From: Tepidanaerobacter acetatoxydans Re1
GTDB lineage: Bacteria; Bacillota; Thermosediminibacteria; Thermosediminibacterales; Tepidanaerobacteraceae
DNA length: 64,000 bases
Assembly (NCBI RefSeq): GCF_000328765.2
Contig: NC_019954.2
Span: forward strand, 2,028,516-2,092,515
Reading direction: 5' to 3'
The position numbers and the translations under genes were made by a program. Below are positions 1-64,000 of this stretch, one piece after another (within the stretch, counting starts at the first letter, position 1; each line of letters opens with the position of its first letter). Below the pieces are notes generated by a model that was given only the letters and a program-made list of their open reading frames with translations, had not been told where the DNA came from and searched no databases.

Positions 1-120
1 TTGCAATTGACACACCCTGTGTTAAAGGTATAGAAAACACTAATTCCCTGTTCCTGTGGCTGCCAGCTTTATCCAGCTCGAGGTTACATTCAACAATACA
101 CACAGCACATATTAATACTG
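1..120. other. Short stretch with no supported gene
   Basis: One plus-strand and one minus-strand frame stay open here, but neither has a start codon with a ribosome binding site or a recognisable translation. A gene entering from outside the window cannot be excluded. Confidence 0.4.
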
Positions 121-167
121 CAAAAAATAAAGGAAACGGCATAACTTTTGTTAATGCCATTTCCTTT
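121..167 (-). terminator. Intrinsic terminator of the TRAP/catabolic operon
   Basis: Two 14-base arms at 129-142 and 154-167 pair with one G-U wobble. On the minus strand they are followed by a run of six T (122-127). The hairpin sits about 38 bases after the stop codon of the dehydratase gene, so it is the natural end of the long minus-strand operon that starts near 10.7 kb. Confidence 0.85.
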
Positions 168-204
168 ATTATTGGCTCTTTTGGTAATGCTAGATCGCAT
201 CTGT

Positions 205-1869
205 TTAGCAGTCTCTGAGAATTGCACCCGTACTAGCTGAAGTTACAAGACTGCGATATCTCCGCAAGTACGGACTTTTCACGTCTTTTAAGGAAATCTT
301 AGTATGGCTCTTTCGTTCATTTAATGTTTCCTCATCCACCAGAAGGTTAATCTTGTTATTTGGGATATCAATTTCAATTTGATCACCGTCCTGTATTAAA
401 GCAATAGGACCACCTTCTGCAGCTTCTGGTGAAACATGCCCTATGCAAGCGCCTCTGGTTACACCAGAGAAACGGCCATCGGTAACAAGAGCCACAGAGC
501 CGCCCAAGCCCATGCCAGTCAAAACCGATGTAGGCGAAAGCATCTCCTTCATGCCGGGACCACCCTTTGGGCCTTCGTAAGCTATCACTATTACATCACC
601 GGCAATAATTTTACCGTCCAACAAAGCATTTACACAGTCTTCCTCGGAGTTGAACACTTTTGCCGGTCCTTTATGCTGCATCATCTCAGGCAGTACAGCT
701 CCCTTTTTCACAACACAACCGTCGGGAGCAATATTGCCCCAAAGCACTGCCAAACCGCCGCTTTCAGAATAGGGTGCCTCATACTTTCTAATCACATCAT
801 AATCCAAGACTTCTACCTGTGCAATATTTTCGCCAACAGTTTTTCCTGTCACAGTTAATGTATCTAATTCTACCTTACCGTGTTTAGAAAGCTCTTTCAA
901 TAATGCCTGTAATCCACCGGCCTCATTCAAATCTTCCAAGCAGTCATCACCGGCAGGACTCAATTTTACCAGATGAGGCGTGCTGGCACTAAGAATATTT
1001 ATATCTTTAAGATTAATTTTTAATCCTGCTTCGTGGGCTATGGCAGGCAAATGCAAAATGGTATTTGTGGAACATCCCAGAGCCATATCTGCTGTCACTG
1101 CATTCTTAAATGCCTTCTCAGTCATAATATTGCTTGGCCGGATATTGCGCTCTACCAATTCCATAATCTTAATACCGGTCTTTTTTGCCAAGCGAATCCG
1201 CTCAGCATGTACAGCAGGAATCGTACCATTACCCGGAAGTGCCATGCCAATAATCTCAGTCATACAGTTCATAGAATTGGCGGTAAACATGCCGGCACAG
1301 GAGCCGCACCCGGGGCAGGAGTAATTTTCAATGTCTAACAGTTCTTGGTCGTCAATCTTTCCGGAAGTATATGCACCAACTGATTCAAAGGCAGTAGTCA
1401 GCGTCATTTTCTTTCCCTTATGCCGACCAGCCATCATAGGACCTCCACTTATAAATATGGAAGGCACATTTACCCTTAGAGCACCCATCAGCATGCCAGG
1501 AACAATCTTATCACAATTGGGTATAAACACAAGACCGTCAAAGGGATGGGCATTAGCCATGATTTCAACGGAATCGGCAATATGCTCTCGACTTACCAGA
1601 GAAAACTTCATACCATCATGGTTCATAGCAATACCATCACAAACAGCAATGGTCGGGAATTCCATCGGCGTGCCGCCTGCCATGCGAATACCTGCTTTTA
1701 CTGCCTCAGCAATTGTCCGTAGATGGATATGGCCGGGTACCACCTCATTGAAAGAATTCACTACACCGATAATAGGCCGATAAATTTCTTCATCAATTAA
1801 GCCGCTGGCTTTCATCAGTGCTCTGTGGGGAACCTTATTTACTCCCTCTTTCATTAAATTACTGCGCAT
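205..1869 (-). CDS. ilvD: IlvD/Edd-family dehydratase (dihydroxy-acid or sugar-acid dehydratase)
   Basis: The family removes water from a 2,3-dihydroxy acid to give a 2-keto acid, using an iron-sulfur cluster. The chosen start (554 residues) gives the usual MRSN beginning with GGAGG a few bases upstream; the frame stays open a further 48 codons without support. Cluster ligands are visible at PNCDK (Cys119) and CPGCGSCAG (Cys185, 188, 191). The early Cys typical of the oxygen-tolerant [2Fe-2S] group is absent (NSFNEVVPG at 39-46), so this is the E. coli-like, oxygen-sensitive type. Overall it looks like true IlvD. However, no ilvB, ilvC or leu genes are near, and it is the last gene of a TRAP/transketolase operon, so a catabolic substrate is an alternative. 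Family is certain; substrate is inferred. Confidence 0.9.
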
Positions 1870-1870
1870 T

Positions 1871-2827
1871 TCATTTCCTCCCTGTGCTTTTATACAAGCA
1901 ATTAGCAATCTTGATGAAATCCTTATCCCGCTTCTCAATGACTTTCTCGGCTTTGCCATTGCTGTAATCATAGAAGCCTCTCCCTGACTTTGTTCCATAA
2001 AACTGCTGATCAATCAGGTCTGAGAACATTTTTGGCGGTTCCTTCATATCACTTAAATCTGCAAATAAATAGCTAGCAATACTATAGAAGGTATCTAATC
2101 CGCCTAAGTCGGCAATCTCAAATGGTCCTAAGCAAGCATAGCGCATACCCAATCCATACTTCATCACCGCATCTACATCCTCAATACCGGCGATTCCGCT
2201 TTCAACGATATGCATGGCTTCCCTCAAAATGCAAAACTGTAATCGATTTAAAATAAAACCTTGGGCATCCTTTTTCACCATAACCGGTTTTTTGCCAATT
2301 TTTATAGCAACTTCAGCAATGGTTTCTGCTGCCGCCAGATCGGTCTTTTCACCGCAAATCACTTCCACCAAAGGAACAATATGCGGTGGATTTACCCAAT
2401 GCATACCGGCAAACCGCTCAGGTTTTTTTACTGCCTTTGCGATTTCAGTTATAGATAGTCCTGATGTATTTGTGGTTAGTATAGCACCAGTCGGCACTAT
2501 CTCAGAAACCTGAAACCAAAAGTCATGTTTAACCTTCATATCTTCCACTATAGCTTCAATTACAAAATCAGCATTTGAAAAACATTTGGGGTCCATGGAA
2601 AAACTGATGCGGTCAAGGAGCTCCTTGGAGTCTTCCGGTTTGATTTCACCTTCCGCAATAGCTGTTTCTTGATTTATGGCAATTAGTTTTTTTCCGTTTT
2701 CGATACTTTTTGTAACAATATCATAAAGAACAACACTATAGCCGTATTTTGCAAATATCTGGGCGATAGAGGTTCCCATAATTCCAGCTCCGCCGATTGC
2801 AATCCGGCAGACGTCTTTTGCTTGCAT
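1871..2827 (-). CDS. 3-hydroxyacyl-CoA dehydrogenase-family NAD-dependent oxidoreductase
   Basis: This 318-residue protein has an N-terminal Rossmann fold (GGAGIMG at 12-18), the NTSGLS segment near 120 and the active-site region GMHWVNPP with the catalytic His at about 143. A C-terminal 3HCDH domain contains the GRGFYDY motif. The start was placed at MQAK because GAGAGG lies 9 bases upstream; a longer open frame reaches 2920 without support. The family covers 3-hydroxybutyryl-CoA dehydrogenases but also L-gulonate 3-dehydrogenase and other 3-hydroxy-acid oxidisers. With no CoA ligase, thiolase or crotonase nearby, and with TRAP, dehydratase and transketolase neighbours, oxidation of a free hydroxy acid is more likely than fatty-acid metabolism (inference). 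It ends one base before the dehydratase start. Confidence 0.85.
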
Positions 2828-3001
2828 AATAAGCAACCTCTCTTTCATATGATTTACTGCAAAATATACATCTAAAGAAATGGCTTTGGACTTATAAAAA
2901 CCAAAGCCATTAATATCCAAACTTTATCCTAAATTTTTTCATAAAACTATACAACAGCAACTTAGTTTTTTAGATAACATTTAACTTATAATTCAATTTT
3001 A

Positions 3002-3742
3002 TTATTTATGCAATTCTTCTTTCCAATACTTATAGTGTTCATCGATGATTTGGCCTACTACTGCCTCATTCCTCTCTATTACGACGTTAAGCATCTGCTC
3101 ATGCATTTCTAATAATTCATTTAGTTCACCATTTCGAATAAATTGCTCGACAGCACGTGCACGCGTAGGATACGACAGCCGCTCTATTACAATACCTATT
3201 TTATTAACTAACGGATTTTTTACAGCTGCTTCCAATGCCCTATGAAACATTATATCTGCGTCTAAAATCTCATTTTTATCAGGTTGCTGCTTTTGAACCA
3301 CTTTACGCAGTTCTGTCAATGTTTCGAAAATATGTTTGATATCCTTCTCTGTTGCTTTCTCAATGGCAAGCTTTAAGATACCTACATCAAAAAGCTGTCT
3401 TAATTCAATCATAGCGGGTGAACTCCCGCCTTCGAGAATTAACCCATATATCATTGGGTTTAACATCCTATCAGAAAATCCTTCTGCCACAAATGTACCT
3501 TCCGGTCTACGGATATTGAGTACACCCATCGCTTCAAGAACTTTGATTGCTTCACGCACAGAGTTACGGCCTACATTCATAGCTTCAGAAAGTGAGTTTT
3601 CTGTTGGTATTTTCTGCCCTGGTTGTAATTCACCGCTTATAATCGCATCTGTTATTCTAGTTATAATTTGGTCCACAACGGATTCGTTGGGTACTGGATT
3701 CATAAGACTTCCAAAATTATTATTGTTTGGTTTTTGATTCAT
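3002..3742 (-). CDS. GntR-family regulator, FadR/FCD subgroup
   Basis: A winged helix-turn-helix occupies about residues 20-90 (the PGQKIP, NVGRNSVREAIKVLE and RRPEGTFVAEG blocks are typical). It is followed by an all-helical FCD ligand-binding domain with the metal-binding-type residues D and H (DADIMFHRALEAA) and a late HEQM. The start MNQK has AGGAGG 11 bases upstream; the frame extends 13 codons further without support. It lies inside the catabolic operon, so it probably controls that operon, and itself, through the palindrome at 10672-10694. FCD regulators usually bind carboxylates or sugar acids, which fits the TRAP transporter. The pairing with that operator is inference. Confidence 0.9.
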   Translation of the reverse strand: MNQKPNNNNFGSLMNPVPNESVVDQIITRITDAIISGELQPGQKIPTENSLSEAMNVGRNSVREAIKVLEAMGVLNIRRPEGTFVAEGFSDRMLNPMIYGLILEGGSSPAMIELRQLFDVGILKLAIEKATEKDIKHIFETLTELRKVVQKQQPDKNEILDADIMFHRALEAAVKNPLVNKIGIVIERLSYPTRARAVEQFIRNGELNELLEMHEQMLNVVIERNEAVVGQIIDEHYKYWKEELHK

Positions 3743-3807
3743 TTTGTTTGATACCTCCTGTGGATTAATCGAAGCAACCAACCTGCATTTGTTTTTGATA
3801 ACCGCCC

Positions 3808-4758
3808 TTATTTTATCTTTGCCATTGCTTGTTTTGCACCGTCTACTATATCTTTAACAGATAATCCATATGCATCCAGAAGCTTATCTGCATGACCGCT
3901 GCGCGGATATATATCGCGTAAACCAAGACGTACAATAGGGCAGGGATGATAACTAGACGCAACTTCACAAACTGCACTGGACATGCCGCAATAGATATTG
4001 TGATCTTCAACAGCCACAGCACAATTTGTTTTTTCTAATACCTTTATGACACCTTCACTATCCAATGGCTTGACGGTAGAAACATCTATTAATGTACCAT
4101 TTATTCCCTCATTTTTCAATTGCTCTAATGCTGCAATCGCCCGATTCATTATGAATCCGCTGGCAAATATAGCAACATCGTCACCGTATCGTTTAACCTC
4201 TCTAATTTTTCCAAATTCAAACGGAGTTTCATCAGGGAATACTTCCGGTTCCCGTCCGCTGCCAATTCTAAGATAAACAGGTCCTTTCTGCTCCATCATC
4301 GCTTTTGCCGCTTTGTATGCTTGACCTGCATCGGCAGGTGTAATAATTTTAACACCGGGGATGGCACGCATTATTCCTACATCTTCATAAAACTGATGGG
4401 TAACCCCTTCTCGCTCGCCGCCAAGCATGCCGCCGTTTAAGCCCACAAACTTTACATCAAGCTCAGGATATGCTACAAAAGTGCGAATTTGTTCACAGGC
4501 ACGCATAGTCAAAAAACCCGCATAAGTGAAAACCAGGGGCCGCATACCTGTAGCAGCTAAACCGGCAGCTACCAAAACAGAATTCTGTTCAGCTATACCA
4601 ACCTCAATTAATCTGTCCGGAAATTTATTCGCAAACGGAACAGCACGAGCCGCTAAGACGGAATCCGCTGACACGATAACAATGCGCTCATCATACTGAG
4701 CTAATTCTATAATAGCATGCATAACTGCTTCACGTGTACTCTTTATACTGATACTCAT
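3808..4758 (-). CDS. Transketolase, C-terminal subunit
   Basis: This 316-residue protein matches the pyrimidine-binding and C-terminal domains of transketolase. The activating Glu is at about 57 in VGIAEQNS, the substrate loop carries GGEREGVTHQ, and the transketolase_C fold fills the last 120 residues. It must pair with the thiamine-diphosphate-binding half encoded just upstream (two bases apart) to form one active enzyme. It transfers a two-carbon ketol unit between sugar phosphates, or a related substrate in specialised pairs. Split transketolases embedded in catabolic operons are often pathway-specific; the apulose-4-phosphate transketolase AptAB is a known example. The true substrate here is unknown. 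Confidence 0.9.
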   Translation of the reverse strand: MSISIKSTREAVMHAIIELAQYDERIVIVSADSVLAARAVPFANKFPDRLIEVGIAEQNSVLVAAGLAATGMRPLVFTYAGFLTMRACEQIRTFVAYPELDVKFVGLNGGMLGGEREGVTHQFYEDVGIMRAIPGVKIITPADAGQAYKAAKAMMEQKGPVYLRIGSGREPEVFPDETPFEFGKIREVKRYGDDVAIFASGFIMNRAIAALEQLKNEGINGTLIDVSTVKPLDSEGVIKVLEKTNCAVAVEDHNIYCGMSSAVCEVASSYHPCPIVRLGLRDIYPRSGHADKLLDAYGLSVKDIVDGAKQAMAKIK

Positions 4759-4760
4759 TA

Positions 4761-5579
4761 TTACATGCCACCTTTCAAAGCTTCTCTGGCAATTTCGACC
4801 TCTTCTGCGGTCGGTGTCTTTTTATGCCATGCATTATTGTTTTCCATATAAGGAATATTCTTGCCTTTAACAGTTTTACATTCTATATATGAAGGCTGAT
4901 CTTTAACTGCTTTAGCATTTGCTATTGCTTCTTTTATGGAATCAATATCATGTCCATCAATAGTCTGCACATGCCAATGGAAAGCTCTCCACTTATCTGC
5001 TGTGGGATAAAGTGAGCTGAGCTCTGTAACCTTCCCTCCTGACTGATTGTTGTTGCAATCACCAAAAACAATCAGATTGCCAACTTCATGCTTGGCAGCG
5101 GCCATTGCTGCTTCCCAGATAACTCCTTCCTGCTGTTCACCATCTCCAACTATAACATAAATGTAATTGTTTATATCTTGCATTCTGCATCCAAGTGCCA
5201 TGCCCAGTCCGATACCGACACCGTTGCCGAGAGAACCGGATGTCATATCTACACCGGGAGTTTTATGCATATCCGGATGTCCTTGAAGAGAGCCTTCAAA
5301 CATACGCAACTTTTTCAGCTCCTCCATCTCAAAATAACCTTTGCGAGCAAGAGCAGCATACATAATGGGGCAGGCATGTCCTTTTGAAAGTATAAATCTA
5401 TCACGTTCTGTCCATTGAGGATTTTTAGGGTTAATGTTCATTTCATCAAAATACAGTACAGCCATAATTTCAGCTATAGACATACAAGGCCCCGGGTGCC
5501 CATCTTTAACTGCATATACTGTTTCTACTACATCCATGCGAAGCCTGTTTGCTATACGCTGCAGCTCCGTATTCGTCAT
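4761..5579 (-). CDS. Transketolase, N-terminal subunit
   Basis: This 272-residue thiamine-diphosphate-binding half has the GHPGPC loop (27-32), SKGHA (65-69), HPDMHKTPGVDMTSGSLG, and the GDGEQQEG motif (145-152) with the downstream Asn residues near 176-178 that bind Mg-ThDP. The start MTNT has GAGGAGG at a good distance. The upstream extension in the same frame is hydrophobic, overlaps the preceding gene and is not believed. It lies 16 bases after the isomerase-like gene and 2 bases before the C-terminal half, so the two subunits are made together. Confidence 0.92.
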   Translation of the reverse strand: MTNTELQRIANRLRMDVVETVYAVKDGHPGPCMSIAEIMAVLYFDEMNINPKNPQWTERDRFILSKGHACPIMYAALARKGYFEMEELKKLRMFEGSLQGHPDMHKTPGVDMTSGSLGNGVGIGLGMALGCRMQDINNYIYVIVGDGEQQEGVIWEAAMAAAKHEVGNLIVFGDCNNNQSGGKVTELSSLYPTADKWRAFHWHVQTIDGHDIDSIKEAIANAKAVKDQPSYIECKTVKGKNIPYMENNNAWHKKTPTAEEVEIAREALKGGM

Positions 5580-5595
5580 AATTGCTTCCTCCTCA

Positions 5596-6468
5596 TCAAT
5601 GTTTATGTAAAAACTCCAAACTATTCCAAACATCATTAAAATACTTATATGAATCATCAACCCTGCAAAGGACTTCAAGCCCGATGCGTAGAGTCTCTTC
5701 ATTTTTATACAAAACTTTCAGGCCTTCAAATAAAGATGCTAATGCAGGCACTGTCCATTCGGTGTCTTGATATTCATATCCCAAATGTTTATCTCCATAC
5801 AATGGGCTTTGTTCATCTTTAATGTAGCAATTTGCAAAATGTATATGATTACAATAAGGTTTGACCGCTGTCAGTGCTTCTAAGAAATCTTCACCTTCCT
5901 CAACGGTATGTGCAGTGTCCATAGTAAGCTCTAAAGGAATACCTTCTGCATGCATTCGCTGAAGAAATTTTAATGCACGTTTATACGGTCCGACCAACTG
6001 GCAGGCATCCATTTTACTGTCACAGGGTTCCATTAAAAGACGCAGCTTGTAGTTTTTTTTCTTTGCATAGTCAAACAACTCTTCTACGGACTTGGCTAAT
6101 GCATCAAGACCCTTATCTACACTGTTTCCAATATGCCCTGAATTCATCATTACCTCTGTTATGCCATTAGCCTGAGCCTCATCAATACAATTCTTAAACA
6201 GCTTTACCGCCGCAATTCTTCCATCCTCATTTTCATCGCAAAGGTGCAGCTTTTTCTCCTTGGAAGGTATGACTGCTATATATACACCGTTTAATCCTGC
6301 ATCACTGAGTATATTCCCAACCTTATCACGGTCATCGCCGTCATGGTAAAATTCAATACAGTCCATTCCTTTTTCAGAAAGGAAATGCGCCATGCGGGAA
6401 AACTCATCAATACTGTTGCGTGATTTGGGGAAAAACAAGGTTGTGCAAACACTATTTATTAATTCCAT
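5596..6468 (-). CDS. Sugar phosphate isomerase/epimerase-like TIM barrel
   Basis: This 290-residue protein belongs to the xylose-isomerase-like/AP-endonuclease-2 superfamily. Likely metal ligands are the acidic residue in LLMEPCD, the DTAH motif (ELTMDTAH), the HIHFAN motif and the late Glu in GLEVL. The family includes sugar and sugar-phosphate isomerases, 3-epimerases, 2-keto-myo-inositol dehydratase and 3-oxo-isoapionate decarboxylase, so the reaction cannot be read from sequence. It lies between the TRAP transporter and the split transketolase and probably prepares the transketolase substrate (inference). Confidence 0.8.
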   Translation of the reverse strand: MELINSVCTTLFFPKSRNSIDEFSRMAHFLSEKGMDCIEFYHDGDDRDKVGNILSDAGLNGVYIAVIPSKEKKLHLCDENEDGRIAAVKLFKNCIDEAQANGITEVMMNSGHIGNSVDKGLDALAKSVEELFDYAKKKNYKLRLLMEPCDSKMDACQLVGPYKRALKFLQRMHAEGIPLELTMDTAHTVEEGEDFLEALTAVKPYCNHIHFANCYIKDEQSPLYGDKHLGYEYQDTEWTVPALASLFEGLKVLYKNEETLRIGLEVLCRVDDSYKYFNDVWNSLEFLHKH

Positions 6469-6482
6469 TTTTTACCTCCTTG

Positions 6483-7757
6483 CTAAATTAAACTTGCAGG
6501 CCATAAAATTAAACCCGGGAAAATTATTAATATAATTATAACGATTAGGGTAGCCAGTATAAATGGCAGCAATGCCTTCGTAGCAGAGCCCATATCAAGT
6601 TTTGCTAAATCACACGCTACGTACAGACACATACCTACGGGAGGAGTAACAAGGCCAACTCCGCAGCAAATAACTACCAATACACAAAACAGCGTAGCAT
6701 CAATACCTACGGCCTGAATTACCGGATACAAAACCGGTATAAGCAGCGTAATCGTCGCATTAACCTCCATAAATGTTGTTACCAGCAATATTATTAACAG
6801 AGTAATCAGAAGTATAACTGTTGGGTTTGTTGAAATTGAAAGCAGCAAATCTTTGACGAATATATGAAATCCAGCTGTAGTCAAAAGCTTTGTAAATAAG
6901 GCAGCCGTGCCGATTATAATAAATATTTTGCCGCTAGTCTTAGCAGTATCCATCATAGCCGCTTTGATATCATCCCACTTTAATTCTTTGTACACTATAC
7001 CTCCAATAATTAAACCATAAATAACTGCAATAACGCCTGCCTCTGTGGGGGAAACTATACCGCTCATAATCGATCCGATAATAATGAATGGCATTAAAAG
7101 TGCCCAAAAGGATTCTTTAAAGGTCTTAACTATGTTCTTAAATTGAATATGACCTTCTTCTTTCGGAACACCCTCCTTCTTTGCTATGAAATAAGATACT
7201 ATCATCTGGCTAATACCCATCAGAATCCCGGGAATGATACCACCCAGGAAAAGCTTGCCTGTAGAAATTCCTAGAATACCTGATATAACAACCATTGGAA
7301 TACTTGGCGGTATGACTATGCCTATAGTTGAGGATATGGCTGTAACTGCAACGGTAAATTCTTTGCTGTATTTTTTTTCCATCATTTCAGGCATTAAAAG
7401 TCCGCTTACACCTGCTGTGTCAGCAACTGCCGCCCCGGAAATGCCGCCAAATATCATACTTACCAAAACGTTAACATGAGCTAAGCCGCCAATCACATGA
7501 CCTACTATAGAATAACAAAAGTTTATGATACGTTTAGCTATTCCGCCTTTACCCATAACAAGACCGGCAAATGTAAATAGAGGAACTGCCAAAAGAGCAA
7601 AGGAATTCATACCCTCAAATACACGCTGACCTACGGTAACCATGTTGCTTCCGCCTACGAAGATTATACCGAAAATTGATGAGAGCCCTAAAGCAACAGC
7701 GATTGGTGCTCCTAATGCCAAAATCACAAAAAAACTGATCAGTAGAAATTTAATCAA
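6483..7757 (-). CDS. dctM: TRAP transporter large permease (DctM)
   Basis: This 424-residue, almost wholly hydrophobic protein has about 12 membrane segments and conserved DctM features: GMNSFALLAVPLFTFAG near the start, GGISGAAVADTAGV near 110, and the IGIVIPPSIPMV re-entrant region. It is the ion-coupled translocation subunit of a tripartite periplasmic-type transporter and works with the small permease and the receptor encoded next to it. TRAP systems use a sodium or proton gradient and carry mainly carboxylates, including sugar acids. Its gene starts 3 bases after the end of dctQ. Confidence 0.95.
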   Translation of the reverse strand: MIKFLLISFFVILALGAPIAVALGLSSIFGIIFVGGSNMVTVGQRVFEGMNSFALLAVPLFTFAGLVMGKGGIAKRIINFCYSIVGHVIGGLAHVNVLVSMIFGGISGAAVADTAGVSGLLMPEMMEKKYSKEFTVAVTAISSTIGIVIPPSIPMVVISGILGISTGKLFLGGIIPGILMGISQMIVSYFIAKKEGVPKEEGHIQFKNIVKTFKESFWALLMPFIIIGSIMSGIVSPTEAGVIAVIYGLIIGGIVYKELKWDDIKAAMMDTAKTSGKIFIIIGTAALFTKLLTTAGFHIFVKDLLLSISTNPTVILLITLLIILLVTTFMEVNATITLLIPVLYPVIQAVGIDATLFCVLVVICCGVGLVTPPVGMCLYVACDLAKLDMGSATKALLPFILATLIVIIILIIFPGLILWPASLI

Positions 7758-7760
7758 TTA

Positions 7761-8249
7761 CTATGCCCCTCCTTTGTCTTTGCTTGTGAGCTCTGCAATC
7801 AAACTTATAATCGTGGAAATTGCACTTAAAACTGAAGTTATTGGCAAAAGCCAATAAACATAAGCCATCTTTAATGTGGGCATAGTCGCAATCTGCTGTC
7901 TGGATTTACTTGCAAGTAAGAATGTTCCGTAAGCCAAAAAAATATAAAAAATAACAGTCAACAACTCAACGACAATCTTATTAGCAGTTTTAAGCCAACC
8001 TGTTTGCATTTCCTCAATAATTGTTATTCGTAGATGGTCTGAAGTTGCGCACAGGCTTATACCTACTATAAACATTGCCCATATGTTAAGATACTGTGAG
8101 CTTTCCATGTACCACTGCACTCCACCACCAACAATAGCAAAACGCATTATAACATTATATACAAGGATTATCATCATGATACCAAGCAGAATACTGGATA
8201 TGGCTGTTGCTATCCAATCTATCCTCTGCTGCAGCTTTTGCATAAGCAT
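7761..8249 (-). CDS. dctQ: TRAP transporter small permease (DctQ)
   Basis: This 162-residue protein has four predicted membrane helices and the usual DctQ pattern: a first long helix, the W-x-E/MESSQYLNIWAMF stretch after the second, then DHLRITI. It forms the membrane complex with DctM. It is separated from dctP by about 90 bases that hold a perfect palindromic hairpin, as expected where the receptor gene is expressed more than the permeases. Start GGATGCTTATGC: the chosen ATG has a GGAGG-like site just upstream. Confidence 0.9.
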   Translation of the reverse strand: MLMQKLQQRIDWIATAISSILLGIMMIILVYNVIMRFAIVGGGVQWYMESSQYLNIWAMFIVGISLCATSDHLRITIIEEMQTGWLKTANKIVVELLTVIFYIFLAYGTFLLASKSRQQIATMPTLKMAYVYWLLPITSVLSAISTIISLIAELTSKDKGGA

Positions 8250-8275
8250 CCTCCGTTTCTTTTGTCTGTTACATT

Positions 8276-8303
8276 AGACGAAGTGCATTAATGCACTTCG
8301 TCT
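8276..8303 (-). terminator. Perfect 28-base palindromic hairpin between dctP and dctQ
   Basis: The 28 bases are a perfect inverted repeat (14-base arms, no spacer), lying 35 bases after the dctP stop on the minus strand. No strong T run follows, so it looks like a partial terminator or a 3' mRNA stabiliser rather than a full stop. Such an element would raise the receptor protein relative to the membrane subunits. Confidence 0.6.
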
Positions 8304-8337
8304 TGTATCGGCAGTTCGTTAAAGCTTTGTACTATTC

Positions 8338-9396
8338 TTAGTTGTTGGCTTGCCATTTGGCTAGTTTGTCAAGCAGTTCCTTTCCATAGGAGTCGCTAAA
8401 ATCAGCTATTACTCCCTTGGTTGCTTCAATAAAAGGATCCAATTCCGGTTCGATGATAGTCATCCCACCTTCTGTTTCAAGCTTTGTTATAAATTCCTCG
8501 GTCATTTTCTTGTTAAGGTCCCTATTGAACACCTCTGCTTCTTTAGCAGCAGCGGTAACAATTTCCTGCTGTGCAGGGCTCATTTTATTCCAAGTGCTCT
8601 CAGCTATAGTAAAACACATTCCGGAATATATGTGATTTGTTATTGACAGATATGACTGAACCTCATGAAGTTTGTTGTTATATATAACGGGTATTGGGTT
8701 CTCCTGCCCATCAAATGTGCCCTGTTTTAGAGCCATGTATACTTCAGAAAATCCAAGAGGCTGCGGATTTGCTCCTAATGCTCGCATGGTAGCCATTATA
8801 ACAGGGTTCTCAGGAGTGCGTATAAGTAGGCCTTTCATATCTTTGGGAGACTCTACCTTGACTTTAGAGGTTGTTACGCAGCGGAAACCATTACAAAAGT
8901 GTGAAAGAACTCGCATATTGTCGTCAATTATAGATTCTTCAACCTCTGCAACTATATCGCTGTCCATAAATGCCCATGCATCTTCAAAGTCTTTAAAAAG
9001 GAAGGGAAGTGCAGAGATACCCATTTTGGGTTCATATGTAGCAAAATTACTGGCATCTGAGATTACTATATCAACGGTACCAGAATCAATAGCTAAAGCC
9101 TCTATCAGAGCAGCATCGCTTCCTAATTGGCCTGCAGGATAAATCTCAACAGCAATTGTCCCTTTAGCTTGCTCTTCAACAATTTCCTTGAACTTCTCGG
9201 ACGCGTAACCTCTAGGATCTTCCTCGCTAGTAGAGTAACCTATTTTGAGAGTGATTTCAGGACCTATAGCTTCATCAATCTCAGAAGCACCGGATTGCTG
9301 CCCATTGGGAGTGCCTTCTTCGGGAGTCTGCTTTGTACATGCGCAGGTAGTAAATATCAGTGTTGCGCAGATCATTAAAGCAAAAACCTTCTTCAT
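8338..9396 (-). CDS. dctP: TRAP transporter solute receptor (DctP family)
   Basis: This 352-residue secreted binding protein starts at MKKVFALM, preceded by AGGAGG. The signal peptide ends in a cysteine region (TTCACTKQ) compatible with lipoprotein anchoring. The DctP fold is clear: AALIEALAIDSGTVD, FRCVTTSKVKVESPKDMKG, and the conserved carboxylate-binding Arg in IRTPENPV followed by GFSEVYMALKQGTFDGQENP. It should capture an organic acid outside the membrane and hand it to DctQM. The frame opens 25 codons earlier without a ribosome binding site. Confidence 0.93.
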   Translation of the reverse strand: MKKVFALMICATLIFTTCACTKQTPEEGTPNGQQSGASEIDEAIGPEITLKIGYSTSEEDPRGYASEKFKEIVEEQAKGTIAVEIYPAGQLGSDAALIEALAIDSGTVDIVISDASNFATYEPKMGISALPFLFKDFEDAWAFMDSDIVAEVEESIIDDNMRVLSHFCNGFRCVTTSKVKVESPKDMKGLLIRTPENPVIMATMRALGANPQPLGFSEVYMALKQGTFDGQENPIPVIYNNKLHEVQSYLSITNHIYSGMCFTIAESTWNKMSPAQQEIVTAAAKEAEVFNRDLNKKMTEEFITKLETEGGMTIIEPELDPFIEATKGVIADFSDSYGKELLDKLAKWQANN

Positions 9397-9498
9397 GATT
9401 TTTTCCTCCTGTCTTTTAATTTGTTTTTGGCAATTTTTTGCTTTCATTATCACTTTCGCATATGAAAACAAATTTTAATTATATATTGTCAATGCCTA

Positions 9499-9867
9499 TC
9501 ACTCAGGCCGATCAATAGAACCGACCGGCAGACAGAAGACAATATCTAAAAATCCACCATCTTCAAACTCGAATACGTGCCACTCGCCTTCCGGCACAAA
9601 AATGATCATGCCGGGCTTAATAAGCTCACGTTCTCCAAGAGCATCAGCAGGACTTCCCCAACGAATATAAGCATTTGCGCAATCTATTACATACATACCT
9701 TCTTCCGGATGAGCATGGGGGTTCATAGGCCCCAGGTTTTTGTCAAACCTGGCAATACCCATTGTCATTTGATCGCTTTTAATAACACCGCCATCTTCAA
9801 TCATGCCATAAATTGTACGAGCCTTGCAGTGCTTAATTACGGCTTGCTCTTTTTCTATCATCCTCAT
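9499..9867 (-). CDS. Cupin-domain protein
   Basis: A single small cupin barrel of 122 residues. The first metal motif is NPHAHPEEGMYV (two His and a Glu), and the second contains GEWHVFEF. It could be a metal-dependent isomerase, lyase or dioxygenase, or a ligand sensor. Cupins often accompany sugar-acid catabolic operons. It sits 30 bases after the racemase-like gene and about 100 bases before dctP. A GGGAG site precedes the start; a second ATG two codons in is also possible. Confidence 0.8.
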   Translation of the reverse strand: MRMIEKEQAVIKHCKARTIYGMIEDGGVIKSDQMTMGIARFDKNLGPMNPHAHPEEGMYVIDCANAYIRWGSPADALGERELIKPGMIIFVPEGEWHVFEFEDGGFLDIVFCLPVGSIDRPE

Positions 9868-9897
9868 GATATCTCTCCCTATAAATGCTTTGATATT

Positions 9898-10566
9898 TTA
9901 TTCTAAGGAATCTGCAGCCTTTTTAACATCAGCAATTCCATACTTTATGCTGGAAAATACCGGTACGCCTAAAGCTTTTGAAACATCTTCCTCGGCATAT
10001 GACATTGAGCCCTGTGCAAATACCAGTGCATCTACTTTATCCTTTACCTTTGCACCGGTAGCTATCAGCATTTTTTTGAATTGTTCTTGGTCAAGACCAA
10101 AGGCTCCTTCGGCTAATGCATCAACTATATCAATCTTTCTTCCAAGTGAATCGGCGCAATCTTGCACCAAACGTTTTGTAGGTTCTAATGCCGTAGGAAG
10201 TGTGGCAATAATCCCAATACGTTTGCCTGCACAAACAGCCTGCATTGCCATTTCTTCATCCATACGCACAAATTTTACCCCCGTCATCTCGTACAAAGGT
10301 TTTGCCAGCTTAGCAATGTCTCCAACAGAGGAACAGACATTTAGCAGAATATCTGCTCCGTCTTTTACTGCCTGCTCATACATATTCATCAATCGACGAG
10401 CACAGCCATGAGTTGGGTATCCGTTATCAATCACTTCTTGCAAAATGCTTGGGTCCTGATAGCTCTGAATTATCAGTTCTTTACCGCTTAATTGAGTTTT
10501 TAACTGATCATTTATCATTTCAATCAGTTCAGGAGTAGTACTAGTATAAATTACTGCAACTTTCAT
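9898..10566 (-). CDS. Asp/Glu racemase-superfamily enzyme
   Basis: This 222-residue protein has the two-lobed Asp/Glu/hydantoin racemase fold. The first lobe carries the expected catalytic Cys in LLNVCSSVGD (near 78). In the second lobe the usual second Cys is replaced: the motif reads VFAQGSMSY. Racemases need both cysteines, while relatives such as arylmalonate decarboxylase and maleate isomerase differ in this pair, so a non-racemase reaction is possible. It is the first gene of the operon, about 130 bases downstream of its promoter. Confidence 0.75.
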   Translation of the reverse strand: MKVAVIYTSTTPELIEMINDQLKTQLSGKELIIQSYQDPSILQEVIDNGYPTHGCARRLMNMYEQAVKDGADILLNVCSSVGDIAKLAKPLYEMTGVKFVRMDEEMAMQAVCAGKRIGIIATLPTALEPTKRLVQDCADSLGRKIDIVDALAEGAFGLDQEQFKKMLIATGAKVKDKVDALVFAQGSMSYAEEDVSKALGVPVFSSIKYGIADVKKAADSLE

Positions 10567-10671
10567 ATAAAAGCTCCTTTATATGTTATTTGGTATAGAG
10601 TATTTTGCAGCTCCAAACCATGCCAACTTTTTTATGTAGTTGAGTTGTTATGAGATTAACATCTTTTTATT

Positions 10672-10694
10672 ATCCTACATCCTACGTAGGATGT
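10672..10694 (-). promoter_or_regulatory. Operator: triple half-site and 18-base perfect palindrome
   Basis: Positions 10677-10694 form a perfect 18-base palindrome (ACATCCTAC and its complement). A further direct copy of the half-site ATCCTAC lies at 10672-10678, so three half-sites run back to back. On the minus strand it begins just after the -10 box of the promoter at 10705-10733, covering the transcription start region, the position expected for a repressor. The operon's own GntR regulator is the likely ligand sensor; the divergently placed TetR is an alternative. Confidence 0.75.
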
Positions 10695-10704
10695 TGATGT
10701 ATAC

Positions 10705-10733
10705 ATTATATATAAATAATAATATTTTGTCAA
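10705..10733 (-). promoter_or_regulatory. Consensus sigma-A promoter of the TRAP/catabolic operon
   Basis: On the minus strand TTGACA (10733-10728) and TATAAT (10710-10705) are separated by exactly 17 bases, a perfect match to the housekeeping consensus. The start would be near 10698, inside or beside the palindromic operator. A promoter this strong next to an operator implies tight repression without inducer. The rest of the gap to 10897 shows no gene or clear signal. Confidence 0.88.
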
Positions 10734-10897
10734 TATCGAATATTTAGGTACAGCTTTTTATTTATTAAAAATTATTCGTGCTTTCGGTTGCAGCAGCCAA
10801 CATTGAATATTTTATATCCGTTGATAATTGCTATTCAAATGTCCCTGTCCTAATTTTTGCCCTTTTCATTCCATAGCACTTACTTTATTTCAGCTAT

Positions 10898-11473
10898 TCA
10901 GTATTTTCTATATTCGAGGGCTACATCGTAAATATTTTCTAAGGCTTTTCGCATTTCTATTCGCCAATTAAATTTACCTTTTTTAATGCACCAAGTTACT
11001 TCCTGACCTAAAAATGCATAGGCTGACGCTATGTATAAGGTCTCTGCATTACTCCTGTTTCTGATTTGTCCTGATTTCTGGCCTTTTTCTATAATGGATA
11101 CCGCTATCTTAGTTAATTCATCTCTTAAATCATAGCTGCCATAGTCTTTTTTTAAATTACTGATCATCATTTGACTGAAAAAGTCAGTTCCGTACTTATA
11201 TGCTTCCTCTACAAGGGATTCAAAACATACCATTAATTGTTCCCAATAGTTGTCCATTGATAGAATAGATAGAAGATGCTGGCTGATGTTATGAGTCACT
11301 GCATCATAAAAACTTAAGATAATATCTTCTTTGGATTTTAGATGATAATAAAATGTAGTTTTAGAAATATTGCATGCCTTGCAGATATCTACAACTGTAA
11401 CGTTCTGATAACCTTTTTCAAGAAATAATTGATTGGCTGTTTTTATTATTAAATCTCTAGTAGAGTTTGACAT
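10898..11473 (-). CDS. TetR-family transcriptional regulator
   Basis: This 191-residue protein has the N-terminal helix-turn-helix of the family (residues about 5-50: LFLEKGYQNVTVVDICKACNI then SKTTFYYHLKSKEDI) and a helical C-terminal ligand domain. The start MSNS has GGAGG five bases upstream; the frame runs 28 codons further without support. It diverges from the flavoenzyme gene at 11626, whose promoter overlaps a palindrome, so it probably represses that enzyme. The ligand is unknown. Confidence 0.88.
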   Translation of the reverse strand: MSNSTRDLIIKTANQLFLEKGYQNVTVVDICKACNISKTTFYYHLKSKEDIILSFYDAVTHNISQHLLSILSMDNYWEQLMVCFESLVEEAYKYGTDFFSQMMISNLKKDYGSYDLRDELTKIAVSIIEKGQKSGQIRNRSNAETLYIASAYAFLGQEVTWCIKKGKFNWRIEMRKALENIYDVALEYRKY

Positions 11474-11519
11474 GATTGCCTCCAAATAAACCCGAGCACC
11501 ATCTGATATCACTGTATAT

Positions 11520-11548
11520 AATATAGCACATTCTTTTTTTAAAATCAA
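11520..11548 (-). promoter_or_regulatory. Candidate promoter of the TetR gene
   Basis: On the minus strand TTGATT (11548-11543) is followed after 17 bases by TATATT (11525-11520), about 50 bases upstream of the TetR start. It lies about 30 bases from the palindrome at 11576-11597, so autoregulation is possible but not shown. Confidence 0.5.
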
Positions 11549-11550
11549 AA

Positions 11551-11579
11551 TTGACATTTTTTTTAGAAAGCAATATTAT
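11551..11579 (+). promoter_or_regulatory. Promoter of the flavoenzyme gene
   Basis: TTGACA at 11551-11556 and TATTAT at 11574-11579 are 17 bases apart, with one mismatch to consensus. The -10 box is overlapped by the palindrome at 11576-11597, placing the gene under direct repressor control. Confidence 0.8.
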
Positions 11580-11597
11580 ATTACTAGGGTAATATAA
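11576..11597 (+). promoter_or_regulatory. TetR-type operator palindrome
   Basis: Nine-base arms TTATATTAC and GTAATATAA flank a TAGG centre. The site covers the end of the -10 box and the start point of the plus-strand promoter, in the gap between the divergent TetR and flavoenzyme genes. Length and symmetry fit a TetR dimer site. Confidence 0.7.
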
Positions 11598-11625
11598 ATT
11601 ATAACCATGGTAAGGAGGAAAAGTT

Positions 11626-13539
11626 ATGTTTAAATTATTTGAAAAAACACAAATAGGTAGTATGAAGCTTAAAAACCGTATTGTTATGGGGCCAATGGGA
11701 ACTACCGGTGAAGCAGACGGCTCATATTGCTCGGAAGGCATTCGCTATTTTGAAGAACGCGCCAAAGGGGGAGTGGGATTAATAATTACAGGCGCCAATG
11801 TTGTTACAACGAAATACGAACCCCGTCCCTGCACTGAACTTAGTAATTTTCATCACGTTGAGCGATTAAATATGCTAATAGATCGCTGTCACCATTACGG
11901 CGCTAAGGTTTGTGTTCAGATTTCACCCGGTTTAGGTCGTCAGCAGTTTACAGATCCGTTTACGCCACCTTATTCAGCCAGTGAATGCAATTCTTTCTGG
12001 TTTCCTTCTCTGAAATGTAAACCATTTTCCATAGAAGAAATACATGATATTGTAGAAAAAGTCGGTTATTCTGCATCACTTGCAAAAATGGCAGGTGCAG
12101 ATGCAGTTGAATTGCATGCATATGGAGGGTATTTATTAGATCAATTCCATTCGAAGCAATGGAACAACCGTACCGATGAGTATGGTGGCAGTCTGAAGAA
12201 TCGCATGAGATTTACATTAGAGTGCATCGATGCTATTCATAAAAATGTTGGACCAGAATTCCCTATCTTTGTTAAATTCACACCGGTGCATCGGGTCGAA
12301 GGTGGTCGTGAATTAGATGAAGGATTAGAAATGGCTAAAATACTTGAAAGTGCAAATATAGATGCGCTTCATGTCGATGTTGGCTGTTATGAGGTCTGGC
12401 ACAAGGCAATCTCTACTGTATACGAACCAGAAGGACACCAAATGGATGTTGTTGAAGCTGTAAAGAAGACGGTATCATTACCAGTATTTGGACAGGGTAA
12501 AATGTTTGATCCGGTAAAAGCTGAACAAGCTCTTGTAGAAGGAAAAACCGACTATATAGTATTATCGCATCAGATGTTAGCAGATCCGGCATGGGCGAAC
12601 AAGGTTAAAAGCGGAAATACTATGGACATTGTCCCTTGTATTGGATGCAATGAATGCCTGCTTTCAGGTTTTTCAGGAAAGCATTATTACTGTAGCGTAA
12701 ATCCGCTTTGCTATGCTGAAGACACTTTTCAGCTTCCTGAGAAAAGTGATGTAAAAAAATCTGTATTGGTTATCGGTGGCGGTCCTGGTGGTATGTCAGC
12801 TGCCATTGCGGCTGCCAAGCGCGGATTCGATGCAGAAATATGGGAAAAATCATCACGTCTGGGCGGCAATTTATGGGCAGCGGGTTTACCTACATTTAAG
12901 CATGATGTTTTAAGATTAATTACTTATATGGAGCGTCAAGTGTTAAAACTTGGAGTTAAGGTTGTATTGAATAAAGAGGCAACAGCAGAAGCTATATTAG
13001 GCGGCAAGTATGATAAGGTTATATTAGCAACCGGTTCAACGCCAATTATGCCTCCTATTGAGGGAATTGAAACTGCTGCTACTGCAATTGACTATTTGTT
13101 AGGTCTAAAAAAGCCTGGTAAGAAAGTCGTTGTAATTGGCGGCGGCCTTGTCGGTTGCGAAACGGCGGCATACATGAAAGAAAGCGCCGATGAAGTTACA
13201 ATTATTGAGGTGCTGGGAGACATTTTAGCAACTGCTGACCACTGCTTAAACAATGACCAAGCGTTAAGAACAATGATTAAAGAAAGAAATATTGGGGTAG
13301 TTGTTAATGCAAAAGTCACCAAAATAACTCCGAACAGCATCAGTTATGCAAAAGACGGAAAAGAATATGTGGTTGAATGTGATACAGTAATTGTTGCTGC
13401 CGGTTTTCGTTCAAATAATCAGTTAGAAAAGGCATTAGAGGATAAAATAGAAAATTTAACGGTTATAGGAGATGCACAAGCTCCTAGGAAAATCATTAAT
13501 GCAGTACACGAAGGATATCATACAATCCGTGTAATGTAA
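11626..13539 (+). CDS. NADH:flavin oxidoreductase of the 2,4-dienoyl-CoA/enoate reductase type
   Basis: This 637-residue protein has three parts. The first is an old-yellow-enzyme TIM barrel binding FMN (residues 1-330), with HAYGGYLLDQF and NNRTDEYGGSLKNRMRF. A [4Fe-4S] cluster site has Cys at 338, 341, 344 and 356. A C-terminal FAD/NAD(P) module (about 380-637) has GGGPGG and a second GGGLVGCE Rossmann motif. The family reduces activated C=C bonds (dienoyl-CoA, enoates, bile-acid intermediates) with NAD(P)H. AAGGAGG precedes the start. It appears to be a single-gene unit controlled by the divergent TetR protein, which suggests induction by an unsaturated substrate. The substrate cannot be read from sequence. 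Confidence 0.92.
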   Translation: MFKLFEKTQIGSMKLKNRIVMGPMGTTGEADGSYCSEGIRYFEERAKGGVGLIITGANVVTTKYEPRPCTELSNFHHVERLNMLIDRCHHYGAKVCVQISPGLGRQQFTDPFTPPYSASECNSFWFPSLKCKPFSIEEIHDIVEKVGYSASLAKMAGADAVELHAYGGYLLDQFHSKQWNNRTDEYGGSLKNRMRFTLECIDAIHKNVGPEFPIFVKFTPVHRVEGGRELDEGLEMAKILESANIDALHVDVGCYEVWHKAISTVYEPEGHQMDVVEAVKKTVSLPVFGQGKMFDPVKAEQALVEGKTDYIVLSHQMLADPAWANKVKSGNTMDIVPCIGCNECLLSGFSGKHYYCSVNPLCYAEDTFQLPEKSDVKKSVLVIGGGPGGMSAAIAAAKRGFDAEIWEKSSRLGGNLWAAGLPTFKHDVLRLITYMERQVLKLGVKVVLNKEATAEAILGGKYDKVILATGSTPIMPPIEGIETAATAIDYLLGLKKPGKKVVVIGGGLVGCETAAYMKESADEVTIIEVLGDILATADHCLNNDQALRTMIKERNIGVVVNAKVTKITPNSISYAKDGKEYVVECDTVIVAAGFRSNNQLEKALEDKIENLTVIGDAQAPRKIINAVHEGYHTIRVM

Positions 13540-13630
13540 GTTTAAAAAGAAACTCCCACGAGTATTTAGCACAGCTTTATTTTAGTAAAAAAGTATAATC
13601 TAAGTGGCTTATTGATATACTTTCTCAGTT

Positions 13631-14863
13631 TTATTGATTTATTGGGTAAAAAGTTGATTCCATATAACTTTTTGGAAGTGTTAATCTTGTGACAGTTCCA
13701 TTTCCTAATTTGCTATCAACTTCTATACCGTATTCTGACCCAAAATATCGTTTTATTCGAATATCTACATTTGGAATTCCTATTCCCGTTATGTGTCCTT
13801 TGCCCTTTCTTGTAAAATTATTTAATTCATTTAGTGTCTTGCTATCCATTCCAACACCGTTATCTATGATTTCTATTATCAACATTTCTTGTTCTTCATA
13901 AGCCTTGATGATAAGTTCCCAATTGTCTTCTTTTTGCTCCAAGCCATGAATTATGGCATTTTCAACTAAGGGTTGCAGCGTCATGACGGGAATCAATATA
14001 TCTTGTAACTTTTCCGGAACATCAATTGTGGTTTTTAACTGATCTTGATATCTTGCTTTTTGTATATGTAGGTAATGCTGTATATAAGTAATTTCTTCTT
14101 TTAATGATACAAATTGTTCTAGATTTCTTAGGGAATACCTTAAAAGACTTGCAAGGGAATATATAATTTCTTCCGTTCTTTTTGCATTTTCAAGGTAGGA
14201 AAGTCTAGCAGCAGTATTTAATGTATTGAAAAGAAAATGAGGATTTAACTGTGATTGCAAAACCTTTAATTCCATAGCGTGTAATGTATTTTCCAGTTGT
14301 AACCGAAGTCGTTCTTCTTCTAAAAGCCTCTGCTGCATAAGATTATTTATTCCCAATTCTACTATGTAGTTGGAAAAAATATTTAACATTTCTGTAGCAG
14401 AAATCAGTCTTTGTTTCGTAAAAACCTTTACCTCCAAAAAACTTTGAACATAATCGTTCACATCCAAGCCAAACTTTTCTGCCCTCACCCGGGCTTGCCT
14501 TATGTTTTCGGCTTCAGGAGGTTCCAAAAAAACCTGGCCGCATAGAATATAGCCGTAACACTTCCCCTCAACCACAATAGGTGCAGCCAAGTCCATTAGG
14601 CCGCAGTGGCATGGGAATATGATTGGCTTCCCCTGCTCCATAGATGCCCTGCCATGCTCCTCATCTGACGCATAGCACAGTTTTTTCCCCATTTCAGTGG
14701 AACGAACCATATGACAATGCCTTGTAAAATTGGTGGGATCCGTTATATTTTTACCGGTCAAATCACAAGGAATGGCAGCCAAATCCGTAGCTTCGGTAAA
14801 CTTTGCCAGCATCTCCCGAAGCTTAATTTTATCAATAACATCTGTTAGTTTGTAGTCAGTCAT
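13631..14863 (-). CDS. PocR-domain LytS-type sensor histidine kinase (orphan)
   Basis: This 410-residue protein has no membrane segments, so it should sense a cytoplasmic ligand. Residues about 8-165 match the PocR sensory domain, rich in Cys and His (CHCGLMDLAAPIV, CGQVFLEPPE). A helical linker leads to the His_kinase box with the phospho-accepting His in SQLNPHFLFNTLN, followed by a HATPase_c domain (VENAIIHGLEQK, DNGVGM, GIGIPNV). The start MTDY has GAGGAGG upstream. LytS-type kinases with PocR domains usually sit beside an AraC-type response regulator; none is in this window. It is convergent with the flavoenzyme and downstream of the lysine transporter operon. Confidence 0.88.
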   Translation of the reverse strand: MTDYKLTDVIDKIKLREMLAKFTEATDLAAIPCDLTGKNITDPTNFTRHCHMVRSTEMGKKLCYASDEEHGRASMEQGKPIIFPCHCGLMDLAAPIVVEGKCYGYILCGQVFLEPPEAENIRQARVRAEKFGLDVNDYVQSFLEVKVFTKQRLISATEMLNIFSNYIVELGINNLMQQRLLEEERLRLQLENTLHAMELKVLQSQLNPHFLFNTLNTAARLSYLENAKRTEEIIYSLASLLRYSLRNLEQFVSLKEEITYIQHYLHIQKARYQDQLKTTIDVPEKLQDILIPVMTLQPLVENAIIHGLEQKEDNWELIIKAYEEQEMLIIEIIDNGVGMDSKTLNELNNFTRKGKGHITGIGIPNVDIRIKRYFGSEYGIEVDSKLGNGTVTRLTLPKSYMESTFYPINQ

Positions 14864-15187
14864 GTCAAACCTCCTCAAGCAAACCAACTATATTGCCTCC
14901 CACTGCCCTCAAGTTAACCTTTTCATCTTCTCCACCTTTTTACTTCCCTAAATATATTCTCATATTTATCAAATTTCTACATAATACCAAAAAATCCTTC
15001 TTTAAATGTGAATATTTAGGAACGATTCCTTTTGATTCATCGAAGGAGAATAGATCTGAATAAAAGTCTAGATTTACCGACATTATTGTACGGCACATAT
15101 CGGTCACAAATGAAAAAGTATCACATATTATAATCTTTGCAGAAAAAGCTAAAAACTTATAGTGCTGAAGATGTATGGTTTTTGATG
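14864..15187. other. Intergenic stretch without a gene
   Basis: About 320 AT-rich bases separate the kinase gene from the end of the lysine ABC operon. Only very short frames occur, and I see no convincing terminator hairpin. The kinase promoter is probably here but no good -35/-10 pair stands out. Confidence 0.5.
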
Positions 15188-15928
15188 TTACATCTGTTTT
15201 AAGGTTCGTCTTAAGAACTCTCTGGTTCGTTCTTTTATCGGGTTATTAAAGATTTGCTCAGGGTTACCTTCTTCTTCAATAACGCCCTTATCCATAAATA
15301 CTACGCGATCAGCTACTTCATTTGCAAATTCCATTTCGTGAGTCACAATCAGCATGGTTAAACCGGTTTGGGCAAGTTTTTTCATGACCTTGAGAACTTC
15401 TTCCACCAGTTCGGGGTCAAGGGATGATGTAGGTTCGTCAAACAGCATAACATCCGGTTCCATCGAGAGAGCTCTGGCAATTGCAACCCTTTGTTTTTGC
15501 CCGCCTGATAATTGTTTCGGTTTTGCATTGATGTATTGTTCCATTCCAACAACTTGCAAGTATTTCATAGCAACTTTCTTCGCTTCTTCCTTTGAGCGTT
15601 TTAATACTTTTATCTGCCCTACCGTGCAGTTGTTTAAAACATTGTGGTTATTAAATAAATTAAATTGTTGAAATACCATGCCTAATTTAGTGCGGTATGC
15701 GTAGATATCATGATTACCCTCTAACATATTCTTGCCTTTATAAATTATCTTACCACCGCTTGGCTTTTCCAAAAGGTTAATACAGCGAAGGAGAGTTGAC
15801 TTGCCTGAGCCTGACGAACCGATTATGCAGACAACTTCTCCTTTATCTACCGAAAAATTAATGTCCTTTAATACCTCATGAGTTCCAAAAGTTTTACTTA
15901 AATGTAATATCTCGATTATCTTTTCCAT
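15188..15928 (-). CDS. Polar amino-acid ABC transporter ATPase, probably lysine
   Basis: This 246-residue ATPase has Walker [10 protein letters not shown], the Q-loop [11 protein letters not shown], signature [15 protein letters not shown], Walker [15 protein letters not shown] and the switch His in VTHEMEFA. It is of the GlnQ/HisP type that powers amino-acid import. It is the third gene after the binding protein and the permease, downstream of a lysine riboswitch, so lysine (or another basic amino acid) is the inferred substrate. Confidence 0.93.
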
Positions 15929-15989
15929 AATTCCCCTCCTCTACCATCGACAATGGCGAGTCCCACAATTTATATTTCACGGTTCGGTA

Positions 15990-16718
15990 TTATATTTGCA
16001 TTGGATTGCCAATCACTGTAAAGTTTTCCGGACCGTCTATTTTCCTTTCCAAATAACGTAATATTCTTGTCACTGTAAAAGTCATAACAAAATATATAAC
16101 AGAAGCAATAAAAAAAGTTTCGAAATACTTGTAGTTATTGCCAACAATTGATTTTGTTTGGAAGAATAATTCTGTTACAGAAATTACGTTAAGTACTGAG
16201 GTATCTTTAATATTTATTACAAACTCATTGCCTGTTGCCGGCAAGATATTGCGAATTACTTGCGGTAATATCACATTAACCATAGTTTGCATATGATTCA
16301 TACCTACAGCATGAGCTGCCTCAAATTGTCCTTTATCTATGGAAACAATTCCACCTCGAACAATTTCAGCCATATAAGCACCTGTATTAATAGATACAAT
16401 CAAAAAAGCTGCTGTCAATTTATCCATGTCAAGGCCTAATGCCTGAGCAGAGCCGTAATAGATTACCGTGGCTTGAACAATCATCGGTGTCCCACGAAAT
16501 ACTTCCACATAAGCATTTAAGAAGGCATTGATACATTTTAAAATTAGTTTTTTTACTCCTGATTCAGGTATAGGAACACTGCGTATAACACCAACTAATA
16601 GACCGATAAAAAACCCTATAATAGTGCCCGTTATGGAAATCAAAAGTGTCATACCGGCTCCACGCAGAAACATGGGCCAATATTTTAAGGTGATTCTGAT
16701 TATCTGCTCAAAGCTCAT
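15990..16718 (-). CDS. Polar amino-acid ABC transporter permease, probably lysine
   Basis: This 242-residue membrane protein is of the HisM/GlnP type with about five helices. The conserved cytoplasmic EAA loop is visible as GQFEAAHAVGMNHMQTMVNVILPQ. The amino-terminal region GAGMTLLISITGTIIGFF is typical of the family. GGAGG lies upstream of the start. It works with the ATPase 61 bases downstream and the binding protein upstream, in a lysine-riboswitch operon. Confidence 0.92.
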   Translation of the reverse strand: MSFEQIIRITLKYWPMFLRGAGMTLLISITGTIIGFFIGLLVGVIRSVPIPESGVKKLILKCINAFLNAYVEVFRGTPMIVQATVIYYGSAQALGLDMDKLTAAFLIVSINTGAYMAEIVRGGIVSIDKGQFEAAHAVGMNHMQTMVNVILPQVIRNILPATGNEFVINIKDTSVLNVISVTELFFQTKSIVGNNYKYFETFFIASVIYFVMTFTVTRILRYLERKIDGPENFTVIGNPMQI

Positions 16719-16899
16719 ATAAGTTTCCTCCTTTTGACACCGCTCTGTCTAGATTCTCGTTTTCTTAAACTAAGACTTTTTACATATAAACAAATGTATG
16801 AATTCGTGCTCCTTAAAAGTTATCAGTCTAGGCATACCAGCACTTACCCTGCTGCTTACAGAAGCAGATGGATAAGCAATGGCAACCATCGGATAAATA

Positions 16900-17754
16900 T
16901 TATTCTTTCGGCTGATTTTTGATAGCCTCATTCATGAGTTCTTCTTTTTCCGCATCCGAAATGCCTGCCAATATCCTATTTATCTCCTCAATTAATTCAC
17001 TTTCCTTCACAAGACCCACAGCAATGGCAGTATCATCATCAGATGTTACAAAACCATCGTCAAATTCAACAAATGTAAAGTTTTCATTGGCAGCCTCCGC
17101 ACTGACAGCTTCCGGCTTCTCCGAAATATACCCGTCGATCATTCCTGATTCAAGGGCAACCCTCATTGCAGAGAAATCATCCATGGCCGGTTCCTTTATC
17201 ACACCTTCGATTTGGTCAATCACTGTATAGTGGAATGTGCCTATTTGAGCAGTTACTTTTGCACCTTTAAAGTCTTGGATAGAGGTAGCTCCTTCATACT
17301 TTCCTCCTTTTTTAACAACCATGACTAAATCTGATTTGTAGTAATTTGTCGAAAAATCTATGCTTTCTTTTCGCTCCGCCGTAGGTGACATACCTGCGAT
17401 AATTGCATCAATTTTACCTGAAGTTAATGCGGGCAAAAGACCAGACCACTCAGTTTTGACAATAACCAGTTCTCTTCCCAAGCCATCGGCGATTCTTTTT
17501 GCAATTTCTATATCATACCCAGCTGCATATTCAGCACAACCATCTATTGGCACCGCACCATTGGAATCATCAAGTTGAGTCCAGTTAAACGGCGGATAAT
17601 CACATTCAAGCCCTACTTTGAATGTTTTATCTTCCGTTGTATCCCCCACCTCCGGTGAATTTGCATTTTGTGAATTGTCACTTGATCCACATCCCGCCGA
17701 CAACATAATGACTAATAAAAATATTGACATTATTGATAATACTTTCTTATTCAT
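16900..17754 (-). CDS. Amino-acid ABC transporter substrate-binding lipoprotein, probably lysine
   Basis: The chosen ATG gives 284 residues. The signal peptide ends in the lipobox LSAGC, so the protein is lipid-anchored. The family-3 solute-binding fold is clear: FKVGLECDYPPFNW, GYDIEIAKRIADGLG, WSGLLPALTSGKIDAIIAGM and ERKESIDFSTNYY. A TTG two codons upstream is closer to GGAG and could be used instead. It is the first gene after the lysine riboswitch, which suggests synthesis when lysine is scarce. Confidence 0.93.
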   Translation of the reverse strand: MNKKVLSIMSIFLLVIMLSAGCGSSDNSQNANSPEVGDTTEDKTFKVGLECDYPPFNWTQLDDSNGAVPIDGCAEYAAGYDIEIAKRIADGLGRELVIVKTEWSGLLPALTSGKIDAIIAGMSPTAERKESIDFSTNYYKSDLVMVVKKGGKYEGATSIQDFKGAKVTAQIGTFHYTVIDQIEGVIKEPAMDDFSAMRVALESGMIDGYISEKPEAVSAEAANENFTFVEFDDGFVTSDDDTAIAVGLVKESELIEEINRILAGISDAEKEELMNEAIKNQPKE

Positions 17755-17795
17755 AAACAATACACTCCTTTTTAAAATTTAAATTAAGGAAAAAA

Positions 17796-17820
17796 GATCC
17801 TTCATTTCATTCAGGATGAC
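17796..17820. repeat. Half copy of a dispersed GTCATyCTGA-type repeat
   Basis: This 25-base piece, ending in TCAGGATGAC, matches one arm of the palindromic repeat at 27701-27782. It lies between the riboswitch terminator and the binding-protein gene, within the transcribed leader. Confidence 0.6.
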
Positions 17821-17826
17821 AAGTAC

Positions 17827-17854
17827 AAAAAGACCCGAGATGAACTCGGGTCTT
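17827..17854 (-). terminator. Riboswitch-controlled terminator
   Basis: Ten-base arms at 17830-17839 and 17845-17854 (AAGACCCGAG) form a GC-rich hairpin followed on the minus strand by a T run ending TTTTTGTA. It lies about 75 bases downstream of the lysine aptamer and 73 bases upstream of the binding-protein start, the expected expression platform that closes when lysine is bound. Confidence 0.9.
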
Positions 17855-17929
17855 AATATACGCGTTTTCCCAAATTCCTCCCCTTTCCCAATTGAGATAG
17901 CTCAACTCAATAAACCGGGCTGTTTATTG

Positions 17930-18095
17930 AGACAGTCCTACAGCTCTTAACTGCAGGCCCAGCAAATAACATGAGAGAATATTATCTGCTTCGGCAACAC
18001 TTCCTTCTCCTTAATGTCATTGCTTTGCTCTCAAGCTTCACTAAGAATCGTTAAGCGCTGCTCCTCTACCCCACTTGTGAAAAGTGAGGCTTTGC
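17930..18095 (-). ncRNA. Lysine riboswitch (L box)
   Basis: The minus strand carries the conserved L-box blocks in order: GGGGTAGAGG, AAGGAGAAGGAAG, GCCGAAGCAGATAA, then after a hairpin TTATTTGCTGGGCCTGC, and finally GTAGGACTGTC. The spacing and paired arms (GCAGATAA with TTATTTGC; CTGCAG with CTGTAG) match the lysC leader of Bacillus subtilis closely. A terminator follows, so it should switch off transcription of the downstream ABC transporter when lysine is plentiful. The exact ends of the outer stem are approximate. Confidence 0.93.
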
Positions 18096-18115
18096 CTTTA
18101 TTAAATTATATCTTC

Positions 18116-18144
18116 AGTTTACAACAAGTTACTATGTCTGTCAA
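18116..18144 (-). promoter_or_regulatory. Promoter of the lysine riboswitch/transporter operon
   Basis: On the minus strand TTGACA (18144-18139) and TAAACT (18121-18116) are 17 bases apart. A start near 18110 would place the aptamer at the beginning of the transcript. A TATAAT eight bases further on lacks a spaced -35 box. Confidence 0.7.
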
Positions 18145-18218
18145 CCCATAATTGTTCGTATTTCCGCATTTTTTTGTAAACCACTATTTTTTGAAAGCAG
18201 AAACCATTTGTCAAATAT

Positions 18219-20222
18219 TTATATAAACAACGGTGCAAACACCAGGGCTACAATGGTCATTAACTTTATTAAAATATTTAAAGAAGGTCCTGATGTATCT
18301 TTGAAAGGGTCGCCCACAGTGTCTCCGACAACCGCAGCAGCATGAGTGGGGGTTCCTTTCCCGCCAAAATGCCCTGATTCAATATACTTTTTGGCATTAT
18401 CCCAAGCTCCGCCTGAGTTGGACATTTGAATAGCCAACATTACTCCTGTCACCAGAGACCCTGCTAAGAGGCCTCCGAGTGCCTCAGCTCCAAACAGAAG
18501 TCCTACAGCAAGAGGTGCGATAACCGCCATCATTCCCGGTACTATCATTTCTTTTAGTGCCGCTGCTGTACTGATATCCACGCACTTAGCATAATCAGGT
18601 TTTGCCTTTTCTTCCATAATGCCGGGAATCTCTTTAAACTGACGCCTGACTTCTTCTATCATTTCAAAGGCAGCTTTCCCCACCGCTTCCATGGTCATTG
18701 CGGAAAATAGAAATGGCAGCATGCCGCCTATTAAAAGTCCTACAATGACATCGGCCTCCAAAAGATTAATACCTTCCTTTAAACCTGCTGCTGTAGTGTA
18801 AGCAGAGAACAATGCCAACGCCGTCAGTGCTGCAGAACCTATAGCAAATCCTTTTCCTATGGCAGCAGTGGTATTGCCTACTGAATCAAGTTTATCGGTA
18901 ATTTCGCGAACTTCATGAGGAAGCTCGGCCATTTCTGCAATTCCGCCGGCATTATCTGCAATTGGCCCGTAGGCGTCAACTGCAACAGTCATACCTGTGG
19001 TAGAAAGCATGCCTATAGCTGCCAGTGCTATTCCATACAACCCCGAAAATCTATATGAAATAAGAATGGCAGCTGCAATAAACAATATAGGCAATGCCGT
19101 GCTTTTCATTCCCACCGCAAGTCCCGATATTATATTAGTGGCCGCTCCCGTTTGAGAAGACTCTGCAATTCCTTTTACCGGAGGTTTATCTGCCGATGTA
19201 TAATATTCGGTCACCATCCCGATAATACTTCCGGCAACTATGCCTGAGGTAGTGGCAAAAAATGCATTTAGCTCGCCCAATATGGATTGGCTTAAAAAGT
19301 AGGTAGCAATTATGGACAGAACTGCACTGATTAAAGTCCCATTTGTAAGAGCCTTTTGTGGATCAGTTCCACTTGAAGCATTAACAAAAAATGTACCGAT
19401 AATTGAGCTTAAAATACCTGCTGCCGCAAGCATTAGAGGAAGGATAATTCCCTTTATGCCGAAGGCTTCTCCGGTAGTAGCCGACACAGCCACAGCTCCT
19501 ATGGCCATACCAGAAACAATGGAGCCTACATATGACTCGAATAGGTCAGCTCCCATACCGGCCACATCACCTACATTGTCACCTACATTATCAGCTATAA
19601 CTGCAGGATTCCTAGGGTCATCCTCTGGGATGCCCGCCTCTACTTTACCAACCAAGTCGGCACCTACATCGGCGGCTTTAGTATATATACCTCCACCCAC
19701 CCTAGCAAAGAGGGCAATGGAGCTTGCACCTAAGGCAAAACCATTTATGACATCAAAGCTCTTGACATCCAACGGATCTCCAAATAAATAATAAAGAATT
19801 CCGAGGCCTAAAAGACCTAAACCAACTACCGACATACCCATAACTGCCCCGCCTGAGAAGGCAATGCTGAGGGCCTTGTTTTGGCTTTCGCGAGCAGCAT
19901 TGGCAGTCCTGACATTTGCTTTTGTAGCTATATTCATACCTATGAAGCCTGCCAATATTGAGGCAATGCTGCCGGTAATATAGCATATAGCTGTAGGCCA
20001 GTTGATAAAAAAGCCTATTACTGCAAACATAACAGTTACAAAAACTGACAAGATTCTGTACTCCCGGAAAAGAAATGCCATAGCTCCTTCATGAATGGCA
20101 CCGGAAATTTCCTGCATCTTAGCATTGCCTGCAGGGTTTTTAGTCACCCTAGCGGCAAGTATAAAGACAAAAGCTAGAGCTACAATCCCCATTACAGGGG
20201 CCCATATCACCAGGTTTTCCAT
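18219..20222 (-). CDS. hppA: Membrane-bound, ion-translocating pyrophosphatase
   Basis: This 667-residue protein of about 16 helices couples hydrolysis of pyrophosphate to pumping of Na+ or H+ across the membrane. The active site is plain: [19 protein letters not shown] near residue 210 and the C-terminal [16 protein letters not shown]. The segment GNTTAA (near 443) has Ala where K+-independent enzymes have Lys, so it belongs to the K+-dependent group. I cannot decide between Na+ and H+ from sequence. It follows secG by 47 bases and shares its promoter. Such pumps save energy in anaerobes. Confidence 0.96.
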
Positions 20223-20269
20223 TTGATAGTTCCCTCCAGATTATTGAAAGTATTGAAAGTGTTTAAATA

Positions 20270-20497
20270 CTAACGCAAAAAAACAATCATTACAATCGAC
20301 ATAGCCAGAAATACAAGTGCCAGAATCTCTGTGTATTTGGCCAGCTTATCATCGATGCCTTTTTTCTTGCCAAACAGCTTTTCAGCACCGCCGGCAATAC
20401 TTCCGGCCATACCAGCAGACTTGCCCGACTGCAACAAAACCAGTGCAATAAGGCCAATGCAAATTAGTAGATAAACTATTGTCAAGAATATTTCCAT
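20270..20497 (-). CDS. secG: Protein translocase subunit SecG
   Basis: This 75-residue protein has two membrane helices joined by a Gly/Ser-rich cytoplasmic loop (LLQSGKSAGMAGSIAGGAEKLFGKKKG), the standard SecG pattern. It assists the SecYEG channel. It is cotranscribed with hppA, which has no known functional link. GGGAGG lies upstream of the start. Confidence 0.93.
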   Translation of the reverse strand: MEIFLTIVYLLICIGLIALVLLQSGKSAGMAGSIAGGAEKLFGKKKGIDDKLAKYTEILALVFLAMSIVMIVFLR

Positions 20498-20530
20498 GCC
20501 GCCTACCTCCCGTATAAGCTAATATTAGTG

Positions 20531-20559
20531 ATTATAACACAAGGTTTTTTAAAACACAA
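20531..20559 (-). promoter_or_regulatory. Promoter of secG-hppA
   Basis: On the minus strand TTGTGT (20559-20554) and TATAAT (20536-20531) are 17 bases apart, 34 bases upstream of the secG start. The remaining stretch 20560-20757 is AT-rich and shows no gene. Confidence 0.65.
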
Positions 20560-20757
20560 CACATTTATCATAAATGATGTACTAATACATCCATGTTATC
20601 TATATATGTGCTACTCTATATTTTATATTACACATTAAAACACTTAATACTGTTCTATTACAAAATATAATAACCTGATGATATGTCATTTTGAGTTTTA
20701 GCTTTAGATTAACTTCTGCTTAATAAATATCCCCTAAGACCACCCTCTTTCCAATAA

Positions 20758-20982
20758 TTATTCACATAATACCCCTTTATATGCACAAGTGTCACAATTA
20801 GTTTTTATTTGTGTCTTTCCATTAAAATCATCGTTTTCTATCCGGTTTATGATGCTGCAAATCTGTGCTTTACATTTTTCTAATGAAGATAGTAAAATAT
20901 CTAGTTCCACGATTTTCCCTTCAAATAGTGATGCGATAACAGCTTTCTTTGGTATTATGCCGCAAATTTCAGATACTGCCAA
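20758..20982 (-). pseudogene. Frameshifted C-terminal end of the AddA-like nuclease
   Basis: This 74-codon frame starts in a non-standard place (TTG) with no ribosome binding site and overlaps the end of the helicase-nuclease gene. Its first residues AVSEICGIIPKKAVIASL continue the RecB-nuclease motif that the main frame breaks off at YHLQVMAYAW. One missing base near 20980 explains the split. The fragment ends in a C-x2-C-x6-C cluster (CDTCAYKGVLC) resembling the terminal cysteines of iron-sulfur nucleases. It could be a true mutation or a sequencing error. Confidence 0.8.
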
Positions 20983-23669
20983 GCATAAGCCATTACTTGC
21001 AAGTGATAAGCTTTCATCAAATCTGAACCTATCATAGAATTGGTCTTAAAGTCTACTACTGTAGCCCCATCTTCTTCAAGTATCAGACGGTCAATCTTTC
21101 CCGTTATATAGCGCCTCTCACCTAAATGATATGTAAATGGCATTTCGGAATAAACAACACCCGACGTATTGTACAAATCGCTTTCAAGGTAATTTTGCAG
21201 GCAGCTTTCAATAAATTTTCTGTCTTGAAAATTTAAGGGATAGCTGTTAATAGCCAAAATTTTTTCTTTATTATTCACTTTGATATTTTCTTTATGGATT
21301 TTTTCTATCAATTCATGGACGATTGTGCCCCTTTCTCTTGCCGAAAGTCTTGATAAATCGCCGCAATCTTTATAAAAAAGTCTCTCGGGTATACCCATCT
21401 GATTACTTAAATAATATCTTCTGGGGCATCTTGCAAACTCTCCTATTGAGGTTACTGAAAAACTCCTTGGAACACTAATGTGCTTATTTAAATAAATTTG
21501 TTTTTTCCCAAGTTTTGGTTTATTTTCCTGTAAATTTACAGTATTTACAGCAACATCCGACAACTCCCAAATTGTTTGTATAGAAATTCCATCATCTACA
21601 GAATCTGTAATACTTTCTGGGTTCAGCCATTTTAAAAAGCTGTCCTTTTTATCGGATTTCATCTCACCTGAAATCAGGAGATAATCTCGTGCACGAGTAA
21701 GTGCAACATATAACAGTCTTTTAGCCTCTTCAATCTCCTTTTGATTTAAGTATTTTTTCAGCATTTCCCACTTGTCTCTGTCTTTTTTCAGTGCCAAACC
21801 TATTTTAGGTTCGAACAGTATTTCCGTAAAAATACCTGATATTTCTTGGCCGCTGTCCGCCAGAATAACTATGGGAAACTCCAAGCCTTTGGAAGAATGT
21901 ATAGTAACGAATTTTACTACATCTTCCTCTTCGGACACATCTATGGCTTCCTGCTGCTCCCAGCCAAAATCCGAAAGTTCTTCTAAAAACTCTCTTAAAG
22001 TATAACCCTGTTCATCATAATCCCTGCATAAATCCAAAAACTTAAACACATTCTCGACTTCAAGCAAGTCATTTTGAGCTGCAGCAGCTAAAAGCATGGT
22101 ATCATCCGCAATCCTCTGAGCCAATTCTCTAAGTGTTGCTCTATCTTTTATTTTACACCACATTAGGATTAATTTAAAGGCTTCGGCAAGACTTTCAGGA
22201 ATATCGTCATAGCTTGCATCTTCTTCAAGACCTGATATCAGCTCTTGCCGCATAAGTACATACTCCGCCAGTTCCTCATCACTTATTTTAAAAAGGTGTG
22301 AAAGTGTTCCATATAAATTTATGTTATCTCGAAAAGCCACGGTTTTTAATGCACAGAGTATATTTTTTACACTGGAATCTTCCATAATGCTTCCGGTATC
22401 GGCCACATAAAACGGTATTTCATGGGCTTTAAATGCATTTACATAGTGCTTTATATGGGTCTTCCTTCTAAGAAGTACCGCAAAATCCCTGAAGCTAGGT
22501 CTTCGATATTTTTGGGTTTCTCTGTCAAATACCTTTACAGATTCATCGGAAATCATCTCGAGAATCTTTTTTGCTATCATTTCACCTTCCTTCTGTCGCC
22601 GCTCACTCATAGTTCCCTGACTTTCCATCGTTAAAAAGCATATGTTATTTTGACCACCGTGGCGACGATTTGCTTTAATAGGTTCATATCCCTCTATAAG
22701 ATTTTCGAAGCTTTGATTTACATGTTCGATTATCCGATCATCACTTCTAAAATTATCTTTTAATGTTAGAGCTTGTCCTTGCCTTTCCAAGTCCTTTCGC
22801 AGCTTTTCAAAAAGTTCAACTCTAGCTCCTCTAAACCCATATATGGATTGCTTTTTATCACCCACAACAAAAATATTAGTATTTTTGCCCAGCAGACGCA
22901 AAATTTCATCTTGAACAAAGTTTAAATCCTGATATTCATCAATTAAAATAAACCTAAATTTTTTTTGGTATTCACTGAGTATTGCCTTATTTTCTTTAAG
23001 CAAGTCCAAGGTTTTTTGTAAAATATCTTCATAATCCAAAAAGAACTGCTCTTCTTTTTTAAAATTATACAATTTATATGTCTTTTCAATAAGCAGGGCA
23101 ATAGCTTTTTCATCCTCAGTTTCAGCCATAGTATTTATAACGGACGGACGCAGACCTTGATTTTGCATTTTATTCATTAGCTCATAAATCTCATACGACA
23201 GTTTTGAAAAGCCTAATTCTGATGTAAGTTGAAAAACAGATTTATTTTCAAGATTATCTATTATTGTTTCTCGGATACTCTCTTTCATCCATGCTTTAGA
23301 CCTATATTCTTCTATAACTTTAGCATCAGAATCAATACCGGCCTCTACGGGGTTTTCCATAAGAAGTCTCATGCAAAAACTGTGTATTGTGCCGATATAT
23401 GCAACGCCCAATTTTTCCAGGCATCTTGAAAAATCACCTTCATCTTTCCGTTTTATCATCTCTTTGCGAAGGCGTTCTCTTATTTCTAATGCCGCTTTTT
23501 TTGTATATGTAATGGCCACAATTTCATCTATGTCGACAAGGCCTTGCTCTAAAATATAGAGAATTCGATCAACAAGCACCTTGGTTTTGCCGGCTCCGGC
23601 TCCGGCTGTTACAACCAGATTTTGCGTTACGGTTTCAATGGCTTTTTTTTGTTCAGGAGTATATTCCAT
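20955..23669 (-). CDS. addA: AddA-like UvrD helicase with RecB-type nuclease, C-terminus frameshifted
   Basis: This 904-residue superfamily-1 helicase has Walker A AGAGAGKTKV (near 20), ILIDEYQD (near 245), KKQSIYGFRG, IHSSKGLEFPIVI and LLYVALTRARDYLL. A C-terminal PD-(D/E)xK nuclease follows: GTIVHELIE, GKIDRL and VVDFKTN (about 780-890). Typical AddA is near 1,230 residues, so this is a short form. The true end lies in another frame down to 20758. With the AddB-like partner it should process double-strand ends for recombination. An ARCPRRYYL motif precedes the nuclease, hinting at an iron-sulfur nuclease. It overlaps the addB stop by one base (TGATG). Confidence 0.85.
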   Translation of the reverse strand: MEYTPEQKKAIETVTQNLVVTAGAGAGKTKVLVDRILYILEQGLVDIDEIVAITYTKKAALEIRERLRKEMIKRKDEGDFSRCLEKLGVAYIGTIHSFCMRLLMENPVEAGIDSDAKVIEEYRSKAWMKESIRETIIDNLENKSVFQLTSELGFSKLSYEIYELMNKMQNQGLRPSVINTMAETEDEKAIALLIEKTYKLYNFKKEEQFFLDYEDILQKTLDLLKENKAILSEYQKKFRFILIDEYQDLNFVQDEILRLLGKNTNIFVVGDKKQSIYGFRGARVELFEKLRKDLERQGQALTLKDNFRSDDRIIEHVNQSFENLIEGYEPIKANRRHGGQNNICFLTMESQGTMSERRQKEGEMIAKKILEMISDESVKVFDRETQKYRRPSFRDFAVLLRRKTHIKHYVNAFKAHEIPFYVADTGSIMEDSSVKNILCALKTVAFRDNINLYGTLSHLFKISDEELAEYVLMRQELISGLEEDASYDDIPESLAEAFKLILMWCKIKDRATLRELAQRIADDTMLLAAAAQNDLLEVENVFKFLDLCRDYDEQGYTLREFLEELSDFGWEQQEAIDVSEEEDVVKFVTIHSSKGLEFPIVILADSGQEISGIFTEILFEPKIGLALKKDRDKWEMLKKYLNQKEIEEAKRLLYVALTRARDYLLISGEMKSDKKDSFLKWLNPESITDSVDDGISIQTIWELSDVAVNTVNLQENKPKLGKKQIYLNKHISVPRSFSVTSIGEFARCPRRYYLSNQMGIPERLFYKDCGDLSRLSARERGTIVHELIEKIHKENIKVNNKEKILAINSYPLNFQDRKFIESCLQNYLESDLYNTSGVVYSEMPFTYHLGERRYITGKIDRLILEEDGATVVDFKTNSMIGSDLMKAYHLQVMAYAWQYLKFAA

Positions 23670-26137
23670 CAGTCTTCACCTTCCCAAGGACATATTCCGG
23701 TAAAATCACAAAAACTGCCGTAAACATCAACCTTTGGACATCTTTTGGGGTTTAGCAAAAACTTCGCTTCCCTTATATCATCCACATATGTCCTAATGGT
23801 AGCTCTCACTGCTTCCATCATATGATTCCATTCTTGCTGGCTCAAGATACCTTTTTTCCGGCGCCTTGATATGAATGGTAAATCCTCGTCGTCTTTAACT
23901 AAGATATTATCAACGGCACCTTTTTTTATTGAAATAAATACTCCGCCTGCCACAGTTTTTTTAAGTAGTTGCTCAGCCGCCATAATGTAAATAGGTAGTT
24001 GCAGATTTGTGCCGTCTTCTATCTTATTTATATCCGGTGTTGAACCTACCTTATAATCAAAAATTACCAATCTGCCCTTTGAATCCTCATCTATCCTGTC
24101 GATTTTACCCACAAGCTGAATATCCGGAGCAAAGTGCAGGGAAAAGTCGTTTTTATATCCGAAGCCAAGTTCAATAAAGGCAGGTACAAAATCTCCCATC
24201 TGTTTTATATGCCATGCCAAATAGTTGACAATATTAGTTATAATTCCGCACTTTTCAATTTCAAGCAGCAGTGGGTGTGCAAAGCTGTCTTGGAGATTAT
24301 AGTTCTTTATAACCTCATCAGCAAGAGCCTTTATATCATTTGTATATTCATCAAGCATTGCAGCGTCCAATTTCTCCCGATGTCTTTTGAAAAATATTTC
24401 AAGTATTTTATGTATAACTGTCCCCCTAGCTATTGCCGTATACTCGTCTTCTTCCTCGACAGGCGATAGATTTAAAACTCTTGCGAGGAAAAATTTATAC
24501 GGACATTCGCCATACATATTAAGTGCTGTAGTACTGAAAGGTGTATTGCAAAAATGCTCCTTTAGCCGCTGTTTCGTATTCCCGGTAATAACTCCTCGCT
24601 CTTGTGCAATGATGTTTTCTAGCTTTTTACCGCAATACACCGACTCAAACCTCACATTTTCTATAGTAGCAGCCGACTTCTGGCACAGTTCTTCAAGGTA
24701 AATTGACATCAGTAAAGAAGTATTGTCTTCTAATATCATCGGATAAGAAAAATACCCTGCCTGACTTGATGATATTAAAAAATCAAAGGACTCCCTCTCT
24801 CTTTCAAGTAATAAATCCAGCGTATCAAACTTATATCCTTTACGATTGAATTCTGCCCTATCTTTGTCCTTTAAAAGCCAATCCGGTCGGAAATCTCTTG
24901 GAAATTCTCCCTCTACCATGCCCGGAACATAAATCTTATCAAACCTTAAACCTCTGAGCATGGCCGGAGGAATTACCCATATTCCGTTTTTCAAAGAGCT
25001 GTAGCTATAAACACAACTTTGTAGGTGAGTATCTAAAACGGTTGCAAAATCAGTAAATGATACGGCTTCTTTAGAAATCATTTTATCGGTTTCATTCAAT
25101 TCAGTCAAAACACCTTGAAGCGACTGGAATGCATCTATATCACGCTTTACTACAGCAAGGTTATTATCATGAATATGGCAAAACTTTTCAGGATAGCCCT
25201 GGACTTCTAGAAAATTCTCCAAATCAGCTATCCACTCGCTTATCGGTTTGCTTGCCGAGCTATCTTTTGCCCATTCTTCAGAAAAATAGTCGGTAAGCTC
25301 CCCATAAAAAAGCAGTCTTAATAGTGCTTTGATAAATGGATTTTGCAGCAGGACTGCCTGCTTATCCAAGGAGATTGGGATACACATTTCATCAAAGATA
25401 TCAAGGAGGAGATTTTCATAGGCACCTCTATTGCGCAAGACAATACATATATTTTCCGGCAAAAGCCCATCCTGCAGGTCCTGTAAAATAACGTGAGCAA
25501 GATTTATAATTTCAGTCCTGCGGTTTTGAGCCTTTACTGCCTTTACCTGTCTCATATTTACCGTTAAATCGGAATCAGTAATCTTAACTTTACTGCTTAA
25601 AGCTTCTAAGATTTTTTCCTGGATTATGGAAAATTTATGAAATTCATTGAAATGTATAGTATCATAATGTGCAATAAATTTACTTTTTCGGACATGTTTT
25701 TTACACAGTATATAGCGGTCTTCTTTATCATAGAATTGATTTCTTTCAAGAAAATCTTGATATGTTTGATAGAGTATTGAAATGTCTTGATGACAGGCCT
25801 TCTCATCTATAATGTTTTCAAAAGTTTCAGCATCGATATTCTGTTGCTTGAGTTCTCCTATGACCTCTCCGATGCGGTGTATGTAACCCGGACGGGGTGT
25901 ATCAAAATATTTCAGTTTATTCTGTTTTTTAAGCTTCCTAAATATCCTTTCGATAATAAGGTTTTTCTTAAAATCTCCTAAAAAGGTCTTTGAGGCTATA
26001 TTATCTTTTATGCATTTTTCTATAAAAATTTCATAAGTGACCGGATATTCTCCGGTCACTCCTTGTTTGCCTTTCAACTGTGCTGCTGTATGCTGCTTAA
26101 CCAAATATGGTGTGGGGTATACAATTAACTCCTTCAT
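23669..26137 (-). CDS. addB: AddB-like nuclease/helicase subunit
   Basis: This 822-residue protein (start MKELIVYP, preceded by GAGGGGG) resembles AddB/RexB but is shorter than the usual 1,150 or so. The N-terminal part is a degenerate helicase. The C-terminal PD-(D/E)xK nuclease shows GTVIHKILE, VGKIDRID and LVIFDYKVG. The iron-sulfur cysteines are present: one in YGECPYKFFL and three in RCPKVDVYGSFCDFTGICPW. It forms the partner of the AddA-like protein encoded immediately downstream. The neighbouring glycolytic operon ends 140 bases upstream and is unrelated. Confidence 0.85.
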   Translation of the reverse strand: MKELIVYPTPYLVKQHTAAQLKGKQGVTGEYPVTYEIFIEKCIKDNIASKTFLGDFKKNLIIERIFRKLKKQNKLKYFDTPRPGYIHRIGEVIGELKQQNIDAETFENIIDEKACHQDISILYQTYQDFLERNQFYDKEDRYILCKKHVRKSKFIAHYDTIHFNEFHKFSIIQEKILEALSSKVKITDSDLTVNMRQVKAVKAQNRRTEIINLAHVILQDLQDGLLPENICIVLRNRGAYENLLLDIFDEMCIPISLDKQAVLLQNPFIKALLRLLFYGELTDYFSEEWAKDSSASKPISEWIADLENFLEVQGYPEKFCHIHDNNLAVVKRDIDAFQSLQGVLTELNETDKMISKEAVSFTDFATVLDTHLQSCVYSYSSLKNGIWVIPPAMLRGLRFDKIYVPGMVEGEFPRDFRPDWLLKDKDRAEFNRKGYKFDTLDLLLERERESFDFLISSSQAGYFSYPMILEDNTSLLMSIYLEELCQKSAATIENVRFESVYCGKKLENIIAQERGVITGNTKQRLKEHFCNTPFSTTALNMYGECPYKFFLARVLNLSPVEEEDEYTAIARGTVIHKILEIFFKRHREKLDAAMLDEYTNDIKALADEVIKNYNLQDSFAHPLLLEIEKCGIITNIVNYLAWHIKQMGDFVPAFIELGFGYKNDFSLHFAPDIQLVGKIDRIDEDSKGRLVIFDYKVGSTPDINKIEDGTNLQLPIYIMAAEQLLKKTVAGGVFISIKKGAVDNILVKDDEDLPFISRRRKKGILSQQEWNHMMEAVRATIRTYVDDIREAKFLLNPKRCPKVDVYGSFCDFTGICPWEGED

Positions 26138-26196
26138 ACAAAGCCCCCTCGCTGCCAACTTTTTTTGTAAATATGTATGCATATATAGCAACAATA

Positions 26197-26239
26197 GTTG
26201 TCAGATGATGCAAGAGAGCAAACTGCATCACCTGACAAC
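26197..26239 (-). terminator. Long hairpin between eno and addB
   Basis: Arms of 16 bases (26197-26212 and 26224-26239) pair with a single G-U wobble around an 11-base loop. Further TATGCATA-type arms lie outside. No T run follows, so termination of the glycolytic operon here is probable but not certain; a factor-assisted stop or an mRNA-stabilising end is possible. Confidence 0.55.
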
Positions 26240-26276
26240 ATCAAGCAAAACTATGCATATAAAAATCAATCGTTTA

Positions 26277-27569
<1,293 letters not shown>

Positions 27570-27673
27570 TCACCTTTCTAAATTATATTATTAAAGTAAT
27601 TTTTTATCCTTATTAATCATTATATCCTGCACACAGCCCCTGCTACGTTTATCCCTTGTATCTATAGTGCCTA

Positions 27674-27827
27674 GGAAACCTCTGAAAATCCCGGGTTTAT
27701 GTCATTCTGAATGAAGCGAAGTGGAATGAAGAATCTTAAAAGCCGCTCTAAGAATAGATCCTTCGCTATCACTCAGGATGACGGTTTTTATTATTTGCAA
27801 TAATGTTTCACTTTTTCAGAGGTTTCC
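27674..27827. repeat. Nested inverted-repeat element (MITE/REP-like)
   Basis: Perfect 15-base inverted arms lie at 27674-27688 (GGAAACCTCTGAAAA) and 27813-27827. They enclose a second inverted structure at 27701-27782 that starts GTCATTCTGAATGAAG and ends CACTCAGGATGAC. A half copy of the inner unit occurs at 17796-17820. It encodes nothing and sits between gpmI and eno, reaching to within 8 bases of the gpmI stop. Confidence 0.75.
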
Positions 27828-27834
27828 CTGGCAC

Positions 27835-29370
27835 TTATACTATCAATGATTCTCCTGTCATTTCTTCAGGCTGCACGATTCCCAACAGTTCAAGCATAGT
27901 TGGTGCTATATCTGCTAATTTGCCTGATTTAAGCTTATATGCCTTATCACTTACAAGAATAAACGGAACCGGATTGCATGTGTGTGCCGTATAAGGCTCG
28001 CCGGTCACATAATCAAGCATTTGCTCGGCATTGCCGTGGTCTGCGGTCACAAGCAGTGTCCCGCCTTTTTCATCAATGATTTTTGCTACCTTCCCTATGC
28101 ATTTATCTACTGCCTCTATGGCACTTACGGCTGCCTCAAAAATACCTGTATGGCCTACCATATCCGGGTTTGCAAAGTTTAATATTATTACATCGTAAAT
28201 ATCTTCCATTATTTTTTCTATTACTGCATCGGCTACTTCATATGCACTCATCTCGGGCTTTTGGTCGTATGTAGCTACTTTAGGTGATGGAATCAGTACA
28301 CGGTCTTCACCGGGATAAGCCTTTTCCGACCCTCCGTTAAAAAAAAATGTAACATGTGCGTATTTTTCGGTTTCGGCAATTCTAAGCTGTGTAAGACCAT
28401 TTTTAGACAGCACTTCAGCTAGGATATTATGCATTGATTCGGGGCCATATGCTATCATTACATTCTTTATCGTTGCGTCATATTCGGTCATACAAACATA
28501 ACAGACGGGAAAATACCCTTTTTTCCGCTGAAATCCTTTAAACTCTTCATCACAGAAAGCGTAGGTTAGCTGGCGGGCTCTATCGGGTCTAAAATTAAAG
28601 AAAATAATTGAATCTCCCGATTGCACCGTCGCCACTGGTTCTCCGCAGCTATCAGTAATAACAGATGGTGTTACAAACTCATCCGTTTCTTTACATTCAT
28701 AGCTTTGCAATAGGGCATGTTCTGCACTACTCGCTTTCATACCTTGACCCAAAACCATGGCATCATATGCTCTTTGGGTTCTTTCCCATCTTTTATCTCG
28801 ATCCATGGCATAGTAGCGACCTGATATGGTGGCAATAGCTCCTACACCAATTTTATCCATGTAATTTTCTATTTCTTTAATATATTTTAAAGCATTGGCT
28901 GGGGGTACATCTCTGCCGTCTAAAAAAGCATGTAAATAAACCCTCTTTAAACCTTTTTGTTTTGCCATATCAAGCAGTGCTTTAACATGATCTATATGGC
29001 TATGAACTCCACCGTCAGACAAAAGCCCCATAAGGTGAAGAGCTTTATTGTTATTTAGTGCGTTATCCATTGCATAAACCAATGCGGGATTTTTAAAAAA
29101 TCCGCCGTTCTTTATGTCTTGACTTATTCTGGTAAAGTCCTGGTATACAATTCGCCCTGCCCCCATATTTAAATGTCCTACCTCGGAGTTACCCATCTGT
29201 CCCTCCGGCAATCCTACTGCTAGCCCGGATGCCTCTAATATGGTGTTGGGATAATGGTTTATCAATCGGTCGTAATTAGGTGTATTAGCATTTAATATGG
29301 CATTAGCTTTCTTTTCAGGGTTTAATCCCCAGCCATCCAAAATCATTAGCATCAGCGGTTTTTTCGACAC
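27835..29370 (-). CDS. gpmI: 2,3-bisphosphoglycerate-independent phosphoglycerate mutase
   Basis: This 511-residue, manganese-dependent alkaline-phosphatase-fold enzyme interconverts 3- and 2-phosphoglycerate. The nucleophile Ser is in MGNSEVGH, and metal ligands are in [19 protein letters not shown] and NPDMVGHTG. The start is a GTG (giving MSKKPLML) because GGAG lies nine bases upstream; the TTG three codons earlier directly touches that site. It follows tpiA by 15 bases. Confidence 0.97.
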
Positions 29371-29385
29371 TATTTTCAACTCCTA

Positions 29386-30141
29386 CTATAGATTAAAGGT
29401 GCAAAGTGCATAAAAACTGTCCGGTTTAAGGCTTGCTCCGCCTACCAAGGCTCCGTCAATATCGGCCTCTTGCATAAGTTCTTTTATATTTTCCGGTTTG
29501 ACACTACCGCCGTAAAGTATTCTAACCTTTTCTGCAGTATCACTGCAGTACATCTGTGCAATCTTCTTTCTTATGGCTGAGATTACTTCCTGAGCATCAG
29601 CAGCCGAGGCAGTCTTGCCTGTCCCAATAGCCCAGATAGGTTCATATGCAAATACTATTTTTTCTAATTCTTGCGAAGATATATCTTTTAATGCATTCTC
29701 CACCTGCGACATTATCCATGACATAGTAATACCCTCTTCACGCTGAGCAAGGCTCTCCCCTACACAAACTATAGGAAGAAGGTCATGCTGCAGAGCAGAT
29801 TTTATCTTTTTATTGACAGTTTCATCTGTTTCTGCAAAATACTGCCGGCGCTCCGAATGGCCAATAATTACATAGTCACATGGAATCTCTTTTAACATTA
29901 CTGGTGAAACCTCTCCGGTAAAAGCACCTTTGTCTTCCCAGTGCATGTTCTGTGCCCCTAGCTTAACATCCGTACCTTCAAGCTTTTCAGCCGCCACGAA
30001 AAGATTTGTAAAGGGTGGGCATATGACAATATCGACCGAAAGCCCTTTAGCCTTCGGCAAAAAACTTTCCAAAAACTTAATGGTTTCTGTTTTAGTATTG
30101 TTCATTTTCCAATTTCCCGCTATCAGGGGTTTTCTGGACAT
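29386..30141 (-). CDS. tpiA: Triosephosphate isomerase
   Basis: This 251-residue enzyme interconverts dihydroxyacetone phosphate and glyceraldehyde 3-phosphate. Catalytic residues are visible: Lys in AGNWKMN, His in VIIGHSERR, Glu in AYEPIWAIGTG, and the phosphate loop LYGGSVKPEN. GGAGG precedes the start. It lies 42 bases after pgk and 15 before gpmI in the glycolytic operon. Confidence 0.98.
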   Translation of the reverse strand: MSRKPLIAGNWKMNNTKTETIKFLESFLPKAKGLSVDIVICPPFTNLFVAAEKLEGTDVKLGAQNMHWEDKGAFTGEVSPVMLKEIPCDYVIIGHSERRQYFAETDETVNKKIKSALQHDLLPIVCVGESLAQREEGITMSWIMSQVENALKDISSQELEKIVFAYEPIWAIGTGKTASAADAQEVISAIRKKIAQMYCSDTAEKVRILYGGSVKPENIKELMQEADIDGALVGGASLKPDSFYALCTFNL

Positions 30142-30183
30142 AAATAAGCACCTCCGGTTTATTTTATGCCGATGCTGCCAATA

Positions 30184-31368
30184 TCACTTATCGTTTAAGG
30201 CAGCTACTCCCGGTAATTCCTTGCCTTCAAGAAACTCCAACGATGCGCCACCGCCTGTAGAAATATGAGTCATATACTTGGCAAGACCCATCTGTTCCAC
30301 TGCCGCAGCCGAATCTCCTCCGCCAATAATAGTTACGGCTTTTGATTCGGCCATTGCTTTTGCAACAGCTAGAGTTCCGGCAGCATATTCTTCTATCTCA
30401 AAGACTCCCATCGGACCGTTCCATATAACAGTCTTAGCCTCTTTTATGATATCTGCGAATTTCTCCCGAGTCTTTTCACCTATATCGACACCCATCTTAT
30501 CTTTTGGAATATCAGCTATTGAAACCGTTTCATACGGTAATCCTTCCTTTAATTCTGAAGTAACCACCACATCATCCGGAAGCAGCAGCTTCACATTCTT
30601 TTCCTTCGCCTCGTTTAAAAGCGATGCGGCAAGTTCAATCTTGTCCGATTCCAGCAGGGATTTACCTATTTCATAACCTTGACTCTTTAGAAATGTATAG
30701 GCCATACCGCCGCCGATAAGCAATACATCAACTTTGCTCAGCAAATTCTTTATAACTCCTATTTTATCTCCTACCTTAGCACCACCTAAAATGGCCACAA
30801 AAGGCCTTTCGGGATTTTCTAAAGCATTGCCCATTATCTCAATTTCTTTCTGCATTAAATACCCTGCACCTGCCGGCAGAAATTTTGCAACACCTACGGT
30901 AGATGCATGAGCACGATGCGACGTGCCGAAAGCATCATTTATAAAGATATCAGCAAGTTTGGCAAGTTTTCTGGCAAATTCCGGATCATTTTTTTCCTCG
31001 CCCTCGTGGAATCTGACATTTTCTAGAAGTATTACATCTTTGGGTTTCATTTGGGCTACAAGATTTTCTACTGTTTCTCCTATGCAGTCCGGCGCCATAA
31101 CCACCTCTTTATCTAAAAGCTCTGAAAGTCTTTTGGCTACAGGTGCAAGACTGTATTTTGGATTTACCTTGCCTTTGGGCCTGCCAAAATGTGATACGAG
31201 TATAACCTTTGCATCCTTACTTATAAGATAGTTTATTGTAGGCAATGCGGCCCTTATACGGGTATCATCGGTTATATCGCCGTTTTCATCTATAGGCACA
31301 TTCAGATCCACTCTGACCAGAACTCTTTTATCCTTCACTTCAAAGTCTTCAAGCATCTTTTTGTTCAT
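30184..31368 (-). CDS. pgk: Phosphoglycerate kinase
   Basis: This 394-residue enzyme makes ATP from 1,3-bisphosphoglycerate. Motifs include [37 protein letters not shown] and the nucleotide loop [11 protein letters not shown]. Two adjacent ATGs follow GGAGG; the second gives the best spacing and the standard length. The start lies inside the last 20 bases of cggR, so the two genes are translationally coupled. Confidence 0.98.
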
Positions 31369-32401
31369 CATCTCTACCTCCTTCAAGTTCTAACAATTTT
31401 CGGGCTGCTCCTTCATCAGTAATCAAAACCGTCGGACTGTGATATCTCAAAAACGCTTGTATGGCAGGAGCTTTATTTGCACCGCCGGCTATAGCAATAA
31501 CAATCCTAATATTCTTAAGGTCTGCTATGGTAAGGCCCACACTAGTAGTAGTATGGACAACCTTACCGTCTTTATTGAAGTAAAACCCAAAGGCTTCCGC
31601 CACAGCACCCTTTTTACTTATTTCAGCGATTTCTTTTTCTGACAGGCCGCGCCTTTGTCCTATTTCCTCGGCTCCGCCGATGCCATGCAGTAAAATATCG
31701 GCACTGCGCACAGTCTTTAGTATCTCTCGAATTCCCGGTTCGTTAATAACCGACTCCATGGTTTCCGGGCTTAGATTATCCGGAATATATAATAGCTTAT
31801 ATTGTGCTTTGAGTTTTTTTGCAAGTTCAGCCGCTATGGTGTTCGATTCAATTTCTACCTTTTCTCCTAAACCGCCTCTACCCGGAACTACGGTAATATC
31901 TTTAAGGCTGGAAATATTTTCCATAGCCCGAGGAATTTGAGCCATGGTAGTCCCGCCTGTTACTGCTACAATATCACCATTATTTATGGTTTTCTTGAGA
32001 TATTGCGCCGCTTCTTTGCCCAATTGCATCTTTATAGTTTCATCTTCATCCGAATCTCCCGGAACTATAGAAACATAACCGCAGTTAAACAGTTGTCTTA
32101 TACTCTGAGCTATAGGATTTAAACCTCTTAAGTGATATATGAAATGCTCTAATCTAAAGATTATATTTTCACCTGTATTGGTCAGTTCCATACCTTTTGA
32201 GCTTATTTTAACCAGCCCTTGCTCCTCTAACCGCTTCACTTCTGTCCTGAGCTGCCGTTCAGACAATGAAAGAATCGATGACAGAGCCCTTCGGCCAATT
32301 GGTTGATTAAAGTATATGTTTCGCAGTATGGTATAGCGGTTTTCTATAGTAAGCGCTATTTCAGGAGCTATCTGCTGTAGTAATTTCACCAATTCTTCCA
32401 T
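31349..32401 (-). CDS. cggR: Central glycolytic genes regulator CggR (SorC family)
   Basis: This 350-residue repressor has an N-terminal helix-turn-helix ([26 protein letters not shown], about 36-62) and a SorC-type sugar-phosphate-binding domain ([37 protein letters not shown]). In Bacillus it represses gapA and downstream genes until fructose 1,6-bisphosphate releases it. Its operator is recognisable at 33648-33683 upstream of gap. The position is unusual: cggR lies between gap and pgk rather than ahead of gap. GGAG precedes the start. Confidence 0.93.
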
Positions 32402-32430
32402 ATGTTAATCTCCTTAAAAAAGTAGCATAT

Positions 32431-32489
32431 GTAAGAAATGGCTGAAAAAACCTGCCTGAAAGCAAGCATTTTCCAGCCATGGTTCTTAC
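32431..32489 (-). promoter_or_regulatory. Hairpin between gap and cggR
   Basis: Arms around GTAAGAA...GGCTG (32431-32444 and 32474-32489) pair across a 29-base loop, beginning 5 bases after the gap stop codon. No T run follows directly. It is best read as a 3' stabiliser or processing site that lets gap mRNA exceed cggR mRNA, similar in purpose to the cleavage between cggR and gapA in Bacillus (inference). Confidence 0.6.
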
Positions 32490-32493
32490 ACTC

Positions 32494-33534
<1,041 letters not shown>

Positions 33535-33647
33535 TTATGTATTTATTGATTGGAAAACTTAAAAAACTACTTCCCCTATTTAGGATTTACTTAACAGCTC
33601 GGATTTTATTCAAATTCACTGTAACTTTAAATATTTTGTTATAAAGG

Positions 33648-33683
33648 GTCAATTTATGTCCCTTGTGCATATTTATTGTCCCG
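33648..33683 (-). promoter_or_regulatory. CggR operator
   Basis: The minus strand reads CGGGAC-N6-TATG-N4-AGGGAC-N6-TGAC. Spacing is identical to the Bacillus subtilis CggR operator (CGGGAC-N6-TGTC-N4-CGGGAC-N6-TGTC), with four mismatches in the fixed positions. It lies about 140 bases upstream of the gap start codon. I did not find an unambiguous -35/-10 pair in this AT-rich gap (33508-33814). Confidence 0.85.
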
Positions 33684-33690
33684 AGCTTTC

Positions 33691-33722
33691 TAAAAAAATG
33701 GGTTTTTGTTTAGAACAAAAAC
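33691..33722 (-). terminator. Weak terminator after rpoN
   Basis: Nine-base arms (GTTTTTGTT and its complement, 33702-33710 and 33714-33722) are followed on the minus strand by a run of seven T. The stem is AT-rich, so efficiency is uncertain. It separates rpoN from the CggR-controlled operon. Confidence 0.5.
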
Positions 33723-33814
33723 ACCTAATATAAGAATATTTAAAGGGAAATATTGCTGATATTATATTAACTAATTCAACAAAAAATCCCAAAATCCTTC
33801 TTCAAAAATCAATT

Positions 33815-35212
33815 TTAATATCTTTTTCTTTTTGTTGAAGATAATATGCCAATTTCTTCCCGATATTTAGACACTGTCCTTCGGGATATAGTGATTCCCT
33901 TCTCTTTCAATATATCTGCAATTTTCTGGTCACTTAAGGGATTGTAGGGGTCTTCTTCTTCAATCATTTCCTGCATCATTTTTTTGATACTTTCCGAAGA
34001 AGTAGTGGTACCGTTGACATTGTCAAGACCGCTTTGGAAGAAAAATTTTAATTCAAAAACCCCTCTGGGAGTCTGAACATATTTGCCGCTGATAGCTCTG
34101 GATACGGTAGATTCATGAACCCCCACCATATCGGCAATCTGCTTCATTGTAAGTGGCTTAAGATACATAAGGCCATTATCTAAAAAATCTTTTTGAACAT
34201 CAGCAATAGATTGTATTACTTTATGAAGGGTTATGCGTCTTTGTTCAATGCTTTTTATAAGCCATAAAGCTGAATCGAGTCGATTAGATAAAAACTTTGC
34301 GATGTTCGATTCCTTATCTTCAGAAGTCAGCAGTGAACGGTAATAGGCGTTTATTGAGAGCCTTGGAGAAACAGTATCATTCATGATTACCAAGTATTCG
34401 CTGCCTACCTTTTCAATGACCGCATCTGGAATTATATAATGGACATCATTTGCAGACGTAAAATTTCTTCCTGGTTTGGGGTCAAGGGTAACTAAAATAT
34501 CCTTTAAATTTTGAACTTCAGTCAAGCTGATATTCAATGCTTCGGCTATTCGTGGAAAGCGTGCTTCCGCAAGGTCTATCAGGTGATTTTTGACCAAATC
34601 CTTGATTTTGGGAGTATTAATACCTTTTTGCTCTATTTGTATAAGTAAACATTCGGTCAGATTTCTGGCTCCGACACCTGGCGGGTCAAATGATTGAATG
34701 ATTTTCAATGCCTCTTCTACCTCATTTTCCCCTACTTTTAAAAGCCTGGCCACTTCTTTTATAGTTATTGCAAGATAGCCGTTTTTGTCTAAGTTGCCTA
34801 TCAAAAACTCCCCAATTTTTAGAGCTGTCTTTGATACTGATGAAATATGCAGTTGCATCATCAGATGCTCTTGCAAAGAAGGCGTTGATGATACAAAATT
34901 TTCATACCCTACTCCTTCTTCTTTTCGCTCACGCTGCACTCTAATCGGAGTGCTGTTAGCTTCGTCTTGAAAATACTCATCCCAATCAATATTGTCGTCT
35001 TCCTTTTCTTCGACCTTTTCAGCTTCAGCAGTATCATCATTTTTAAAAATATCTTCATTTACATCTAGAAGCGGATTCTCTAAAAGCTGATTTTCTATAT
35101 ATTGGTCTAGCTCAAGAGTCGAAAGTTGCAAAATGGTTATAGCCTGCCGCAGCTCTGGAGTCATGACAAGCTTTTGGGTTTGTGATAGTTTCAGACTGAA
35201 ATTCATCTGCAT
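33815..35212 (-). CDS. rpoN: RNA polymerase sigma-54 factor
   Basis: This 465-residue sigma factor starts with the activator-responsive Q/L-rich region (LSQTQKLVMTPELRQAITILQ). A core-binding region, a helix-turn-helix (MKQIADMVGVHESTVSRAISGKY) and the RpoN box (ISRRTVSKYRE) near the C-terminus follow. It recognises -24/-12 promoters and needs an enhancer-binding activator; none is encoded in this window. GGGGG is the only upstream ribosome binding candidate. Confidence 0.96.
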   Translation of the reverse strand: MQMNFSLKLSQTQKLVMTPELRQAITILQLSTLELDQYIENQLLENPLLDVNEDIFKNDDTAEAEKVEEKEDDNIDWDEYFQDEANSTPIRVQRERKEEGVGYENFVSSTPSLQEHLMMQLHISSVSKTALKIGEFLIGNLDKNGYLAITIKEVARLLKVGENEVEEALKIIQSFDPPGVGARNLTECLLIQIEQKGINTPKIKDLVKNHLIDLAEARFPRIAEALNISLTEVQNLKDILVTLDPKPGRNFTSANDVHYIIPDAVIEKVGSEYLVIMNDTVSPRLSINAYYRSLLTSEDKESNIAKFLSNRLDSALWLIKSIEQRRITLHKVIQSIADVQKDFLDNGLMYLKPLTMKQIADMVGVHESTVSRAISGKYVQTPRGVFELKFFFQSGLDNVNGTTTSSESIKKMMQEMIEEEDPYNPLSDQKIADILKEKGITISRRTVSKYREEIGILSSTKRKRY

Positions 35213-35258
35213 TTTTATACCCCCAAATATATGCCCTAAAATAAACTTTATACTTGCG

Positions 35259-35540
35259 GGCGGTCAGCGACCGCCACTACATAATATATATAAACTTTAC
35301 TACATATGGAGCCTAAAAAAATTAAACATATATAAATAATTGTAAATAATATATTGACTATATAATTATATATATTTATATATTCTATAAGAACATTAAT
35401 TTTCCCTCTTTTTTTCATGAGTTTTAAACAAATTTTATATTATGAAATATACTGTAATAAATTATCTAAATATGTCGAATCAATATTATTGTAACATAAA
35501 GTAAGTTAATTGAGAAGGTTATCGGAATAGGCAATAGTGT
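35259..35540. repeat. GC-rich hairpin, then AT-rich spacer without a gene
   Basis: A 7-base stem (GGCGGTC/GACCGCC, 35259-35275) with a 3-base loop stands out in very AT-rich DNA, 47 bases upstream of rpoN. Similar hairpins at 36854-36890 and 39787-39805 share the flank ACTAtAATA. The remainder (35276-35540) has no supported gene and probably carries the rpoN promoter. Confidence 0.5.
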
Positions 35541-35584
35541 AAAATATAAAAAGCAAGGGAACTGGTTTCAGTTTCTCCTTGCTC
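35541..35584 (-). terminator. Terminator of the stress-type protein gene
   Basis: An imperfect hairpin with AGCAAGG/CCTTGCT outer arms (35552-35584) is followed on the minus strand by TTTTTATATTTT. It lies 34 bases after the stop codon of the gene at 35618. Confidence 0.75.
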
Positions 35585-35617
35585 TTATTGTTAATTACAA
35601 ACATTTATTGGGTTATA

Positions 35618-36109
35618 TTACTTTATATTAACATCGCTAGCACCATTTTGTCTGAAAATGTCAGCTGCCTTTTCGACTTTCTGTTCATGCGTCCTTACAG
35701 CGGCCAATATTTTCCCTTGTTTAATTTCATCTTCATAATGTTTACCCTGTTCTTCGGGTATTCCCCAATCGATAAGGCCTCCAGCCACACCACCTGTTGC
35801 TGCCCCCGACAGCAGCCCTGCAATTGGTCCTGCCGCGATAATAGGTCCGAAGCCCGGTATTGCCAAAGCACCTGCACCCATGGCAAGACCGGCAAGGCCG
35901 CCCAAAGCTCCGCCCGTAGCAGTGCCGCCGGCAATCGTACCCATATTTAAGGCAGTATCATCTTCACCGTTGCCACTATTTCGGTCGGCCTGTTTATCCT
36001 TTGCTACAATTGATATTTCGTTGGTATCATATCCGGATTTCCTAAGCTGTGCTACGGCTTTTTCAGCTTGATCATAATTATCAAATACTCCGATAACAGT
36101 TTTTACCAT
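35618..36109 (-). CDS. General-stress-protein-17M/YflT-like glycine-rich protein
   Basis: This 163-residue protein starts with a YflT-type domain (MVKTVIGVFDNYDQAEKAV, residues 1-40). A long Gly/Ala-rich segment follows (about 55-115) that may insert in membranes. It ends in a short alpha/beta tail with GKILAAVRTHEQ. The domain occurs in Firmicute stress proteins of unknown mechanism. The ATG used here is 12 bases from AAGGAGG; a closer ATG touches that site. It is transcribed away from the coiled-coil gene at 36248. Confidence 0.75.
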   Translation of the reverse strand: MVKTVIGVFDNYDQAEKAVAQLRKSGYDTNEISIVAKDKQADRNSGNGEDDTALNMGTIAGGTATGGALGGLAGLAMGAGALAIPGFGPIIAAGPIAGLLSGAATGGVAGGLIDWGIPEEQGKHYEDEIKQGKILAAVRTHEQKVEKAADIFRQNGASDVNIK

Positions 36110-36247
36110 TTTTACGAGCATCCTCCTTGCGATGATTTTAGATCAATCTTATTCTATCCTTATTTCTTTTAAACTATTCTCTGCATGGTTAATACGAAAA
36201 AAGGGAATATTATTTAACGATGATTTCTATTTTCGAGGAGGAATTAT

Positions 36248-36829
36248 ATGACAGATAAAAAAGATGCCGCACAAAACAATAAATCAGACAAGGTTATGAA
36301 TGAAATCAGCCAAGAATTAGGCACCAACACAGTCAACCGGATTCAGGAAATCGCCGATGAAACCCAGCGGCTAAAAAATACTCAATATCAAAATCCGCAG
36401 CATCAGCAGTTTTCACAAGAAATCAATTGTTTGGTAAATTCGGCTCGAGAACAGCAGATGTCGTCACAGCAGCAGCTTCAATCCACTCTCAATCAAGCTT
36501 CTACAAATCTTATCGACTCCGGACGCCTGGAAACCCTTTATGGTAATGCTCAAAGGCTTCAACAGGCAGCACAGTTAGGCATTTCAAATCTTCAAATAAA
36601 TATAGAGCAGTATAAAACAATGATTGAACAGATGGAGAAGGACTGTCATCAGCAGCAAGTAGCCACTGATACACAAGTGGTCCAATCTTTGCAGCAAGCC
36701 ATATCTTCTATGGCTCAAGCTCAAAATAGTCTACTCCAAAGTCAAGCAGTTGATAAAATGTTTGATTCAATAACAAAATGCCAAGATAGTCTTGCACAAA
36801 TAGAACAGATTAATCAGCAAACCAAGTAA
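36248..36829 (+). CDS. Gln-rich coiled-coil protein of unknown function
   Basis: This 193-residue protein is not recognised. It is highly hydrophilic and very rich in Gln, with long helical stretches (NRIQEIADETQRLKN; IEQYKTMIEQMEKDCHQQQ) that suggest coiled coils. It has no signal peptide or membrane segment and two or three Cys. GAGGAGG lies seven bases upstream, so translation is credible. It faces the FG-GAP/SPOCS gene tail to tail. A structural role, for example in spores, is conceivable from context only. Confidence 0.7.
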   Translation: MTDKKDAAQNNKSDKVMNEISQELGTNTVNRIQEIADETQRLKNTQYQNPQHQQFSQEINCLVNSAREQQMSSQQQLQSTLNQASTNLIDSGRLETLYGNAQRLQQAAQLGISNLQINIEQYKTMIEQMEKDCHQQQVATDTQVVQSLQQAISSMAQAQNSLLQSQAVDKMFDSITKCQDSLAQIEQINQQTK

Positions 36830-36853
36830 TATGCGTTTTTTTGTCACACTCAT

Positions 36854-36890
36854 TAGTAAAGCAGGTGGCCATTGGCCACCTGCTTTACTA
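36854..36890. terminator. Perfect 18-base-arm hairpin between convergent genes
   Basis: The arms are perfectly complementary around a single central base, giving one of the strongest stems in the window. It lies 25 bases after the plus-strand coiled-coil gene and 32 bases after the minus-strand FG-GAP gene. No T run follows on either strand. It probably acts as a bidirectional terminator or mRNA end stabiliser. Confidence 0.65.
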
Positions 36891-36921
36891 TAATAAATAG
36901 TCTCCGTATCCATCTTAGCTT

Positions 36922-38349
36922 TTATGGGTCATAACAAAATGGTACTAATTTTACAAGCATCTCAAACAATATTGTAACTTTCACCATCCTAGGGCTTACC
37001 GCACACACATTTATGTGCTCTACATTGAAATATACCAGAGCCTGCATACCTGGCGATGCGCCGCAAAGATGAATAAATTCCAAAAAAGGAATCCTCGCCT
37101 CAAAAAAGTGCACCGGCTGACTTGGTAAAGCAGCTACATAAAGAATCTTGGCAATAACTTCACCATCGACTATAATCTTGTCACACAGCACTCTTACTTC
37201 ATCAATGCAAAATTTAGCCTTGGCTTCAACTCCGCGTTCCGCATCGGGTTTTCCGTCAGGTATAGTCACAGTATCCTGAATTATTGCTTGAACTTTTCCC
37301 ATCCAAAGTTTGCCATGATGGCGGTCACGTCGGGCTTCGAATACATAAATATATCCATAAATGGTACCTACGACTATCTCGCCATAGCCTTGCTGATTCA
37401 ATTCACCGGCTGCTACACAAAAGGCACCGTTAGGCACTGTCTGAGTCCATTCCAAAATAATTTTTCCGGATTTCCAACTGTAAATATAAACATTGCTTAA
37501 ACAAATTACTACCAATTCTTTCTGCCCATCACCGTCAATATCATATATAGCCACATCCTTGATGCTTTGATCGTGGGCAGGGCTATCCCAAAATGTTTTA
37601 TATGCGCCTCCCACATGATGCAGAACCCTGGCTTTACTGCCGGTACAATCTAGGACTATTTCGTGTTTTCCGTCCAAGTCAAAATCACCAACTGCAAGAA
37701 ACGCCTTCCCGGCATCGGGAATATGGCTGCTCCACCTTTCACACCTCTGACCGCTTCTAAAAGACAGCACATATAGCATGCACCCCTGTGGCCCATGGGT
37801 TTTTACAATCACTTCAGGACAGCCATCGCCATCGGTATCCGCTGCCGCAACACAACAAACTTGATGCTTAAAAATCTCCGACTTTACAAGCACTAATCTT
37901 TCATCATAGCGAAATATGAGTATTTGAGGTTTACCTTTAACTACAGCTATAATCTCATATTTCCCATCTTTGTCTATATCCGCTACAGCTATGCTAACTA
38001 CAGCTTCCCTTATTTGAGTACTTTCAGCAATCTTAATAAGTTGGCCTTTCAGCATCTTATATATATAAATACCACATGTTGTACCAACAATTATTTCATC
38101 AAGACCGTCCTTATCTATATCATGGCAACCTATCCAATGAGTATCATTATTGCCTAATGATACCTGAGCCAACTGGTGATAATTCTCATTTCTATACTGA
38201 AATACATACAAATTCGATTGCTGCCCTGATGATGCAGTAGTTCCTGCAATAATGTTCATTTTCCCAGAACCGGCCACATTTCCTAAAGCCACTCGAGATT
38301 CCTGTCCTAGGTCCTTACTTGCCCATTCTAGTTGGTATGCTTGCCTCAT
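36922..38349 (-). CDS. FG-GAP/VCBS repeat protein fused to a SPOCS (DUF3794) domain
   Basis: The start MRQAYQLEW has GGGAGGGAAAGG just upstream, giving 475 residues. Residues about 20-355 hold at least five FG-GAP/VCBS repeats with calcium-type loops: DIDKDGLDE, DIDKDGKYE, DTDGDGCPE, DFDLDGKHE, DIDGDGQKE. These should fold as a beta-propeller. Residues about 375-475 match SPOCS/DUF3794 (KIIVDGEVIAKILYVA, QPVHFFEARIPF, PGMQALVYFNVEH, SPRMVKV), known from SipL and other spore-coat proteins. There is no signal peptide, so it acts in the cytoplasm, possibly the mother cell. The combination is unusual. Function is inferred from domains only. Confidence 0.85.
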   Translation of the reverse strand: MRQAYQLEWASKDLGQESRVALGNVAGSGKMNIIAGTTASSGQQSNLYVFQYRNENYHQLAQVSLGNNDTHWIGCHDIDKDGLDEIIVGTTCGIYIYKMLKGQLIKIAESTQIREAVVSIAVADIDKDGKYEIIAVVKGKPQILIFRYDERLVLVKSEIFKHQVCCVAAADTDGDGCPEVIVKTHGPQGCMLYVLSFRSGQRCERWSSHIPDAGKAFLAVGDFDLDGKHEIVLDCTGSKARVLHHVGGAYKTFWDSPAHDQSIKDVAIYDIDGDGQKELVVICLSNVYIYSWKSGKIILEWTQTVPNGAFCVAAGELNQQGYGEIVVGTIYGYIYVFEARRDRHHGKLWMGKVQAIIQDTVTIPDGKPDAERGVEAKAKFCIDEVRVLCDKIIVDGEVIAKILYVAALPSQPVHFFEARIPFLEFIHLCGASPGMQALVYFNVEHINVCAVSPRMVKVTILFEMLVKLVPFCYDP

Positions 38350-38460
38350 TTGCCTTTCCCTCCCCCGAACAAAAACTTTCACATAAAAATCAATTCTTCT
38401 TTATATCATATTCAAATGGGCGGGAAAAGGACTATCAAGCTTAATGCTTCAATAAAGATT

Positions 38461-39474
38461 CTATATTAGGGCATTATCCAACATACATTCAGCAATTTGC
38501 ACAGCATTTAAGGCAGCACCCTTTCGCAAGTTATCAGCCACTATCCAAAGGTTTAATCCGTTATTTACAGAAAAATCTTCCCTAATCCTTCCTACAAATA
38601 CCTCATCCTTCCCACATGCTTCATTAGGCAATGGATAGCGTTTCATTTGCGGGTCGTCTATTACCTTAATACCCGGTGCCTTTGAAAGAATTTCCCTTGC
38701 CATGTTAGCTGTAAGTTTTTTTTCAGTTTCGATATTCACGGATTCCGAATGACAATTTAGCACAGGAACCCTTACAGTAGTAGCTGTTACTCCAATACTA
38801 TCATCATCCAGTATCTTTCTTGTTTCATATAGCATTTTCCATTCTTCAAGACTGTAACCTGTATCATCAAAAACATCTATATGCGGCAGTGTATTAAAAG
38901 CTATCGGATAAGGATATATTTCATTTTTGGGATTTTCACTATTTAGAATTGCCTTTATTTGTTCCTTTAATTCTTCAACGGCCTCAAGCCCTGTGCCTGA
39001 TACGGCTTGGTAAGTAGAAACAACCACTCTCTTTATTCTTGCAGCATCGTGTATTGGCTTTAATACAATCACCATCTGAATCGTAGAACAGTTTGGATTA
39101 GCAATGATACCCTTATGTTTTTTGATATGTTCGGGATTGACCTCAGGAACAACCAGCGGTACCTCAGGATCCATCCTAAAAGCATTGCTGTTATCTATTA
39201 CAACAGCTCCACGTTTAACAGCCTCTGGAGCAAGTTCTACACTTACAACTCTACCAGCAGAAAAAAGGGCTATATCTATACCCGCAAAGGAAGAAGGCAT
39301 TGCCTCTTGCACTTTTATTTTTTCCCCATTAAATTCCACCGTATTGCCGTTGGATCTGGCCGAAGCCAGAGGTAGAATGTTTTTAACCGGAAAATTGCGC
39401 TCCTCTAGAATCTTCAATATTGTTTGACCTACTGCTCCTGTGGCTCCAACTACGGCTACATTGTATTTTTTCAT
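38461..39474 (-). CDS. asd: Aspartate-semialdehyde dehydrogenase (copy 1)
   Basis: This 337-residue enzyme reduces aspartyl phosphate to the semialdehyde, the branch point for lysine, threonine, methionine and diaminopimelate. It has VVGATGAVGQTILKIL, the catalytic Cys in IANPNCSTIQM and the substrate-binding TTVRVPV and HSESVNIET. AGGGG lies upstream. It has its own promoter and is separated from lysC by a terminator, while a second copy lies on the other side of lysC. Confidence 0.96.
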   Translation of the reverse strand: MKKYNVAVVGATGAVGQTILKILEERNFPVKNILPLASARSNGNTVEFNGEKIKVQEAMPSSFAGIDIALFSAGRVVSVELAPEAVKRGAVVIDNSNAFRMDPEVPLVVPEVNPEHIKKHKGIIANPNCSTIQMVIVLKPIHDAARIKRVVVSTYQAVSGTGLEAVEELKEQIKAILNSENPKNEIYPYPIAFNTLPHIDVFDDTGYSLEEWKMLYETRKILDDDSIGVTATTVRVPVLNCHSESVNIETEKKLTANMAREILSKAPGIKVIDDPQMKRYPLPNEACGKDEVFVGRIREDFSVNNGLNLWIVADNLRKGAALNAVQIAECMLDNALI

Positions 39475-39565
39475 TATCAGCACCCCTTAATATATTTTTT
39501 AATATTATGATATGAATATGCTATTCGGTGAGCAACGTTACTCATCATTTTATTATATGATGAAT

Positions 39566-39594
39566 ATTGTAATATAGTAACTGCTCAAAATCAA
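39566..39594 (-). promoter_or_regulatory. Promoter of asd copy 1
   Basis: On the minus strand TTGATT (39594-39589) and TACAAT (39571-39566) are 17 bases apart, about 90 bases upstream of the start codon. The AT-rich leader holds several small dyads (TCATCAT/ATGATGA; GAATA-GCA-TATTC). The rest of the 39475-39774 gap shows no gene. Confidence 0.65.
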
Positions 39595-39774
39595 TAGTTT
39601 TTAAAGATTTTTCTGTTAAAAACATAGTTGTAAATTTGTACGCCATATATGCACATTTGTATTCTTATAAGAAACATTAGCATAATATATTCGACATTAT
39701 ATTCGAATATCCTTTTTTTTAAATAATTTTGCTAGTTTGGATATTGCATGTGCACAACAAATCTGACACTATAA

Positions 39775-39806
39775 TAATAAAAAAGCGGGCGGCCACGGGC
39801 CGCCCA
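39775..39806 (-). terminator. Terminator after lysC
   Basis: An 8-base GC-only stem (GGGCGGCC/GGCCGCCC, 39787-39805) with a 3-base loop is followed on the minus strand by GCTTTTTTATTATT. It ends the asd2-lysC unit 49 bases after the lysC stop. Confidence 0.85.
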
Positions 39807-39854
39807 TACTATAATATTGATAATTAAACTAAAAAATGAATTTTTGCACCTGAA

Positions 39855-41039
39855 TCAATTTTTACTAGAAAAATATTCATTAAAAATGATGCTTACAGCT
39901 TTTGATGCATTCTTACCTTTTATTATATACTTGCTGCAGTTGTTTGAATTTGCTGCAGCAACTATTTGCACGCCATTTTTTAAAAGCAAATTAGCAATGC
40001 TTTCCGTTAAAGCTTTAATGTTGATTGTTGATTTACAGATAACAGAAACCTTGGCCATATCATGACAAAATTCCGCACTGCTTTTTAGTTCTTTTGCAAG
40101 ATTTGCAGCCATATCCTTTTTCTCTTCTTCGATTAAAATGATATTTTCTCCGACACTGCTTAAATATATTGAACTGTCACAACTGAGCTTAAGGAATTCT
40201 TTGATATCATCGCTGCTAAATTCATCTTCGCTTTCAAATTTGGCTGCGGTGAAACCACTTTGAGACGTAATGCCTGAGATAACAAGGTCGCTTTCTTCTG
40301 GCCCCACCAGGGTGCCATCTCCCTCATCAAAAGTAGATTTTATTCTCAAAGCCATGCCGAACTCTTTAGCAGCTCTAACTGCCCTTGGGTGGATAACTTT
40401 GGCACCGTTTTCAGCCATTGCAATAACTTCATCATAGGATATTTGCAAAATAAAAGGTGCTTCAGGGAGAACACGGGGGTCTGTCACAGCTATTCCGGGA
40501 ACGTCTGTATAAATTTCCACCAAGTCCGCCTTTAAATACCCTCCCAATACTACTGCGGTAGTATCGCTGCCGCCTCGGCCCAATGTTGTAATCTCGCCTT
40601 TTTCCGTCTGACCTTGAAACCCTGCAACTACTACTACATTGCCTTCTTTTAACTTTTCAGTAATCGGTAAAGGGTCAACTCTTAATATCTCAGCATTTCC
40701 AAAATCCGCAGTTGTCAGTATCCCTGCCTGAAACCCGGTCATGGCTTCAGCTTTCACACCTTGAGCTTCTATGTAAGATGCCATAACGGCAGCCGAAATA
40801 ATCTCACCGCAAGACATGATTAAGTCCTTTTTTTTCGGGCAAATCTCTCCTCCCTGAGCTTTTAAAAGATTTATCAATGTATCTGTAGCATATGGGTCAC
40901 CTAAACGTCCCATGGCTGATACAACTACCACTACATCATAGCCCTTTTCCTTAGCTTTAAGAATATGATTTAGAACGGCTTTGCGATTTTCAGGGGATTT
41001 GACCGATGTACCCCCGAACTTTTGCACGATAATGGCCAT
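39855..41039 (-). CDS. lysC: Aspartate kinase
   Basis: This 394-residue kinase makes aspartyl phosphate. The catalytic domain shows VQKFGGTSV at the start, the TLGRGGSDTTA loop and the YTDVPGI segment. The C-terminal 130 residues hold two ACT-like regulatory domains (GFTAAKFES; AKVSVICKSTINIKA), which bind amino-acid inhibitors. The last region is more diverged than usual, so I cannot predict which amino acid inhibits it. It starts 11 bases after asd copy 2. Confidence 0.95.
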   Translation of the reverse strand: MAIIVQKFGGTSVKSPENRKAVLNHILKAKEKGYDVVVVVSAMGRLGDPYATDTLINLLKAQGGEICPKKKDLIMSCGEIISAAVMASYIEAQGVKAEAMTGFQAGILTTADFGNAEILRVDPLPITEKLKEGNVVVVAGFQGQTEKGEITTLGRGGSDTTAVVLGGYLKADLVEIYTDVPGIAVTDPRVLPEAPFILQISYDEVIAMAENGAKVIHPRAVRAAKEFGMALRIKSTFDEGDGTLVGPEESDLVISGITSQSGFTAAKFESEDEFSSDDIKEFLKLSCDSSIYLSSVGENIILIEEEKKDMAANLAKELKSSAEFCHDMAKVSVICKSTINIKALTESIANLLLKNGVQIVAAANSNNCSKYIIKGKNASKAVSIIFNEYFSSKN

Positions 41040-41050
41040 TCATCTACCTC

Positions 41051-42064
41051 CTAAACTTTTTTATATTTAATCAGAGTTTCCGCAATCTGAACAGCATTCA
41101 ATGCTGCTCCCTTTCTTAAATTATCAGCCACCACCCACATATTAAGTCCGTTTTTCACTGAAAAATCTTGCCGTATCCTTCCTACATATACTTCATCTGT
41201 TCCTTTAAGTTCCGCTGCTAAAGGGTATACATTAGCTGATATATCATCTATGACTTTAATGCTTGGGGCTTTGCTCAATACTTCTTTCGCCTCTTGTGCC
41301 TCGATAGGTTTTTCGGTTTCAATATTAATAGCTTCGGAGTGGCATCGAATTACCGGAATCCTCACTGCAGTGGGACTTACACGTATTTTTTCATCATGAA
41401 ATATCTTATGGGTCTCATGAACCATCTTCATCTCTTCTTTAGTGTAAGCATTGTCCGTAAATGTGTCAATATGTGGAATTGCATTAAATGCTATTTGATG
41501 TGGGTATACTTTCACCTTGAGTTCTCGGTTTTCAATATATGCCCTGACTTGCTCTTCCAGCTCCAAAATACCCGGCAGCCCGCTGCCTGATACTGCTTGA
41601 TATGTTGAAACTACAATTCTTTTGATTGTATACCTGTCATGCAGAGGCTTTAAAGCCACCAACATCTGAATAGTAGAACAATTGGGGTTTGCAATGATGC
41701 CCTCATGCCACATAACATCTTCTGGATTGACCTCAGGAATCACCAACGGCACTTTGGAATCCATTCGAAAGGCGTTACTGTTGTCAATAACAATGCACCC
41801 CTCTGAAACTGCTGCCGGTGCCAAATCGCAGCTTGCAGCCTCACCTGCCGAAAATAAAGCTATATCTAAATCTCCAAAAGCTCCTTCTTGGGCCACTTGA
41901 ACCTCAACTTCTCTGCCGTTAAAATATACTTTTTTGCCCTCATTTTCCTTTACATCAAGCGGTTTAATATTTCCTACCGGAAAATCCCTTTGCTCTAAAA
42001 TCTTCAGCATTTCCGTGCCTACAGCGCCCATGGCACCAACAACACCAACAGAGTATCTTTTCAT
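41051..42064 (-). CDS. asd: Aspartate-semialdehyde dehydrogenase (copy 2)
   Basis: The start MKRYSVGVVGAMGAVGTEML has GGGAGGG upstream; the frame extends 33 codons further without support. The length of 337 residues equals copy 1, and the catalytic Cys (IANPNCSTIQM), PTAVRIPV and HSEAINIET are kept, so both paralogues look active. The two differ at many positions throughout, which suggests an old duplication. It forms an operon with lysC. Confidence 0.95.
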   Translation of the reverse strand: MKRYSVGVVGAMGAVGTEMLKILEQRDFPVGNIKPLDVKENEGKKVYFNGREVEVQVAQEGAFGDLDIALFSAGEAASCDLAPAAVSEGCIVIDNSNAFRMDSKVPLVIPEVNPEDVMWHEGIIANPNCSTIQMLVALKPLHDRYTIKRIVVSTYQAVSGSGLPGILELEEQVRAYIENRELKVKVYPHQIAFNAIPHIDTFTDNAYTKEEMKMVHETHKIFHDEKIRVSPTAVRIPVIRCHSEAINIETEKPIEAQEAKEVLSKAPSIKVIDDISANVYPLAAELKGTDEVYVGRIRQDFSVKNGLNMWVVADNLRKGAALNAVQIAETLIKYKKV

Positions 42065-42162
42065 TGTTGACCCTCCCAGATAAAATATTTTGTGTGATAA
42101 GTGTTCCAGTCTTAGTTTGTTGATAAAAATTGTCCTTATTACGTGGACATGTTGTAGCTTCA

Positions 42163-42192
42163 TTATATTTTATCCGCAAATCACAGGTCAAT
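42163..42192 (-). promoter_or_regulatory. Promoter of asd2-lysC
   Basis: On the minus strand TTGACC (42192-42187) and TATAAT (42168-42163) are 18 bases apart, about 100 bases upstream of the start codon. No lysine riboswitch or T-box is seen in the leader. Confidence 0.72.
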
Positions 42193-42264
42193 ACCATCTG
42201 TTACTTAGAACCATTCACAGGCTTTAAACTGTAGGCATTGAGCATTTATAAATATTAGAATAAT

Positions 42265-42774
42265 TTATGCTTTATTTACATACTTCTCAGCCAACTTTGC
42301 ATATTCTACCGCTCTGTTTTTGGTCATTTGTATGTATTCGTCGGACAAATGTCGTATAACTTTAGCAGGCGCACCTACAGCTAAAGAATATGGCGGTATT
42401 TCCTTACCTTCGATTACCAACGCCCCTGCACCAATTAATGCTCCTTCACCTATAACAGCTCCGTCAAGAATAATGGCACCCATCCCGATAAAAGCACTGT
42501 CTTTTATTATGCAGCCATGGGCAATTGCTCCATGCCCTATGGTAACATTATTGCCTATAATAGTGGGATAATCTTCAGCTACATGAACAATGCTGCCATC
42601 TTGTATATTTGTATAAGAACCTACTTCAATTGTATTGACATCCCCTCTTAGTATAGCACCATACCATATACTCGATTTTTCTTTGATAGTAACATTACCT
42701 ATTATATCGGCAGTAGGAGCAATAAAGCATGTTTGGCAAATTTTAGGACTAAAATTTTCAAAGCTTCCTATCAT
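42265..42774 (-). CDS. Gamma-carbonic-anhydrase-like hexapeptide-repeat protein
   Basis: This 169-residue left-handed beta-helix protein is of the YrdA/PaaY type. Repeats run from about residue 15 to 140 (APTADIIGNV, SSIWYGAILRGDV, IGNNVTIGHGAIAHGCII, GMGAIILDGAVIG). The zinc His residues in VHVAEDY and IGHGAIAHG are present. Members may hydrate CO2 or act on acyl-CoA thioesters. AGGTGG precedes the start MIGSF; a longer frame to 42840 overlaps the duplicated flank of the IS. Confidence 0.88.
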   Translation of the reverse strand: MIGSFENFSPKICQTCFIAPTADIIGNVTIKEKSSIWYGAILRGDVNTIEVGSYTNIQDGSIVHVAEDYPTIIGNNVTIGHGAIAHGCIIKDSAFIGMGAIILDGAVIGEGALIGAGALVIEGKEIPPYSLAVGAPAKVIRHLSDEYIQMTKNRAVEYAKLAEKYVNKA

Positions 42775-42849
42775 AGATACTCGCCACCTTTTTAAAAATA
42801 TTGTTATTATGGTAGAATATAGTATCTGAGCCAGCAGCAAACAGCATTT

Positions 42850-42972
42850 ACTGTTTAGCCATGTTATGCTCTAAAAACCTGAACTATCATTATTATATAA
42901 TAGCCATTTTAATATTACTACATTTTTGGCGGTGATGGAACATTTCTCATTTTTATGCGTCTAATATATAAT
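42850..42972. repeat. 123-base direct repeat, left copy (target-site duplication)
   Basis: Identical over 123 bases to 44935-45057. The two copies lie exactly at the ends of the insertion sequence, so this is its target-site duplication. It carries weak promoter-like sites on the minus strand for the gene at 42265. Confidence 0.9.
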
Positions 42973-42994
42973 CTCATCTTTGACAGTTGCGAGA

Positions 42995-43040
42995 CAACAA
43001 AACTCTGGAACGCCTTGCAAATAAGGCATTTCAGAGTTTC
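42995..43040 (-). terminator. Transposase terminator
   Basis: Outer arms AAACTCTG/CAGAGTTT (43000-43007, 43032-43039) and inner arms GCCTT/AAGGC form a hairpin just after the transposase stop, followed on the minus strand by TTTTGTTG. Confidence 0.7.
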
Positions 43041-43048
43041 TTGATTTT

Positions 43049-44797
43049 TTAAATTTTGCGTAATATCTTTTTCTTTTTCGTATCTTTTAATATTTTTTTC
43101 ATTTCCCTTAAACTGACTATTTCAGTATCTGTTCTAAATCCAAATACTTCATGTAAGATATCTGTTAAGTCAGTCCTTGTGTATGTTGGAATATACCCTT
43201 CAGTAGGAATGTAATTGAAATCCATATTCCTTAAGCTATGAATTATCTCAGAGCTTGTAAATTCTTCGCTTAGATATTTTTCAAGATATCTATATATAAC
43301 TATTGCAAGAAAACATGTAGTAAAATGTGCTTGTATTCTATCATCACGACTTAAATAAACAGGTCTAGCTTTGAATTCGCTTTTCATAATTCTAAAACAT
43401 TCCTCTATTTCCCAACGTCTATGATTAATCTTTGTAATAATACTGGCATCTTCATCTAAGTTGGTACATACAGCATAAAACCCATCATACATTTCTTCTT
43501 TTGCTATTGCATCTTGATTTATACTATAGATTACTTTATCAGCTATTTCACCATCCTTTGTAACATTAGTGGATGATATGAATCGTTTAAAATCATTTTG
43601 ATTTTTCTTATTAACACTCTTTGGTCTTTCTTCAATTAATTTAGAGGCACGTTCTAACTGTCTATTCCTAATCTGCCTTTGATAATCTCTGTATTTAAGA
43701 GAATATGTGACAATGAGTTTCTGTTCTAACCCATCCTCTTTAATCCAACGTTCCTTGTAAAAAGTCTTTGATTTATATTCTTCATAGTTGTCCTCATCTT
43801 TATCAAGTAGACTGATATCATATAATTTATTTACACCAGGAAGATGCCAGCCCGTAGGGTCAAGAGCCCACTGCTTTAAATATCTCTTTAATTTTTTAAC
43901 TGATTGGGTTGTAATAAAAGCTCTATCCTTTTTATCATTAAATCTACGATTTTCTATTGAAGATAGTCCAGCATCTGTACAAACAATAAATTTTGATAGT
44001 TCAAAATCTTTAAGTATCTTTTCTTCTAAAGGCTTTAGTGTAATTTGTTCATTTGTGTTACCACTATGAATGTTAAATGCGAGAGGAATACCATCTCCAT
44101 CCATGAATAGTCCCATTCCCACAATAGGATTAGGTTTATTCTCTTTACTAGGACCATATTGTTTAAAACCATCCTCTTGCTCTATTTCAAAAAAGTAATT
44201 AGTACAGTCATAGTAAAGAACATGGTCATTTCTCTTAAAAATAGATAAACTATTTTTGTAGAGCTCTGATTGAATAAAATCAGTTTCTTTAGCGATTACC
44301 TCTAATGCCCTATAAACATGTTGCAATTCGAAATCAGGTTGTTCAATCAAGCACTTTGATTCTTGATAGGTGTTAAGTTTTGAGGATGGAAAAAGAATTC
44401 TACCGTAAATTAACCTAGAAAGAATGGAATCAAGATTGTAAGTAAATTTATACTTAGTAGAAATATCTTTGCAAATTTTATGTAATCCCAACTGATGATA
44501 TATTTGCTGTAAGAATAGATATCCACCATTGAAGGACCTTTGAACACCTTTTTCGATTCTCTTTGACTGGCTATACTTTACAATCACGTCTCTTTTTTGT
44601 TCTTTTTCTTTTTTGTTCAATTCTTTGATATATTCTTTAGCCCATTCAATAGGATCCTGACCATTTAATTTTTCTTCTAACTCTTTAACAGTACCAAGTT
44701 TTTCTACAACTCTAGTTGAATGTTTACCATTTTCGTAAATTGACTCTATTACATAAAGTGATGTAGAATTTTTAGATTTTGAAATAGATAATCTCAT
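43049..44797 (-). CDS. IS1634-type DDE transposase
   Basis: This 582-residue, apparently intact transposase shows the IS4-superfamily catalytic pattern. The first Asp is in LYYDCTNYFFE (near 196), the second in FIVCTDAGLSS (near 275), and the Glu in NHRRWEIEECFRIMKSEF (near 480), where the Y-R-E-K signature reads R-WE-E-FR-K. Length and motif layout match IS1634 relatives. GAGGAAAATTC lies upstream of the start. Being intact with perfect flanks, the copy probably inserted recently. Confidence 0.93.
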   Translation of the reverse strand: MRLSISKSKNSTSLYVIESIYENGKHSTRVVEKLGTVKELEEKLNGQDPIEWAKEYIKELNKKEKEQKRDVIVKYSQSKRIEKGVQRSFNGGYLFLQQIYHQLGLHKICKDISTKYKFTYNLDSILSRLIYGRILFPSSKLNTYQESKCLIEQPDFELQHVYRALEVIAKETDFIQSELYKNSLSIFKRNDHVLYYDCTNYFFEIEQEDGFKQYGPSKENKPNPIVGMGLFMDGDGIPLAFNIHSGNTNEQITLKPLEEKILKDFELSKFIVCTDAGLSSIENRRFNDKKDRAFITTQSVKKLKRYLKQWALDPTGWHLPGVNKLYDISLLDKDEDNYEEYKSKTFYKERWIKEDGLEQKLIVTYSLKYRDYQRQIRNRQLERASKLIEERPKSVNKKNQNDFKRFISSTNVTKDGEIADKVIYSINQDAIAKEEMYDGFYAVCTNLDEDASIITKINHRRWEIEECFRIMKSEFKARPVYLSRDDRIQAHFTTCFLAIVIYRYLEKYLSEEFTSSEIIHSLRNMDFNYIPTEGYIPTYTRTDLTDILHEVFGFRTDTEIVSLREMKKILKDTKKKKILRKI

Positions 44798-44870
44798 TAT
44801 GAATTTTCCTCCTTCCCTTTAATTATAACATATTACTCAATATTACTCAATAAATATTTTTAAAAATTGA

Positions 44871-44899
44871 CAAAAAAATAAAGCCTTTTCAATGGCTTT
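44871..44899 (-). terminator. Inward-facing terminator at the upstream IS end
   Basis: On the minus strand AAAGCC and GGCTTT pair around an 8-base loop and are followed by ATTTTTTTG. It lies between the right IS end and the transposase start, so it would stop outside transcription from entering the transposase gene. Confidence 0.7.
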
Positions 44900-44934
44900 A
44901 GAGATTATTTTATTATTCAACTGTCAAAGACCCG

Positions 44935-45057
44935 ACTGTTTAGCCATGTTATGCTCTAAAAACCTGAACTATCATTATTATATAATAGCCATTTTAATAT
45001 TACTACATTTTTGGCGGTGATGGAACATTTCTCATTTTTATGCGTCTAATATATAAT
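44935..45057. repeat. 123-base direct repeat, right copy (target-site duplication)
   Basis: Perfect copy of 42850-42972. Its last six bases are TATAAT, which serve as the -10 box of the downstream plus-strand gene, so the duplication reaches exactly to a promoter element. Confidence 0.9.
45029..45057 (+). promoter_or_regulatory. Promoter of the secreted glycosidase gene
   Basis: TTCTCA at 45029-45034 and TATAAT at 45052-45057 are 17 bases apart. The whole promoter lies within the duplicated 123 bases, so the insertion left the downstream gene with an intact copy. Confidence 0.55.
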
Positions 45058-45111
45058 GGATATATGGTATAGTAGACTAGCAGGTTCTTATTTTTGAAAA
45101 AAAGTATGTGG

Positions 45112-45157
45112 CTTGCATAGAACAGCTATAGCTGTGGGGGATCAGAAGCAAGGAGGG
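45112..45157 (+). promoter_or_regulatory. Structured leader with an orphan ribosome binding site
   Basis: CTTGC (45112-45116) pairs with GCAAG (45148-45152) and encloses the perfect palindrome ACAGCTATAGCTGT (45122-45135). The 3' arm overlaps AAGGAGGG, followed by TTG and an immediate TAA. The true start codon of the next gene has its own GGAGGG 50 bases on. It may be a leader control element or a remnant of a short leader frame. Confidence 0.4.
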
Positions 45158-45210
45158 ATATTTGTAAAAACTTATTTATAAAAGTCATTTTAACATATGG
45201 AGGGAAATAA

Positions 45211-48200
45211 ATGCTACATATAGCAAAAAAACATTGGAAAAATTATTTTATTCCTTTGCTTGTAACTATCCTCATTTTCACCGCGGCATTAATGCCTGCT
45301 TTTGCTCAGGAGATACTTCTATACCAAGCAAGTGATGGTTTTCCTGTAACAGGCGGTGTAACCTATGAAGAACAAACTTTGTTTACTTCTCTGGGCTGGC
45401 AAAAAATTCATATTTTAAGAGCTGACCTCACATCGGATAATGTAGATATTGATACCATTATAGGTAGTGAAGGTCTTTCCCCGCGTGCCGCCTTAAATAA
45501 AATGGTGCAGGATAACGGTGCTGTAGCCGGAATTAACGGAGACTTTTTTATTATGGCTACACCCTCGGCTCCAATAGGACCTCAGGTAAGTAACGGAAAG
45601 CTGGTTTCTTCGCCGTTAAATCTTCCGGGGATGTCCGCTATAGGTCTTACATTTGATAAGATTCCTGAAATATTACAAATGGAATTTTCCGGCCGGCTTA
45701 TAGCTCCCGATCGCAGTTACTTTTTTGTAGATGGCGTAAATAAGATACGCGACAGCTATAATCATATTTTCGTGTATACACCTGACTTCGGAAAATCAAC
45801 ACCTAAACCCGGTGCCGGCGCACCTAATCTAACTTTTTTAACAGTAAAAGATAACCGTGTTGCAAACATTTCTGAAGGTCAAACCGCTGAAATTCCAACA
45901 GACGGTTTAGTGCTTATGGCTTGGGGTGATGGCGCCAATTTTATGAAAACACATTTTACCATAGGTGATCCGGTTGAACTAGATTTAACCATTACACCCG
46001 ACATTTCAAATTTAAAGATGGCTCTCGGCGGTGGTGCTGTTTTAGTAGATAATGGCACAATACCAAAAACTTTTTCCCATAATATTGCCGGAACACATCC
46101 TCGAACTGCAATAGGTTTTACTGCAGATAAAAAGACCATGATAATGGTGGTGGTTGACGGCCGTCAAGCAAAGAGCCGCGGGATGACTCAGCAAGAATTA
46201 GCTGAGCTTATGTTAAAACTTGGTGCTCACTATGCGCTAAACCTGGATGGCGGCGGATCATCTACCATGGTAGCAAAACCTTTCTATGAATCTCAGACAA
46301 AAGTTGTCAATAGCGTATCCGAAGGTGTCCAAAGATTGATTACTAATGCCGTCGGAATCTTTTCAAAGGCTCCTTTAGGTCAAGTTCACGGTCTTAAAAT
46401 AACCGCATCTTCCTTTAATATCGCTCAAGGCGGCCACAGGACTTTCGAGGTTAAGGCATACGATAAAAACTATAATCTCGTCGACTTCGACCCAGAACAG
46501 GTCAAATGGAGTGTTACCGGAGATATAGGTTATTTTGATGGTAATATGTTTACTGCCGAAAAGAGTGGGGCAGGCCAAGTTATTGCTACTTTAGGCGGTA
46601 TTCAAGCTTCTGAAGATATAAGGGTTTTAAAAGACAGTGTAACACTTTCCGTAGAACCTTCAAAAGTTCAAGTAAATCCCGGTGCAAAGACTACCTTCAA
46701 GGTTTATGTGACTGATACAGATGGGTTTAAAACTCTATTGGACCCTGTCGATATTAAATGGGAAATAGTCGGTGACATTGGCTATATGAACGGTCTTGAA
46801 TTTACTGCCGGGCAAGCTGCAGGCAGCGGTGCCGTAATTGCTGAGTTTTCCGGGCTAAAGGCCGGAGCATTGGTTCAAACCGGTTACTATAGTAATTTAG
46901 TAGATGATTTTGAAAGTATAGCGGAAAAATCGTTTAGTTCATATCCGGCCGATGTAAAAGGTTCTTTCGGCATTACTTCATCACCTGAACCGGTATATTC
47001 CGGTCAATCTTCCGGCAGGTTAGATTATGACTTTACAAGCGGAACTGCAACCAGGGCTGCTTATCTTGCTTTCGGAAGCAGCGGTAAAGCTCTTCCGTCA
47101 GGTTCTACCAAACTTAGATTATGGGTTTACGGTGAAAATCAGGGCGAATGGCTTAGAGCTGCTATCCAAGATGCTTCAGGCAAAGAAACCATCCTTGACC
47201 TTGCTAAAAATATAGACTGGGAAGGATGGAAGCAGATTGAGGTATCAATTCCATCCGGCAAGCAGCCTTTCACCTTAAAGACGATCTATGTTGTAGAAAC
47301 AAATCCTGAAAAAAGCACTAAAGGAACCGTTTATTTTGATGAACTTACTGCCCTGATTGCCGGAAACTACGATGAATCACTTCTGCCTCAAACACCTATT
47401 TGGACTGATGCAGCCAATCAAAAAGGCAGCGGCTTTACCTTTGGAGTGGTAGGTACAAAGCCATTAACAGATAGTAGTCGAACGGATTATGATAAAACAT
47501 TGTCTTTAGCCGCAAAAATTATAAACAAGTCAAATCCCAGCATAAGTATAGTAGCGGGCCAACCTTGGGCCGACGATAATTCGCTTAAAGAACAACTAGC
47601 AGATTTTAAAAATTATCGAATAAGCGGTAAGGGTTATTCGATGTTATCTGAAAAAGATGCCAATTTTATTTTCTTAGATGCAACAAAGGGCAGCCTTCGC
47701 TCAACAAACTACAATCAATGGATAAGCCTGCAAAAAGATTTGGCCTCCCTTGACAAGACAAAAACTCTTTTTATCATTATGGACAGAACTCCAGAAAGTT
47801 TTTCCGATTCTTTGGAAGGAGAATTGTTAAAAAAAGTCCTTACTGACTATGCCGAATCTTCCGGCTCCAATGTATGGGTTTTGAGCGGCGGCGGTGCGGC
47901 AGCATTTAGCAGCAAAGCGATAGATGGAGTTCATTATGTCTGTGTGCCCAGTATAAACTCACCTGAACCTGCTGTGGCAATATTTAATGTTTCCGGCGGA
48001 ATTGTAAATTATCAAGTCATTCCGCTAGTTGAGCAGATTATATCTGAAACTTCAACGGTTAAAGCAGGTGTTGCCACCAATCTCAAGATTTACGGAATAA
48101 GTCCTACAGGCTGCAAAATACCTTTGGGTTATCCTTACGCCTGTGAATGGAAGGTTGCTTATGAAAAGCCTATAGGATTTGATACAAAAACCCTTGCTTT

Positions 48201-48630
48201 TAAAGCCGTAGATGCAGGCACTGCATCGGTTCAGGTTTCGGTAGGAGATATATCTAAATCCTTTCCGATTACAATTACCGATATTTCAGTGCTGGTAAAC
48301 GGCAGGGAGGTTAACTTTCCTGATGAACTGCCTTATGTAAATCAAGACAGCAGAACCATGGTTCCGGTAAGATTTGTTTCCGAAAGTCTCGGAGCTAAGG
48401 TAAGTTGGGATAATGACAACAGAATGGTTATAATTGATAATGAAGATAAGATTATAAAATTAAAAATCGGAGAAAACAAGGCCGATATAAATGGCAAAAC
48501 CGTAGTATTCGATACCAGTGCCATAATCCAGAACGGCAGGACAATGGTGCCGGTAAGATTTATCAGTGAAGCCCTTGGCGCAAAAGTCGGTTGGAATCAG
48601 GCAACCAAAACAGTGGAAATTGAATATTGA
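45211..48630 (+). CDS. Large secreted phosphodiester-glycosidase-type protein with Ig-like and Cu-amine-oxidase-N repeats
   Basis: This 1,139-residue protein has a signal peptide cut near AFAQE (about 33). Residues 60-390 are a phosphodiester glycosidase (NAGPA/DUF2233) domain with GINGDFFIM and LNLDGGGSSTMV. Two Ig-like (Big) domains follow (395-560), then a carbohydrate-binding-like beta-sandwich (about 570-720; DDFESI, YSGQSSGRLDYDF). A metallophosphatase-like region occupies about 735-940. The C-terminus has two Cu_amine_oxidN1 repeats with SRTMVPVRFVSESLGAKV and GRTMVPVRFISEALGAKV. The last module is a cell-surface anchor-like domain in Clostridia. It probably acts on wall or capsule phosphodiesters. 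GGAGGG precedes the start. Confidence 0.9.
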   Translation: MLHIAKKHWKNYFIPLLVTILIFTAALMPAFAQEILLYQASDGFPVTGGVTYEEQTLFTSLGWQKIHILRADLTSDNVDIDTIIGSEGLSPRAALNKMVQDNGAVAGINGDFFIMATPSAPIGPQVSNGKLVSSPLNLPGMSAIGLTFDKIPEILQMEFSGRLIAPDRSYFFVDGVNKIRDSYNHIFVYTPDFGKSTPKPGAGAPNLTFLTVKDNRVANISEGQTAEIPTDGLVLMAWGDGANFMKTHFTIGDPVELDLTITPDISNLKMALGGGAVLVDNGTIPKTFSHNIAGTHPRTAIGFTADKKTMIMVVVDGRQAKSRGMTQQELAELMLKLGAHYALNLDGGGSSTMVAKPFYESQTKVVNSVSEGVQRLITNAVGIFSKAPLGQVHGLKITASSFNIAQGGHRTFEVKAYDKNYNLVDFDPEQVKWSVTGDIGYFDGNMFTAEKSGAGQVIATLGGIQASEDIRVLKDSVTLSVEPSKVQVNPGAKTTFKVYVTDTDGFKTLLDPVDIKWEIVGDIGYMNGLEFTAGQAAGSGAVIAEFSGLKAGALVQTGYYSNLVDDFESIAEKSFSSYPADVKGSFGITSSPEPVYSGQSSGRLDYDFTSGTATRAAYLAFGSSGKALPSGSTKLRLWVYGENQGEWLRAAIQDASGKETILDLAKNIDWEGWKQIEVSIPSGKQPFTLKTIYVVETNPEKSTKGTVYFDELTALIAGNYDESLLPQTPIWTDAANQKGSGFTFGVVGTKPLTDSSRTDYDKTLSLAAKIINKSNPSISIVAGQPWADDNSLKEQLADFKNYRISGKGYSMLSEKDANFIFLDATKGSLRSTNYNQWISLQKDLASLDKTKTLFIIMDRTPESFSDSLEGELLKKVLTDYAESSGSNVWVLSGGGAAAFSSKAIDGVHYVCVPSINSPEPAVAIFNVSGGIVNYQVIPLVEQIISETSTVKAGVATNLKIYGISPTGCKIPLGYPYACEWKVAYEKPIGFDTKTLAFKAVDAGTASVQVSVGDISKSFPITITDISVLVNGREVNFPDELPYVNQDSRTMVPVRFVSESLGAKVSWDNDNRMVIIDNEDKIIKLKIGENKADINGKTVVFDTSAIIQNGRTMVPVRFISEALGAKVGWNQATKTVEIEY

Positions 48631-48654
48631 ATTGGATATTGAGCATAGAGCAGC

Positions 48655-48695
48655 AAAAAAGCCCCCTGCCTATTAAATCAGGCAGGGGGCTTTTT
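48655..48695 (+). terminator. Strong bidirectional terminator
   Basis: Perfect 15-base arms with the core GCCCCCTGCC (48656-48670, 48681-48695) surround a 10-base loop. T runs are present on both strands. It serves the plus-strand gene ending at 48630 and the minus-strand nifJ ending at 48729. Confidence 0.95.
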
Positions 48696-48728
48696 GAATA
48701 ATTTGGAACCGTCCCTAATTATTCCTAA

Positions 48729-52274
<3,546 letters not shown>

Positions 52275-52284
52275 TTAATTAAAC

Positions 52285-52384
52285 ACATATGATATATGTA
52301 AGGCTCTTCAAGTTGCTTACCAATTGTGACAATTGGCACATTGCATGTGTTACAGCAGCACCAAGCAGAAGTTTATACTTGAAG
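52285..52384 (-). ncRNA. Candidate structured leader RNA upstream of nifJ
   Basis: Within the likely nifJ leader, nested complementary arms occur. CTTCAAGT/ACTTGAAG (52306-52313 with 52377-52384) encloses TGCTT/AAGCA (52314-52318 with 52363-52367). That pair encloses two adjacent hairpins with 3-base loops: CCAATTG/CAATTGG (52320-52336) and CACAT/ATGTG (52337-52349). A further dyad ACATAT/ATATGT lies at 52285-52299, just before the ribosome binding site. I recognise no known riboswitch. The dyads could instead be protein-binding sites. Confidence 0.45.
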
Positions 52385-52441
52385 ATTTTTGATTTGTTTT
52401 TCTCAGCAACTGTTTTGAGCCTCAGTGCACAAACAGGAATA

Positions 52442-52450
52442 ATTATATCA
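52442..52450 (-). promoter_or_regulatory. Extended -10 promoter of nifJ
   Basis: The minus strand carries TGATATAAT, an extended -10 box. No good -35 is spaced at 17, which extended -10 promoters tolerate. Transcription would start near 52435, giving a leader of about 180 bases. The remaining upstream stretch to 52618 holds a hairpin GCAGTAT/ATACTGC (52515-52550) and no gene. Confidence 0.5.
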
Positions 52451-52618
52451 TACTCTTTTTAATTTATCTACAAGGTTGAAATTGGGCGAGTATGATGCGA
52501 ACCCTCCGGGATGGGCAGTATGCAGAGTTTTTGTGTTTATTGTATACTGCATTTCACACATAATATTAAATTCTACATATGTTCCTTAAAATCCTTCCTT
52601 TTATATAATATAAACACA

Positions 52619-52666
52619 AGAAAAACGACAGGTTAATACATAATTTTTCATGTATTTCTACCTGTC
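52619..52666 (-). terminator. Terminator of the DegV gene
   Basis: Arms GACAGGT/ACCTGTC (52627-52633, 52660-52666) with an inner ATACAT/ATGTAT pair are followed on the minus strand by GTTTTTC. It lies about 38 bases after the DegV stop. Confidence 0.8.
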
Positions 52667-52704
52667 TTTGCACTTTTTTAATTTACGGCTTATATGCTTT
52701 ACTT

Positions 52705-53550
52705 TTATACATTTTGAAAAAACAATGCAACTGTTCCCGGGCCTGAATGAGAACCTATTACAGGACCTATCCAAGATATCATAATATCTTTTACTCCAAA
52801 TTCCTTTTTAACAGCTTCCTTAAGTTCCATAGCCAGCTCTTCATTATCTCCGTGGCTTATACCGATTAATTGATTTTCAGGATTTTTAGACCTTTGAGCC
52901 ATAATTTCTATCATTCGCTTGACTATATTCCGACGGCCTCTGACATTTTCTAATGGGTGGATCGCCCCATCAACAAAATGCAAAACAGGTTTTACATTAA
53001 GAAGACCTCCTACAAAGGCCTGAGTTGCAGAAATCCTTCCCCCGCGTTTAAGATATTCTAGAGAATCCACCGTAAATATATGCTCCATATGTAATGCATA
53101 ATGTTCTATCTCTTTGGCTATTTCTTGAGGCCCTTTCCCTTCTTTTGCCATCTGGGCGGCCTTTAGCACCACAAGCCCTAATCCTAAACTGGCACATTTA
53201 GTATCAATGATGATTACATCGTTGGTGTTCAGATTTTCCTTTGCAAGTAATGCTGACTCGTAACTGCTTGTAAGTTTTGAAGAAAGGCCTAAAACCAACG
53301 GCACCTTTTCTTGATTTATACACTCTTCAAAGCACCGCATATAGACTGGGACTGTTACTTGTGATGTTGTAGGTATGATTTCCCCTTTTCGAATAGAGTC
53401 GTAAAATTCTTTAAGTGTTAAATTTGAAATATCTGTACTAGGGTCATCTTTTAAGGACACGGGCATTGGCAAAACCTTTATGGGATACTCACTTATGGCT
53501 TCCTCCGGAAGATCGCAGGAGCTGTCAGTTACTATAACCACGTTTTCCAT
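52705..53550 (-). CDS. DegV-family fatty-acid-binding protein
   Basis: This 281-residue protein has the two-domain DegV/FakB fold: IVTDSSCDLP at the start, TTSQVTVPVY near 70, and the C-terminal GGRI region (EYLKRGGRISATQAFVG) and GSHSGPGTVA. Family members bind a fatty acid and present it to the kinase FakA; no FakA gene is nearby. GGAGG precedes MENVV; the longer frame upstream is not supported. It is a single-gene unit with its own terminator. Confidence 0.92.
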   Translation of the reverse strand: MENVVIVTDSSCDLPEEAISEYPIKVLPMPVSLKDDPSTDISNLTLKEFYDSIRKGEIIPTTSQVTVPVYMRCFEECINQEKVPLVLGLSSKLTSSYESALLAKENLNTNDVIIIDTKCASLGLGLVVLKAAQMAKEGKGPQEIAKEIEHYALHMEHIFTVDSLEYLKRGGRISATQAFVGGLLNVKPVLHFVDGAIHPLENVRGRRNIVKRMIEIMAQRSKNPENQLIGISHGDNEELAMELKEAVKKEFGVKDIMISWIGPVIGSHSGPGTVALFFQNV

Positions 53551-53710
53551 ATAATATTTACCTCCAGGTTGTTCCATATAATACCACACTTATTCTATCA
53601 TGTTAGTAATTCCTATGCAATAAGCTGTAAAAGATATGCTTTGTGGTTTATCCTTATTTTAATAAAATTAATTAAAGCTTAAAGTGTATCTTATATCTTA
53701 CTAAATCTAT

Positions 53711-53743
53711 TAAAAAAACCGAGCACTAAAACACTCGGTTTTC
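53711..53743 (-). terminator. Terminator of the nucleoside operon
   Basis: AAACCGAG/CTCGGTTT arms with a loop, followed on the minus strand by seven T, lie 12 bases after the punA stop. It ends the operon that begins beyond the right edge of the window. Confidence 0.9.
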
Positions 53744-53754
53744 TTGTTCTATAG

Positions 53755-54573
53755 CTATATTTCAGCTACCATATCGGCAATTATCTTAATAAAATCTTCC
53801 TTCACCCTTTGCGAAGTTTCTACTACTTCTTGGTGTGAAAGCTTATTCTTTGAGATACCCGCAGCCATATTTGTAATACACGATATTCCAAAAACCCTTA
53901 TGCCCATCTGGCGCGCAGCTATAACCTCAGGCACTGTTGACATGCCAACGGCATCAGCTCCGATAATAGAAAGCATTTTTATTTCTGCCGGGGTTTCATA
54001 GCTGGGACCTTTTAAAAATGCATATACGCCGTCCTTGTAAGGCACTTCATTTTTTATATATACTTCCTGAGCTTTAGCTATAAGCTTACGATCATAGGCA
54101 AAAGTCATATCAAAAAATCTAGGGCCGAATTCTGTGATTTCTTCGCCAATAGCGGGATTTTCCCCGGTAAAATTGATATGATCTCTTATAACCATAAGAT
54201 CGCCCGGCTCTAAAGAGGAATTTATCCCTCCGGAAGCATTTGTTACAAACAGTGTTTCGATTCCTAAAAGACCCATTACCCTAACGCCCAAAACCACCTT
54301 GGATATGGGGTACCCTTCATAAAAATGAAACCTGCCCTGCATTACCGCAACATCTTTTTCCATCAATTTTCCAAAAATAAGGTTTCCAGCATGCCCTTTT
54401 ACAGTCGATACGGGAAAGCCCGGAATATCTGAATAAGGTATGATAACACTATCCTGTACTTCGTTGACCAGTTCCCCTAAACCGCTGCCCAATATTATAC
54501 CAATTTTTGGCGGTGTATCTATCTTCTTTTTAATATATTCTACGGCTTGGAGCACCTCTTTCAAATAAGACAT
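53755..54573 (-). CDS. punA: Purine nucleoside phosphorylase
   Basis: This 272-residue trimeric-type PNP splits inosine, guanosine and their deoxy forms with phosphate. Motifs include IGIILGSGLGELV with the phosphate-binding Ser, MQGRFHFYEGYP, VTNASGGINSSLEPGDLMVIRDHIN, the purine-binding Glu in GPSYETPAEI and the MSTVPEVIAA segment. GGAGG precedes the ATG used; an ATG four codons earlier is possible. It is the last gene of the nucleoside operon, 163 bases after deoB. Confidence 0.96.
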   Translation of the reverse strand: MSYLKEVLQAVEYIKKKIDTPPKIGIILGSGLGELVNEVQDSVIIPYSDIPGFPVSTVKGHAGNLIFGKLMEKDVAVMQGRFHFYEGYPISKVVLGVRVMGLLGIETLFVTNASGGINSSLEPGDLMVIRDHINFTGENPAIGEEITEFGPRFFDMTFAYDRKLIAKAQEVYIKNEVPYKDGVYAFLKGPSYETPAEIKMLSIIGADAVGMSTVPEVIAARQMGIRVFGISCITNMAAGISKNKLSHQEVVETSQRVKEDFIKIIADMVAEI

Positions 54574-54729
54574 ATAAACCTCCATTCCGCTGCTATTGCT
54601 GGCAGCATAGATAGTAATGAAAGCAATTAATATTTCTGTAGATTAAATTAAATTTAAACTAAATCTTTAATTTATTACGATTTTTTGCTTGATTCTAGAT
54701 TATTTTTTTACAATATATTCCTCCGATTA

Positions 54730-54756
54730 TTATAAGTTATAAGTTATAAGTTATAA
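54730..54756. repeat. Heptamer tandem repeat at the deoB 3' end
   Basis: TTATAAG is repeated three times, with a fourth, partial unit ending TTATAA. The deoB stop codon lies inside the array, so the final residues of DeoB are encoded by repeat units. Confidence 0.8.
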
Positions 54757-55915
54757 CTCGTTTAAAACTAATGCCGTTTCTTAGCTTTTCACATCCTAGA
54801 AAATCTGCTACGGTTTGGCCTATGTCTGAAAAACAGGATAAAGTTTTAAGGTCTACATCCGGTTTGATTACATCACCGTAAACCAGTATAGGCACATACT
54901 CCCTGGAGTGATCAGTGCTCTTGGTAGTCGGGTCACATCCGTGGTCGGCAGTAATTATAAGCACATCGTCCTTTTTAAGTTTTGTGAGTATTTCAGGCAG
55001 GCGCTTGTCAAAATCCTCCAAAGCTCGGGCATACCCTATAGCATCATTTCTATGCCCATAAAGCATGTCATAATCTACCAAGTTTGTAAAGATTAGACCT
55101 TGCTCTAATTCATCCATAGCCATAAGGGTCTTATTTACACCATCCATATTTCCATTTGTATGGATTGCCTTAGTTATACCCTGTCCAGCAAATATATCCC
55201 ATATTTTACCAACTCCGACAACTTCCATGCCCGCGGCAACAACCTTATCAAGCAGGGTCTCATATGGAGGTTTTAGCGAAAAGTCGGCTCTGTTATATGT
55301 TCTTACGTAATTTCCTGATTCTCCTATAAACGGGCGTGCTATGACCCTAGCCACCGCATGTTCTCCCTGAAGTATTTCCCTGGCAATTTTACACATCTCA
55401 TAGAGCTTTTCCAATGGGATTACTTCTTCATGTGCAGCTATCTGAAAGACCGAATCGGCCGATGTATATACAATTGGGTTTTTGGTCTTCACGTGCTCAT
55501 CGCCAAGTTCTTGTATTATTTCTGTGCCCGATGCCGGCTTGTTGCCGAGAACCTTCGTGCCTGTTCTTTTTTCAAACTCATTAATTATTTCAGCAGGGAA
55601 GCCGTTCGGATATACGGGGAAGGGTCTGTCCAGCACTACCCCTGCCAGTTCCCAATGGCCCGTAGTAGTATCCTTTCCGGGGGACTTTTCTGCCGCTTTG
55701 CCATATGCACCCGCAGGTTGTTTAAGGGGTGGCACTCCCATAACATCGATAATATTGCCAATACCTAGTTTTTGCATGTTAGGCATATTAAGCCCACCCA
55801 CTGCTTTTGCCACATTACCTAAAGTATTGCTTCCTTCATCGCCGTATTTTGCCGCATCGGGCATTTCGCCGACACCTACACTGTCCAGCACTATTAAGAT
55901 AACTCTATTTATCAT
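54737..55915 (-). CDS. deoB: Phosphopentomutase
   Basis: This 392-residue, manganese-dependent alkaline-phosphatase-fold enzyme interconverts (deoxy)ribose 1- and 5-phosphate. It has [17 protein letters not shown] at the start, the catalytic Thr in [10 protein letters not shown], the [12 protein letters not shown] metal site and [17 protein letters not shown] lies about ten bases upstream of the ATG chosen. It follows pdp by 15 bases and processes the sugar phosphate released by the phosphorylases. Confidence 0.97.
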
Positions 55916-55930
55916 AATGACCATCCCTTT

Positions 55931-57259
55931 TTAAAACTTTAAAACTTCATCCTTTGTAATTTTTGCCCAAATAACCTTTCTTTTTTCTATAGAGTCCAAG
56001 GTAAATTCAAAAGCTTTTCGTGTTTCATCGACAGCCCAGCTAAGTTTTGCTTCGTCATTAGCTAAAATTTTTGCAAAAACTTCACCTTTTTTTACTTTAT
56101 CCCCTACTTTTTTATATATCCAGATGCCCACTGCAGGATCTATAATATCATCCTTTTTCTGTCTGCCGGCACCAAGTTTCATGGCAGTAAGGCCTAAACG
56201 CGCAGCATCAATCTTGTTTACATAGCCATCTTCTGCCGCAGCAACTTCTGATTGATACTTAGCCTTTGGCAGCAGTGAGTAATCTTGTATTACTCTAGAA
56301 TCTCCTCCTTGGTTGCCTATGATTTCTTTAAATTTAGCCAGTGCTTTTCCTGTTTCAATACTATCTTTTAATTTTTGAACAGCTTTTGTTTTGTCACTTT
56401 CAATTTTTGCCAATAACATCATCTCTGAAGCAAATTCAAGGCAAAGCTCAAGAAGGTCTTCATGGCCTTTTCCCTTTAACACTTCTATCGCCTCTACAAC
56501 CTCTATGGCGTTGCCGATTGCAAGACCTAAGGGCTGCTCCATATCTGTAATATATGCTACGGTTTCCCTGCCCGCAAGTTCCCCTATCTTCACCATTAAT
56601 TGCCCAAGCTCTTGAGCATCTTCAAAGGTCTTCATAAAAGCACCATTACCAAACTTCACATCTAAAATTATTTTATCGGCACCACCGGCAATCTTTTTGC
56701 TCATTATAGAGCTTGCTATAAGCGGTATGGAATCCACTGTTGCCGTTACATCCCTTAAAGCATATAACATTTTGTCTGCCGGAACAAGGTTCTTCGACTG
56801 GCCTGTTATCGCAGCACCAATAGTGTTTACGGAATCTATAAAAGTTTTGGTATCAAGTTCGCAGCAAAAGCCCGGAATGGATTCCAGTTTGTCGACTGTT
56901 CCTCCGGTGTGTCCAAGGCCTCGCCCCGACATCTTGGCAACCTTTATACCCACAGACGATGCAAGTGGCAGCAAAACCAGTGTTGTAGTATCTGCAATAC
57001 CTCCGGTGGAATGTTTGTCAACCTTGATGCCATCGATAGAAGATAAATCTACCATCTCACCGGAATGAGCCATAGCCATGGTTAAATCAGTTGTTTCTTC
57101 TTCATCCATGCCCTTAAAATAAATTGCCATGAGTAAAGCTGAAATCTGATAATCCGGAATGCTTCCACCTACATAACCATCAATAATAAACTGTATCTCA
57201 TCTTTAGAAAGCTTTAATCCTCGCTTTTTCTTTTCTATAATGTCGGGAACAAAGAACAT
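55931..57259 (-). CDS. pdp: Pyrimidine-nucleoside phosphorylase
   Basis: This 442-residue enzyme phosphorolyses uridine, thymidine and deoxyuridine. It has the family signature at SGRGLGHTGGTVDKLE (near 112), the phosphate-binding KHSTGG (near 80) and the C-terminal PYNP domain with AEDGYVNKIDA. It acts downstream of cytidine deaminase in the same operon. Confidence 0.97.
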   Translation of the reverse strand: MFFVPDIIEKKKRGLKLSKDEIQFIIDGYVGGSIPDYQISALLMAIYFKGMDEEETTDLTMAMAHSGEMVDLSSIDGIKVDKHSTGGIADTTTLVLLPLASSVGIKVAKMSGRGLGHTGGTVDKLESIPGFCCELDTKTFIDSVNTIGAAITGQSKNLVPADKMLYALRDVTATVDSIPLIASSIMSKKIAGGADKIILDVKFGNGAFMKTFEDAQELGQLMVKIGELAGRETVAYITDMEQPLGLAIGNAIEVVEAIEVLKGKGHEDLLELCLEFASEMMLLAKIESDKTKAVQKLKDSIETGKALAKFKEIIGNQGGDSRVIQDYSLLPKAKYQSEVAAAEDGYVNKIDAARLGLTAMKLGAGRQKKDDIIDPAVGIWIYKKVGDKVKKGEVFAKILANDEAKLSWAVDETRKAFEFTLDSIEKRKVIWAKITKDEVLKF

Positions 57260-57308
57260 ATAACCACCTACCTTTTATAGCAATATAGCAGCTAAAATCC
57301 GACTTAAA

Positions 57309-57701
57309 CTACAGCTTAAATCCATATGGCAGTAACTCCTCTGCTGTCATTCTTTTAATTTTGGAGCCATCTTTGTTGGTAAGATACACGATAGCTTTGG
57401 GAGCAAGTTCAGATATAACCTGCCTACAGGCTCCGCAGGGAGAAACCGGTTCATCTACATTTGCAGCAACCGCTAAAGCCACAATATCTTTTTTTCCCTC
57501 TGAATAAGCTTTAAAAAGTGCAACTCTTTCAGCGCATATAGTAAGTCCATATGATGCATTTTCAATATTGCACCCCAAAACTTCTTCTCCATCGGCGGTA
57601 ACCGCACAAGCCCCCACCGGAAACTTAGAATAAGGGACATAAGCATTTTTCATAGCAGATAAAGCCTTCCTCACAAGCTCTTTCTCATCTAACGGTATCA
57701 T
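57309..57701 (-). CDS. cdd: Cytidine deaminase
   Basis: This 130-residue zinc enzyme converts cytidine and deoxycytidine to uridine forms. The Cys and catalytic Glu are in TICAERVALF and the two further zinc Cys in PCGACRQ; VGACA and CNIENASYG bind the nucleoside. GAGGTG precedes the second Met. It lies 50 bases upstream of pdp, so cytidine can enter the pyrimidine route. Confidence 0.97.
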   Translation of the reverse strand: MIPLDEKELVRKALSAMKNAYVPYSKFPVGACAVTADGEEVLGCNIENASYGLTICAERVALFKAYSEGKKDIVALAVAANVDEPVSPCGACRQVISELAPKAIVYLTNKDGSKIKRMTAEELLPYGFKL

Positions 57702-57723
57702 AAACATTCACCTCTAAATGTTG

Positions 57724-58443
57724 TTAAATTCGCTTCCTGACAATATAAAACCGAAACTTCTCAGGCGAAAAATAATTTGACGAGTAAAATATTGGATTGT
57801 CTTTATCGTCATAGTGGAGTTGTTCCAAGAGCAAAGCCACATTTGACTTTGATTTCATCTTTAGCTTTTTATAGACATCGGCTGCCTGTGCCTTTACAGG
57901 TATTATATCCGATACGGCATATGATATATAAATACCTAAATCTTTATGCAGATACTTAAATAGAGATTCCTCTTTAAACTCAAAATTTTTATGCACGTAT
58001 TTTTCCGGAATCCTATCAATACAGAATAAAACCGGTTCTCCGTCAGCAGTTCTTACTCTCTCAATGCGGTATATCTTTTCATTTGGCAAAAGATTTAATA
58101 TGGTTGCCTCGCGCTCACCCGGCTGTGTTAGCGATACCTCTATATCCTTTGTGCCTGGCTTCATACCCTGTTTTTCGATGAGTTTTGTTATACTTATCAA
58201 CTCTTCCATACCGCTTTTTATGATAGGAGATTTGGCAATAAAGGTTCCAATGCCATGATATCGGTTTATCACGCCTTCATCTTCCAATATCCTAAAGGCT
58301 TCTCTTAGTGTAGCTCTGCTGACATTTAGCCGTTTAGCCATTTCGATTTCCGAAGGCAATTTTTCGCCTTGCAAGAGCTCACCTGTTCGTATCATCTCTT
58401 TTATTTTTTTTACAACTATTTCGTACCTAGGTGCAAAAGCCAT
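57724..58443 (-). CDS. GntR-family regulator, HutC/UTRA subgroup
   Basis: This 239-residue protein has a winged helix-turn-helix in residues 1-70 (GEKLPSEIEMAKRLNVSRATLREAFRILEDEG) and a UTRA ligand domain (about 90-235; RIERVRTADGEPVLFCIDRIP). It differs in subgroup from the FCD-type regulator of the TRAP operon. Being inside the nucleoside operon it probably senses a nucleoside or sugar phosphate and controls this operon. The operon promoter lies beyond the window, so its operator cannot be inspected. Confidence 0.93.
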   Translation of the reverse strand: MAFAPRYEIVVKKIKEMIRTGELLQGEKLPSEIEMAKRLNVSRATLREAFRILEDEGVINRYHGIGTFIAKSPIIKSGMEELISITKLIEKQGMKPGTKDIEVSLTQPGEREATILNLLPNEKIYRIERVRTADGEPVLFCIDRIPEKYVHKNFEFKEESLFKYLHKDLGIYISYAVSDIIPVKAQAADVYKKLKMKSKSNVALLLEQLHYDDKDNPIFYSSNYFSPEKFRFYIVRKRI

Positions 58444-58465
58444 ATACGCACTTCCTTATAAAACA

Positions 58466-59668
58466 CTAATAAATTATTTCCATGTAATCCATAAATCCTC
58501 TAAATAGCGTTTCAATTTTGCCAGGTACTATAATCAGATGGTTACCCAGCGGATTTTTCAGTAAGGAATCTAATCCATATTCCATCTGAACTTTTATTTG
58601 AGTCCTGCACCTATGCTCATCATAAGTATTGCTTACGATTGCACCCTCGGCAATATAAAGCTTATCTAGAGCCCTACCGCCAAGTTTAACTACGGTTACA
58701 GGCTGCTCGGCAAACTTGCCTGCCACTGCTACTCCGATGCCTGACTCAAAATGGGTTTTTAAAGAATACTCTTCTACAATACTAGTGGGAACGGTACAAT
58801 GTGCCAATAAAATAGTATTTGCCTTCTTATCTATTTTAGAAGGGTTTGCCATAAATGAACGCTTACCTGTAAGGATATATACTAACAACATCGTAAATAG
58901 TGAAGGCATATCTCCTTCACAGCCGGCAATAATTCCCTCATCATTTAAACGAGCAAGCGGCAGGCATCCTGTATTTTTAAGAGGGTCTAAAAGGTCAAAG
59001 CATTTTAAGGTTAAAGCTGTTATGTTTTTTTCTTGTACAAGCTTCTTTAAACCGCGATAAATCCTGTCTGCTGCTTGCACATCTGTCTCTTGGATTCCAA
59101 TTGCTGCAGCAGCTTTGCTAAAATAGTCATCTTGGCTTGCAATTTCGATTTCACTGATTGATTTTAATAAGTCTTCCATTGGTATATACACAAAGTTAGA
59201 ACCCCATATTTCGGAAACTTTATGAAAATCCACATGGCTTGCTATAAGCCAATCAGACGGCCCGCCAATGCTGGCTATCCTAGCATCTTTTATCTTTTTT
59301 GCCGCTTCTTGTAAAAAATAAAGTTTTTCTATTTCCTGTTTTATTTCATCAAATCCGCCATGTAAAATATATGCTTTCTCTTGCTGTTTGCGAACATATG
59401 CCATTATTTCTAAAGCTGCAGGCAATGAGTTGTTTATATCTTCAGCCAATAGAATTATTGGTTTTTTGAGCCACGGATATATTTCTTTGAATTTTCCTTC
59501 CACACCGCCGGTCATAACCCAAACTACCGTAATTCCATCCGAATTTTCCTGCGAGTTATAGTTCACGTCAAAATTGTCTTCCAAAAAGTTCATAGAGGGT
59601 CTTAAACTGTTTATAACATTTTCTTCACCATGAAGTGGTGACATAAGCTGTATTACATTAATATTCAT
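58466..59668 (-). CDS. L-fucose/L-arabinose isomerase-family protein (COG2407-like)
   Basis: This 400-residue protein has the two Rossmann-like N-terminal domains of sugar ketol isomerases (VVWVMTGGVEGKFKEI, ARIASIGGPSDW) and the isomerase C-terminal domain. Likely metal ligands are the acidic residues in GCEGDMPSL and the His in GNHLIIVPG. The family converts aldoses to ketoses, but many members have no known substrate. It lies between the Nup transporter and the HutC-type regulator, an odd place for a hexose isomerase. A role on the sugar part of a nucleoside is a guess. GGAG precedes the start. Confidence 0.8.
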   Translation of the reverse strand: MNINVIQLMSPLHGEENVINSLRPSMNFLEDNFDVNYNSQENSDGITVVWVMTGGVEGKFKEIYPWLKKPIILLAEDINNSLPAALEIMAYVRKQQEKAYILHGGFDEIKQEIEKLYFLQEAAKKIKDARIASIGGPSDWLIASHVDFHKVSEIWGSNFVYIPMEDLLKSISEIEIASQDDYFSKAAAAIGIQETDVQAADRIYRGLKKLVQEKNITALTLKCFDLLDPLKNTGCLPLARLNDEGIIAGCEGDMPSLFTMLLVYILTGKRSFMANPSKIDKKANTILLAHCTVPTSIVEEYSLKTHFESGIGVAVAGKFAEQPVTVVKLGGRALDKLYIAEGAIVSNTYDEHRCRTQIKVQMEYGLDSLLKNPLGNHLIIVPGKIETLFRGFMDYMEIIY

Positions 59669-59683
59669 GTTTCATCAATCTCC

Positions 59684-60598
59684 TTATCCATTACTGCGAT
59701 TATAAGCTTCACCGCTAGCCGCAGGAGGCGTAGCTTTCTTTACTATACCGGTTAAAACTGCTAATGTCAGCAGATATGGAATCATTTTTATAAACTGATA
59801 TGGTATAATACTGCCTTCACCGGCTCTTAAGCTTAAGGCCTCCGCAAAGCCGAACAGCAGTGATGCCCATAATGTGCCTGTTGGTGTCCAGTTTCCAAAT
59901 ATCATGGCAGCCATGGCAATATACCCTTTACCCTGTGTCATACCTTCAACATACATGCCCGTATGCTCCATTGTAAGATATGCTCCCGCTATCCCTGCAA
60001 GCATACCGCTTATAATAACACCGGCATACCTCATGGCAAATACATTTATCCCTAGGGTATCGGCAGCCAAAGGGTTCTCCCCTACTGCGCGCAATCGCAA
60101 ACCAAATACCGTATTATCGATGATGTATTTTGAAATCGGCACTAAAATCAATGCTGTTATTACAATTGGTGAAATATCCGTGAATAACAGTTTTAAAAAA
60201 GGTATATCTGACAGTATAGGAACGTCTATCGGTTTAAATCCCGATACGTGGTGGGATGTAGTGGCTTTACCGAAAATTACCAGACTCAAAAACCTAGAAG
60301 CACCATATGCCAAAATATTTAATGCCACACCACTTACAACCTGATTGACGCCAAAAGTTACCGTCGTCACTGAGTGTATGAGCGCAAGAAACGCACCTGC
60401 CAGCATAGCAAAAAGTATCCCCACAAAAGGGCCATAAAAGTAAGCCCCGACGCTGGCCCAAAATGAACCTACAATCATCATACCTTCAAGGCCAATATTA
60501 ACAACACCTGCTCTTTCGGTATAGACGGCACCAATAGCCGTAAGTAATATGGGCACGGCCATCCTAAGACTTGATGCTAAAAGTTCTGCTGTAAGCAT
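59684..60598 (-). CDS. nupQ: Nucleoside ABC transporter permease (NupQ-like)
   Basis: This 304-residue membrane protein is of the RbsC/BmpC type with about eight to nine helices and the conserved GLEGMMIVGSF and GINVFAMRYAGVIISGMLAGIAGAY segments. It pairs with the larger permease encoded upstream. The two genes touch without overlap, which suggests equal expression. Confidence 0.93.
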   Translation of the reverse strand: MLTAELLASSLRMAVPILLTAIGAVYTERAGVVNIGLEGMMIVGSFWASVGAYFYGPFVGILFAMLAGAFLALIHSVTTVTFGVNQVVSGVALNILAYGASRFLSLVIFGKATTSHHVSGFKPIDVPILSDIPFLKLLFTDISPIVITALILVPISKYIIDNTVFGLRLRAVGENPLAADTLGINVFAMRYAGVIISGMLAGIAGAYLTMEHTGMYVEGMTQGKGYIAMAAMIFGNWTPTGTLWASLLFGFAEALSLRAGEGSIIPYQFIKMIPYLLTLAVLTGIVKKATPPAASGEAYNRSNG

Positions 60599-61717
60599 TT
60601 ATGCCGCCTCCTTCTTTTCCAAGCGTTTTACATAGTCATTAATAATTTTAGTTATAACAACAATGAATATAATCATAAGTGATTGCAGAATTACAATGGT
60701 ATCCATAGGCACCTTTAAGAGAGCCTGTATTCCTTCTGAACCGCGTTTTAAAAACCCGAAAAGCATCGCTGATGCTATAATCCCAAAGGGATTATTTTGA
60801 GCTATCAAGGCTACTGCTATACCATCAAATCCATATCCTTGGGGAAAATCCATGTCCATATATTTAAAATATCCTAAAAGGTCGGATAGTCCAACTAAAC
60901 CCGCAACAGCTCCACTTAGTAAAAAGCCTTTTAAATAAACTATGTCCGGCTTTATGCCGGCGATTTTAGAAGCTTCGGGATTATGGCCGACAGCTCGAAG
61001 TTCATAGCCAAACGGAGTATATAGAACTAAGTAATATATCCCAATAGCCAGCAGGATACCTATAGGAAAGAACCAGTTAAGATATACATGTTTTGGCAAT
61101 TCCACACCAAAAAGAGCAAAAAATCCATGCATCTTTGGGATAAGAGCACTTTCTGCAAGCTTAGGAGTTCTTACCAGCACGCTGCCTAAACCTTCTATCA
61201 ATGACTGATGTTTATCTCTAAAAACATCAGCAATGAGATAATGTATCAGTGAATAGGCCACATAGTTGAGCATTATTGTGCTTATTACTTCGTGAACACC
61301 CCGCTTTACTTTAAGAAAAATAGGGATAAAAGACCACAGCATACCTCCGACCATACCTGCCGCTATGACCAATGGCAGATGAATTATAGCAGGAAGCCCT
61401 TTTAGAGAAAAACCTACCAGTGCGGCTAAAAAAGTTCCTATTAAGTATTGCCCCTCAATACCTATATTGAAAAGCCCCATTTTAAACCCTATAGACACAG
61501 CCAGGGCGGAAAATATCAAGGGTGTTGCATTAAAAAAAATAATCGCTATACTGTCAAGACGGCTAAAACTAAACTTAAACATAGTATAAAACACTTGAAG
61601 TGGATTTTTATCAATAGCTAAAATAATCAGTGAGCTGATAAGTGCTGCTAAAATCATAGCTATGACTGGTGCAGCTATCTTTAGCGCTAATATTTTATAG
61701 TTATAATCCTTTTTCAT
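60599..61717 (-). CDS. nupP: Nucleoside ABC transporter permease (NupP-like)
   Basis: This 372-residue membrane protein of the same superfamily has GLFNIGIEGQYLIGTF near 85, a VISTIMLNYVAY segment and the coupling stretch GYELRAVGHNPEASKIAGI. It overlaps the ATPase gene by four bases (ATGA), so translation is coupled. It forms the second half of the membrane pore. Confidence 0.93.
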   Translation of the reverse strand: MKKDYNYKILALKIAAPVIAMILAALISSLIILAIDKNPLQVFYTMFKFSFSRLDSIAIIFFNATPLIFSALAVSIGFKMGLFNIGIEGQYLIGTFLAALVGFSLKGLPAIIHLPLVIAAGMVGGMLWSFIPIFLKVKRGVHEVISTIMLNYVAYSLIHYLIADVFRDKHQSLIEGLGSVLVRTPKLAESALIPKMHGFFALFGVELPKHVYLNWFFPIGILLAIGIYYLVLYTPFGYELRAVGHNPEASKIAGIKPDIVYLKGFLLSGAVAGLVGLSDLLGYFKYMDMDFPQGYGFDGIAVALIAQNNPFGIIASAMLFGFLKRGSEGIQALLKVPMDTIVILQSLMIIFIVVITKIINDYVKRLEKKEAA

Positions 61718-63240
61718 GCACTTTCACCTGCTTTCCTATGTGCGCCCAACATGTATACTCCTATATCCTCTAAAGTTTTTTCTTCAGGTGCAAATTCGGC
61801 TACAATCTCACCGTCAAAAATTACACCAACCCTGTCCGCAAGCGATAAAACCTCTTCCAAATCAGCTGATATCAAAAGAACTGCTTTGCCTTCCTGGCGC
61901 TTTTGCAAAAGCTGTCGGTGAACAAATTCCATAGCACCTATATCCAACCCCCTGGTTGGTTGGGCAGCTAAAATGACCTCAGGTTCTTGAGAAAGTTCCC
62001 TGCTTAAAATAACCTTTTGCTGATTTCCACCGGAAAGCCCTTCAATTTCTTGATGTATTGAACTTATCATTATGGAAAATTCCTTAACATTATTCAACGT
62101 GAATTCTTCAGCTTTCTTAATATCGATAAACATTCCTTTTTTAAATTTATCCTTTCTGTGAAAGCCTAAAATACTGTTTTCCCAAACCTTCATAGGCAGC
62201 ACTAAACCTTGACGATGGCGATCTTCCGGAATAAATGCCACTCCTGAATCTCTTATCTGCTTTATAGACAATCCATGAATTGGCTTGCCGCAAACCTTTA
62301 TCTCACCTTGGTAATCTTGTCTAAGGCCGATAATGGCTTCAGCCAATTCTTTTTGGCCATTGCCTTCCACACCGACAATACCATAGATTTCTCCACCACA
62401 GACTTCCAGTGAAACACCATTTAAGGAATTCTTCCCGCCGTTACCCTTCATTACTATATTGTGCAGTGAAAGCTTTACATCACTCTTTTCGGCTGCAGCT
62501 TTATCAAGTTTCATTAAAACAGGTTTCCCTACCATCATTTTGGCCAATTCTTCTTTTGTCACCGAATCTGCCGAAACAGTGCCTACCGCCTTGCCTCTTC
62601 TCAAAACTGTTATATTATCAGCTATATTAAGCACTTCATCCAGCTTATGACTGATAAAAATGATGGTTTTACCTTCTTCTTTTAACCTGCGTAAATTCAC
62701 AAAAAGCTCATCAACTTCTTGCGGAGCCAGAACTGCTGTTGGTTCATCCAATACGAGTATATCGGCACCTCTGTACAAAACCTTGATTATCTCCACTCGC
62801 TGTGCATGGCCTACCGAAATATTTTCTAACTTCGCATCAAGGTCCAAGTTAAAATTGTACAAGTCTAGAAGCTTTTTAATGGTTTGTCTGCAAGTTTTTT
62901 TATCAATTGCAACGCCTTTCTTTTTTTCAGCTCCGAGAATAATATTTTCCAAAACTGTAAAACGGTCAATTAACATAAAATGTTGGTGCACCATGCCTAT
63001 CTTAAGTTCAATAGCCTTATTAGGCGAAGAGATTCTTTCTTTTTTCCCAAAAATATAAATTTCACCTTCATCTGGTTGGTAAAGGCCTGCCAAGATTTTC
63101 ATCAGAGTGCTTTTGCCCGCACCATTTTCACCTACAATAGCATGGATTTCGCCTTTTTGTATTTGCAAATTTATTCTGTCATTTGCCACAATTCCGGGAA
63201 AGCGCTTAGTTATATTCTTTAAAACAACGGCTTCTTCCAA
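61714..63240 (-). CDS. nupO: Nucleoside ABC transporter ATPase, two ABC domains (NupO-like)
   Basis: This 508-residue tandem ATPase is of the RbsA/MglA class. The first domain has GENGAGKSTLMK (near 35), SVGHAQRVEIIKVL and DILVLDEPTAVL. The second has the degenerate Walker A GVEGNGQKEL and signature LSGGNQQKVILSREL. Such fused ATPases energise sugar and nucleoside importers. The intergenic gap to the upstream binding-protein gene contains a hairpin. Confidence 0.94.
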   Translation of the reverse strand: MEEAVVLKNITKRFPGIVANDRINLQIQKGEIHAIVGENGAGKSTLMKILAGLYQPDEGEIYIFGKKERISSPNKAIELKIGMVHQHFMLIDRFTVLENIILGAEKKKGVAIDKKTCRQTIKKLLDLYNFNLDLDAKLENISVGHAQRVEIIKVLYRGADILVLDEPTAVLAPQEVDELFVNLRRLKEEGKTIIFISHKLDEVLNIADNITVLRRGKAVGTVSADSVTKEELAKMMVGKPVLMKLDKAAAEKSDVKLSLHNIVMKGNGGKNSLNGVSLEVCGGEIYGIVGVEGNGQKELAEAIIGLRQDYQGEIKVCGKPIHGLSIKQIRDSGVAFIPEDRHRQGLVLPMKVWENSILGFHRKDKFKKGMFIDIKKAEEFTLNNVKEFSIMISSIHQEIEGLSGGNQQKVILSRELSQEPEVILAAQPTRGLDIGAMEFVHRQLLQKRQEGKAVLLISADLEEVLSLADRVGVIFDGEIVAEFAPEEKTLEDIGVYMLGAHRKAGESA

Positions 63241-63278
63241 AATTTCTCCCTCCCTTGGGGTTCTTTCAATAATAACAA

Positions 63279-63305
63279 CGGGGTGACCGAATAAGAGTCA
63301 CCCCG
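63279..63305 (-). terminator. Hairpin between the binding-protein gene and nupO
   Basis: Nine-base arms CGGGGTGAC/GTCACCCCG form a stable stem 10 bases after the binding-protein stop, without a T run. As between dctP and dctQ, it would let the receptor mRNA exceed that of the membrane parts, by partial termination or 3' protection. Confidence 0.6.
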
Positions 63306-63314
63306 CAGCATTGT

Positions 63315-64000
63315 TTACTTTAAAGTCTTCAAAAATTCTTCATATTCGTTTTTGTCCGCGGGTACCTTTATTTCGCCATTTACAACCTTTTCCTTAAGCT
63401 CTTCCAGTTTCGGCTGTATATCACTAATGAGGTCCTTATTAAAATCATTCACCGCATAGCCTACACCGTCATCGTCAAGCCCAAACACTCTGTATCCACC
63501 TTCGAAGCGGCCTTCAATAAAATCCTTTATAGTTTCATACACTGAATTATCAACCCGCTTTAGCATGCTTGTCAGTATATAAGGTTTTTGCTCATCGGTT
63601 GCAGTTAAAGACTGATCCGAGTCTACGCCAATGGCCCACACTTTATTGGCTGCCGCCGCTTCCAGCATGCCGACGCCCGAGGCCCCTGAAGCATGGTAAA
63701 TTACATCAGTACCAGCTTTAATCTGCTTTAATGCTAATTCCTTAGCTTTTACCGGATCCTTAAAAGCTTCGCCGGTAGTTCCTACATAGTCCGAAAAGGT
63801 TTCAATAGCAGGATTTACATATTTTGCCCCTGCTAAATAACCGTATTCAAATCGCTCAATAAGAGGTGATTTCATACCGCCGATGAAACCAACCTTGCCA
63901 TTTTTTGATTTCAGCGCCGCCGCTGCACCAACCAAGAAAGAACCTTCATGTTCTTTAAATAATAGGCATGAAATGTTAGAGCTGCTATCAATATCTTCCA
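63315..64000 (-). CDS. nupN: BMP-family nucleoside-binding lipoprotein (partial, N-terminus outside window)
   Basis: The frame is open to the window edge. Its visible part begins EDIDSSSNISCLLFKEHEG and contains the BMP/PnrA hallmarks: EHEGSFLVGAAAA, GKVGFIGGMKSPLIERFEYGYLAGAKYV, DVIYHASGASGVGMLEAA and WAIGVDSDQS. It should bind nucleosides at the cell surface for the NupOPQ importer. About 228 residues are visible. Signal peptide, start codon and operon promoter lie beyond 64000. Confidence 0.95.
   Translation of the reverse strand, partial: EDIDSSSNISCLLFKEHEGSFLVGAAAALKSKNGKVGFIGGMKSPLIERFEYGYLAGAKYVNPAIETFSDYVGTTGEAFKDPVKAKELALKQIKAGTDVIYHASGASGVGMLEAAAANKVWAIGVDSDQSLTATDEQKPYILTSMLKRVDNSVYETIKDFIEGRFEGGYRVFGLDDDGVGYAVNDFNKDLISDIQPKLEELKEKVVNGEIKVPADKNEYEEFLKTLK

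Follow-up and report, generated by a model that had tools for sequence, protein, structure and literature searches.

Most of what is known about coat assembly in Clostridia comes from SipL and SpoIVA of Clostridioides difficile. The LysM domain of C. difficile SipL binds SpoIVA (PMC6436350), and the SPOCS domain of SpoVID binds CotE and SafA (PMC10867305). Tepidanaerobacter acetatoxydans is a spore-forming syntrophic acetate oxidiser (PMC3587937). We analysed a stretch of 64,000 nucleotides (the window) from the genome of strain Re1, a single contig of 2,761,252 bases. One gene of the window encodes an FG-GAP beta-propeller joined to a single SPOCS domain. The gene, its domains, and its surroundings are as follows, with positions counted from the first nucleotide of the window.

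36922..38349, minus strand: propeller-SPOCS gene, 475 aa, with a conserved ATG start
37330..38340, minus strand: predicted seven-bladed FG-GAP beta-propeller, residues 4-340 (AlphaFold, Pfam, motif scan)
37003..37245, minus strand: SPOCS domain (PF12673), residues 369-449 (Pfam, AlphaFold)
38353..38366, minus strand: Shine-Dalgarno region GGGGGAGGGAAAGG of the propeller-SPOCS gene, conserved
38404..38431, minus strand: conserved promoter-like element [A/T]C-N16-GAATAnnATA of the propeller-SPOCS gene (footprint across relatives)
36248..36829, plus strand: convergent neighbour encoding a Q-rich helical protein of 193 aa, conserved and co-deleted in a non-sporulator
36183..36212, plus strand: conserved promoter-like element GCATG-N15-GGGAATATTA of the Q-rich gene (footprint, window scan)
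35618..36121, minus strand: conserved neighbour encoding a YflT-domain protein (PF11181, 46 bits), co-deleted in a non-sporulator

Gene, propeller, and SPOCS domain

The reading frame runs on the minus strand from an ATG at 38349 to a stop at 36922. The start (MRQ...) is kept among relatives, and the DNA 5' of it varies. An upstream GTG at 38382 is not conserved and was rejected as the start. The full-length orthologues are 38-99% identical to the protein. In 13 of them the frames are open and the mean column identity is 67%; therefore, a chance open reading frame can be dismissed. The first 60 residues contain neither a hydrophobic N-terminal stretch nor a signal peptide (19-residue Kyte-Doolittle maximum 0.73).

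The propeller is matched by two Pfam profiles, FG-GAP_3 (81.9 bits against a cut-off of 26.9, E = 5e-23, five stretches) and FG-GAP (47.9 bits against a cut-off of 22.1, E = 1e-12). A motif scan finds strict DxDxDGxxE loops at exactly five sites (residues 77, 124, 171, 222, and 270). Degenerate loops are located near residues 25 and 316, and the first loop position is intact as DVNGDG in close relatives. The AlphaFold model, built from 12 orthologues, places 28 strands up to residue 340 with a mean pLDDT of 85.2. Read from the strand list, these would form seven blades of four strands each, blade 7 being completed by the N-terminal strand. The loops are of the calcium type by sequence, and Ca2+ binding is putative. 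The nearest folds found by Foldseek are the propellers of the BBSome, KICSTOR ITFG2, and the integrin heads, all of which are interaction platforms.

A low-confidence hinge (residues 341-348) separates the propeller from the SPOCS domain. The SipL/SPOCS profile PF12673 matches residues 369-449 with 70.6 bits against a cut-off of 23.6 (E = 1.4e-19), and an independent whole-genome scan recovers the same domain at 74.4 bits. The structural domain spans approximately residues 349-469. When modelled alone from 16 sequences, it consists of six long beta strands with a pLDDT of 91.6. A search of the PDB gives no significant match to the domain by sequence or by fold (best fold E 0.09). SPOCS thus appears to be without a close solved structure, and this single-SPOCS version, which models confidently, could suit structure work.

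The initial annotation had proposed an FG-GAP propeller with at least five DxDxDG repeats, followed by a SPOCS domain, in a protein lacking a signal peptide. Pfam and AlphaFold confirm this architecture: both domain types score well above their cut-offs, and the model shows a putative seven-bladed propeller and then a six-stranded SPOCS domain. The five repeats are the strict loops, and the fold model goes further than the repeats in predicting seven blades. The lack of a signal peptide agrees with the Kyte-Doolittle scan.

Searching a viral fold library with the structure model returns generic propellers only. In viral contigs, no relative of the protein was found, and hence there is no sign of phage origin.

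Sporulation, neighbouring genes, and promoter-like elements

The propeller-SPOCS architecture occurs in 16 of 26 class genomes, namely 12 of 13 from the same family, one of nine from the sister family, and three of four others. Within its own family the gene is missing from G001 only. This genome belongs to the same genus, is 99% complete, and lacks Spo0A, SpoIVA, and all PF12673 domains, SipL included. The rpoN-asd interval of G001 is syntenic with that of the window; the DNA aligns up to about position 35558 and resumes in asd. The deletion is precise, removing exactly the propeller-SPOCS gene, the Q-rich gene, and yflT; the comparison represents one independent loss of sporulation, in which the whole trio may have gone in one deletion event.

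Eight of the nine sister-family genomes, together with G022, have SipL (and SpoIVA where tested) and are missing the propeller-SPOCS gene. Therefore, the gene is not essential for sporulation, and its product more likely specialises the coat than builds its base. The initial annotation suggested a spore-coat or exosporium role, and its spore connection is upheld by the SPOCS domain, by the sporulation-linked presence and deletion of the gene, by homologues in the sipL slot (see below), and by the promoter-like elements. The gene is not one restricted to non-sporulating relatives; it is the non-sporulator that is missing it.

The neighbours follow a similar distribution. The yflT gene is kept in 25 of the 26 genomes of the class and is missing only from the non-sporulator, which suggests a spore role here for the YflT 'stress' family. 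The Q-rich gene is present in 22 of the 25 class genomes other than G001. Its product has no family match above cut-off. It is a candidate new spore protein, as the gene is deleted with sporulation and follows a forespore-sigma-like promoter. The cluster of all three genes is also present in G024, outside the order. The three-gene block thus provides new candidates for sporulation genes. Further along the window (45211-48630, plus strand) lies a gene for a phosphodiester glycosidase (NAGPA) that is large, looks secreted, and has a C-terminal domain of the copper amine oxidase N-terminal type.

Matched by eye to the Bacillus consensus, the element [A/T]C-N16-GAATAnnATA of the propeller-SPOCS gene is one that we take to be SigK-like. 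An element of the same form is positioned upstream of one multi-SPOCS gene in this genome. A strict-string search of the whole genome finds only the gene's own site, fewer matches than are given by reversed control patterns, and the strict string therefore defines no regulon. The region upstream of sipL looks SigE-like, unlike that of the propeller-SPOCS gene. A SigE-type promoter for the latter was considered and rejected, its -35 ATA being unconserved. The pattern GCATG-N15-GGGAATATTA has a single match in the window, that of the Q-rich gene, and, likewise compared by eye, presumably represents a promoter of the forespore (SigF/SigG) type.

Distant LysM-bearing homologues and origin of the fusion

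Searching 399 Bacillota genomes with a profile identifies seven further, distant full-length homologues, which match over positions 3-466 with E values from 1e-77 to 1e-55. The six that were aligned are 24-33% identical to the propeller-SPOCS protein. Each of the six examined consists of a propeller, a SPOCS domain, and a C-terminal LysM domain; the LysM is clear in three and marginal or just below cut-off in the other three. The class and the distant proteins have a common N-terminal motif, a Y with a W four residues on. All six distant genes lie upstream of ispE in the same orientation, either adjacent to it or separated from it by a single gene. In the genome of the window, this slot holds a canonical SipL (three SPOCS domains and LysM), and the propeller-SPOCS gene itself is located between rpoN and asd. 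We considered whether the distant group might be devoid of further SipL-like proteins and rejected this, as a protein with three SPOCS domains and LysM is encoded elsewhere in all five genomes read. Where tested, all genomes with the propeller-SPOCS gene also carry another SPOCS-LysM or SPOCS protein.

In a tree without long rows, one branch (81/84) unites the SPOCS domains of the two propeller groups, and the class's own SipL domain 1 lies nearest to them (75/82). In a larger tree that includes the long rows, the two groups are separate. A joint clade is thus only moderately supported.

The data fit best, although they do not prove, one ancestral fusion of a propeller at the sipL locus, after which the gene moved and lost its LysM in the Tepidanaerobacter class. 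Two independent fusions, one in this class and the other in the distant LysM group, would account for the different loci (rpoN-asd versus ispE), for the confinement of LysM to one propeller group, and for the split in the larger tree. Such a double origin is nevertheless somewhat unlikely, as the profile matches extend over the full length, the Y/W motif is present in both groups, and the tree without long rows unites them. A tentative possibility is that, in several distant Bacillota lineages, the ispE-adjacent protein is the putative SpoIVA-binding SipL of its lineage, with the propeller replacing the first repeats; the protein of the window might then be a LysM-less descendant specialised to recruit one coat client.

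His/Asp/Lys-rich runs (HDKDHDK...), perhaps metal-binding, are present inside a protein with three SPOCS domains and LysM (locus L202, 3567-5300, minus strand) and likewise form the C-terminal tails of the propeller-SPOCS orthologues at loci L052 and L054. A protease of about 320-340 aa that looks to be of the trypsin/Nal1 type recurs near SipL-type genes of many genomes (L112, 1715-2737; L201-L204, L206).

Proposed role and comparison with described proteins

The propeller-SPOCS protein is probably a SipL-family coat-morphogenesis adaptor whose propeller recruits a client. It would be a SipL paralogue, its propeller standing in for the first SPOCS repeats. The lack of a signal peptide and the form of the promoter point to synthesis in the mother-cell cytosol. 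The SPOCS domain would dock the protein on the coat-morphogenesis network that surrounds the forespore; the rigid, calcium-type, predicted seven-bladed propeller would hold a client protein of the coat or exosporium. In distant Bacillota, the C-terminal LysM may tether the protein directly to the basement layer of SpoIVA. Members from the Tepidanaerobacter class have lost LysM, and their attachment would have to be via SPOCS alone or via another protein. The adaptor picture is drawn from the contacts of the SpoVID SPOCS domain with CotE and SafA and from the binding of SpoIVA by the LysM of SipL.

Alternatively, the protein could be a late structural component of the coat or exosporium, anchored by SPOCS and displaying its propeller outward, for example to bind metal or glycans. 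This would be consistent with a promoter-like element unlike the SigE-like element of sipL and similar to that of a multi-SPOCS gene located among glycosyltransferase genes, near a TasA-like gene. The His/Asp-rich C-terminal tails of some relatives and the absence of the gene from some sporulators would also be consistent with it. We consider a structural role unlikely, because the LysM-bearing homologues occupy the sipL slot beside ispE and because the SPOCS domain clusters closer to SipL than to the multi-SPOCS proteins of the surface type. A cytosolic stress or metabolism protein that reuses SPOCS and is unrelated to spores, as the housekeeping neighbours rpoN and asd and the adjoining YflT-type stress-protein gene might indicate, is very improbable, given that the gene is lost together with sporulation, that its neighbours are lost too, that the 25 other class genomes all retain yflT, and that distant homologues are found at the sipL locus.

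The initial annotation knew of no described protein with this combination of domains, and none was found in the literature searched, the coverage of which is incomplete. It missed that the combination is not a one-off; the propeller-SPOCS proteins are a conserved family related to SipL, and the gene is linked to two neighbour genes. A conserved SipL-family protein with a large interaction domain suggests that SPOCS is a modular scaffold, and it offers a handle on how different coat and exosporium layers are recruited in other spore formers.

The described FG-GAP seven-bladed propellers (integrin alpha head, BBS7/BBS2, and ITFG2) have the fold and the calcium-type loops in common with the protein of the window. 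They are eukaryotic, are joined to other partner domains, and are about 10-18% identical to it.

The multi-SPOCS proteins encoded next to glycosyltransferase genes in the same genome (about 860-871 kb) have SPOCS in common with it, and one of their genes is preceded by a promoter-like element of matching form. They lack a propeller, contain three to four SPOCS repeats, and are more distant in domain sequence. The surrounding locus (L111, 856-872 kb), with multi-SPOCS proteins, glycosyltransferases, and a small TasA/camelysin-like protein, has the appearance of a spore-surface (exosporium) locus.

The Bacillus proteins SpoVID and CotE resemble it, by domain name, in SPOCS-type coat morphogenesis (PMC10867305, PMC6436350). 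SpoVID has a C-terminal LysM, and neither protein is described with a propeller.

SipL (C. difficile CD3567 and clostridial homologues; PF12673 and LysM) is needed for coat encasement and for the heat resistance of spores. The LysM-bearing distant homologues have the same SPOCS-LysM order as SipL and the same ispE-linked slot. The protein of the window has the SPOCS domain in common with SipL. However, SipL has three SPOCS domains, whereas this protein has one, with the propeller in place of the first repeats; SipL ends in a LysM, which Pfam does not detect here; and a canonical SipL with three SPOCS domains and LysM coexists in the same genome. As it differs in the number of SPOCS domains, in LysM, and in locus, the protein of the window is SipL-like rather than SipL.
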